Shown in pieces: positions 1 to 31,905 of a stretch of 31,905 bases of DNA. Source of the stretch: a virus. How positions within the stretch are numbered: position 1 is the stretch's first letter; the number at the start of each line of letters is the position of its first letter. A program made the translations under genes and the position numbers. The notes below the pieces were generated by a model, which did no database searches, was not told the origin of the DNA, and worked only from the letters and a program-made list of their open reading frames with translations. The stretch spans positions 1 through 31,905 of the IMG/VR virus record IMGVR_UViG_3300038825_000460, one strand, 5' to 3'.

Positions 1-171
1 GCTGGTGTTAATACTGCAACTACTACAGGCATAGATATGGTAAATGTTACAAATACATCAAATGTTAAAACTAGATTTTTAGCTAGGTCACATCAAGATT
101 GTCAAGCAAGAGGAGATACAACTTATAACTTTACTTCGTTTACATTTATTAGACTAGGAGATAGCACATAA
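1..171 (+). CDS. Tail fibre-like protein, 3' end only
   Basis: An open frame runs from the first base to a TAA at 169-171, giving the last 56 residues of a protein whose start lies outside the window. It is rich in Thr, Ser and Asn and has a beta-type pattern ending in 'FTFIRLGDST', like the C-terminal parts of phage fibre or receptor-binding proteins. The next gene starts on the final base of its stop codon (TAATG), so the two are translationally coupled. The fibre role is inferred from composition and from the following fibre-type genes. Confidence 0.6.
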   Translation, partial: AGVNTATTTGIDMVNVTNTSNVKTRFLARSHQDCQARGDTTYNFTSFTFIRLGDST

Positions 172-467
172 TGAATAGAGATTATTTACAAGAAGCATTG
201 ATGACATTTAATGGTGGTAATTGGTATGGTTGGAAAACACATGATGATGATGAAAATAAAATTCCTAACTCTGAACGTATGCAATACCAATACATTAAGA
301 TTATTAAAGATGGTGCAACAATACCAAGTGAAGCAGAAGTAAATGCAAAGATACAAGAATTAAAAGATGCTGAACAAGCAGCAATAAACAAAAAAGCATC
401 TGGCAAACAAAAACTAAAAGACTTGGGATTAGATGATGACGAAATCCAAGCATTAATAGGAGTATAG
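171..467 (+). CDS. Small tail fibre accessory protein (assembly chaperone candidate)
   Basis: 98 residues. The N-terminal half is Trp/Tyr-rich (NWYGWKTHDD); the C-terminal half is a charged helix containing 'IPSEAEVNAKIQELKDAEQA' and ends in an acidic LGLDDDEIQALIG segment. Such small helical proteins with an 'IPSE/NAKI' motif commonly sit between fibre genes in marine phages and are thought to assist fibre assembly. That is family knowledge, not proof. It overlaps the preceding stop by one base and is followed directly by the next start, with AGGAG about 8 bases ahead of it. Confidence 0.55.
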   Translation: MNRDYLQEALMTFNGGNWYGWKTHDDDENKIPNSERMQYQYIKIIKDGATIPSEAEVNAKIQELKDAEQAAINKKASGKQKLKDLGLDDDEIQALIGV

Positions 468-1016
468 ATGGCAATAATTAAACCAAACAATAATACAATA
501 TCTGGAATAACTGCTTTACCAAATGGTATCGTATCTGCATCTGCTTTAGCAAGTGGTGTAGGTGGTAAAGTTTTACAATATGTAAAATCACAATCTGGTA
601 ATTTTGATGCTTCTCAAGGAAATTGGAATGTTACTTCTACAACACCTACAAGCACAAATATTACTGCTTCAATTACACCAACTAATTCTTCGTCTAAAAT
701 TATTGGAACAGGATTTGTTACCTATGGTGCTGATGGAAGTAATATAACTGCTTTCCAATTTGGATTTAAAATTCAAAGAACTTCAGACAATGCTGACAAA
801 ACAGCTATGACACCTGGAAGTTTTTTTGGTTGGGATAGTGAATATAACGCAAGTCAACAAACTAGATGGGACGTTTATAGAATGATACCAATGAATTTAT
901 ATGACGACAATCATGGAACAACATCTGAAATTACATATAGATTATTTGTAAGAAGTGCTTCTGGACATCAAAATAGAGGTGGTGCTATGTATTTAAATTT
1001 ATTTGAGGTACTTTAA
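468..1016 (+). CDS. Tail fibre / receptor-binding-type protein
   Basis: 182 residues, rich in Ser, Thr, Asn and Gly. The N-terminus 'MAIIKPNNNTISGITALPNG' is a typical virion-attachment start of marine phage fibre proteins, followed by a 'GGKVLQYV' segment and a beta-rich C-terminal domain that ends in hydrophobic beta strands (MYLNLFEVL). The end resembles the truncated gene at the window start, so tandem fibre genes are likely. It probably contacts the host surface. No enzymatic motif is visible. Confidence 0.65.
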   Translation: MAIIKPNNNTISGITALPNGIVSASALASGVGGKVLQYVKSQSGNFDASQGNWNVTSTTPTSTNITASITPTNSSSKIIGTGFVTYGADGSNITAFQFGFKIQRTSDNADKTAMTPGSFFGWDSEYNASQQTRWDVYRMIPMNLYDDNHGTTSEITYRLFVRSASGHQNRGGAMYLNLFEVL

Positions 1017-1018
1017 TT

Positions 1019-1345
1019 ATGAACATAGCAACAAAACATTTTTTAGCAATTAAAGATATTAATCCAAATGCTGAATTTAGTATTATAGATGATGATTTAG
1101 ATAATATTAATTGGTTAAATGGAACAACACCTATTCCTAAAGCTGACATAGAAGCTAAAATGGTAGAGGTACAAGCAGAGTATGATGCTAACCAATATCA
1201 AAGAGATAGAGTTTATCCTAGCATTGGAGATCAACTAGATATGCTATGGCATTCTATAGATCAGAATCCTAAATTAAAATCTGAATACTTTGAGTTCTAT
1301 GAAGCTATTAAAGCAGTTAAAGTAAAGCATCCTAAAAATGGCTAA
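1019..1345 (+). CDS. Tail fibre-linked protein with YPSIGDQLDMLWHSI motif
   Basis: 108 residues. The motif 'VYPSIGDQLDMLWHSID' near residues 65-81, after a helical 'KADIEAKMVEVQAEYDANQ' segment, recurs in small proteins next to tail fibre genes of cyanophages and other marine phages, some annotated as XkdW-like or fibre assembly proteins. It follows the fibre gene by two bases and overlaps the next gene by eight. A fibre chaperone or virion component is the best guess. Confidence 0.6.
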   Translation: MNIATKHFLAIKDINPNAEFSIIDDDLDNINWLNGTTPIPKADIEAKMVEVQAEYDANQYQRDRVYPSIGDQLDMLWHSIDQNPKLKSEYFEFYEAIKAVKVKHPKNG

Positions 1346-1679
1346 TTTATACAAAAACGCTATGTTTGATCTTACAACGACAAACAAAACAACTGTATAT
1401 ACTTGTCCTACAGATAGAACAGCTTTAGTTAAAACTATACAAGTTACTAATATTCATAGTGGAGCTAATGAAGTAGAAGTATTTACTACAGATGCATCAG
1501 ATTCTAATGCAGAACATGAAATAGCTCATGTATCTTTAGGATCAAAATCAGTTGAAAACTTAGCTAAAGGAACTATAGTATTAGAATCAGCAGATACATT
1601 AAAATTAAAAGCACAAACTGCTAATGATATAGCAGGAATAATAAGTATATTAGAATTGTTTGACGAAAAAAGTACATAA
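1338..1679 (+). CDS. Small putative virion protein, beta-rich
   Basis: 113 residues with alternating polar and hydrophobic residues and no Cys-pair or catalytic motif apart from a single Cys in 'VYTCPTDRTALVKTIQV'. The pattern fits a compact beta-sandwich decoration or fibre-base protein of the type found near fibre genes in pelagic phages. It overlaps the upstream gene by 8 bases, and its TAA shares one base with the next ATG, so all these genes form one rightward transcript. The function is not known. Confidence 0.55.
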   Translation: MANLYKNAMFDLTTTNKTTVYTCPTDRTALVKTIQVTNIHSGANEVEVFTTDASDSNAEHEIAHVSLGSKSVENLAKGTIVLESADTLKLKAQTANDIAGIISILELFDEKST

Positions 1680-2098
1680 TGCAATTGGTTCAAATACCTA
1701 AAGAAAACATTGAAGAAGTATGGCCTATAGTCGTTAAAGATATTGCAGACGCATTAGCTAGATCTAATGGATATGCATTAGCAGACCATATTAAAAAATG
1801 GATTCTTGAAGAAAAAATGCAGTTATGGATTCTTTGGAGTCTCAAAGATAAACAATATTATGGAACAGTAGTTACTGAAATAATACAAAGACCATTACAA
1901 CGATGTCTTAATATAAAAATTATGACTGGTAAGCATCGTGAAAAATGGCAACATTTAATAAAACATATTGAAGATTTTGCATGGCAAAACAAATGTGATT
2001 TATTAGAGTTAGTAGCAAGACCTGGGTGGAAGAAAGTTCTAAAACCTTTTGGTTATAAAGAAAGTCATATATTATTAGAAAAGAAAAAGGAGAAATAA
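1679..2098 (+). CDS. GNAT-fold acetyltransferase-like phage protein
   Basis: 139 residues. The layout fits the GNAT fold: an N-terminal 'IPKENIEEVWPIVVKDIADAL' helix, beta strands 'QLWILWSL', 'YYGTVVTEI' and 'CLNIKIMTG', a helix 'KWQHLIKHIEDFAWQNKCD', then 'LLELVARPGWKKVLKPFGY'. Proteins of this size beside ejection-protein genes are frequent in T7-like and marine podoviruses and are often virion-associated. Enzymatic activity is uncertain because the classic acetyl-CoA loop (Q/RxxGxG/A) is not evident. A strong AAGGAG for the next gene lies in its tail. Confidence 0.55.
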   Translation: MQLVQIPKENIEEVWPIVVKDIADALARSNGYALADHIKKWILEEKMQLWILWSLKDKQYYGTVVTEIIQRPLQRCLNIKIMTGKHREKWQHLIKHIEDFAWQNKCDLLELVARPGWKKVLKPFGYKESHILLEKKKEK

Positions 2099-2101
2099 AT
2101 T

Positions 2102-2812
2102 ATGTCATCAGGAGGAGGAACAACTGTAACAAGTAATTCAGTTCAACCCTATTCAGCAGCAGAACCAGCATTAAATCAGATTATATCTGAAGCTGGAACT
2201 ATATATGGTCAAGGGCCAGAAGCAGCAGGATATGTTGCACCGACACAACAAACTTTACAAGGTTTAGGTGCACAAGAAACTATTGCAGGTGCTGCAAATC
2301 AACAAATATTAGATACTATACAAGGACAGTATAGCAATCCATTCTTATCTCCTATGATTGCTCAAGCTGGAAAAGATGTATATTCTAGTGTTGCAGGACA
2401 ATTTAGTGGAGCAGGTAGAACACCTGGATCTCCAATGATGCAAAATCAAGTAGTTGGACAAGTAGCAGAGAAAGCATTACCTTACGCATTTCAAGCATAC
2501 AATGCTGAAAGAGGTAGACAATTAGGAACAGCTCAACAAGTACCTAGCTTAACAGCAGTAGGTGGAGCTTTAGAAGATATACAAAGACAACAAAACATGG
2601 CACCTCAACAATCATTAGCTCAGTACTATAATACTGTAGCACCGATTGCTTTTGGTTTGCCAACACAACAAACACAACAACCAGCACCAAATCCATTAGG
2701 TATGGCTGCAGGTGGAGCTATGACTGGAGCTGCTGTAGGAAATATGATGGGAGCAACAGGTATGGGTGCAGCAATTGGTGGTCTTGGTGGATTATTAGGA
2801 GGACTATTATAA
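2102..2812 (+). CDS. Glycine-rich internal virion (ejection) protein
   Basis: 236 residues beginning 'MSSGGGTTVTSN'. The middle is Gln/Ala-rich and helical; the C-terminus is a glycine-zipper hydrophobic run (residues about 198-236, GG/GxxxG repeats ending GLLGGLL) typical of membrane-inserting segments. It heads a block of Gly-, Ser- or Lys-rich proteins running up to the 1091-residue protein, which suits proteins stored in the head and ejected with the DNA. A good Shine-Dalgarno (AAGGAG) precedes the ATG. The role is inferred from composition and place. Confidence 0.6.
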   Translation: MSSGGGTTVTSNSVQPYSAAEPALNQIISEAGTIYGQGPEAAGYVAPTQQTLQGLGAQETIAGAANQQILDTIQGQYSNPFLSPMIAQAGKDVYSSVAGQFSGAGRTPGSPMMQNQVVGQVAEKALPYAFQAYNAERGRQLGTAQQVPSLTAVGGALEDIQRQQNMAPQQSLAQYYNTVAPIAFGLPTQQTQQPAPNPLGMAAGGAMTGAAVGNMMGATGMGAAIGGLGGLLGGLL

Positions 2813-2907
2813 TGAAATTAAAAGAACATATACCACATTTTGTGGCAGAACATAAAAAAGCAATAGCAGTAGCTGTTGTTATTTTAGTTATAGCAATAAT
2901 TATATAA
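2812..2907 (+). CDS. 31-residue single-pass membrane peptide
   Basis: The ATG shares one base with the preceding TAA (TAATG), and the ORF closes at TAA 2905-2907, nine bases before the next gene, which has its own AAGGAT site. The peptide has a basic, His-containing head (MKLKEHIPHFVAEHKKA) and a hydrophobic tail of about 14 residues (IAVAVVILVIAIII). It fills the gap between two ejection-block genes exactly, so it is probably real. It may help the ejection proteins at the inner membrane. Confidence 0.5.
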   Translation: MKLKEHIPHFVAEHKKAIAVAVVILVIAIII

Positions 2908-2915
2908 GGATATAA

Positions 2916-3632
2916 ATGCCAGGACATCATGGAGGATCAAGCTCGTCTAGTTCAAGTTCATCATCATCTGGAGGAGGAAATGGTGGCAGAGAATCTTATG
3001 GAGGTGGAGGACAATATTCAGCTCCTTCTGCTCCTTCAGCTCCTTCAGCACCAAGTGGTAATGGTCAAGTAGATGTAGGTTTTCAAGAAGCATTAAGAAA
3101 ACAAGCTATTCAACAAGCTGATCCTGTATATGGAGATCCTGATCCAGAAGTAGATGTTGATCCAAGAGACAGAGATAGTATTACAAGTTTTAAAGATAAT
3201 TACGTAGCTAATGTAAAATCAAATCCAATGTATCTTGGTATAGGTGGTTTGTTACATACAGCTTATCAAACTAGTAAAGCTAAAAGTATGCTTTCAGGTG
3301 TACCAGGTTATGAATTTTTAGATTATGGTAATGGAAATTCTCCAACAGTTCAACCAATTGCTGGAGGTGGGGGAGAAAACACAACTGCTTTACTTGCTGC
3401 ATCACCTTACTTAGTAAGTGGAATTACACAAGTTGAATCAGAAGCATCTAAATGGTATAACAGTATAGGCAATAACACTAAACAATTTAACTTTGCTAGT
3501 GCTTATGCAACTGCTAAAGAAAAAGTTTCACAAACATTAAATAACAAAGGGCCAATAGGAATGTTAGCTGTAAGCGACAGTCCATATTACGATTGGTTAA
3601 AAACAAATAAATTAGATAGAGGAATATTATAA
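2916..3632 (+). CDS. Ser/Gly-rich ejection-block protein
   Basis: 238 residues. The first 30 are low-complexity Ser and Gly, then come 'SAPSAP' repeats, an acidic 'DPDPEVDVDPRDRDS' patch near residue 75, and a more ordered C-terminal half. There is no enzymatic motif. The Ser run is encoded by varied codons, so it is not simple slippage of one repeat. The gene is coupled to the next by TAATG. A disordered internal virion or head-to-tail linker protein is plausible. Confidence 0.55.
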   Translation: MPGHHGGSSSSSSSSSSSGGGNGGRESYGGGGQYSAPSAPSAPSAPSGNGQVDVGFQEALRKQAIQQADPVYGDPDPEVDVDPRDRDSITSFKDNYVANVKSNPMYLGIGGLLHTAYQTSKAKSMLSGVPGYEFLDYGNGNSPTVQPIAGGGGENTTALLAASPYLVSGITQVESEASKWYNSIGNNTKQFNFASAYATAKEKVSQTLNNKGPIGMLAVSDSPYYDWLKTNKLDRGIL

Positions 3633-4837
3633 TGGGTTTATTAGATATATGGAATGATTGGAAAAAAAATAATCAAGGCACAGTCCAAGATGATTTTTCA
3701 GGCATGAATAGTGATATGCAAACTGGTAGTTTAAATACTGCTGGTGGAGTAGAAAATCCTTTATACAATAGAAAAGAATCTCCATTAATTAAAAATCCTA
3801 TATTTCCTACAGATTCAACCAAAGGATTTGGTAAAGTTTTAGCAGTACCACCAGGACAAGGACAGATTACAATAGGTGGTAAAACATTTAATGCACCTAA
3901 ATCTGTATTAACTAAAGATGCACAAGCTAATCAAGCAAAAGCTATTGCTGCAGCACAAAACAATACAGAAACAAGTGCAAATAAAACTTTAACAGATCCT
4001 ATTACACAAGGTGGTAGTGGTGTTAAACAAGCTGAAGATATGGGTTTTATGCAAAAACTATCTAACATGGCAGGTGTAGACTTTGATAAAGCTGCTGCTA
4101 ATTGGAAAGATAAAGGTGGCTTTGAAGGACTTATGGCTAACCCTGCATTTAGTTTAGGACTAGCATTAATGCAATCATCAGCTAATGGTAAAACAATTAA
4201 CCAAGGTATATTAGATAACTTTGTTAAGTCTGCTAAAATATCTACAGAATTTAAAGACAGAATAGAAGCTAGAAAACAAGAACCTATACAAGCTACTGAA
4301 GCTGATATTGGTGAAATGAAAACAATGTTAGAAAGATTTAAAATTGCTGAACCTAACATTTGGGAAAAAGGATTTAGTTTTCTTAAAGGTGAAAATGCAA
4401 CAGCAGATTATGATAGAGCTGTAGAAGCTATTGCAATTGAATATCAAAAACGAATTGCAGCTGCACAAAAAAATAACAAATCAGGTAAACCTTTAGTTAT
4501 TGATAGTAATTTTAAAGAAAAAATACTTAAAGATTTATTAAACTCTAAAGACTTTAAAGAGAAAAAAGGTTGGTTTGGGCCATTTACATCTGGAACTTTA
4601 GAAAAAAAATCAGTATTTAGAGAACATGGTGGCCCAGTAAAAGCTGGTAAACCTTATGTTGTAGGAGAAAAAGGGCCTGAGATTATAATACCTACATCAG
4701 ATGGTAATGTACTATCTAATGATGACTCACAAATATTTAATATGCTATTAGCATCTAACCCACAACTACAAAAAGTATCTAGACAAAGAGCTGAAAAAGT
4801 TTTGAGATCTAGATTCCCAGAATATTTTGAAGGATAA
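3632..4837 (+). CDS. Internal virion protein with tape-measure-type C-terminal motif
   Basis: 401 residues. The N-terminal two thirds are helical, Ala/Lys/Gln-rich and of low complexity. Near residues 330-357 is 'GGPVKAGKPYVVGEKGPEII' followed by 'PTSDGNVLSND', matching the GGPV-AG-PY-VGE-GPE motif usually found near the C-terminus of siphovirus and myovirus tape-measure proteins. A 'AQANQAKAIAAAQNN' coiled stretch lies near residue 95. No long transmembrane helices are present. At 401 residues it is too short for a long-tail ruler, so an ejected or internal protein that shares this module is more likely. Confidence 0.55.
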   Translation: MGLLDIWNDWKKNNQGTVQDDFSGMNSDMQTGSLNTAGGVENPLYNRKESPLIKNPIFPTDSTKGFGKVLAVPPGQGQITIGGKTFNAPKSVLTKDAQANQAKAIAAAQNNTETSANKTLTDPITQGGSGVKQAEDMGFMQKLSNMAGVDFDKAAANWKDKGGFEGLMANPAFSLGLALMQSSANGKTINQGILDNFVKSAKISTEFKDRIEARKQEPIQATEADIGEMKTMLERFKIAEPNIWEKGFSFLKGENATADYDRAVEAIAIEYQKRIAAAQKNNKSGKPLVIDSNFKEKILKDLLNSKDFKEKKGWFGPFTSGTLEKKSVFREHGGPVKAGKPYVVGEKGPEIIIPTSDGNVLSNDDSQIFNMLLASNPQLQKVSRQRAEKVLRSRFPEYFEG

Positions 4838-4839
4838 CA

Positions 4840-5400
4840 ATGATTAAAAAATTTATAATAAAAGGTGTAAGTAAAAAGTTTAAAGGTTTGCAAAAACTTA
4901 AACCACAAAAAACTCCTAGCAGATTTACTAAAGTTTTAAGTGACACACAAGTAAAAGCTAATCAAAGAAAAGTTTTAGGTGATGTACCTGAATTTATGGG
5001 TTTATCTTCTAGATCTATTGGAGACTTAGCATCAGATAGTTTAGCATTAAGAACAGCTAATAAAACATTTTTTAAATCTTTAACTAAAGGACTTAAACAA
5101 TCTAGAGCTAGAACTGCTACAGGTATTAAAACATTTAGACAAACTAAAAAAATTTCTAAATTAGCAGTAACAAAAGCTAAATCTAAAGGTGCTATGAAAG
5201 CATATAATACAGCTATAAAAAAATCAGATAAAGTAGAAAGAAGCACTTCAGATTTTTTAAAAGGTAGATTTTCACAAAGTTCTTTTATTAATAAAACTAA
5301 AGCAGCTAAAAGACCATTAAGAGATGGTACTAAACTAAGACGTGAAGGCGATAGAATAATAGACTACCAGAAAAAATTAATGAAAGATATGGGATTCTAG
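4840..5400 (+). CDS. Lysine-rich basic ejection-block protein
   Basis: 186 residues, strongly basic throughout with Lys/Arg clusters such as 'KKFKGLQKLKPQKTPSRF' and 'TFRQTKKISKLAVTKAKSK', and helical with no Cys. GAAGGA precedes the ATG. It lies between the tape-measure-motif protein and the giant internal protein. DNA binding in the capsid, or membrane-active ejection, would fit its charge; neither is shown by a motif. Confidence 0.5.
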   Translation: MIKKFIIKGVSKKFKGLQKLKPQKTPSRFTKVLSDTQVKANQRKVLGDVPEFMGLSSRSIGDLASDSLALRTANKTFFKSLTKGLKQSRARTATGIKTFRQTKKISKLAVTKAKSKGAMKAYNTAIKKSDKVERSTSDFLKGRFSQSSFINKTKAAKRPLRDGTKLRREGDRIIDYQKKLMKDMGF

Positions 5401-5401
5401 T

Positions 5402-8400
5402 GTGGCCAATGACTTCAATATTAATGAATTTAAATTAAAAGACCCTGTAAGTAACATTAACGATGGTTTAAAAGAACCAGTCAGAGATGGTACTCCAGGG
5501 TTTTTTTCGTCTCTTAAAAATCCATTAGATTTAATGTTGGAAGAATCTCTACCAGCATCACTATATCAATGGGCTACAGGTAATACTAAAAAGAAACAAG
5601 CTCAAGAAGCATTAGATTATATTCGTAATAATCCACAACAACAAGGCTCTAAAATCTACAAAGAAGCTGAACGTAAACTTAATCGTTTTGGTTATCTATT
5701 AGATGATGGGCCAATGGATATAGACCTAAAAGAAATAGGTAATATGATTAAACAATCTCCAAGACTATTTGGTGCTGAGATGGTTAACATGGTTATGGCA
5801 GATCCATACTTACTATTTATGCCATTAGGATGGGGTAAGCTAGGTAGAGGAGTAGTTAATTCACTTAGACTTAAATACTCTAAAAGATTTCAAATAACTA
5901 AATCAACTACAGAACTTGGCAAATTAAAAGCTAGTGCACAAGTAAAAGAATTAGCAAGATTAAGAGAAGCAGCTAAAATGGATATGGCAATAGGAAGTAT
6001 TGCTACATTAGGTGTACCATTTGTATTCTCTACATCTTACCAATTAGGAGAAAGAGGTGAGTTCACTGGTAAGCGAACAGCAGCAGAAACAACTATTGGA
6101 GCTACAGCAGGAGCTATATTCTCATTAGGTTTTGCAGGAATGGGTGCAGTCATAGGTAGAAACACAGGACTAGACCCACAAAGAGTACAAAGATCTATGA
6201 TCAATACTCTTAATAAAAATAAAAATTTAGCAAATAGCGTTGAATATACAGACAAAGGTTCTTACAGAATCGTAGATGATATTCTAAATGATTTAAAAAA
6301 AGAAGTAGGCGTAGTAATAGACGAAGCAGAATTTTCAAGAATAGCTAATGAAGTAACATCATTTGCTAGACCAACAGTAGAAAGTGCTAAAGACATAGCA
6401 AAAAATACATTATTTAAAGCAGCATCTATAGGTGGTGTTGTAGGTACAGCACAATTTTTAACAGCAGATGATGATAAACTTATAGCAACAGCTAAAGGAT
6501 TTGGTACAGGTGTAGGTATATATGCAGCAGCTAAAGCAGCAACAATGTATTTTGGTAGAAGTAGAGTACCTTATCAAAGTGCAGAAACAAAAGTAGAATC
6601 AGCATTAGATGCAGCACAATATTCTACTATTAGATACAATTCATACGCACAAGAACTAGCAAACAAAATTAAAGATACATTACCAGATCAATTAGATTCT
6701 AGACGTAAAGTATTTTATTATCTAACTGGTGCTACAGTAGATGAAAACTTTAGATACAATAAAAATGTTAAGCCTTTTAATAAAGGTTTATTATCAGATA
6801 CAGAACTAAATGCAGCTAATGACATCTCTAAAATATTTAATGAATTTTATGAGATGTTTAATACTCAAGGTGCAGGTATAGTTAAATATAAAAAATCTAA
6901 TTATTTACCTTTACTATGGGATGGTTATAGAAGTAAAACAGGTGAACTGTTTAGTTTTACTAATAAGTTTGAAACAGCTATTACTGGAGATAATCCTAAG
7001 TTTAAATTTAGTAGATCTAGAGTCTTTGAAGATATTAACCAAGGTTTAAGAATGGGTTACACTATTAGACCTGGTATGGATGATCCAGCTGAACTTATGA
7101 GATTATACCTTCAAGCAGCAGGTAAGTCATTAACTACACAAAATGTATTACGTTTTTTAGAAACTAATTATATAGGTAAAAGCACAGATATACTTACAAA
7201 ACCATTTCTTGCTAGAACTAGAAAACAAGCTGCGTTTATAGATCCACAAGAAAGAATAAACTACACAGAATTTAATCACCCATTTTTTACAGGTGATAAA
7301 GGATTTATACCATTAATACATAAAGGTATAGAACCATCATTACGTATGGTGTTTGATGCAACAACTGAACAACAGTTAATGACTGCATTATTTACTACTA
7401 ACCTTATGATGAAACGATTAGCTGTGGGCTTTTCATTCTTTCATGCTGGTGCATTAGTAGAATCTTTATGGTTTGCAGGTGCTAAGTTTAAAACTATAGG
7501 TAAGTTTTTAAGTCCTAAAACTAAACCAGAAGTATTAAAACAATTACAAGATCCAGGTTATTATCTTACAGATTATCCACACGCTATTAAAACATTAAGA
7601 GCTATGGGTTATGATGATGTTGTTAGATTTGCACAAGGACATAAACTAAATATATCTATGCCAGAAGATGTTGGTTATGATAGATTTTATCAAAACATTA
7701 GAGATGTAGATACTTTTCTTAAAAGACATTTTGGTATAAATGAAAAAGGAAACATAGAAAGAACATTTAAGTTTTTTGATAGAATTACTTGGGATAGAAT
7801 ATTTACTTCTGCTAAATTACATACATTTCTTACATCATTAAACAAAGGTAAGAATGCAATACAGCCTGGCGATACACATGAACAGTTATATAAAAAAGCT
7901 AGAATAGCTGCACAATTTACTAATGATGCATATGGTGGACAAGACTGGGCTGCAGTTACACAAAGAATACAAAATAGACTTATTAAAAATTTAGCACAAA
8001 CTACATTAACTCCAGGATCTAGAGGTTATTTACAATTATTATTATTTGCTCCAGATTGGACAATATCTAACATAAGAATTATAGCTAAGTCATTACCAGG
8101 ATTTGAAAGCGATCCTATGGCTAGAAGGCTATATCAATACTATTTTGCTAGAGCTGCACTTACATATGCAGTAGCAGGATCTGCACTAAACTATATGTTC
8201 TCAGGACATAGTATATTAGAAAACACAGATCCAACAAGAATTGACTTAGGGAATGGTGAAGTATTAACCTTCTCTAAACAATTAATGGAACCTTTTCATT
8301 GGATTACAGCACCTCAATCTACAGGTCTTAAAAAAATTGGTTCTCTACCTAGAACAGTTATAGAAGTATTAACTAACAAACAATACTTAACTACTAAGTG

Positions 8401-8677
8401 GAGTCCTAATATGACTAAGAAGGATGATGAAGCTATTGAAAAAGGTTTAAAAATCGGTGGTCATGTAGGTATGAGATTTTTACCTATTTGGCTGCAACAA
8501 GCAACAAACTCAATTAAGGAAGGATTGTTACAACAAGGTCTATCTTTAGACTTAGCATCCGATACAGCAGTTGATTTTGTACTAGGGCAATTAGGTCACC
8601 CTAGATACCAAGGGCCTAGATATACACAATACAAAACGAAAGGGTTAGTAAGGTCTCCTTACGAAACATTATTCTAA
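5402..8677 (+). CDS. Large internal virion / ejection protein, 1091 residues
   Basis: This is the largest gene in the window. It starts with GTG at 5402, one base after the previous stop; no closer ATG exists and residues 1-12 (MANDFNINEFKL) look natural. Gly/Ala-rich hydrophobic segments lie around residues 198-255 and 338-380, possible membrane-spanning parts. The rest is soluble and helical. It ends in 'GLVRSPYETLF'. Size, position last in the ejection block and hydrophobic patches resemble the large internal proteins of podoviruses. No lysozyme or transglycosylase motif was recognised. Confidence 0.6.
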   Translation: MANDFNINEFKLKDPVSNINDGLKEPVRDGTPGFFSSLKNPLDLMLEESLPASLYQWATGNTKKKQAQEALDYIRNNPQQQGSKIYKEAERKLNRFGYLLDDGPMDIDLKEIGNMIKQSPRLFGAEMVNMVMADPYLLFMPLGWGKLGRGVVNSLRLKYSKRFQITKSTTELGKLKASAQVKELARLREAAKMDMAIGSIATLGVPFVFSTSYQLGERGEFTGKRTAAETTIGATAGAIFSLGFAGMGAVIGRNTGLDPQRVQRSMINTLNKNKNLANSVEYTDKGSYRIVDDILNDLKKEVGVVIDEAEFSRIANEVTSFARPTVESAKDIAKNTLFKAASIGGVVGTAQFLTADDDKLIATAKGFGTGVGIYAAAKAATMYFGRSRVPYQSAETKVESALDAAQYSTIRYNSYAQELANKIKDTLPDQLDSRRKVFYYLTGATVDENFRYNKNVKPFNKGLLSDTELNAANDISKIFNEFYEMFNTQGAGIVKYKKSNYLPLLWDGYRSKTGELFSFTNKFETAITGDNPKFKFSRSRVFEDINQGLRMGYTIRPGMDDPAELMRLYLQAAGKSLTTQNVLRFLETNYIGKSTDILTKPFLARTRKQAAFIDPQERINYTEFNHPFFTGDKGFIPLIHKGIEPSLRMVFDATTEQQLMTALFTTNLMMKRLAVGFSFFHAGALVESLWFAGAKFKTIGKFLSPKTKPEVLKQLQDPGYYLTDYPHAIKTLRAMGYDDVVRFAQGHKLNISMPEDVGYDRFYQNIRDVDTFLKRHFGINEKGNIERTFKFFDRITWDRIFTSAKLHTFLTSLNKGKNAIQPGDTHEQLYKKARIAAQFTNDAYGGQDWAAVTQRIQNRLIKNLAQTTLTPGSRGYLQLLLFAPDWTISNIRIIAKSLPGFESDPMARRLYQYYFARAALTYAVAGSALNYMFSGHSILENTDPTRIDLGNGEVLTFSKQLMEPFHWITAPQSTGLKKIGSLPRTVIEVLTNKQYLTTKWSPNMTKKDDEAIEKGLKIGGHVGMRFLPIWLQQATNSIKEGLLQQGLSLDLASDTAVDFVLGQLGHPRYQGPRYTQYKTKGLVRSPYETLF

Positions 8678-8877
8678 TGAGTAGACATACAGAAAACAAA
8701 GAAGAACTTCTTAAGGTTCATAATAGAATAGATCTTATTGATCAAAAACTAGATACTTTAGAAAACAATCATTTAGCTCATATGCAAAAAGATATAGATA
8801 GAATTATATATATTATATCAGCTATTGGTTTAGGTTTATTAGGACAATTTTTATATTTATTAACTAAAAATATTTAA
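8677..8877 (+). CDS. Small coiled-coil plus TM protein, XhlA-like holin accessory
   Basis: 66 residues: a heptad-type N-terminal coiled coil (RIDLIDQKLDTLENNHLAHM) followed by one hydrophobic helix (IIYIISAIGLGLLGQFLYLL) near residues 43-62. This is the layout of haemolysin XhlA-type lysis accessory proteins. TAATG overlaps couple it to both neighbours. A holin or antiholin-like role is inferred. Confidence 0.55.
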   Translation: MSRHTENKEELLKVHNRIDLIDQKLDTLENNHLAHMQKDIDRIIYIISAIGLGLLGQFLYLLTKNI

Positions 8878-9110
8878 TGAAATTTGCTTTACTAATGGTT
8901 ATGTGCTCCTACGTTGCAGGAGAATGTATAGATCCTGTACCTATGAATACATATTATAATGATATGTATAGTTGTATGAATGCAGGTTATCAGCATTCAT
9001 TAGACAAAAGCATTGATCTTGGTAAAGAACAAGTAAATGAATATAAAATATATATAAAATTTATATGTGTTGAAGAAACAGTTATAATACCACCAGGTAA
9101 ACCAACATAA
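8877..9110 (+). CDS. Small secreted Cys-containing protein
   Basis: 77 residues with a short hydrophobic start (MKFALLMVMCSYVAGECI) and further cysteines in 'MYSCMNAGYQHS' and 'IKFICVEE'. The pattern 'KFALLMVMC...C...MYSCMNAGY...IKFIC' recurs in marine phage and bacterial small proteins of unknown function. Export and disulphide bonding in the periplasm are plausible. It starts on the last base of the upstream stop. Confidence 0.5.
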   Translation: MKFALLMVMCSYVAGECIDPVPMNTYYNDMYSCMNAGYQHSLDKSIDLGKEQVNEYKIYIKFICVEETVIIPPGKPT

Positions 9111-9163
9111 AGTTGTACCTAACTTGGTAGACATATTCGCCAAATACTTGTAAAAGATATAAT

Positions 9164-9868
9164 ATGCTTCGCAAATCAATACTTGTTATAAGTGATCAAC
9201 ACGCACCATATCATCACATAGATACACTTGACTTTTTAAGTGCAATCAAAGAAAAATATAAACCTGACTGTGTAGTAAACATAGGTGATGAAATGGATTG
9301 GCACAGTATATCCTTCCACGATTCACATCCTGGTTTATATTCACCAAGTCATGAGCTCGTAGTTGCTAAAAGATTTTTTAAAGATTTAGAAAGCCTTTTT
9401 CCAAAGCAATACGTAATGGATTCTAACCATGGTAGTTTAGTTTTTAGAAAAGCTACCAGACATGGAATGCCTCATGAAATCTTCAAGTCTTATAATCATA
9501 TGCTTGGAGTTGGTAAAGGTTGGTCATGGCATGAAGATTTGGTTATTAAAGCATCTAATGGTCAAAAAATTTACTTTTGTCATGGTAAATATAAAGATGT
9601 ACTAAAAGTTGCTCAACAATATGGTATGTGCACAGTTCAAGGTCACTATCATACATCGTTCAAAATAGATTATTGGAGTAATCCAAATGAACTACTTTGG
9701 GGGATGCAAGTTGGGTGTTTAATTAACATGAAAAGTTTAGCTTTTGAATATAATAAGTTACAAAAGTCTAGACCAGTAATAGGAACAGGAGTTATCATTG
9801 ATGGGTTACCAATATTAATCCCAATGGTTTTAGATAAAAATGGCAGATGGAACAGAAAAATTACCTAG
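9164..9868 (+). CDS. Calcineurin-like metallophosphoesterase
   Basis: 234 residues with the metallophosphoesterase motifs in order: D-x-H at 11-13 (SDQHAPYHH), GD at 41-42 (NIGDEMDWHS), S-N-H in 'MDSNHGS' near 87-90 (usually GNH), a metal-binding His in 'YFCHGKY', and 'GHYHTS' near 157. The phosphodiester or phosphomonoester substrate cannot be read from the sequence. It lies between small secreted or membrane proteins and the probable muralytic gene. No clear Shine-Dalgarno precedes the ATG; TATAAT directly abuts it. Confidence 0.8.
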   Translation: MLRKSILVISDQHAPYHHIDTLDFLSAIKEKYKPDCVVNIGDEMDWHSISFHDSHPGLYSPSHELVVAKRFFKDLESLFPKQYVMDSNHGSLVFRKATRHGMPHEIFKSYNHMLGVGKGWSWHEDLVIKASNGQKIYFCHGKYKDVLKVAQQYGMCTVQGHYHTSFKIDYWSNPNELLWGMQVGCLINMKSLAFEYNKLQKSRPVIGTGVIIDGLPILIPMVLDKNGRWNRKIT

Positions 9869-10286
9869 AGGTATAAGAAATAAGAACCCAGGCAATATCA
9901 AACTTGGTACTGATTGGGATGGACTGGCAGATGAACAATCTGATCCAGTTTTTTGTGTTTTTAAAGAAGCTGTATGGGGTATCAGAGCATTAGTTAAGAT
10001 ACTTTTAACATATAGATTTCATCATAAAAGATTCACAGTAGAGAGCATCATTGAAAGATGGGCTCCACCAAGTGAAAATGATACAGATGCTTACATTGTA
10101 TTTGTATGTAGAAGGCTTGATGTAAATCCTACTGACGAACTAAACAATACTATTGAAGATTATTTACCATTAGTAAAAGCTATTATACAAATGGAAAATG
10201 GTATGCAGCCATACGATGATGAGCTGTTAGTAGAGGGGATGTACAAAGCATGGGAAGGTTTACCGACAGATTCTACAGCTTCGTAG
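9840..10286 (+). CDS. P5-like structural/muralytic protein
   Basis: 148 residues. The N-terminal motif 'LPRGIRNKNPGNIKLG' (residues 8-23), followed by a 'W-GL...D..F..F....WGIRAL' pattern, is the hallmark of phage proteins annotated 'structural protein P5', thought to have lysozyme- or transglycosylase-like activity. Later 'IIERWAPPSENDTDAYI' is also typical. It overlaps the phosphoesterase gene by 29 bases. Its place next to holin candidates suggests cell-wall cutting in lysis or entry. Catalytic residues were not assigned. Confidence 0.7.
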   Translation: MADGTEKLPRGIRNKNPGNIKLGTDWDGLADEQSDPVFCVFKEAVWGIRALVKILLTYRFHHKRFTVESIIERWAPPSENDTDAYIVFVCRRLDVNPTDELNNTIEDYLPLVKAIIQMENGMQPYDDELLVEGMYKAWEGLPTDSTAS

Positions 10287-10375
10287 AAAGTATAGCTATT
10301 AAAATTAAAGTTTGGGCTTGGCATAGACGTGTCAACAGGCTTTGGATAAAACGTAATAAGAAAGGTATTAAATAA
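10250..10375 (+). CDS. 41-residue basic amphipathic protein
   Basis: The ORF starts with ATG at 10250 in another frame inside the end of the P5-like gene, with GAGGGG about 11 bases upstream, and its TAA shares a base with the next ATG (10375). The peptide (MGRFTDRFYSFVESIAIKIK, then VWAWHRRVNRLWIKRNKKGIK) is Arg/Lys/Trp-rich and amphipathic. Exact stop/start overlap supports it. It may act at the membrane during lysis. Confidence 0.45.
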   Translation: MGRFTDRFYSFVESIAIKIKVWAWHRRVNRLWIKRNKKGIK

Positions 10376-10755
10376 TGTGGTTGAATTTATTATCTATGGG
10401 TGTAAAGACTGCTAGTCATATTTACACTAATAAACAAAAAACAAAGCGTTTAATGTCAGACGCACAGGCTGTTCATGCCGAAAAAATGGCAAGAGGTGAA
10501 ATTGAATATAAAGCTAAAGTTATTGAGAGTAATGATCAAGGTTACAAAGATGAATTTGTCCTTATTCTCGTATCTTTGCCTATCCTTGTATTGGTGTATT
10601 CTATTTTTACTGACGATCCAGAGATTCGTAATAGATTAGATATGTTCTTTGAATATTTTAAGAACCTTCCTTACTGGTATCAAGCAATATTTATAGGAAT
10701 AGTCAGTGCCATTTATGGTCTTAAAGGTGCTGACATAATGCGTAAACCTAAATAG
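10375..10755 (+). CDS. Holin candidate, GTA-holin (3TM) type
   Basis: 126 residues. A helical charged N-terminal part (to about residue 55) is followed by 'DEFVLILVSLPILVLVYSIF' (about 59-80) and a second hydrophobic segment 'YWYQAIFIGIVSAIYGLKGA' (about 100-120), with a short basic end. This matches the gene-transfer-agent-type holin family common in alphaproteobacterial phages. It follows the P5-like gene, completing a holin/muralytic pair. Confidence 0.65.
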   Translation: MWLNLLSMGVKTASHIYTNKQKTKRLMSDAQAVHAEKMARGEIEYKAKVIESNDQGYKDEFVLILVSLPILVLVYSIFTDDPEIRNRLDMFFEYFKNLPYWYQAIFIGIVSAIYGLKGADIMRKPK

Positions 10756-10757
10756 TT

Positions 10758-10958
10758 ATGGACAGAGCAGACTACCAAGATATTATTAACGAGTACAAAG
10801 AACAGGTTCGTGTTCTTAAAGCACAGATTTCAGAATTAGAAGATGCTTGTAAATCGAAAGATGCAGCACTTAAAAGATCTTTACAAAAACTTGAGTATAC
10901 AGCTCAAGACTTGGATAAAGCTAACGATGAAATCAATGCAAAAAAACAATCAGAATAA
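10758..10958 (+). CDS. Small coiled-coil protein
   Basis: 66 residues, almost entirely heptad-like (EYKEQVRVLKAQISELEDAC), highly charged and without a membrane segment. It starts three bases after the holin candidate's stop and overlaps the start of the zinc-ribbon gene by 23 bases. The role is unknown; it could oligomerise with a neighbour. Confidence 0.5.
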   Translation: MDRADYQDIINEYKEQVRVLKAQISELEDACKSKDAALKRSLQKLEYTAQDLDKANDEINAKKQSE

Positions 10959-11160
10959 AGTAGGCAACTGTAAATGGTGCAGTAAAATTATTACTACTAG
11001 CGAACCATATATGATTGTTAAAGAAGAATACTCTTGTGTAAAATGTTTTAAAAATTCAGGACATATGTTGCCTTTTTGGGGGAAAAATGAGAGACACAAA
11101 GTTGCTAGAACAACACGTGAAAAAAACAGAATACAAAGAAAAAGAAATGAGACTGTTTAA
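10936..11160 (+). CDS. Small zinc-ribbon protein (two CxxC)
   Basis: 74 residues from the ATG at 10936. An upstream in-frame ATG at 10843 would extend it across the coiled-coil gene and is less likely. Two CxxC knuckles, C12-x2-C15 and C34-x2-C37 (NCKWCSK, SCVKCFKN), predict zinc binding. The C-terminus is very basic (RTTREKNRIQRKRNE), suggesting nucleic-acid contact. It overlaps both neighbours. It is an odd gene to find in a lysis region. Confidence 0.5.
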   Translation: MQKNNQNKVGNCKWCSKIITTSEPYMIVKEEYSCVKCFKNSGHMLPFWGKNERHKVARTTREKNRIQRKRNETV

Positions 11161-11251
11161 ACATCTTAAAAAAGAAGTTGAAATAGGAGCTCATGGTACT
11201 AGAGATTATGTTATTAAAAAAGGCATAAATAAAGGTAAAATTGCAAAATGA
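11087..11251 (+). CDS. 54-residue charged helical protein
   Basis: ATG at 11087 is preceded by a GGGGG run six bases upstream that serves as ribosome-binding site, and its TGA overlaps the next ATG (ATGA at 11248-11251). The sequence is Lys/Glu-rich and helical (VKKTEYKEKEMRLFKHLKKE) with a 'GAHGTRDYVIKKGINKGKI' tail. It overlaps the zinc-ribbon gene by 74 bases in another frame. The function is unknown. Confidence 0.5.
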   Translation: MRDTKLLEQHVKKTEYKEKEMRLFKHLKKEVEIGAHGTRDYVIKKGINKGKIAK

Positions 11252-11592
11252 AAATTAATGAAAATACTAATGTTGCTTTACCTATTAGAAATTTATTAGC
11301 AATAGTAGCAGCTGTTGCTGTAGGAGCTTGGGCATACTTTGGTGTTATTGAAAGATTAAATAAATTAGAAACATCAGACACTCTATTTCAAGCTGACCTT
11401 TTAAAAAAAGCTGAGCAAGAACCTAAAAATTTAGAAATGTACATGTTAATAGAACATCTTGCTGGACAAATAGAAAGTATTGAAAAAGAAATTGAGGCAT
11501 CTAGATATAACAAAGTTAATATAGATCACCTTAAAGAACAAATTATATCTATACAAAAAATAATAGATAAACTTAGAAATGGAACACACTAA
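11248..11592 (+). CDS. Single-TM protein with long coiled coil (spanin-like topology)
   Basis: 114 residues: a membrane helix near 14-33 (RNLLAIVAAVAVGAWAYFGV) followed by coiled-coil heptads to the C-terminus (ERLNKLETSDTLFQADLLKK; EHLAGQIESIEKEIEA). An N-in, C-out protein with a periplasmic coiled coil resembles an inner-membrane spanin, though no partner lipoprotein is coded on this strand. It is coupled upstream by ATGA and downstream by TAATG. Confidence 0.5.
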   Translation: MKINENTNVALPIRNLLAIVAAVAVGAWAYFGVIERLNKLETSDTLFQADLLKKAEQEPKNLEMYMLIEHLAGQIESIEKEIEASRYNKVNIDHLKEQIISIQKIIDKLRNGTH

Positions 11593-11804
11593 TGGAACAA
11601 ATGGTTATAGCTTTACTTATGCTGGTAAACAATGAAATTAAGGAAGCAAGATTGCAGCCTGATTTAAGTACTTGTTTAAAAGGTAAAAGAGTTGCCAATA
11701 GAACTATTTCTAATAATGTAGAATACAGATGTATTAAATCTATGGCAGAGTTAGAAGATAATATAGATGGTTCTAAATCAATAAAAAAACTTATATTAGA
11801 TTAA
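11592..11804 (+). CDS. Small protein with hydrophobic start and two Cys
   Basis: 70 residues. A short hydrophobic N-terminus (MVIALLMLV) precedes a polar body with cysteines in 'LSTCLKG' and 'YRCIKS'; the design is like the gene at 8877-9110, and export is possible. It is the last gene of the rightward unit, and its TAA interlocks with the TAA of the convergent leftward DUF3310 gene. Confidence 0.5.
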   Translation: MEQMVIALLMLVNNEIKEARLQPDLSTCLKGKRVANRTISNNVEYRCIKSMAELEDNIDGSKSIKKLILD

Positions 11805-12040
11805 CTATAATCTCTTTCTATGATCATTTCTAAATAATGGATAGCTTTTTCTATATCCTTACGCTTACCTTTCTTTTGGTGTCTACATATATATTTAATA
11901 GCATTGCCTTCAGCGTATTGTAATTTATTTTCATTTATAAAATGTGCAGGTTGAATGCTCATTGATTTATAGTGATCGCCATCTACCTGTTTATTTAATG
12001 TATCGTATGTCATATCTTTGAATATATCCTTATGTGTCAT
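11801..12040 (-). CDS. DUF3310 family protein
   Basis: 79 residues. 'NKQVDGDHYKSMSIQPAHFI' and 'QYAEGNAIKYICRHQKKGKR', then 'DIEKAIHYLEMII', match the DUF3310 family of small phage proteins (older annotations: nucleotide kinase-like or SaV-like). No biochemical role is established. It is the last gene of the 14.7-11.8 kb leftward unit and starts at the final base of the upstream stop region. Confidence 0.8.
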   Translation of the reverse strand: MTHKDIFKDMTYDTLNKQVDGDHYKSMSIQPAHFINENKLQYAEGNAIKYICRHQKKGKRKDIEKAIHYLEMIIERDYS

Positions 12041-12345
12041 TAAAAACTTAATCTAAATTTATCTTTATGTTTATATTGTTTTCTTGGTTTGTTCAACACT
12101 CTATGTTGATCTTTTTTTAAAGTATATAAATCTAACTTCATTGCTGCAGTAAATTTTCTACAAGCCATATCAGGATCTATTTCTGCATAATGGCATATAG
12201 TTCTAAAGTCTACTGAATTACCTATAAGCCAATCTATAGCATTACGTTTATCTATAAGATAATATTTATCTAAACCATTATACATGGCATCATGAATTGC
12301 TTGACTAATTACTGCTCTAAATAAATATCTCTCAGGACTTTTCAT
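12040..12345 (-). CDS. Small helical phage protein with DFRTICHYAEIDP motif
   Basis: 101 residues. 'NAIDWLIGNSVDFRTICHYAEIDPDMACRKF' resembles a recurrent alphaproteobacterial phage protein of the form 'AR.WL...DF..VC..A.ldP..vR', often with HTH character; here the motif spans about residues 35-65. The C-terminus is basic (KPRKQYKHKDKF). DNA binding is possible but unproven. It overlaps the upstream gene by 14 bases. Confidence 0.55.
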   Translation of the reverse strand: MKSPERYLFRAVISQAIHDAMYNGLDKYYLIDKRNAIDWLIGNSVDFRTICHYAEIDPDMACRKFTAAMKLDLYTLKKDQHRVLNKPRKQYKHKDKFRLSF

Positions 12346-12514
12346 CTATAACTTCATACGTCATTCGCTGCTCTACTGAGTCAGCTTCTTGCCAGTTTAA
12401 AGTTGTAGGATCTATAGCATTTAATATCTTTAATGCTTCTTCATCTGACGTTGCATTAACAAATATTTCTGTATAAGCAGGGAGTATTACCCATCGTTTA
12501 AACTTATAAATCAT
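12332..12514 (-). CDS. Unrecognised 60-residue protein
   Basis: The ATG overlaps the upstream TGA (ATGA, 12514-12511), which supports this start. The sequence is 'MIYKFKRWVILPAYTEIFVN' followed by 'ATSDEEALKILNAIDPTTLN'. This strand-then-helix layout is common in small phage regulators, but no family is recognised. Confidence 0.5.
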   Translation of the reverse strand: MIYKFKRWVILPAYTEIFVNATSDEEALKILNAIDPTTLNWQEADSVEQRMTYEVIDEKS

Positions 12515-12837
12515 ATAGTGTTTTTACGTCTACTTGCTTCTAGTGTTCTAAAGAGGTCAATGATAAGACCTTCTTTGTCTCTTTTATTTTCAAGCGTACT
12601 TGCTTTAACCTCTGCCTCAAATAATTCTCGTATAGCAGTCTCATAAGTTTCGCTTCCATAGTATGCTTGTTCTTTGGCAGAGATACTCTTATCAACTGAG
12701 TTACCAGTGATATGGAGAGCTTTCTTTCTTTTAAGAAGCCTATCTAAATACTTAACTTGAGCATTAGCTTGAGCATTTTCCTCGTCTGTGTCCGACAGAA
12801 ATTTTAAGGCATCTTCTAATCGCTTTTCTGTAATCAT
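12511..12837 (-). CDS. Helical phage protein of the exonuclease/SSB neighbourhood
   Basis: 108 residues, helical and charged. 'LEDALKFLSDTDEENAQANAQVKYLD' and the C-terminal 'ENKRDKEGLIIDLFRTLEASRRK' match a recurrent small protein found near nuclease/SSB recombination genes in alphaproteobacterial phages; no name is established. AGAAAGGA lies 5 bases before the ATG, a strong ribosome site. An accessory to recombination is inferred from context only. Confidence 0.55.
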   Translation of the reverse strand: MITEKRLEDALKFLSDTDEENAQANAQVKYLDRLLKRKKALHITGNSVDKSISAKEQAYYGSETYETAIRELFEAEVKASTLENKRDKEGLIIDLFRTLEASRRKNTI

Positions 12838-12913
12838 TTTTATCCTTTCTTAAATATAATTTATATAATTTGTTTACTAAGTATTCATTGTTATAAGTGT
12901 TTATACCCATCAT
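12764..12913 (-). CDS. Possible 49-residue basic protein, overlapping
   Basis: An ORF starts at ATG-ATG (12913/12910), eight bases after the stop of the gene at 12922-13131, and runs 74 bases into the next gene in another frame. The product is basic and Tyr/Lys-rich (NNEYLVNKLYKLYLRKDKND). The only support is that it fills the 84-base gap; its ribosome site is weak. The gap may equally be leader for the downstream gene. Confidence 0.25.
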   Translation of the reverse strand: MMGINTYNNEYLVNKLYKLYLRKDKNDYRKAIRRCLKISVGHRRGKCSS

Positions 12914-12921
12914 TTCTAGTT

Positions 12922-13131
12922 CTAATTTGAACAAATACATCCAAATAAATCTCCACTCCCATCATGCATGACGTGAGCATTTAAAGAATTAGAATATGTA
13001 CTTAATTGTAATCTCAATACATCACATAAATTAAAACAATCTACTTGACTAAATATTTTTAGATTAACTGTCATTTCTTTAGTCACTTCAAGAAGATGAT
13101 ACACTCCATCATTGTATATTATTAGTTCCAT
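12922..13131 (-). CDS. Unrecognised 69-residue protein
   Basis: It starts two bases after the stop of the zinc-ribbon ORF (TAATTATG), with AAGG about 8 bases ahead. Beta-type N-terminus (MELIIYNDGVYHLLEVTKEM), then four scattered Cys and a 'HDGSGDLFGCICSN' end. No known family. The tight junction with the upstream gene supports translation. Confidence 0.5.
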   Translation of the reverse strand: MELIIYNDGVYHLLEVTKEMTVNLKIFSQVDCFNLCDVLRLQLSTYSNSLNAHVMHDGSGDLFGCICSN

Positions 13132-13255
13132 AATTAGCCTTTATTAGTTGATTTAATACTGTTGTCCAAGGGTTGTAGTCTTTTGCACACCCTGATAAAC
13201 TTGTTAATATAACAAGAAGCACAATAATAAATTTTCTTTTCAATAATGTCTGCAT
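13109..13255 (-). CDS. Small lipoprotein nested out of frame in the zinc-ribbon gene
   Basis: 48 residues. The N-terminus is basic (MQTLLKRK), then a hydrophobic stretch (FIIVLLVILTS), then a lipobox L20-S-G-C23, so signal peptidase II processing at Cys23 is predicted. The mature part is only 26 residues (CAKDYNPWTTVLNQLIKANY...). It lies in the +1 frame relative to the zinc-ribbon ORF and overlaps the start of the gene at 13131 by 23 bases. No good ribosome site is visible. Size and lipobox resemble Rz1-type outer-membrane spanins, but chance cannot be excluded. Confidence 0.4.
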   Translation of the reverse strand: MQTLLKRKFIIVLLVILTSLSGCAKDYNPWTTVLNQLIKANYGTNNIQ

Positions 13256-13283
13256 TTTTATTACACAAATTACATTTAATCAT
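13134..13283 (-). CDS. Mini zinc-ribbon protein
   Basis: 49 residues with C4-x2-C7 and C21-x2-C24 knuckles ('MIKCNLCNKN', 'YYCASCYINK') spaced 13 apart, and a basic tail. This is a well-formed zinc ribbon for its length. The gene starts right after the terminator hairpin (13289-13335) and ends two bases before the next ATG, so it heads the distal leftward unit. No strong Shine-Dalgarno is seen, so translation may be weak or leaderless. Nucleic-acid or protein binding is the usual role of such ribbons. Confidence 0.45.
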   Translation of the reverse strand: MIKCNLCNKNADIIEKKIYYCASCYINKFIRVCKRLQPLDNSIKSTNKG

Positions 13284-13288
13284 AAATT

Positions 13289-13335
13289 AAAAAGGCACTG
13301 CTAAATGGGTCTTTAACCACTCTTTAGCAATGCCT
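13289..13335 (-). terminator. Intrinsic terminator after the nuclease-SSB unit
   Basis: A 13-bp stem (13323-13335 with 13293-13305; one G-U pair, otherwise perfect) encloses a 17-base loop that can form a small inner stem. On the leftward strand it is followed by five T's (13289-13293). It sits between the SSB-like gene stop (13367) and the zinc-ribbon ORF. It should stop or reduce transcription into the distal leftward genes. TTTT follows on the other strand too, so it may be bidirectional. Confidence 0.75.
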
Positions 13336-13366
13336 AGTTTTCTAACTCGAGGGAGATAAGAAATTG

Positions 13367-13846
13367 TTAAAATGGTGCATCATCTGATAGCATTTCATCA
13401 ACACTATTAGCTTTTGCTTCTAATACCTTTCTAACCAGATTATCAATTTGTTGAAACTCTGATTCAGTTGGTATTTTACCACCAGACATATAAGATCCTA
13501 TAAGATTACTCATAGTCAATCTATATTTTTCTGAAAATTGATCATTAATATTTCTAACAGCTTGTACACCACTTGAACTAACTATATTAGTTGCAGGTGC
13601 TGGAGAAGAATCTCCACTTAGATTTTCTATCATACTAGCTGTTTGATATTGTTTACCTGTTTTACTTGTTCTAACAGGTTGGGCTGCAATTTTTAATCGA
13701 TCTCCCTTTTGCCATCTAGATGAGCCTAAAGCCTCACCATAGATTGTCATATCACTGCCATCATCTTTAGTGATGTAAACAGTAACTTGACCATCGTCTT
13801 TCTCGAATGCTTTTTTAAATGAGCATTCAAACGTCTCGGTTTCCAT
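13367..13846 (-). CDS. SSB-like OB-fold protein with DDAPF tail
   Basis: 159 residues from ATG at 13846, chosen because AGGAG lies 7 bases upstream; an in-frame ATG at 13894 lacks such a site. The N-terminal 75 residues have OB-fold strand spacing (TFECSFKKAFEKDDGQVTVY; RLKIAAQPVRTSKTGKQYQT). A Ser/Ala-rich linker and a helical part follow, and the last residues are 'DEMLSDDAPF'. An acidic tail ending P-F is the hallmark of bacterial SSB, where it docks partner proteins. It probably coats single-stranded DNA and recruits host or phage replication and recombination enzymes. It follows the nuclease gene as one unit. Confidence 0.7.
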   Translation of the reverse strand: METETFECSFKKAFEKDDGQVTVYITKDDGSDMTIYGEALGSSRWQKGDRLKIAAQPVRTSKTGKQYQTASMIENLSGDSSPAPATNIVSSSGVQAVRNINDQFSEKYRLTMSNLIGSYMSGGKIPTESEFQQIDNLVRKVLEAKANSVDEMLSDDAPF

Positions 13847-13908
13847 ATTGGTTCTCCTATTTATTTGTTTTATTATATTTCCAAACTTTTGCATTGCTTA
13901 GTATTATA

Positions 13909-14679
13909 CTAATTAAATGCTTTTTGCCAAATCTTTTTTGCAAAAACTTTGGTTGGATCATCATCATGTTTACCCCATCTAAAGTTATCCATAACTAATG
14001 GGTACATTTTGACTACATCTTCTTTAGTTTTAGCTATATTTAAGATATGCTCAATATTATGCATAGCTTGTAGCATAGGCTCTAAATACCCCTCTCTTTC
14101 CTCCATATCCACGCTGTAAACATCTTTGTAAGAACAATAGAGTAAAGCAGTCGGTTTATTGAAAAGATCCTTGTACAGAGCTTGTTGACGCATATCAGCA
14201 GCTTTTGGATACCATCTGCTATCAATACTGCCATTTTTGAGTCTTTTGATATAAGCAGTAGCTTTAGTATCAATAATAACATTCTCAAATTCAAAGTCAG
14301 TTTTACCTATAACATCATAAGTTAATCCATATTTATCACCAGGTATTTGCAGTTCATTTTGCCAAGAAACAATTTTACCAAATTGAGGTAATTCTTTAAC
14401 AAACTGTGTAGCTATTATACCTGACCACAAACATTCATCATCAGTTGCATCACCTTTATATTTAGTAGTGTATAGATTTTTTGCATAATCTATGATAACT
14501 TCTTCATCAGTGATTTGGTTTTGCAAAGCATGATCTGCTGCATCTTCTGCAGTACTACCCATTATCATTCTTGCATTCGGTTGTGATTCGAAATCATACA
14601 AATTGTCAATAATCCAACGAGGTGGACTGTCAATAAATGTATTAGTTTTTGAAGCACTATGTCTATATTCAATCTTCAT
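13909..14679 (-). CDS. RecB/Cas4-type PD-(D/E)XK exonuclease
   Basis: 256 residues from ATG 14679, chosen for its AAGGAGAT site; the ATG at 14709 lacks one. Nuclease motifs in order: 'GSTAEDAADHAL' with E45, 'YDVIGKTDFE' with D122, 'VIIDTKAT' with D137 and K139, and Q165-x3-Y169 ('MRQQALYKDL'), the QxxxY motif of RecB-type and Cas4-type nucleases. No four-Cys iron-sulphur cluster is present, so it is not Cas4 itself. It is expected to resect DNA ends for recombination or replication, or to degrade host DNA. Its pairing with an SSB is typical of phage recombination cassettes. Confidence 0.75.
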   Translation of the reverse strand: MKIEYRHSASKTNTFIDSPPRWIIDNLYDFESQPNARMIMGSTAEDAADHALQNQITDEEVIIDYAKNLYTTKYKGDATDDECLWSGIIATQFVKELPQFGKIVSWQNELQIPGDKYGLTYDVIGKTDFEFENVIIDTKATAYIKRLKNGSIDSRWYPKAADMRQQALYKDLFNKPTALLYCSYKDVYSVDMEEREGYLEPMLQAMHNIEHILNIAKTKEDVVKMYPLVMDNFRWGKHDDDPTKVFAKKIWQKAFN

Positions 14680-14691
14680 ATTTATCTCCTT

Positions 14692-14991
14692 ATGGTTAAT
14701 CGTATTCAAAAGTATTGTAGTTCATCTTATAATGTATCTTTAGATATATTAAAAGGTAAAAAAACAGTTAATAACAGCAATGATTATAAAATATATAATT
14801 TATGTATTTTACTTTGTTGGCTATTGCACCCTACACAAGTGTATGGGTGTAAGAGCACTATTGCTCGTTTACATAATTGTAAAAAAAACAGAGTTTATAG
14901 ACTTAACAATTTATACAATAAAAACAAAAAATTTAGATCTTTTGTTGATAATGCAATAGAAAATTATAAAGTATCTTATGCGTCAGATTGA
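14692..14991 (+). CDS. DnaA domain IV-like DNA-binding protein
   Basis: 99 residues from ATG 14692; an earlier in-frame ATG (14659) would overlap the divergent nuclease gene. 'VNRIQKYCSSSYNVSLDILK' followed by 'GKKTV', a Leu/Cys-rich helix (IYNLCILLCWLL), and 'STIARLHNCKKNRVYRLNNL' with 'FRSFVDNAI' at the end follow the helix order of the bacterial DnaA C-terminal domain. The canonical GGRDHTTV signature is replaced by a basic 'CKKNRVYR'. It has no ATPase domain. It may bind DnaA boxes or an origin, or compete with host DnaA. No Shine-Dalgarno is visible. It overlaps the next gene by 14 bases. Confidence 0.5.
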   Translation: MVNRIQKYCSSSYNVSLDILKGKKTVNNSNDYKIYNLCILLCWLLHPTQVYGCKSTIARLHNCKKNRVYRLNNLYNKNKKFRSFVDNAIENYKVSYASD

Positions 14992-15478
14992 AAAACCTGA
15001 ATTAATATCTACAATTTTAGACAAACGTAAAGTATGGATGAATATACGTGAGTCTCGTTTAATGTATATGTTTCATAGAAAGCTTATATCTATTGAAGAA
15101 TATGAAGCTGGATCTAGGTATCGTCTTATGTGTGAGCTCCAAGGTGGTGGAACTGGCAATGTTCTTAAAGAACGTATTGATGGTGCTAACACAGATTTTA
15201 TTACATCATCTCTTGGTGCTGCTCTTGCAGTCAAAGATGTAGATGATGAGATAGGCAAACGACTTTCTAATATTATGAAGTTGTTTTGTCATTTTAATTT
15301 TGGTATCATTGAGATAGCACATATGTTAAGTATGTCAGAACGCAGAGCATCTAACAACGTACATGAAGGACTATCTAGTTTAGCAATTTATTATGGCTAC
15401 AAAAAAGTGCACAATACTATCAGAGGACAAGGCACAAAGAATCAAAGACAAAGAGTACCTAAAATGGGTAGCTTCTAA
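14978..15478 (+). CDS. DUF6456-like helix-turn-helix protein
   Basis: 166 residues. 'LISIEEYEAGSRYRLMCELQ' near residues 35-55, a variable middle, and a C-terminal sigma-like HTH 'NFGIIEIAHMLSMSERRASN' followed by 'VHEGLSSLAIYYGY' match the DUF6456 pattern seen in alphaproteobacterial phages and prophages. It may regulate transcription of late or replication genes. The last 86 bases overlap the HNH gene in another frame. Confidence 0.6.
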   Translation: MRQIEKPELISTILDKRKVWMNIRESRLMYMFHRKLISIEEYEAGSRYRLMCELQGGGTGNVLKERIDGANTDFITSSLGAALAVKDVDDEIGKRLSNIMKLFCHFNFGIIEIAHMLSMSERRASNNVHEGLSSLAIYYGYKKVHNTIRGQGTKNQRQRVPKMGSF

Positions 15479-15815
15479 TCCTTGTATACTTTGCCAGGAC
15501 ACAAGATGCCAAGCTCATCATGTTACTTTTGCTATGCCTAGAGGTTTCTCACAGAAAGTTGGAGACCAATATACTGTTCCTCTTTGCTATCCTCATCATC
15601 ATTTATTACATACAAATGGTATGAGTGAGAAAGATTTTTGGATAAAATTAGACATAGATGCTATTGAAATATGTCGTAGATTCTATGACCATTACCACAA
15701 TATGTGGAAAAATAAAAACTTTTTTTATGATGATTCTATGTTATGGCGTATTGTGTACGATGAACTTGTACCTAAGATACAAAATAACATTGATTTTCTA
15801 CTGCAACCCAAATAA
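15393..15815 (+). CDS. Ref/DUF968-like HNH-type nuclease
   Basis: 140 residues. Zinc and nuclease residues are arranged as C31-x2-C34, C39, H42-H43 ('CQAHHVTFAMP'), C65 and H68-H69-H70 ('VPLCYPHHHLLH'), then 'FWIKLDIDAIEICRRFY'. This matches the DUF968/Ref group, of which phage P1 Ref is a RecA-dependent nuclease. It would cut DNA at recombination intermediates. It lies with the DnaA-like and HTH genes and near the SSB/exonuclease pair, supporting a recombination-replication cassette. The start overlaps the upstream gene by 86 bases. Confidence 0.7.
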   Translation: MATKKCTILSEDKAQRIKDKEYLKWVASNPCILCQDTRCQAHHVTFAMPRGFSQKVGDQYTVPLCYPHHHLLHTNGMSEKDFWIKLDIDAIEICRRFYDHYHNMWKNKNFFYDDSMLWRIVYDELVPKIQNNIDFLLQPK

Positions 15816-15849
15816 CTAATAAGGATATCCTCGCCAGAGGTACGTAAAT

Positions 15850-16134
15850 ATGACTAAGATTTTAAAGTTTCCTAAAAGCAAAAAACCTTATTCTGAAGTA
15901 TTTCTAACTAACGTAAAACCAGAAGCTATTGGAGACTTTATAAAAGGCCAAAATCCTGGTATGTCAGTTAGAGCTGCAGACGCAATGGCTCTTGCAATTA
16001 TTTACAGTACTTATCTACAATTAGTATTTGATGAAGAAGGACATAACGTACCTGCTAACATCATGGATGCATTAGAAGAAAATGATCATTCAACTTTTAT
16101 ATGGGCTGTAGATGACAAAAAAACGTTACACTAA
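15850..16134 (+). CDS. Unrecognised 94-residue phage protein
   Basis: AGAGGT lies about 9 bases before the ATG. The N-terminus is basic (MTKILKFPKSKKPYSEVFL); the rest is helical (SVRAADAMALAIIYSTYLQL) and ends acidic. There is no catalytic motif. The final 23 bases overlap the next gene. It is transcribed with the DnaA-like, DUF6456 and HNH genes. Confidence 0.5.
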   Translation: MTKILKFPKSKKPYSEVFLTNVKPEAIGDFIKGQNPGMSVRAADAMALAIIYSTYLQLVFDEEGHNVPANIMDALEENDHSTFIWAVDDKKTLH

Positions 16135-16408
16135 AAAAAAAATATCTTTCTCTAAAGATTCTCAAACACTACCTTATGACAAATACAGAGTTGAGTGGGT
16201 TGACTGTGTAAGTGACTCAGGTTGGGCAGAGAAAAAAGAATTTACTAATATGAAATTAGCTCACCCTGTAAATGAAGGTTGGCTATTTTCTAAAGACAAA
16301 CACTCTATTAAATTGTTTGCAGCATATATTGAAGAAGATGGATCTTATACTTATGGAGATCGTACTAATATTCCTACATCTTGGATTGTAAAGATGACTA
16401 AAATCTAA
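16112..16408 (+). CDS. Small phage protein with YRVEWVDCVSDSGW motif
   Basis: 98 residues. 'YRVEWVDCVSDSGWAEKKEF' around residues 24-43, then 'LAHPVNEGWLFSKDKHSIKL' and 'YTYGDRTNIPTSWI' form a beta-rich domain that recurs in phage genomes as a hypothetical protein with no assigned role. The N-terminus is basic (MTKKRYTKKKISF). It is the last gene of this rightward cassette. Confidence 0.6.
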   Translation: MTKKRYTKKKISFSKDSQTLPYDKYRVEWVDCVSDSGWAEKKEFTNMKLAHPVNEGWLFSKDKHSIKLFAAYIEEDGSYTYGDRTNIPTSWIVKMTKI

Positions 16409-16597
16409 CCTACTCCTCCTTGGGCCTTTATCTAGTATAGGTACACTTACAGAATCTTAAACTAGAAATACCATTGTAAGTTTACAAGTCCGAATAAGCA
16501 GGTTAAATTTACAAGCTACCCAGTCTCCCAGGTAGCTCTATCTATATGTGAGATAACTTGTTTTGAATAGGTACCACATACTCACTCTACAGAATTC
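16409..16597 (+). other. Convergent intergenic region with repeats
   Basis: 189 bases between the ends of rightward and leftward genes, with no credible ORF. It holds a TTGTAA-GT-TTACAA palindrome (16474-16487), a second TTTACAAG at 16508-16515, the 7-bp hairpin listed separately, and two similar stretches (ACAGAATCTTAAA near 16450 and ACAGAATTCTTAAA near 16591). No hairpin here has a T-run, so termination is not clearly explained. Confidence 0.4.
16514..16537. repeat. Perfect 7-bp hairpin, AGCTACC / GGTAGCT
   Basis: AGCTACC (16514-16520) and GGTAGCT (16531-16537) enclose a 10-base loop. It is GC-richer than its surroundings and lies between convergent genes, suggesting a transcript end or RNA stabiliser for either strand. 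There is no U-tract. Confidence 0.5.
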
Positions 16598-16897
16598 TTA
16601 AATACCTTTTGTAGTATACATATCATTTACTTTATCAGCTTCTTGCTGAGCTTCAGATCTTAATGGATCTGTGTATACTTCTTCTACTTTTAATACTGAA
16701 TTTTCAATAATACGTTTTCGTGTAGCAGCTATTTCTGCTTTAACATGATCTTTAGCGTGTTCTAATACTTCAACTAATTTAGGAAAGTTAGTTTGATAAA
16801 TTCCATAGATAGTTAAATCATTAATTGCTGTCGCTACTCTTTGTAGACCTCTTTGACGTTTTTCTAGTCTCAGAATCTCGCTGTCTGGCATTATCAT
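16598..16897 (-). CDS. Unrecognised helical protein, 99 residues
   Basis: Almost entirely charged helix (SEILRLEKRQRGLQRVATAI; VLEHAKDHVKAEIAATRKRI), with no membrane segment or Cys. GGAGATGG lies in the leader. It is the last gene of the 22.8-16.6 kb leftward operon. Coiled-coil self-association is likely. The function is unknown. Confidence 0.5.
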   Translation of the reverse strand: MIMPDSEILRLEKRQRGLQRVATAINDLTIYGIYQTNFPKLVEVLEHAKDHVKAEIAATRKRIIENSVLKVEEVYTDPLRSEAQQEADKVNDMYTTKGI

Positions 16898-16985
16898 TAT
16901 CTTCCATCTCCTTTACTTTACGTTTAAGTTTATCTATTTCTAACTGCTTTGCAGCTAAAACCATTTTAAGTGCTCTATCATCCAT
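16821..16985 (-). CDS. 54-residue Lys-rich coiled-coil protein
   Basis: It starts 8 bases before the stop of the upstream gene and overlaps the downstream gene by 77 bases. The helical front (MDDRALKMVLAAKQLEIDKL) is heptad-like; the tail is a Ser/Lys/Arg-rich disordered end. It fills what would otherwise be an 80-base gap in a gapless operon, which supports it; the long overlap argues for caution. Confidence 0.4.
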   Translation of the reverse strand: MDDRALKMVLAAKQLEIDKLKRKVKEMEDNDNARQRDSETRKTSKRSTKSSDSN

Positions 16986-17223
16986 GTGTCCTCATTTCTG
17001 TTAGATGTGTTTCTAACTGTTCGATTAATTGTTTATATTCTACAATCCATTCTTGTAAAATCAAGGAATGTTTATCGTGTAAAAAACCACACGCAATAGC
17101 ACCTCCAAGAACAGATACTGATTCTTTAGCATCTGAAATTTGATTTTCTAACTTTTCTATTTCTCGAGCTTTGCCTTTATTATTAGATATAACTTCTAAA
17201 TGTTCATCTTTTAACTCTGTCAT
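16978..17223 (-). CDS. Coiled-coil protein, 81 residues
   Basis: Start placed at 17223 because its ATG overlaps the upstream stop (ATGA) and GGAG sits 9 bases ahead; an in-frame ATG at 17238 lies inside the upstream gene. Helices 'EIEKLENQISDAKESVSVLG' and 'EYKQLIEQLETHLTEM' flank a short 'GGAIACGFLHDKH' turn, an antiparallel hairpin shape. No family recognised. Confidence 0.5.
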   Translation of the reverse strand: MTELKDEHLEVISNNKGKAREIEKLENQISDAKESVSVLGGAIACGFLHDKHSLILQEWIVEYKQLIEQLETHLTEMRTHG

Positions 17224-17390
17224 TTTGGTTGTCTCCATCCTGGATATTTAGTATTTAATTGTATTAATAATTTAGCAAACGCTGTAACACCATTTTTATC
17301 ATTCATAAATATTCCAGCTTTTACTAAATCTTTAAATAATTTATCAAAATGTTTCATTTCAGATTTTACTATCATATTTTGATTATTCAT
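17220..17390 (-). CDS. 56-residue unrecognised protein
   Basis: A strong AAGGAGATAA site precedes the ATG, which follows the upstream stop directly, and the TGA overlaps the next start (ATGA). The product is basic and helical (HFDKLFKDLVKAGIFMNDKN...) and ends 'YPGWRQPK'. These junctions make it a confident gene despite its length. Function unknown. Confidence 0.6.
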   Translation of the reverse strand: MNNQNMIVKSEMKHFDKLFKDLVKAGIFMNDKNGVTAFAKLLIQLNTKYPGWRQPK

Positions 17391-17633
17391 TTATCTCCTT
17401 TTATTTACAGGTTCATCAGCAGGTATTTCTACAGCTGGTCTAGGTTGATTTAATCTATCAACTTTATCAACAGCATTTTTTATAGTATCATATCTTAACT
17501 GTGTAAGTTGATGTTCTTCACGTTCTAAATCTAAATCTTTACGAGTTTGTAATAATTCTTGTAAAGACTTTTTTAGTTTTGCTCTAAGCTCATCTATTAA
17601 CTCATGCAGCTTCATTGCTTCTTGGTCTGTCAT
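17391..17633 (-). CDS. Coiled-coil protein, 80 residues
   Basis: AAAGGT precedes the ATG. Residues 10-60 form a long heptad helix (LHELIDELRAKLKKSLQELL; RKDLDLEREEHQLTQLRYDT), ended by a Pro-rich tail (QPRPAVEIPADEPVNKRR). The start lies 32 bases inside the upstream gene. Function unknown. Confidence 0.5.
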   Translation of the reverse strand: MTDQEAMKLHELIDELRAKLKKSLQELLQTRKDLDLEREEHQLTQLRYDTIKNAVDKVDRLNQPRPAVEIPADEPVNKRR

Positions 17634-17964
17634 TTTTTACCTTTTTAATTATAGCTACATGACCTGCAATAAAATCACCAGGTAAACATTGTCTACCTGT
17701 ACGTTCTTGCCAATCATACCATGCTTTTGTAGCTTTTGTGTTTTTAACAACAACTGGTTTAAGTTTACTTTCTTCATCTATATACATATCAAAAGATCTG
17801 TCTGATATATCTTTATCATATCCTTTAGTTATTTCAATCATATCAGTACTTAGATGTTTATACATATCTTGAAATGTTGGTTTATAGTTTAATATGTAAG
17901 AATCTGTGCCTGTTTCTGGCCCTAAATCTGTCCATATAGCTTTCCATATTATAAGTTTATACAT
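17602..17964 (-). CDS. Unrecognised 120-residue protein
   Basis: Mixed alpha/beta composition. 'MYKLIIWKAIWTDLGPETGT' at the start is followed by a charged middle and 'AWYDWQERTGRQCLPGDFIA', with 'GHVAIIKKVKNDRPRSNEAA' at the end. No recognised domain; it is one of the larger proteins of this operon. Confidence 0.5.
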   Translation of the reverse strand: MYKLIIWKAIWTDLGPETGTDSYILNYKPTFQDMYKHLSTDMIEITKGYDKDISDRSFDMYIDEESKLKPVVVKNTKATKAWYDWQERTGRQCLPGDFIAGHVAIIKKVKNDRPRSNEAA

Positions 17965-17966
17965 TA

Positions 17967-18191
17967 TTATTCCTTATGTTCATGTGGTTCAAATGTTACT
18001 TCTATTTTACAATCTTTTCCCATACCATGTTGATGCCATGCTTGATCAAGATCTTCTAATAATTGTATAAAAGTTTTACCCATTATACATTCATCTGATG
18101 TAAGCATTTGTTGAACAGAAGTATTTTTACTTTGTTTTCCATTTTTCCAAGTATAATCCATGGAAAATATTTTATATTTATCTATATGCAT
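17967..18191 (-). CDS. Unrecognised 74-residue protein
   Basis: The ATG overlaps the upstream TAA (TAATG). Contains 'KIFSMDYTWKNGKQSKNTSV', an acidic helix 'TFIQLLEDLDQAWHQHGMGK' and a strand 'DCKIEVTFEPHEHKE'. No family recognised. The His-rich end could bind metal. Confidence 0.5.
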   Translation of the reverse strand: MHIDKYKIFSMDYTWKNGKQSKNTSVQQMLTSDECIMGKTFIQLLEDLDQAWHQHGMGKDCKIEVTFEPHEHKE

Positions 18192-18367
18192 TAGTTCTCC
18201 TCTACTGTTAATAAATATTCTTTACCATTTATTTTAAAACTAATATCTGCAACTGGAAAATCGCTTATGCTTATTCCAGCTCCCATAATTTCAGCTTTAT
18301 GATGTTCTTCTAAATAATTTCTTAAATCATTTCTTAGTTCAAACAATTCTCTTGTAGTATCAGTCAT
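18191..18367 (-). CDS. 58-residue unrecognised protein
   Basis: It starts 8 bases inside the upstream gene with a GGAG site and ends TAATG into the next gene. An N-terminal charged helix (ELFELRNDLRNYLEEHHKAE) is followed by beta strands (VADISFKINGKEYLLTVEEN). Junctions on both sides support translation. Confidence 0.55.
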   Translation of the reverse strand: MTDTTRELFELRNDLRNYLEEHHKAEIMGAGISISDFPVADISFKINGKEYLLTVEEN

Positions 18368-18581
18368 TTAATTGCTCCTGTGAGTCTAAATATTTAATAA
18401 CTAAATTTCTTACTAAAGTAGCTTTAGCTATATTATGTTTAATACAATAGTTATTTAATCTATCATATGTAACTTTACCTAATGATAGTCCAAACATTCC
18501 AAATTTAATTGTATTAGCATTTCTTTTAGATTTTTTTGGTATACTATCTAATATACCTGATACATCTATATTTTGTGTCAT
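18360..18581 (-). CDS. Ribbon-helix-helix-like DNA-binding protein
   Basis: 73 residues. A strand-like 'TIKFGMFGLSLGKVTYDRL' followed by 'NNYCIKHNIAKATLVRNLVI' fits a ribbon, helix, turn, helix layout of MetJ/Arc or CopG-type repressors. The basic N-terminus (PKKSKRNAN) could contact DNA. It starts directly after the upstream stop (TAAATG). It may regulate the early operon or host genes. Confidence 0.45.
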   Translation of the reverse strand: MTQNIDVSGILDSIPKKSKRNANTIKFGMFGLSLGKVTYDRLNNYCIKHNIAKATLVRNLVIKYLDSQEQLND

Positions 18582-18740
18582 TTAATTTATCCATTTCTTT
18601 AATTGTTTACTTACTAATTCAACGTATCTAAACCACTCTAGTATAAAGTTTCTACGTTTACCTTGACGTTCTTTAGTAACTTGTTTAATAGCTTTATCGG
18701 TTACTTTTTCTAATAACTCTGTTTGTTCTCTAAGTTTCAT
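18582..18740 (-). CDS. 52-residue basic helical protein
   Basis: The ATG overlaps the upstream TGA (ATGA), and the stop directly abuts the next ATG. The sequence is a Lys/Arg-rich helix (REQTELLEKVTDKAIKQVTK; KRRNFILEWFRYVELVSKQL). Nucleic-acid or protein binding is possible. No family recognised. Confidence 0.55.
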   Translation of the reverse strand: MKLREQTELLEKVTDKAIKQVTKERQGKRRNFILEWFRYVELVSKQLKKWIN

Positions 18741-19015
18741 TCTGCGTATACCTCATCATCTTCCTTATTATATTTAATTTCAGCGATTTCTTTAGTATCG
18801 CCCATCTGTCCATAGTCTTTAACATAAGAACATACACAGTTTGTACCATCTTCAGTTTTAAGATCTTCTTTACTTTGCTCTAACCAAATATCAAATGCTT
18901 GATCTCTATCTTCAGCAACAACTTGCCATTTGGTTACATATGTAGTTTCATGTTCTATTTCATAAACTTTTTTACCTACATCTGCTTCAAAGTAATCTAC
19001 TTTTCTATCTACCAT
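18737..19015 (-). CDS. Unrecognised acidic protein, 92 residues
   Basis: Start placed at 19015, preceded by AGAAAGGT at 5-12 bases; the ATG at 19036 lies within a hairpin and lacks such a site. The product is beta-rich and acidic (VDYFEADVGKKVYEIEHETT; WQVVAEDRDQAFDIWLEQSK), with 'CVCSYVKDYG'. A hairpin at 19032-19066 lies in its leader. Confidence 0.5.
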   Translation of the reverse strand: MVDRKVDYFEADVGKKVYEIEHETTYVTKWQVVAEDRDQAFDIWLEQSKEDLKTEDGTNCVCSYVKDYGQMGDTKEIAEIKYNKEDDEVYAE

Positions 19016-19031
19016 AATTACCTTTCTGTTA

Positions 19032-19066
19032 GGCATAGCCCTGACACATGAGTGCCGGGCTTTGCC
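19032..19066 (-). promoter_or_regulatory. Leader hairpin upstream of the 18737-19015 gene
   Basis: A 10-bp stem with one mismatch (GGCATAGCCC at 19032-19041 against GGGCTTTGCC at 19057-19066) encloses a 15-base loop, between the stop of the upstream gene and the AGAAAGG site of the next. No U-tract follows, so a plain terminator is unlikely. RNA processing, stabilisation or translational control fits better. Confidence 0.5.
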
Positions 19067-19074
19067 AATATCAT

Positions 19075-19674
19075 TTATTTAGTTATAGCTAAGAACTCTG
19101 GTTTAGGAATAGTATTAGTATTAATCTTTTCCTTACCCATCTCTGTATTGAGTACACCCCATACAGTAGACAAAGACTGTCCAGCGTTAAGTAAATTTTT
19201 ACAATATTCTTTAGACATATCTAACATCTGTAATGCTTTACCTCTTGGGCCTGAATAGTAGTCACGTTCTGTTTCTTCATGACATAACTTTTTAAGCAGC
19301 CTATCTAACTCATCAGGTTCTTTGATCAACGATCTTTCTATATCGTTTTTCCATTTTCTGATTTTCTTCCATTGATCAAGTTTATCTTCTAAAGTATTGA
19401 TTGCATTATCTAATTTACCTTTTTTCTCAAGTAAAATAGAATCCATTTCATTTGCAAACTTTTTATGATCATCATACAGAACTCTAATTTCTTCGTGCAT
19501 TTTACTAATTTTTAATTTATCTTTAAACGCCTCGAAGTTATCTTCTGCTTCTTTGTCAATGGTATCTTGCATTTCAGTTTTCAAAACATTTTTTCTATCG
19601 TCATATTTTGTTTCAATGAAATGATCTAGATAGTCTTTCTCATCTTGTCTTATAGGTGTTTTAGTACTACTCAT
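19075..19674 (-). CDS. Long coiled-coil protein, 199 residues
   Basis: The largest gene of the leftward operon. It is acidic and helical with heptads over about residues 20-140 (EMQDTIDKEAEDNFEAFKDK; DSILLEKKGKLDNAINTLED), followed by a C-terminal segment with 'ETERDYYSGPRGKALQMLDM' and 'NTIPKPEFLAITK'. No enzymatic motif. It overlaps the upstream gene by eight bases. It may form a scaffold or bind a host complex. Confidence 0.5.
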   Translation of the reverse strand: MSSTKTPIRQDEKDYLDHFIETKYDDRKNVLKTEMQDTIDKEAEDNFEAFKDKLKISKMHEEIRVLYDDHKKFANEMDSILLEKKGKLDNAINTLEDKLDQWKKIRKWKNDIERSLIKEPDELDRLLKKLCHEETERDYYSGPRGKALQMLDMSKEYCKNLLNAGQSLSTVWGVLNTEMGKEKINTNTIPKPEFLAITK

Positions 19675-19939
19675 TTACAGCTTTCCTTTCTTCAGTTGCT
19701 TTACTTATATCTTGCAAAGTTTCTGCAGATTTTCTAGCATCTCTGCTTTTATCTAAAGCATTGTTAGTTGCTATAATTACAGTAGCTATACAAGATGTTT
19801 GGTTATACGCAGGTAATGCTTTAAACCTAGGATCTGATGACATCATTTCATAAGTTTGAAAGTATTGTTCTACAAACCATTTAGTTAATGGCATTACTTT
19901 AGTAGCCACTCTTTCATTAATTGGTGCTTTTGTTTCCAT
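19667..19939 (-). CDS. Unrecognised 90-residue helical protein
   Basis: Start placed at 19939 because GAAAGGAGG lies just upstream; the ORF could otherwise extend to 20020 over the preceding gene. Helical, with 'EQYFQTYEMMSSDPRFKALP', 'AYNQTSCIATVIIATNNALD' and a charged end. No family recognised. Confidence 0.5.
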   Translation of the reverse strand: METKAPINERVATKVMPLTKWFVEQYFQTYEMMSSDPRFKALPAYNQTSCIATVIIATNNALDKSRDARKSAETLQDISKATEERKAVNE

Positions 19940-20087
19940 TGTTTTCCTCCTTTCTTTTAATTTCAATTGGTACTTCAATCTTTTCAGGCATATTAGCCTC
20001 AACAGATTTCCATGCACCAATACATATTCTTAATGGTAATGTAATAGTTTTAACTATCACTTCTCCTACTTTTTCTATACGCTTCAT
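19917..20087 (-). CDS. 56-residue amphipathic protein
   Basis: A very strong AAAGGAGG site precedes the ATG. It overlaps the upstream gene by 38 bases and the downstream gene by 23. The peptide begins 'MKRIEKVGEVIVKTITLPLR', then 'ICIGAWKSVEANMPEKIEVP', and ends basic. It is possibly membrane-peripheral. Function unknown. Confidence 0.55.
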   Translation of the reverse strand: MKRIEKVGEVIVKTITLPLRICIGAWKSVEANMPEKIEVPIEIKRKEENNGNKSTN

Positions 20088-20268
20088 GTTCCTCCTTTAG
20101 TTTAGTTAATCGTATGTATTTAGTCTTAGTTTGATAATATTCATCATCAAATTCTTTACTGCCAGGAATTGGATCGACATCTTCGATGAGCCAATTCCAA
20201 GCTTTTCTTACAGCGAGACCACCAACGCTATAAGCAACAAATCTAACAATATTAATAATTCCATTCAT
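20050..20268 (-). CDS. Unrecognised 72-residue protein
   Basis: The N-terminal 'MNGIINIVRFVAYSVGGLAV' is mildly hydrophobic, followed by 'RKAWNWLIEDVDPIPGSKEF' and a Lys/Glu-rich helix. It may be weakly membrane-associated. Its ATG overlaps the stop of the XRE gene (TAATG). Confidence 0.5.
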   Translation of the reverse strand: MNGIINIVRFVAYSVGGLAVRKAWNWLIEDVDPIPGSKEFDDEYYQTKTKYIRLTKLKEEHEAYRKSRRSDS

Positions 20269-20690
20269 TAATCTCCTCTCATTTCTTTGATTATATTTTT
20301 ATATCTTGGGCTGTGTTCATTATAATAATTTTGTTCACCTACTTCTTCTATTTTATCCCAAGATCTTTGTATTTGATCTGCTCTTAATGGATATGGACTA
20401 TCTATCTTAGATATATCTACTGACTTACACCATTCTTCAAATATTGCTTCAGGTTTATCATTTGTAAACAATTGTATATCCCATTTTTTTTGTTTACATA
20501 TATCTATTAAGTTTTCTGCAGCTAATCTATTAATACATCTTTCATACTTTTGTATTTGCTGAAAGCTCACGTTTATACATTTAGCTAATTGTGTTTGGGT
20601 ATACCCATTCCACACTCTATGTAATACTAAAGTCTTAGCTATGTTTTTATTTATTGTATAATTTGTAAATGCTTTTTTACGTCTACCCAT
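20268..20690 (-). CDS. XRE/Cro-CI family HTH regulator
   Basis: 140 residues from ATG 20690, chosen for the GGAGGT 6 bases upstream; the ATG at 20702 is less well placed. The HTH spans about residues 25-65: 'YTQTQLAKCINVSFQQIQKY' then 'ERCINRLAAENLIDICKQKK'. A C-terminal region of about 70 residues (SPYPLRADQIQRSW...) has no peptidase motif (no LexA/CI Ser-Lys pair), so SOS self-cleavage is unlikely. It lies within the early operon and probably binds the divergent control region or host promoters. A basic start (MGRRKKAF) could add DNA contacts. Confidence 0.7.
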   Translation of the reverse strand: MGRRKKAFTNYTINKNIAKTLVLHRVWNGYTQTQLAKCINVSFQQIQKYERCINRLAAENLIDICKQKKWDIQLFTNDKPEAIFEEWCKSVDISKIDSPYPLRADQIQRSWDKIEEVGEQNYYNEHSPRYKNIIKEMRGD

Positions 20691-20985
20691 TATTACCTCC
20701 ATATATTTTATTTAACACCAACAGCTCACGCTTGTCGGAGCTGCTTGGTATAGTTACTACTCTTATTGATGGTTTCTTATCTCTGTATATTTTAACTATC
20801 TGTATATATCCTTTCTTTGGATATAGTATTGGCAGGTGGATTACTTTAAGAAAGTATTTTTTCCACCACATTATGTTTTCTTTTCTTATCGAGCCAGTAA
20901 AATCTTGGTTATACAGCAGCTTTACTGCTCTGCTTAGATTTATTGGATTTTCTCGAAACTTGTTTTCTAGTATTACTCGGAACAC
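20683..20985 (-). CDS. Unrecognised 100-residue basic protein, GTG start
   Basis: AAGGAGG lies 6 bases ahead of a GTG at 20985, the best-placed start; the ATG at 21003 overlaps that site. The product (MFRVILENKFRENPINLSRA...) has basic and hydrophobic parts, with 'WWKKYFLKVIHLPILYPKKG' in the middle and 'KRELLVLNKIYGGNNG' at the end. Its stop overlaps the start of the XRE gene. No family recognised. Confidence 0.5.
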   Translation of the reverse strand: MFRVILENKFRENPINLSRAVKLLYNQDFTGSIRKENIMWWKKYFLKVIHLPILYPKKGYIQIVKIYRDKKPSIRVVTIPSSSDKRELLVLNKIYGGNNG

Positions 20986-21082
20986 TTTTAACCTCCTTTG
21001 CATCAGTAAATGATGATATATGTAATAAGTGCTCTGCCCATGCTTTAGCAGTCCAATGTTTAGGTGTTTTAGTTTTTTTCAT
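20909..21082 (-). CDS. 57-residue protein with Ser/Lys-rich tail
   Basis: The N-terminus 'MKKTKTPKHWTAKAWAEHLL' is helical, with a basic, Ser/Lys-rich disordered end. It overlaps the next gene by 77 bases and contains that gene's ribosome site, a coupling design used repeatedly in this operon. AGAGG lies about 10 bases before the ATG. Confidence 0.45.
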   Translation of the reverse strand: MKKTKTPKHWTAKAWAEHLLHISSFTDAKEVKSVPSNTRKQVSRKSNKSKQSSKAAV

Positions 21083-21239
21083 TAGTTTCTTCCTCTATTG
21101 TTTTATAATTTTCTAACCATTCATTTATTGTAATACCAATATGTTCTGGAAAATCAGTAATAGTATGGTCATACCATGTACCATTTGGTCTTTCTACAAT
21201 TGCTGTAATAGACCAATCAGTTATTTTATGTTTTTTCAT
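21069..21239 (-). CDS. 56-residue beta-rich protein
   Basis: GAGGAAAG precedes the ATG. The sequence 'DWSITAIVERPNGTWYDHTI' then 'FPEHIGITINEWLENYKTI' reads as a small beta domain plus a helix. The ATG overlaps the upstream stop, and its end overlaps the next gene by 14 bases. No family recognised. Confidence 0.55.
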   Translation of the reverse strand: MKKHKITDWSITAIVERPNGTWYDHTITDFPEHIGITINEWLENYKTIEEETNEKN

Positions 21240-21481
21240 TTTGCTTTCCTCACTCTAAGTACTCTATATTTACAATCCCAATAGGCTTCTTCACTACCAT
21301 TCATTTGTTTAGAAAATTTCTTTTCTACGTTTCTATGATTTCGCCAGTAGCCACCTGTTTGATTAACCTCATCAGGTGTCATTACTATTCTTTTAGTTCT
21401 AACAAATTTACCTGTACGAGTATCATAATCTTCGTGTCTATTAGCATAATCAACTTTATATACTATTAAGTTTCTTTTCAT
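21236..21481 (-). CDS. Unrecognised 81-residue basic protein
   Basis: The ATG overlaps the upstream TGA (ATGA), with GGAGG upstream. Beta-type start 'MKRNLIVYKVDYANRHEDYD', then a basic 'TGKFVRTKRIVMTPDEVNQT' and 'WDCKYRVLRVRKAK'. Possibly a small RNA- or DNA-binding protein. No family recognised. Confidence 0.5.
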   Translation of the reverse strand: MKRNLIVYKVDYANRHEDYDTRTGKFVRTKRIVMTPDEVNQTGGYWRNHRNVEKKFSKQMNGSEEAYWDCKYRVLRVRKAK

Positions 21482-21630
21482 TTATCCTCCATTACATTTT
21501 CAGAAAAGCCCTCTTTTTCTTCAACAATAATACTAAGTTTATGTTCAAATTCTCTTCTGATTTCTTCTACATCTATTACTACTTTATCTTTTTCATCTAA
21601 ACCATAATAAACATCTTGTACTATTTTCAT
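21478..21630 (-). CDS. 50-residue acidic protein
   Basis: TAGGAGGATAA immediately precedes the ATG, and the stop overlaps the next ATG (ATGA). The sequence (MKIVQDVYYGLDEKDKVVID, then an acidic helix) contains a second GGAGG for the next gene at its end. Strong signals at both ends support translation. No function known. Confidence 0.6.
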   Translation of the reverse strand: MKIVQDVYYGLDEKDKVVIDVEEIRREFEHKLSIIVEEKEGFSENVMEDK

Positions 21631-21638
21631 TTATCCTC

Positions 21639-21980
21639 CTATCTATCTCTTGATATACTGAATTTATTAGTATTATTAACCATACCTGCACAGAAAACTA
21701 ACAAATGCCATACATATATGTCATATGGTAGTTCTCTTGTTTTACAGCAATTAAATGTTAAATCTTGCCCTTCATACTCAGGAGTATCTGGTTTATATCT
21801 TGTTAAAACAAATGTTTCACAAGTAGGGTTACCATTGATAGCAATTTCATTGTCATCATTTTGTATCACAGATATAGTGCTATCACCTATTTCTTGCATA
21901 TACTCTACTTCTTGTTGCACAGCTTTCCACTCTTTATCAGTGAAATCTATGTCTTGATGCCAATAATTTGTATATCCCAT
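21639..21980 (-). CDS. MGYTNYW-type conserved hypothetical protein
   Basis: 113 residues. The 'MGYTNYWHQDIDFTDKEWKA' start and 'FNCCKTRELPYDIYVWHLLV' near residues 75-95 match a phage and bacterial family of unknown function that begins MGYTHYW and carries a 'T...PYD..V...L' core. A good AAAGGAGAA site precedes the ATG. Confidence 0.65.
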   Translation of the reverse strand: MGYTNYWHQDIDFTDKEWKAVQQEVEYMQEIGDSTISVIQNDDNEIAINGNPTCETFVLTRYKPDTPEYEGQDLTFNCCKTRELPYDIYVWHLLVFCAGMVNNTNKFSISRDR

Positions 21981-21995
21981 ATATTCTCCTTTATT

Positions 21996-22175
21996 TATTT
22001 CTGGTGTCTACTTGCTTTACAGCACTCTATCATTTTATTGTTAATACCACCTTTACGATAAAACACTGTATATGGTATCTCAATTTGATTATCTGAATTT
22101 AATAACCAATTACATACTGTTAATCTGTCATCTTCAGATAAATCTTTAAATTTTAATATTATTGATGTTTGCATA
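21996..22175 (-). CDS. 59-residue unrecognised protein
   Basis: AGGAGAG lies 5 bases before the ATG. 'MQTSIILKFKDLSEDDRLTV' then 'CNWLLNSDNQIEIPYTVFYR', with a C-terminal 'IECCKASRHQK'. Cys positions do not form a clear zinc site. The stop is 15 bases before the next gene. Confidence 0.55.
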
Positions 22176-22199
22176 TACTCTCCTATATTATTTATTAAG

Positions 22200-22230
22200 G
22201 GCTAACCCCTCATTACGAGGGGGTGTAGCC
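22200..22230 (-). promoter_or_regulatory. GC-rich hairpin in the leftward early operon
   Basis: GGCTA (22200-22204) pairs with TAGCC (22226-22230), and CCCCTC (22206-22211) with GAGGGG (22217-22222), around a 5-base loop. It follows the stop of the 22237-22419 gene by six bases. There is no leftward U-tract; T6 appears about 10 bases beyond it on the other strand. It could be an RNA processing or decay-protecting stem, or a partial attenuator. Confidence 0.55.
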
Positions 22231-22236
22231 AACTAT

Positions 22237-22419
22237 CTATTTTTTAGCTAAGATTTCATTCATCTTGCTATCTAAAGCCTCAATCTTGTTATGTAAACTT
22301 TTAACAAGGTCATACTGTGCTTTAGGCATATACTTGTGAGGATTAGCCTTAACGTAAGCTATTCTGTCCTCAACTGATTTAGATTCAGTATATGGTACAA
22401 ACGATGGTTGTGTTGTCAT
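22237..22419 (-). CDS. Unrecognised 60-residue protein
   Basis: TAGGAG precedes the ATG. 'MTTQPSFVPYTESKSVEDRI', then 'AYVKANPHKYMPKAQYDLVK', and a C-terminal coiled-coil helix (SLHNKIEALDSKMNEILAKK). It is immediately followed by the GC-rich hairpin. No family recognised. Confidence 0.55.
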   Translation of the reverse strand: MTTQPSFVPYTESKSVEDRIAYVKANPHKYMPKAQYDLVKSLHNKIEALDSKMNEILAKK

Positions 22420-22428
22420 AATTAACTC

Positions 22429-22617
22429 CTATTGTTGACAATTATTATTATTACTTGTTGTAATAATAATTGGTTTATTTAATATTCTATTCATTTCTTT
22501 ATCTCTCTCGATTAGAACAGAATTTTCTGGAAAAGGGAACTCATACTGAACTAACTCATAATTACTATGTTTCTCAGTATCTCCCTCTATTCTTTGCAGT
22601 ACATCATATGTTATCAT
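22429..22617 (-). CDS. Unrecognised 62-residue protein
   Basis: Start placed at 22617 because its ATG overlaps the stop of the small TM gene (ATGA); a longer frame reaches 22668 but would overlap that gene. 'MITYDVLQRIEGDTEKHSNY', then 'ELVQYEFPFPENSVLIERDK', with an Asn run (SNNNNCQQ) at the end. No family recognised. Confidence 0.5.
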   Translation of the reverse strand: MITYDVLQRIEGDTEKHSNYELVQYEFPFPENSVLIERDKEMNRILNKPIIITTSNNNNCQQ

Positions 22618-22700
22618 AGTGCACCAGTACCTTTCATACCTAAGTAAGCTAGTATTCCTATGATACATATACCTACTAAAAATAATAAAGATATTATCAT
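22614..22700 (-). CDS. 28-residue membrane peptide
   Basis: AAGGAGAAAT directly precedes the ATG, and the TGA overlaps the next ATG (ATGA). The peptide is one hydrophobic helix (MIISLLFLVGICIIGILAYL) with a short basic end (GMKGTGAL). It is too short for standard gene callers but has very good translation signals. It probably sits in the inner membrane early in infection. Confidence 0.6.
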   Translation of the reverse strand: MIISLLFLVGICIIGILAYLGMKGTGAL

Positions 22701-22708
22701 ATTTCTCC

Positions 22709-22825
22709 TTATTTTTGGGTTAAACCTTGGTATAAATTATAAGCCATTACACCAGTTATTAATTGACCAATTATCATTATACCTAACCATATACATAGTA
22801 AGGTAATCATTATAGTTGTTAACAT
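22709..22825 (-). CDS. 38-residue membrane peptide, first gene of leftward operon
   Basis: AGGAGATAAG precedes the ATG. Residues 1-28 are hydrophobic (MLTTIMITLLCIWLGIMIIG; QLITGVMAY), followed by a polar end (NLYQGLTQK). The stop lies six bases before the next gene's start region. It is the gene closest to the divergent control region, so it should be the first transcribed leftward. Superinfection exclusion or a membrane takeover role is only a guess. Confidence 0.6.
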   Translation of the reverse strand: MLTTIMITLLCIWLGIMIIGQLITGVMAYNLYQGLTQK

Positions 22826-23215
22826 ATCTTATCTCCTATTGGTTAAACTATACACACACACATCAATATGTCTGGATATAGCACTTATTTATGTAGCTAT
22901 TAATATTACTAGCAATCAAGTTATCCAGTAATATCAACAGGTTAAATCAATATCGGTAATCAATTAATCAACAGACAAGCTGGAGTTAACTGACTACCAA
23001 TATATAATATAAACAACATCGATTTATTGTTGCTACTAGCAACAGCAATAAATCGACACAACAAAATAAAAGACAGCGAACAACAGTGAGCTGACAATTG
23101 TAAACAACAAAGAAAAACCAGGGGTTTTACAATCACCCCTTCGTCATGATTGTCGTAGAACAATCTGACAATAGGGGGGTTTTGTACAGCACCATAACAA
23201 GAAAGGGCTATCATT
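22826..23215. promoter_or_regulatory. Divergent control region, candidate promoters and origin
   Basis: 390 bases without a credible gene, between the leftward early and rightward late operons. Seen: an inverted pair CTGGATA/TATCCAG (22872-22878, 22922-22928; TTATCCAG is a partial DnaA-box match), TACTAGCAA twice (22907-22915, 23034-23042), a TATAAT at 23003-23008 without a clear -35, the long inverted repeat at 23019-23056, CTGACAAT twice (23091-23098, 23165-23172), GGGGTTTT twice (23121-23128, 23176-23183), AGGGG/CCCCT (23120-23124, 23136-23140) and GATTGT/ACAATC (23148-23153, 23160-23165). These suit operators and possibly an origin. Confidence 0.55.
23019..23056. repeat. Long imperfect inverted repeat in the control region
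   Basis: TCGATTTATTG-TTGCTA (23019-23035) is the reverse complement of TAGCAA and CAATAAATCGA (23037-23042, 23046-23056) with a 3-base CAG bulge and one central base. That gives 17 base pairs in 38 bases with almost no loop. No T-run follows on either strand, so it is not an ordinary terminator. It could be a dimeric-repressor operator, a cruciform at an origin, or a recombinase site. Confidence 0.7.
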
Positions 23216-23479
23216 ATGATACCAGCAGTAGCAGCAGGGTCGGTAGGACTTAGAATCCTTAAAACCCTATATAAAGGCAAAAAAAAGATAGGTGCAGCAT
23301 CTAAAATGGTAGCTGACAAAGCAGGAAAAGCAGGATTCACAGGTACTAGCAAAGCTATTACAGGTGCATCTAAGAAAATACACTCAGGATCAAGACAAGT
23401 AGGCAAATTCGTTAAGAAAAACCCTAAAGCGTCATCATTCCTAGGTGGTGCAGCGACTATATCCTTCCTTGACGACTAA
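23216..23479 (+). CDS. Basic Gly/Lys-rich small protein, first late gene
   Basis: 87 residues. AAAGGG lies about 10 bases before the ATG. A hydrophobic start (MIPAVAAGSVGLRILKTLY) is followed by Lys-rich, Gly/Ala/Ser-rich sequence (GKKKIGAASKMVADKAGKAG; KFVKKNPKASSFLGGAATIS) like the genes at 24412 and 24941. It may be packaged, since it heads the structural operon. No family recognised. Confidence 0.5.
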   Translation: MIPAVAAGSVGLRILKTLYKGKKKIGAASKMVADKAGKAGFTGTSKAITGASKKIHSGSRQVGKFVKKNPKASSFLGGAATISFLDD

Positions 23480-23481
23480 TA

Positions 23482-23616
23482 ATGGCTAAGCAGAAGTTTG
23501 TCCATTTCGTTCCTAGGGAAAAACCCAAGAAAAGACGTGGAATCCACAAAAAATCGAAATCGAAATCGGAAAAACGACAGCAAAAGCTAACAAGATATAA
23601 AGGACAAGGCAGATGA
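23482..23616 (+). CDS. 44-residue arginine/lysine-rich mini-protein
   Basis: It starts three bases after the previous stop, and its TGA overlaps the next ATG. 'MAKQKFVHFVPREKPKKRRG' then 'IHKKSKSKSEKRQQ' and 'YKGQGR' recall a mini-protein that recurs in marine phages, starting MAK-FVHF-PR-KPKKR. The charge is extreme, so nucleic-acid binding is likely. Confidence 0.65.
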   Translation: MAKQKFVHFVPREKPKKRRGIHKKSKSKSEKRQQKLTRYKGQGR

Positions 23617-23759
23617 AAAGTAATTATCTTAAACTACCAATGTTTAAAATTGACATTAAGAAGCAATTGGATAAAAGAAAGCAATTCAGTAAAGATTTGA
23701 AATCTAAAAAATTTCGAAAAAATACTAAAATAATAGAATATACAAAGAGGTTTATATAA
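23613..23759 (+). CDS. 48-residue basic mini-protein
   Basis: ATGA overlap with the upstream stop and a stop two bases before the next ATG. Lys-rich (MKSNYLKLPMFKIDIKKQLD; KRKQFSKDLKSKKFRKNTKI). No motif beyond its charge. It belongs to the same train of basic mini-genes. Confidence 0.55.
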   Translation: MKSNYLKLPMFKIDIKKQLDKRKQFSKDLKSKKFRKNTKIIEYTKRFI

Positions 23760-23761
23760 TT

Positions 23762-23911
23762 ATGGCTAAAAAGGGATTGTACGCTAATATTCATGCGAAG
23801 CGAAAGAGAATCAAGGCAGGATCTGGAGAGAAAATGCGAAAAAAAGGTTCTAAAGGTGCACCAACTAACAAACAGTTTAAACGAGCAGCTAAAACTGCTA
23901 AGAAAAGATAA
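23762..23911 (+). CDS. 49-residue MAKKGLYANI-type basic protein
   Basis: 'MAKKGLYANIHAKRKRIKAG' followed by 'SGEKMRKKGSKGAPTNKQFK' is a strongly conserved mini-protein in marine cyanophages and pelagic phages, never assigned a function to my knowledge. It ends TAATG into the next gene. Conservation and charge suggest a virion or nucleic-acid role. Confidence 0.75.
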   Translation: MAKKGLYANIHAKRKRIKAGSGEKMRKKGSKGAPTNKQFKRAAKTAKKR

Positions 23912-24162
23912 TGGCAAAGACAGCAGCATGGCAACGTAAAGAAGGTAAGAACCCAAAGGGGGGTTTGAATGCCAAAGGTCGTGCTAGTTATAAGAGACAG
24001 ACTGGGGGAACGCTAAAAGCTCCTAGCAAAAAAGTAGGAAACAAACGTAGAGCATCGTTTTGTGCTAGAATGAAAGGTATGAAACGTAAGCTAACCTCTG
24101 CTAAGACTGCAAGAGATCCTAATAGCAGGATAAATAAATCACTAAGAGCATGGAATTGTTAA
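23911..24162 (+). CDS. DUF6321-like basic protein
   Basis: 83 residues. 'MAKTAAWQRKEGKNPKGGLN' and 'AKGRASYKRQTGGTLKAPSK' match the DUF6321-type small protein of phages and bacteria (AWQRKEGKNP-GGLNAKGR core). 'RRASFCARMKGMKRKL' continues the family pattern. Function unknown; the family often sits near terminase and portal genes. Confidence 0.75.
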   Translation: MAKTAAWQRKEGKNPKGGLNAKGRASYKRQTGGTLKAPSKKVGNKRRASFCARMKGMKRKLTSAKTARDPNSRINKSLRAWNC

Positions 24163-24163
24163 T

Positions 24164-24412
24164 ATGAGTAAAAAATTAGAAAAATTAGCTGATGAAATGA
24201 TGAGGTTGACTCCACAAGAAGGAGAACAACTAGCATTAATTATTAAAGCAAAAGTTATGCCAGAGATGGCTAAGCAACAACAGCAACAGGGTTTGTTACA
24301 GCCACAAAATCCTCAAGCTCAACAACAAATGGCTATGATGGGTAAAAGACCACAAGGTCAAGTACCTATGCCAAATGCAAGAATGGCTGCACAACAAGGA
24401 TTATTAAGATAA
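24164..24412 (+). CDS. Gln/Met-rich small protein
   Basis: 82 residues. An N-terminal helix (KLEKLADEMMRLTPQEGEQL) is followed by a low-complexity Gln/Met/Pro-rich region from about residue 38. TAATG overlap with the next gene. A disordered tail on a short coiled coil suggests a virion-associated linker; the role is not known. Confidence 0.5.
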   Translation: MSKKLEKLADEMMRLTPQEGEQLALIIKAKVMPEMAKQQQQQGLLQPQNPQAQQQMAMMGKRPQGQVPMPNARMAAQQGLLR

Positions 24413-24834
24413 TGATGATTAAAACTAAAGTGTTTATTGCTAAAACAATGGCTAAAAGATTTTATGGTGATGCTATGAAATCTATGAAAGATCTTAGTGG
24501 TAAAAAAATAGCAAAATTTAGTAAAGCTAAAGCTAAAGCTTTTGGTAAAACTCCATTTGCAAAATCTGCTGTTAAATTCGGTAAAAAAACTGATAGCAAA
24601 ATTGCACAAGGTTTAACAAAAGTTGGAGAAGGTTATACTAAATTAAGATCAAAAGTAAAAGGAACAGGAACTTATAAAGATATAAGATCTATTGCAAAAA
24701 AATCTCCTATTACTTTTGGAGAAGGTGCAACTGCTTTTACAGTTGGTGCTGGTATTGGAGGTATTGCCTCAAAAGCATATGACTCTGCTACTGGTTATGA
24801 AAGAAAAAGAGTTAAAAAAAATAGAAAGGTCTAA
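24412..24834 (+). CDS. Lys-rich protein with Gly-rich hydrophobic segment
   Basis: 140 residues. Residues 1-98 are strongly Lys-rich with repeated 'AKAFGK/KFSKAKAKA' elements; near 105-118 lies 'GATAFTVGAGIGGIASKAYD'; the C-terminus is very basic (ERKRVKKNRKV). The composition is shared with 23216-23479 and 24941-25168, hinting at old duplication. It may bind DNA and insert in a membrane on ejection. Confidence 0.5.
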   Translation: MMIKTKVFIAKTMAKRFYGDAMKSMKDLSGKKIAKFSKAKAKAFGKTPFAKSAVKFGKKTDSKIAQGLTKVGEGYTKLRSKVKGTGTYKDIRSIAKKSPITFGEGATAFTVGAGIGGIASKAYDSATGYERKRVKKNRKV

Positions 24835-24836
24835 TT

Positions 24837-24941
24837 ATGCCAATGGTCGGAAAGAAAAAATACCCATATACTAAAGCTGGTAAAAAGAAAGCTAAAATGG
24901 CTGCTAAGAAAAGTGGCAAGAAAGTTAAGAAAGGTTACTAA
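24837..24941 (+). CDS. 34-residue MPMVGKKKYPYTKAGK mini-protein
   Basis: 'MPMVGKKKYPYTKAGKKKAK' followed by 'MAAKKSGKKVKKGY': this 30-40-residue, extremely Lys-rich protein starting MPMVGKKKFPYT is a recognised recurrent ORF of marine phages, function unassigned. It starts two bases after the previous stop and ends TAATG into the next gene. Short, but conserved and coupled. Confidence 0.75.
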   Translation: MPMVGKKKYPYTKAGKKKAKMAAKKSGKKVKKGY

Positions 24942-25168
24942 TGGTTAAAGGTGGAGACAAAGGTTTTACTAAAACTCCTAAAAAAAAACCTTCTATATTA
25001 AAGAAGGCAGCTAAAACTATAGTTAAAAAAGGAATTAAATTTGCAGTAAGTCCATTAACTCTTGGATTAGCTGGAGGTACTTTTTTATACAAAAGTGCTA
25101 AAAATCAAAAAGGTATTAACTTTTCTAAATTTAGACAGTTTGACAAAAGAGGCAGAAAGATAATCTAA
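24941..25168 (+). CDS. Basic protein with short hydrophobic segment
   Basis: 75 residues. A Lys-rich N-terminus (KGFTKTPKKKPSILKKAAKT) is followed by a Gly/Leu segment (AVSPLTLGLAGGTFLYKSA) near residues 36-54 and a basic end. Same design as 23216-23479. TAATG links on both sides, immediately before the small terminase. Confidence 0.5.
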   Translation: MVKGGDKGFTKTPKKKPSILKKAAKTIVKKGIKFAVSPLTLGLAGGTFLYKSAKNQKGINFSKFRQFDKRGRKII

Positions 25169-25491
25169 TGGTTGAAGAAGATAAAACATTTGAAAACGAA
25201 GTAGATAAATCAGAAAATCATGGTGGTAAAAGACCTGGAGCTGGTAGACCTATTGGAGCAAAGACTAAAAAAAATTGGAAGTCTATGGAGGAGATGGCTG
25301 TAAAATACCAACATTCTCCTTTGGATTATTTATTATCTGTGTTAAACAATCCTATGAGCTCACCTGAACGTAAGATGTATGCAGCCGAAAAGGCAGCACC
25401 ATTTGTTCATGCAAGATTAGCATCAACTAATACTAAAATAGGAACAGATGAACCAATTGCAATCAAAGTCTCCTGGCAAAAAGACGACTAA
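25168..25491 (+). CDS. Terminase small subunit-like protein
   Basis: 107 residues. 'HGGKRPGAGRPIGAKTKKN' at about 18-36 is the GGKRPGAGRPKG motif common in small terminases and DUF5681-type phage proteins; 'SPLDYLLSVLNNPMSSPERK' and 'MYAAEKAAPFVHARLA' follow in the usual order. It should recognise packaging sites and recruit the large subunit, whose gene overlaps its 3' end by 44 bases. Confidence 0.75.
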   Translation: MVEEDKTFENEVDKSENHGGKRPGAGRPIGAKTKKNWKSMEEMAVKYQHSPLDYLLSVLNNPMSSPERKMYAAEKAAPFVHARLASTNTKIGTDEPIAIKVSWQKDD

Positions 25492-26761
25492 GAAAAAAGT
25501 CGCTGAAGTAGAAATACCTTATAAGCCAAGACCTTACCAACAAGATGTACATAATGCATTAAAAAGGTTTAGTGTTCTTGTATGTCATAGAAGATTTGGT
25601 AAATCAGTATTAGCTATTAACGAATTAATTAAAACAGCAGCAGATAAACAAAGAAGTTTATGTGCATTCATAGCTCCAACTTATAGACAAGGTAAGGCTA
25701 TCGCTTGGGAATATTTAAAATATTATACAAAACCACTAATGCATTTTGGTGGTAGCAGAAACGAGACAGAATTAAGAATAGATCTTTTTAATGGATCACG
25801 TATTCAAATATTTGGTGCAGACAATCCAGATAGTATTCGTGGAATGGGCTTTGATAAAGTTGTCATGGACGAATACGCAATTATGTCTCCAAGAGTTTGG
25901 ACAGAAATTATACGTCCAGCTGTTGCTGATAAATTAGGATCAGTCCTATTTATAGGAACTCCTATGGGTCATAATCAATTCTGGGAAGTTTATGATTATG
26001 CTCAACGAGGTCATAAGGATTGGTATGGGAAACTATACAAAGCGTCTGACACACAAGTAATTCCAGATGAGGAACTGGAACAGGCACGTTCCATTATGAC
26101 AGAAGAACAGTATGAACAAGAGTTCGAATGCTCTTTTACTGCAGCAGTCTCTGGGAGTTATTATGGAAGATTAATAACTAAAGCCGATAATGATGGTAGA
26201 ATCGGTGACGTGCCTGTAGATACAAATGTAGGTGTAGAAACGTGGTGGGATTTGGGTATAGGAGATTCAACTGCTATTTGGTTTGCACAAAGAGTAGGTA
26301 AAGAAATTCATTTGATAGATTATTATGAAACTTCAGGTGAATCATTAGCTCACTACGCAGATATATTAATGGACAAAGACTACGCTTATAGTAGACATAT
26401 AGCTCCACATGATATAATGGCTAGAGAGCTTGGAACAGGAAAGTCAAGATTAGAAGTAGCAAACGAATTAGGAATTGATTTTGAAGTAGCACCTAAGTTA
26501 GAAGTAGATCATGGAATAGAATCTGTTAGAAATACTTTGCCAGACTGTTACTTTGATAGAGAAAAATGTAAAACAGGATTAGATGCTTTGAGACAGTATC
26601 GAAAACAATGGGATGATAAAAACCAAGTGTTTAAGAACAAACCTCTCCATGACTGGTGTTCACACGCAAGTGATGCATTTAGATATGGATGTGTTCATGA
26701 TCCTATTGATACAACAGAATGGGATAAACCAATTAACATAGATACAAAATACGTAGTATGA
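25448..26761 (+). CDS. terL: Terminase large subunit (ATPase-nuclease)
   Basis: 437 residues, typical length. Walker A at 46-53 (CHRRFGKS), Walker B at 138-142 (VVMDE), coupling motif 'IGTP' at 169-172. In the RNase H-like nuclease half, 'WWDLGIGDSTAIW' supplies D268 and D273, and 'WCSHASDAFRYG' near 403-414 the C-terminal Asp. It drives DNA into the capsid through the portal and cuts the concatemer. Start at ATG 25448 inside the small-subunit gene; the nearest alternatives would delete the basic N-terminus only. Its stop overlaps the portal ATG (ATGA). Confidence 0.95.
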   Translation: MNQLQSKSPGKKTTKKKVAEVEIPYKPRPYQQDVHNALKRFSVLVCHRRFGKSVLAINELIKTAADKQRSLCAFIAPTYRQGKAIAWEYLKYYTKPLMHFGGSRNETELRIDLFNGSRIQIFGADNPDSIRGMGFDKVVMDEYAIMSPRVWTEIIRPAVADKLGSVLFIGTPMGHNQFWEVYDYAQRGHKDWYGKLYKASDTQVIPDEELEQARSIMTEEQYEQEFECSFTAAVSGSYYGRLITKADNDGRIGDVPVDTNVGVETWWDLGIGDSTAIWFAQRVGKEIHLIDYYETSGESLAHYADILMDKDYAYSRHIAPHDIMARELGTGKSRLEVANELGIDFEVAPKLEVDHGIESVRNTLPDCYFDREKCKTGLDALRQYRKQWDDKNQVFKNKPLHDWCSHASDAFRYGCVHDPIDTTEWDKPINIDTKYVV

Positions 26762-28905
26762 AGAAATCAAATAAAGAAATATTATCAGTTTTAAGTAGAG
26801 AAATACATAATTCATCAGGTTATATAGGTGGAGAACTTGTAGCTAGAAGAAAAAAATCATTAGAATATTATTTAGGATCACCTCTTGGTAATGAACAAGA
26901 AGGTAGATCTCAAGTAGTATCTAACGATGTTTTAGATACAGTAGAAAGTTTAATGCCATCATTGATGAGAATATTTACATCAGGTGATAATGTATTTAAT
27001 TGTGAAGGTATGGGGCCTGAAGATGAAGAAATGGCTAGACAATGTTCTGATTATTTAAACTACATCTTTTATAAAGAGAATGATGGTTTCTTAGCTTTAT
27101 ATACTGCATTTAAAGATGCACTAATCCAAAAGAATGGAATACTAAAAGTATATTGGGATGATGCACAAAAAATTGAAAGAGAAGAATACTCAAGATTAAC
27201 TGATGATGAGTTTAATGATTTAGTCTCTATGGATGAGATTAAAGTTAAAAATCATACAGAGTACGAAGAAAAAATTACTGATGAAGCTGGTAAAGAAATA
27301 GATAAAATTAAATTACATGATGTAGTTATTCATAGAACTAAAATTCATGGTAAAGTAAAAATAGAACCAGTACCACCTGAAGAATTTCTAATTGAAAGAA
27401 GATGTAAGTCCATTGATACTGCAAACTTTGTTTGTCACAGAGTGAACAAAACAAGAACAGAATTAGTTGAAATGGGTTACGATAAAGATATGGTAGACTC
27501 ACTACCAACTGGTGATGGAGATTATTATACTGAAGATAAATTTACTAGACATCAAAGCGTAGATTTTGCACATGGTGAAACAGATGGTGATACAAGTACA
27601 CAAGATGTTTTAGTTCATGAATGCTATGTAAGAATGGATGTTGATGGTGATGGTAAAGCAGAATTATTAAAAATCACAGTAGCAGGTGATGCTAAAAAAT
27701 TATTAGACATGGAAGAAATAGATACAATGCCTTTTATATCTATGACTCCAGTTATCATGCCACACAGATTCTATGGAAGAAGTGTAGCTGAATTAGTAGA
27801 AGATATACAATTAATTAAATCTACTGTAATGCGACAGATGTTAGATAATATGTATTTAACAAACAACAATAGAGTTGCAGTACAAGATGGACAAGTTGCA
27901 ATGGATGACTTATTAACTAATCGTCCTGGAGGAATTGTTAGAACTAAACAACCTCCTGCAAATGTAATGATGCCTATACAGGCACAACCGATTACTGAAC
28001 AAGCAAGTGGTATGTTATCCTACCTAGATTCTGTAAAAGAAACTAGAACAGGTGTAACAAGACAATCACAAGGGCTAGATGCAAACACATTAAACAATAC
28101 AGCAACTGGCCAGAACCAAATTCTGACACAATCACAAATGAGAATGGAGTTAATCGCCAGAATCTTTGCTGAAACTGGTGTAAAAGATCTAGCCTTAAAA
28201 ATGTTTGAACTTACTTGCAAGTATCAAAACAAAGAAAAAATTGTAAGAATCAGAGGTAAATATATACCTATGAGACCTTACGAATGGAAAGACAGAGTTA
28301 ATATAACAGTTTCTGTAGGATTAGGAACTGGATCAAAAGAACAACAGTTGATATTAATGAATGCAATATTAGAAAGACAAATGTCTGCAATTAATCTACA
28401 ACAAAATGTTCATGGCCCAATGGTTAATCTTAGAAATATTTATAACTCTTTGAAAAAATTAGTTGAAAATGCAGGTCTAAATAGTATAGAACCATACTTT
28501 ATGGATCCAGAAGTAGGTGCAGCATCAATGCCTCCAATACCTCCTAAACCACCAACAGAGTTTGAGAAGGTAACATTAGCTCAAGTACAAGGTGAGAACC
28601 AACGTGCACAGTTAAAAGCTGAAACAGAAGCTAAGAGTTTGGAAGGCAAAATGAGACAAGCACTTCTAGATTACGAACTACAAATCAAAGAAATGGAATT
28701 GAAATACAATACCAAGATTGATGAGTTAGAACTTAAACGAAGATCCATGTTAGAACAAACTGATTTACAAAAATCAGGAGATCTAATGGGAGCAATAGTA
28801 AGAGGACAAAAACAATTCTTTAATGATGGACAAGGAAACAATAATCAGGGAGGGCAAGAGAGCTCAGCAACTGCTGGACGATCCCCTTCTAAAGACAGCA
28901 TTTAA
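26758..28905 (+). CDS. Portal protein, P22-type
   Basis: 715 residues, the usual length of long podovirus portals. 'SRSQVVSNDVLDTVES'-type sequence (here EGRSQVVSNDVLDTVESLMP, about 50-69), 'VPPEEFLIERRCKS' near 210-222, 'MTPVIMPHRFYGRSVAELVE' near 330-350, 'SGMLSYLDSVKETRTGVTRQ' near 418-437, and a C-terminal coiled coil with a Gln/Asn-rich tail. It forms the head vertex channel. ATGA overlap with terL. Confidence 0.9.
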   Translation: MKKSNKEILSVLSREIHNSSGYIGGELVARRKKSLEYYLGSPLGNEQEGRSQVVSNDVLDTVESLMPSLMRIFTSGDNVFNCEGMGPEDEEMARQCSDYLNYIFYKENDGFLALYTAFKDALIQKNGILKVYWDDAQKIEREEYSRLTDDEFNDLVSMDEIKVKNHTEYEEKITDEAGKEIDKIKLHDVVIHRTKIHGKVKIEPVPPEEFLIERRCKSIDTANFVCHRVNKTRTELVEMGYDKDMVDSLPTGDGDYYTEDKFTRHQSVDFAHGETDGDTSTQDVLVHECYVRMDVDGDGKAELLKITVAGDAKKLLDMEEIDTMPFISMTPVIMPHRFYGRSVAELVEDIQLIKSTVMRQMLDNMYLTNNNRVAVQDGQVAMDDLLTNRPGGIVRTKQPPANVMMPIQAQPITEQASGMLSYLDSVKETRTGVTRQSQGLDANTLNNTATGQNQILTQSQMRMELIARIFAETGVKDLALKMFELTCKYQNKEKIVRIRGKYIPMRPYEWKDRVNITVSVGLGTGSKEQQLILMNAILERQMSAINLQQNVHGPMVNLRNIYNSLKKLVENAGLNSIEPYFMDPEVGAASMPPIPPKPPTEFEKVTLAQVQGENQRAQLKAETEAKSLEGKMRQALLDYELQIKEMELKYNTKIDELELKRRSMLEQTDLQKSGDLMGAIVRGQKQFFNDGQGNNNQGGQESSATAGRSPSKDSI

Positions 28906-29086
28906 CGATCTCTTAGAAATTTATAGACAAGAGATTTTTAATACATCTTTCGCAGATGATGACAAGCGAAGAAACCTTTGGGTAGCCTTTAATATGGTAG
29001 ATAAAATCCGAGGGCATTTGCTTAGTGTCATGTCTAGTGGAAAACTAGCTCAAGCAGATCTTGAGAATCTAAATAAACGAAGTTAA
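28823..29086 (+). CDS. Small head-region helical protein after portal
   Basis: 87 residues, starting 83 bases inside the portal gene in another frame. 'GKRAQQLLDDPLLKTAFNDL' and 'NLWVAFNMVDKIRGHLLSVM' followed by 'SSGKLAQADL' match a common small phage protein located between portal and scaffold in many phages. No experimental role known to me; a portal or scaffold cofactor is likely. The conserved pattern supports the overlapped start. Confidence 0.65.
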   Translation: MMDKETIIREGKRAQQLLDDPLLKTAFNDLLEIYRQEIFNTSFADDDKRRNLWVAFNMVDKIRGHLLSVMSSGKLAQADLENLNKRS

Positions 29087-29127
29087 TCTAACGAAACTTC
29101 AAATTCGTCAACCATGAAAGGAACGAT

Positions 29128-30108
29128 ATGGCAGAAGAAAATATACAAGGTGCAGCAGAAAAAATTTCAGGATTACTGAATCCCAAAGAGGACAATCAAG
29201 TTCCAGAAACTAATACTGAACCTTCAGAGTCAACTCCTGAGACACAGGAAGTTCAAGAAAGCACAGAGTCGAAAGAAGCTCCTATTGAACAAGCATCTGA
29301 AAATACTGAGACAACAGAAGAAACACCAACAGAATTAGAGACACCAGAGCTCCACCGAGTTAAAGTACAAGGTCAAGAGCTTGAGGTGAGCCTCGATGAA
29401 CTGAAGGCAGGATATTCTAGAGACTCGGATTATAGACAAAAAACTCATTCATTAGGAATGGAAAAGAGAGATCTTGAAAGCCAAAAGAATAGTTTACGTC
29501 AAACTTACGATACTCGTTTATCAGAACTAAACGATTTAATTTCGACAGCTAATCAATTTGTAGAACAAAAACAAGGTGGACAAGATCTTGCAAAACTTTA
29601 TCAAGAAGATCCAACTGAAGCTGCTAGACTTGACTTTCAATTAAGACAAGAAAAGCAACACATTGAATCTTTAAAAAGTAAAGCAAGAGAAGTTCAAGCT
29701 CAACAATATCAGAGTTACCTTGAAACACAAAAAGAATTAGCTGCAACAAAAATACCAGAGTTTAGCGATCCAAATAAAGCTGACTCTTTTAAACTTAATA
29801 TGCGTAACACTTTACGTGATTATGGTTTTAATGACCAAGAGATAGGTAGCCTTGCAGACCATAGATTTTTAATGGTAGCAAAAGACGCTATGAGTTTTAA
29901 GTCTCAAAAAGACAAAAGACCTATAGTTTCTAAAAAGGTTGCTAATGCTCCTAAAGTTTTAAAAGCTGGTGTTGCTAGATCGAATGTTAGTTCAGGTAGA
30001 GAGGAAGTAAGAAATAAAATCAAGACGCTAAGAAAGACTGGTCACATAAGAGATGCTCAGTCAGCAATAGCTGATATGATTAATCTTAAATCTCAACAAA
30101 GGAAATAA
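29128..30108 (+). CDS. Capsid scaffolding protein
   Basis: 326 residues. An acidic, Glu/Thr-rich disordered N-terminus (about 20-75), 'HRVKVQGQELEVSLDELKAG' near 77-97, then a long coiled-coil centre (SLGMEKRDLESQKNSLRQTY; FQLRQEKQHIESLKSKAREV), and a basic C-terminus. This is the usual design of scaffolds lying directly upstream of the major capsid gene. It should guide procapsid assembly and then leave. AAAGGA precedes the ATG. Confidence 0.8.
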   Translation: MAEENIQGAAEKISGLLNPKEDNQVPETNTEPSESTPETQEVQESTESKEAPIEQASENTETTEETPTELETPELHRVKVQGQELEVSLDELKAGYSRDSDYRQKTHSLGMEKRDLESQKNSLRQTYDTRLSELNDLISTANQFVEQKQGGQDLAKLYQEDPTEAARLDFQLRQEKQHIESLKSKAREVQAQQYQSYLETQKELAATKIPEFSDPNKADSFKLNMRNTLRDYGFNDQEIGSLADHRFLMVAKDAMSFKSQKDKRPIVSKKVANAPKVLKAGVARSNVSSGREEVRNKIKTLRKTGHIRDAQSAIADMINLKSQQRK

Positions 30109-30112
30109 TACA

Positions 30113-31057
30113 ATGGCACAACCAACTAACACGTTTGATACGTATGATTCAGTCGGTGAAAGAGAAGATCTTTCTGACGTTATCTACAGTATCTCACCAA
30201 CAGATACGCCTTTCCTTAGTTCTGCAGCTAAAACAAAAGCAACTGCAGTTCTACACGAATGGCAAACTGACTCACTTGCATCAGCAGTAACTAACAATGC
30301 TGTTATTGAAGGTGACGAAGCAACTTTAGATGCATCAACTGCAACTACTAGACTTTCTAACAGTACACAAATTATGGATAAAACTGTAGTTATTACTGGT
30401 ACTCAAGAATCTGTAGACAAAGCAGGTAGAGCATCTGAATTAGCATACCAAATCGCTAAAAGAGCTAAAGAGCTTAAAAGAGATATGGAAGCTACTATTA
30501 CAGGAAACATTGCAGAAGTAGGTGGAAACTCATCAACTGCAAGAAAAATGGGAACTCTTGGATCTTGGGTCACTACTAATGATGACCTAGCATCTGATGG
30601 TGCTTCTGGTGCAGGTGCAGGAAATGCAGCTCACACAGATGGTACTCAAAGAGCATTCACAGAAGCTCAATTAAAATCAGTTATTAAATCAGTTTGGAAT
30701 GCTGGTGGGGATCCTTCTATGATTATGGTTGGCCCTTTCAACAAACAAAAATTATCAGGTTTTACTGGTAATTCTACTAGATTTGATGCTGGTGCAGACG
30801 CTACTTTATACACTTCAGTAGACGTGTACGCATCTGACTTCGGTCAATTGCAAGTAGTACCTAACAGATTCTCTAGAGATAGAGACGCTTATGTACTAGA
30901 CATGGAATACTGGGGAATTGCGTTCTTAAGAGACTTCTCTATGCATGAACTTGCTAAGACTGGTGACTCAGAGAAAAGACAACTTCTTGTTGAAGCAACT
31001 CTGGAATCTAGAAACGAAGCAGCTTCAGGCTTAGTAGCAGACTTAACTACATCATAA
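30113..31057 (+). CDS. Major capsid protein, SU10/DUF5309 family
   Basis: 314 residues. 'TNTFDTYDSVGEREDLSDVI' then 'YSISPTDTPFLSSA' at the N-terminus, 'QIMDKTVVITGTQESVDKAG' near 87-106, and a C-terminal 'YVLDMEYWGIAFLRDFSMHE' followed by 'KTGDSEKRQLLVEATLESRN' are hallmarks of the DUF5309/SU10 major capsid family (HK97 fold). It is followed by a structured RNA region. Confidence 0.9.
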   Translation: MAQPTNTFDTYDSVGEREDLSDVIYSISPTDTPFLSSAAKTKATAVLHEWQTDSLASAVTNNAVIEGDEATLDASTATTRLSNSTQIMDKTVVITGTQESVDKAGRASELAYQIAKRAKELKRDMEATITGNIAEVGGNSSTARKMGTLGSWVTTNDDLASDGASGAGAGNAAHTDGTQRAFTEAQLKSVIKSVWNAGGDPSMIMVGPFNKQKLSGFTGNSTRFDAGADATLYTSVDVYASDFGQLQVVPNRFSRDRDAYVLDMEYWGIAFLRDFSMHELAKTGDSEKRQLLVEATLESRNEAASGLVADLTTS

Positions 31058-31070
31058 TAATATAACTGTT

Positions 31071-31135
31071 TAGGGGAGTAACCTAATATCTGCTCCCCTA
31101 GCAGATTCTAAAAAATGAAGATCTGAGATAGGTTA
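31071..31135 (+). promoter_or_regulatory. Structured RNA with alternative hairpins after capsid gene
   Basis: TAGGGGAG (31071-31078) can pair with CTCCCCTA (31093-31100), 8 bp. Alternatively ATCTGC (31088-31093) pairs with GCAGAT (31101-31106), enclosed by TAACCTA (31079-31085) with TAGGTTA (31129-31135). The two sets exclude each other. No U-tract follows either. It lies between capsid gene and the next head gene, a good position for controlling capsid dose or mRNA processing. Confidence 0.6.
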
Positions 31136-31159
31136 GGATCGGAACATTAAAGGAACAAA

Positions 31160-31507
31160 ATGAGAACACTTAACGATTATTTTTTAACATCTAAAATTAC
31201 AGACATAAGTACAGCAGGATCAACTTTCGTACCTGTACCAGATGGTGGAAGAATTATTAAAATTTTTACATCAATTAAAAATGCTATTACTTCAGCTAAT
31301 GCTGCATTATCATTTGAAATTGGTGGAACTGCTATAACAGGTGGTGGTATAACAGTAACTCAATCTGGCTCAGCTGCTGGTGATGTAGATACTGCAGAAC
31401 CTACAGCTGCAAACTCAGTAAATGAAGGACAAGCTATCGAAATGATTACTGATGGTGGATCTTCAACTGCATGTGAATGTGTAGTAACATTCGTTATAAG
31501 AAGATAA
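31160..31507 (+). CDS. Small head-associated virion protein
   Basis: 115 residues. 'MRTLNDYFLTSKITDISTAG' then 'STFVPVPDGGRIIKIFTSIK' and Gly/Thr-rich beta strands match a small protein commonly placed right after the DUF5309-type capsid gene in marine podoviruses, probably a decoration or head fibre protein. AAAGGAAC precedes the ATG. It is bounded by RNA hairpins on both sides. Confidence 0.65.
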   Translation: MRTLNDYFLTSKITDISTAGSTFVPVPDGGRIIKIFTSIKNAITSANAALSFEIGGTAITGGGITVTQSGSAAGDVDTAEPTAANSVNEGQAIEMITDGGSSTACECVVTFVIRR

Positions 31508-31515
31508 TTAATTAT

Positions 31516-31533
31516 GGGGGTGGAAACATCCCC
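31516..31533 (+). promoter_or_regulatory. Hairpin with GAAA tetraloop
   Basis: GGGGGTG (31516-31522) pairs with CATCCCC (31527-31533), one G-U, closed by a GAAA tetraloop, a very stable GNRA hairpin. It lies 9 bases after one head gene and 18 before the next ATG. There is no U-tract, so mRNA stability or processing is more likely than termination. Confidence 0.6.
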
Positions 31534-31551
31534 AAACAAAAGGAAAATAAT

Positions 31552-31818
31552 ATGCATATAGCAATGAGACCTATAACAACTCAGAAAATAACATCTTCTG
31601 GTTCATCAGCTGCATCAGCTGCGTTTGGTAATAATATAGAATATGTTAGAATAGCAGCAGACGCTGATTGTCATATAGAATTTGGAACAAGCCCAACAGC
31701 AACTGCATCTAAAATTTTTGTACCTGCAAAAGATACAGAATATTTTAAAGTATCTGGTGGAGAAAAAGTAGCTGTAATTGGATCAGTAAATTTATACGTT
31801 ACAGAATTATCAGAATAG
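31552..31818 (+). CDS. Small beta-rich head-associated protein
   Basis: 88 residues from ATG 31552, chosen for AAAGGAAAA just upstream; an in-frame ATG at 31477 lies inside the preceding gene. 'MHIAMRPITTQKITSSGSSA', 'YVRIAADADCHIEFGTSPTA' and 'FKVSGGEKVAVIGSVNLYVT' form a beta-sandwich-like pattern seen in phage decoration proteins. Function inferred from place. Confidence 0.6.
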   Translation: MHIAMRPITTQKITSSGSSAASAAFGNNIEYVRIAADADCHIEFGTSPTATASKIFVPAKDTEYFKVSGGEKVAVIGSVNLYVTELSE

Positions 31819-31819
31819 T

Positions 31820-31905
31820 ATGGGCAAGGTAAGATCAGTTGAATATGATGCTGGAGTAAAGACTAAATACATTCAAGAATCAGATGGTAGACTAACCATC
31901 AATAA
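31820..31905 (+). CDS. Recurrent marine-phage protein, 5' end only
   Basis: ATG at 31820, one base after the previous stop; 28 codons then the window ends. 'MGKVRSVEYDAGVKTKYIQE' followed by 'SDGRLTIN' resembles a conserved marine podovirus head gene next to the capsid decoration genes, of unknown role. It does not continue in frame into the window start. Confidence 0.6.
   Translation, partial: MGKVRSVEYDAGVKTKYIQESDGRLTIN

Follow-up and report, generated by a model that had tools for sequence, protein, structure and literature searches.

A zinc-finger gene and a lipoprotein gene that very probably share DNA in a group of uncultured marine phages

Two short open reading frames overlap in different frames on the minus strand of the window, by which we mean the whole 31.9-kb stretch of viral DNA analyzed here (31,905 nucleotides). 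The first encodes a small four-cysteine protein and the second a predicted lipoprotein, and their parts and neighbors are as follows:

13134..13283, minus strand: zinc-finger ORF, 49 aa, from ATG at 13283 to stop at 13134, MIKCNLCNKNADIIEKKIYYCASCYINKFIRVCKRLQPLDNSIKSTNKG; 90 distinct finger loci overall
13212..13274, minus strand: four-cysteine finger (C4, C7, C21, C24), with the second knuckle, YYCxxCY, within the overlap
13137..13196, minus strand: basic C-terminal tail of the zinc-finger protein, absent from free-standing fingers; dN/dS 1.2-1.5
13109..13255, minus strand: lipoprotein ORF, 48 aa, from ATG at 13255 to stop at 13109, MQTLLKRKFIIVLLVILTSLSGCAKDYNPWTTVLNQLIKANYGTNNIQ
13190..13255, minus strand: predicted signal peptide, 22 aa, read in +1 from the second knuckle of the finger
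13112..13189, minus strand: predicted mature lipopeptide, about 26 aa, with the motif C-x-KD[YF]-(Dx)-NPxTT
13134..13255, minus strand: dual-coded stretch, 122 nt, by direct reading of both ORFs
13293..13335, minus strand: terminator-like hairpin, 13 bp, then T5, just upstream of the zinc-finger ATG; RNA fold z = -3.6
12922..13131, minus strand: next ORF, 69 aa, for which no family match was found

An earlier note on this DNA had described two leftward-strand ORFs overlapping by 122 bases in different frames, and we recovered the same coordinates, with the lipoprotein ATG 28 nt inside the zinc-finger ORF in the +1 phase. The cysteine pattern it gave, CxxC-x13-CxxC, is read directly as C4-x2-C7-x13-C21-x2-C24, and the zinc-finger stop at 13134 does fall two bases before the next gene (ATG 13131). 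Its account of a basic, hydrophobic start and an L-S-G-C lipobox in the second ORF is equally accurate (K6/R7/K8, a hydrophobic core, and LSGC at 20-23), and, as it had said, there is no strong Shine-Dalgarno sequence at either start. Absent from that note is a second overlap, of 23 nt, between the 3' end of the lipoprotein ORF and the start of the next ORF.

In the 31.9-kb window, the lipoprotein ORF is the sole ATG ORF of at least 40 aa with a lipobox, and the zinc-finger ORF is the sole short ORF with a double CxxC. First-order Markov-random windows contained 0.3 lipobox ORFs and 0.07 double-CxxC ORFs each, and an overlapping pair arose by chance in 1 of 60 such windows. The window sequence alone is therefore suggestive rather than decisive, and it is the homologues that decide.

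Relatives were gathered from IMG/VR using each product as a query, then small profiles, then two later profiles. A lipoprotein-frame match lies in the +1 frame of 54 of the 90 distinct finger loci found in these searches; two of the 54, L208 and L213, have no lipobox Cys, leaving 52 distinct dual loci. All 52 share the same +1 overlap, with starts 22-31 nt apart, all four Cys and the lipobox, and the arrangement persists to about 50% protein identity and across differing gene neighborhoods. The lipoprotein frame has the features expected of a lipoprotein precursor, namely a basic n-region, a hydrophobic core and a lipobox Cys at 15-35, and 50 of the 52 dual homologues satisfy a lipobox rule of the PS51257 type. 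In finger alignment A5 the four Cys, A11 and Y19 are invariant, as are the four Cys in alignment A7, while the first Cys pair varies in spacing (CxxC, CxxxxC or CxC). Chance pairing is rejected by these homologues, which keep both frames. The dual pair was absent from 50,697 phage records in nucleotide and tblastn searches.

Start codons are less uniform. The finger has no obvious ATG in dual loci L006, L039, L066, L238 and L196, where GTG, ATA or another codon would be required, and the lipoprotein ATG is missing in L258/L148. In L006 (4960-5130), the finger frame has no ATG, GTG or TTG at its start and a perfect AGGAGG lies 5 nt ahead of an ATA codon, which suggests either that ATA serves as a rare start codon here or that there is a sequencing difference.

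Each gene is also found standing alone. Finger-only genes occur at 34 distinct loci, including those of two pelagiphages, HTVC010P and HTVC134P, in both of which the +1 frame is closed, and of two genomes from fosmids, S46-C10 and S42-C7; among these four, the finger is annotated in S46-C10 alone. The shared segment is 70% identical between finger-only and dual loci, a value biased by the largely motif-based scans through which the free-standing sets were found. In HTVC134P (L159), HTVC010P (L160) and S42-C7 (L161), the unannotated finger ORF sits at about 1990-2150 of each locus, and in the first and last of these it is flanked by a DNA methylase gene and MarR/integrase genes. Lipoproteins without a finger amount to about 45 distinct sequences and occur on many contigs. 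A more distant lipoprotein-only ORF, MGKYLIILILLTGCSHINDKVNPTTTLLKQIIKETNK, is present but unannotated in HTVC105P (L157, MH598804.1, about 16474-16600), between the ribonucleotide reductase alpha gene and gp27.

Selection on each frame was estimated with an OLGenie-like count over 24-25 close pairs, with no sequence reused, nonsense changes excluded, two transition weights, and the overlap split by segment. Where the finger overlaps the signal peptide, dN/dS was 0.36-0.52 for the zinc-finger frame (bootstrap P for a ratio of 1 or more, at most 0.002) and 0.37-0.52 for the lipoprotein frame; in the tail segment it was 1.2-1.5 and 0.45-0.58, respectively, all of these values being based on short segments and metagenomic sequences, with same-clade pairs that are not fully independent. 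Constraint on the third frame was not consistent. Under resampling of synonymous codons, the lipoprotein frame stayed open in 1.4% of trials and the zinc-finger frame in 3.5%. The comparison of dN/dS in both frames that the earlier note had proposed thus points to purifying selection on both frames in the finger/signal segment and, downstream, on the lipoprotein alone. By the same ratios, the C-terminal tail of the zinc-finger protein is a passenger without selection of its own.

These data bear on whether one of the two frames is an accident. If the zinc finger were the only gene, the lipoprotein frame would be a by-product of AT-rich codon use, and the +1 reading of the knuckle is indeed intrinsically hydrophobic even in finger-only loci. 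However, stops interrupt the +1 frame inside the finger in 31 of the 34 finger-only loci; just 3 of the 34 keep it open across the finger, compared with 52 of 52 dual loci, and the longest +1 open stretch is 23 aa in finger-only loci versus at least 49 aa in dual ones. The constraint on the lipoprotein frame (0.37-0.58 across both segments), the recurrence of the mature part in loci that lack the finger, with a more distant version in HTVC105P, and deletions that preserve the lipoprotein also weigh against this reading, to which we give almost no credence.

The opposite possibility, that the lipoprotein is the only gene and the zinc-finger frame is accidentally open, draws on the more even constraint of the lipoprotein frame, on the unconstrained zinc-finger tail, and on several lineages that drop the finger and keep the lipoprotein. 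The finger is deleted in L004/5, L012/13 and L081-83/L070/L076, with its ATG reused for the lipoprotein frame; comparison of L081 with L156 gives a clean case, in which a fossil finger can still be made out in the alternative frame. A truncated finger, MGKNKKIKCSK and a stop, is all that is left in L023-25, where its TGA overlaps the lipoprotein start (ATGA). Yet loss also runs the other way. L302/L308 keep an intact finger after decay of the lipoprotein to MQS and two stops, and L208/L213 keep the finger with the lipobox Cys gone. With the 34 free-standing finger loci and the constraint on the finger within the overlap, this makes a lipoprotein-only account very improbable, and both single-gene readings are largely refuted by selection and distribution together.

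Losses by deletion or decay that leave the other gene intact are the behavior expected of two separate genes. The reciprocal losses fit two independent genes, each of which some backgrounds can apparently do without; of the two, the lipoprotein is the one kept more often. Such losses of a Cys pair or lipobox among close relatives were what the earlier note had said would count against its proposal; a few lineages did lose one partner, but 52 keep both. Its view that both frames look like purposeful proteins is borne out by those 52 distinct relatives and by purifying selection in the finger/signal segment. On the sequence evidence, two independent phage genes very probably share this DNA, with both frames coding. 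In L052 (5750-6130), a lipoprotein-only derivative, a separate and different zinc-finger-like ORF lies about 250 nt upstream, as if replacing the lost finger.

We propose that one mRNA would serve both products and that the lipoprotein would be made by initiation at the internal ATG, which appears from the sequence to be the most economical route. The zinc-finger ATG is only 9 nt past the 13-bp terminator-like hairpin (13293-13335), which is visible in the nearest relatives, L001-L005 and L012-L013. With the hairpin right before the finger ATG in the window lineage, transcription has either to pass the hairpin or to initiate inside it. This position, the weak ribosome sites and the dual loci in which a start codon is missing weigh against dual coding. 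Most dual loci have an A-run ahead of the internal ATG, and it could be argued that synthesis begins at the finger's start instead and reaches the lipoprotein frame through a frameshift, or through slippage during transcription, on this run; L012/13 even carry natural in-frame fusions of the finger start and the lipoprotein. Those fusions came about by deletion, however, and the internal ATG is kept in 51 of the 52 dual loci versus 12 of the 34 finger-only loci, and we consider frameshifting or slippage improbable.

The zinc-finger product would be a small cytoplasmic four-cysteine zinc finger, probably binding nucleic acid or protein. An AlphaFold2 model built on a finger alignment of 22 (mean pLDDT 72) has a hairpin and a helix beginning at the second CxxC, an arrangement of knuckle, hairpin, and second knuckle at the helix start that resembles treble-clef/LIM-like and A2L-type small fingers. 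The best Foldseek matches were to LIM, RING, ribosomal and other small fingers (E 0.8 or worse), and the finger has sub-threshold Pfam matches to A2L_zn_ribbon and treble-clef families. No match of the finger reaches a curated cut-off; profile searches of both alignments against Pfam, PHROGs and PDB returned nothing above cut-offs. Of the zinc ribbon named in the earlier note, the two conserved Cys pairs stand, but the AlphaFold2 model suggests a treble-clef-like fold rather than a classical ribbon.

The lipoprotein product is predicted to be a short lipid-anchored periplasmic peptide, probably anchored on the outer membrane, given that a residue other than Asp occupies position +2. In most dual loci the gene order is UvrD-type helicase, DUF3310, the pair, and DNA polymerase A; the lipoprotein-only type adjoins a weakly matched terminase small subunit gene, a putative nuclease, or an exonuclease. 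The finger would most likely have an early role, on host or phage nucleic-acid machinery or in host takeover. For the lipopeptide, an early envelope role, in superinfection exclusion or envelope takeover, is the most likely guess from its position and type. Superinfection exclusion taken by itself, a guess on the same grounds, is conceivable and we put it forward tentatively. The terminase of the window is 49% identical to that of pelagiphage HTVC106P, and a SAR11-like host for the window phage is likely from this similarity.

T5 Llp and phi80-type Cor are small phage-encoded envelope exclusion proteins made outside the lysis cassette. The lipoprotein gene described here is likewise predicted to encode a small envelope protein and lies outside the lysis cassette, although its mature part is much shorter. 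In a PHROG scan, 1 of 18 lipoprotein members matched PHROG 1119 'Cor' (E = 0.004), and the scan gave no convincing sequence match to these proteins.

Spanins offer precedents for lipoprotein genes that are embedded in, or overlapped with, another gene; in lambda, Rz1 is read in +1 relative to Rz (Kongari et al. 2018, PMC6139136). As in Rz/Rz1, the present pair has a small lipoprotein gene read in +1 relative to another phage gene, and as in the overlapped architecture of two-component spanins, the lipoprotein extends beyond the end of the host frame (PMC6139136). It differs in that the host frame is a zinc finger rather than an inner-membrane i-spanin, in lying outside a lysis cassette, and in that the lipoprotein begins close to the host gene's 5' end, with its signal peptide overlapping the conserved domain.

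Could the pair nonetheless be a cryptic two-component spanin, its o-spanin embedded in an atypical partner, and act at lysis to disrupt the outer membrane? Beyond the gene arrangement, the signal part weakly matches Rz-like spanins in PHROG (E = 0.03-0.2). However, the host frame, a four-Cys finger with a basic tail, is without a transmembrane segment or periplasmic domain, and the mature peptide is only about 26 aa. The pairs lie mostly in replication operons, the HTVC105P gene sits beside ribonucleotide reductase genes and not an endolysin, the window's endolysin-like gene is on the opposite strand, 3 kb off, and no lysis-cassette location of the pair was seen among the gene neighborhoods inspected. 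A unimolecular spanin fares no better, since a C-terminal transmembrane segment is absent and the 26-residue mature part has no hydrophobic stretch of membrane length. Spanin identity is thus a misfit to host frame and gene context, and we consider it unlikely. The comparison with Rz/Rz1 drawn in the earlier note holds for gene architecture but not for function.

Another precedent is olg1/olg2 of Pseudomonas phage Fc02, two ORFs that lie in different frames with 25 nt between their starts and one of which gives superinfection exclusion (PMC9936078). Both systems have two ORFs with closely spaced starts in different frames, but olg1 and olg2 encode unrelated proteins, one with a reported exonuclease-like domain, in a temperate phage, and are not described as a lipoprotein/zinc-finger pair (PMC9936078).

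Having argued for two genes in shared DNA, we turn to how the overlap may have formed. The knuckle YYCxxCxV reads IIVxxVxL in +1. Mean hydropathy of the nine knuckle codons in +1 is 3.4 in dual and 2.2 in finger-only loci, compared with 0.04 (sd 1.1) in +1 windows of other window genes. We infer that the +1 knuckle is hydrophobic because Tyr and Cys codons have a pyrimidine at the third position, which makes the second codon position in +1 mostly U. Identity between dual and lipoprotein-only sequences is 0.19 in the Cys-anchored signal core (-5 to -12), against 0.14 after shuffling, whereas it is 0.69 in the lipobox and, over 18 aa, 0.53 in the mature part. Since the lipobox and mature part are shared and the signal core is not, the simplest reading, from sets that come from motif scans, is that the dual clade took a finger-derived signal and kept the old mature part.

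We therefore favor, with some reserve, a model where the signal peptide of a pre-existing lipoprotein was replaced, by overprinting, with the +1 reading of a pre-existing zinc-finger gene, the arrangement then persisting in a large marine-phage clade. A finger gene upstream of the lipoprotein gene would have come to supply the signal peptide from its +1 frame, where the pyrimidine-ending Tyr and Cys codons and the T-ending Ile codons of the knuckle would read Ile, Val or Leu, and the tail of the finger would have been dragged over the mature lipoprotein.

The earlier note had considered a lipoprotein nested in a zinc-ribbon frame unusual, and in the literature on overlapping genes, lipoproteins, zinc ribbons and pelagiphages we found neither a description of the pair nor a report of a zinc finger as the partner of a lipoprotein gene. 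As far as we found, then, this conserved pair is undescribed. The uncultured marine phages that carry it make up a large group, akin to those infecting SAR11 bacteria. It is a well-supported dual-coding pair in which a membrane-targeting signal is written in the codons of a predicted metal-binding fold. How the overlap arose and broke down can be read directly from the free-standing genes, the natural deletions and the reciprocal losses, and codon composition gives a simple explanation of how, in AT-rich genomes, a zinc knuckle can be a ready-made +1 signal peptide. If our model is true, a whole targeting signal was gained by overprinting on an unrelated domain predisposed to it. Annotation misses short genes of this kind in abundant marine phages: the finger is unmarked in HTVC010P, HTVC134P and S42-C7, and so is the lipoprotein in HTVC105P.

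Two further small ORFs deserve mention. On the plus strand of the window, at 10843-11160, another small ORF has two Cys pairs (CKWC ... CVKC) and partly overlaps the preceding ORF, 10758-10958. A scan of GTDB gave one finger-only match (L313, 2111-2233), whose contig, from a Maricaulis MAG, is 5,958 bases long and perhaps a phage fragment.
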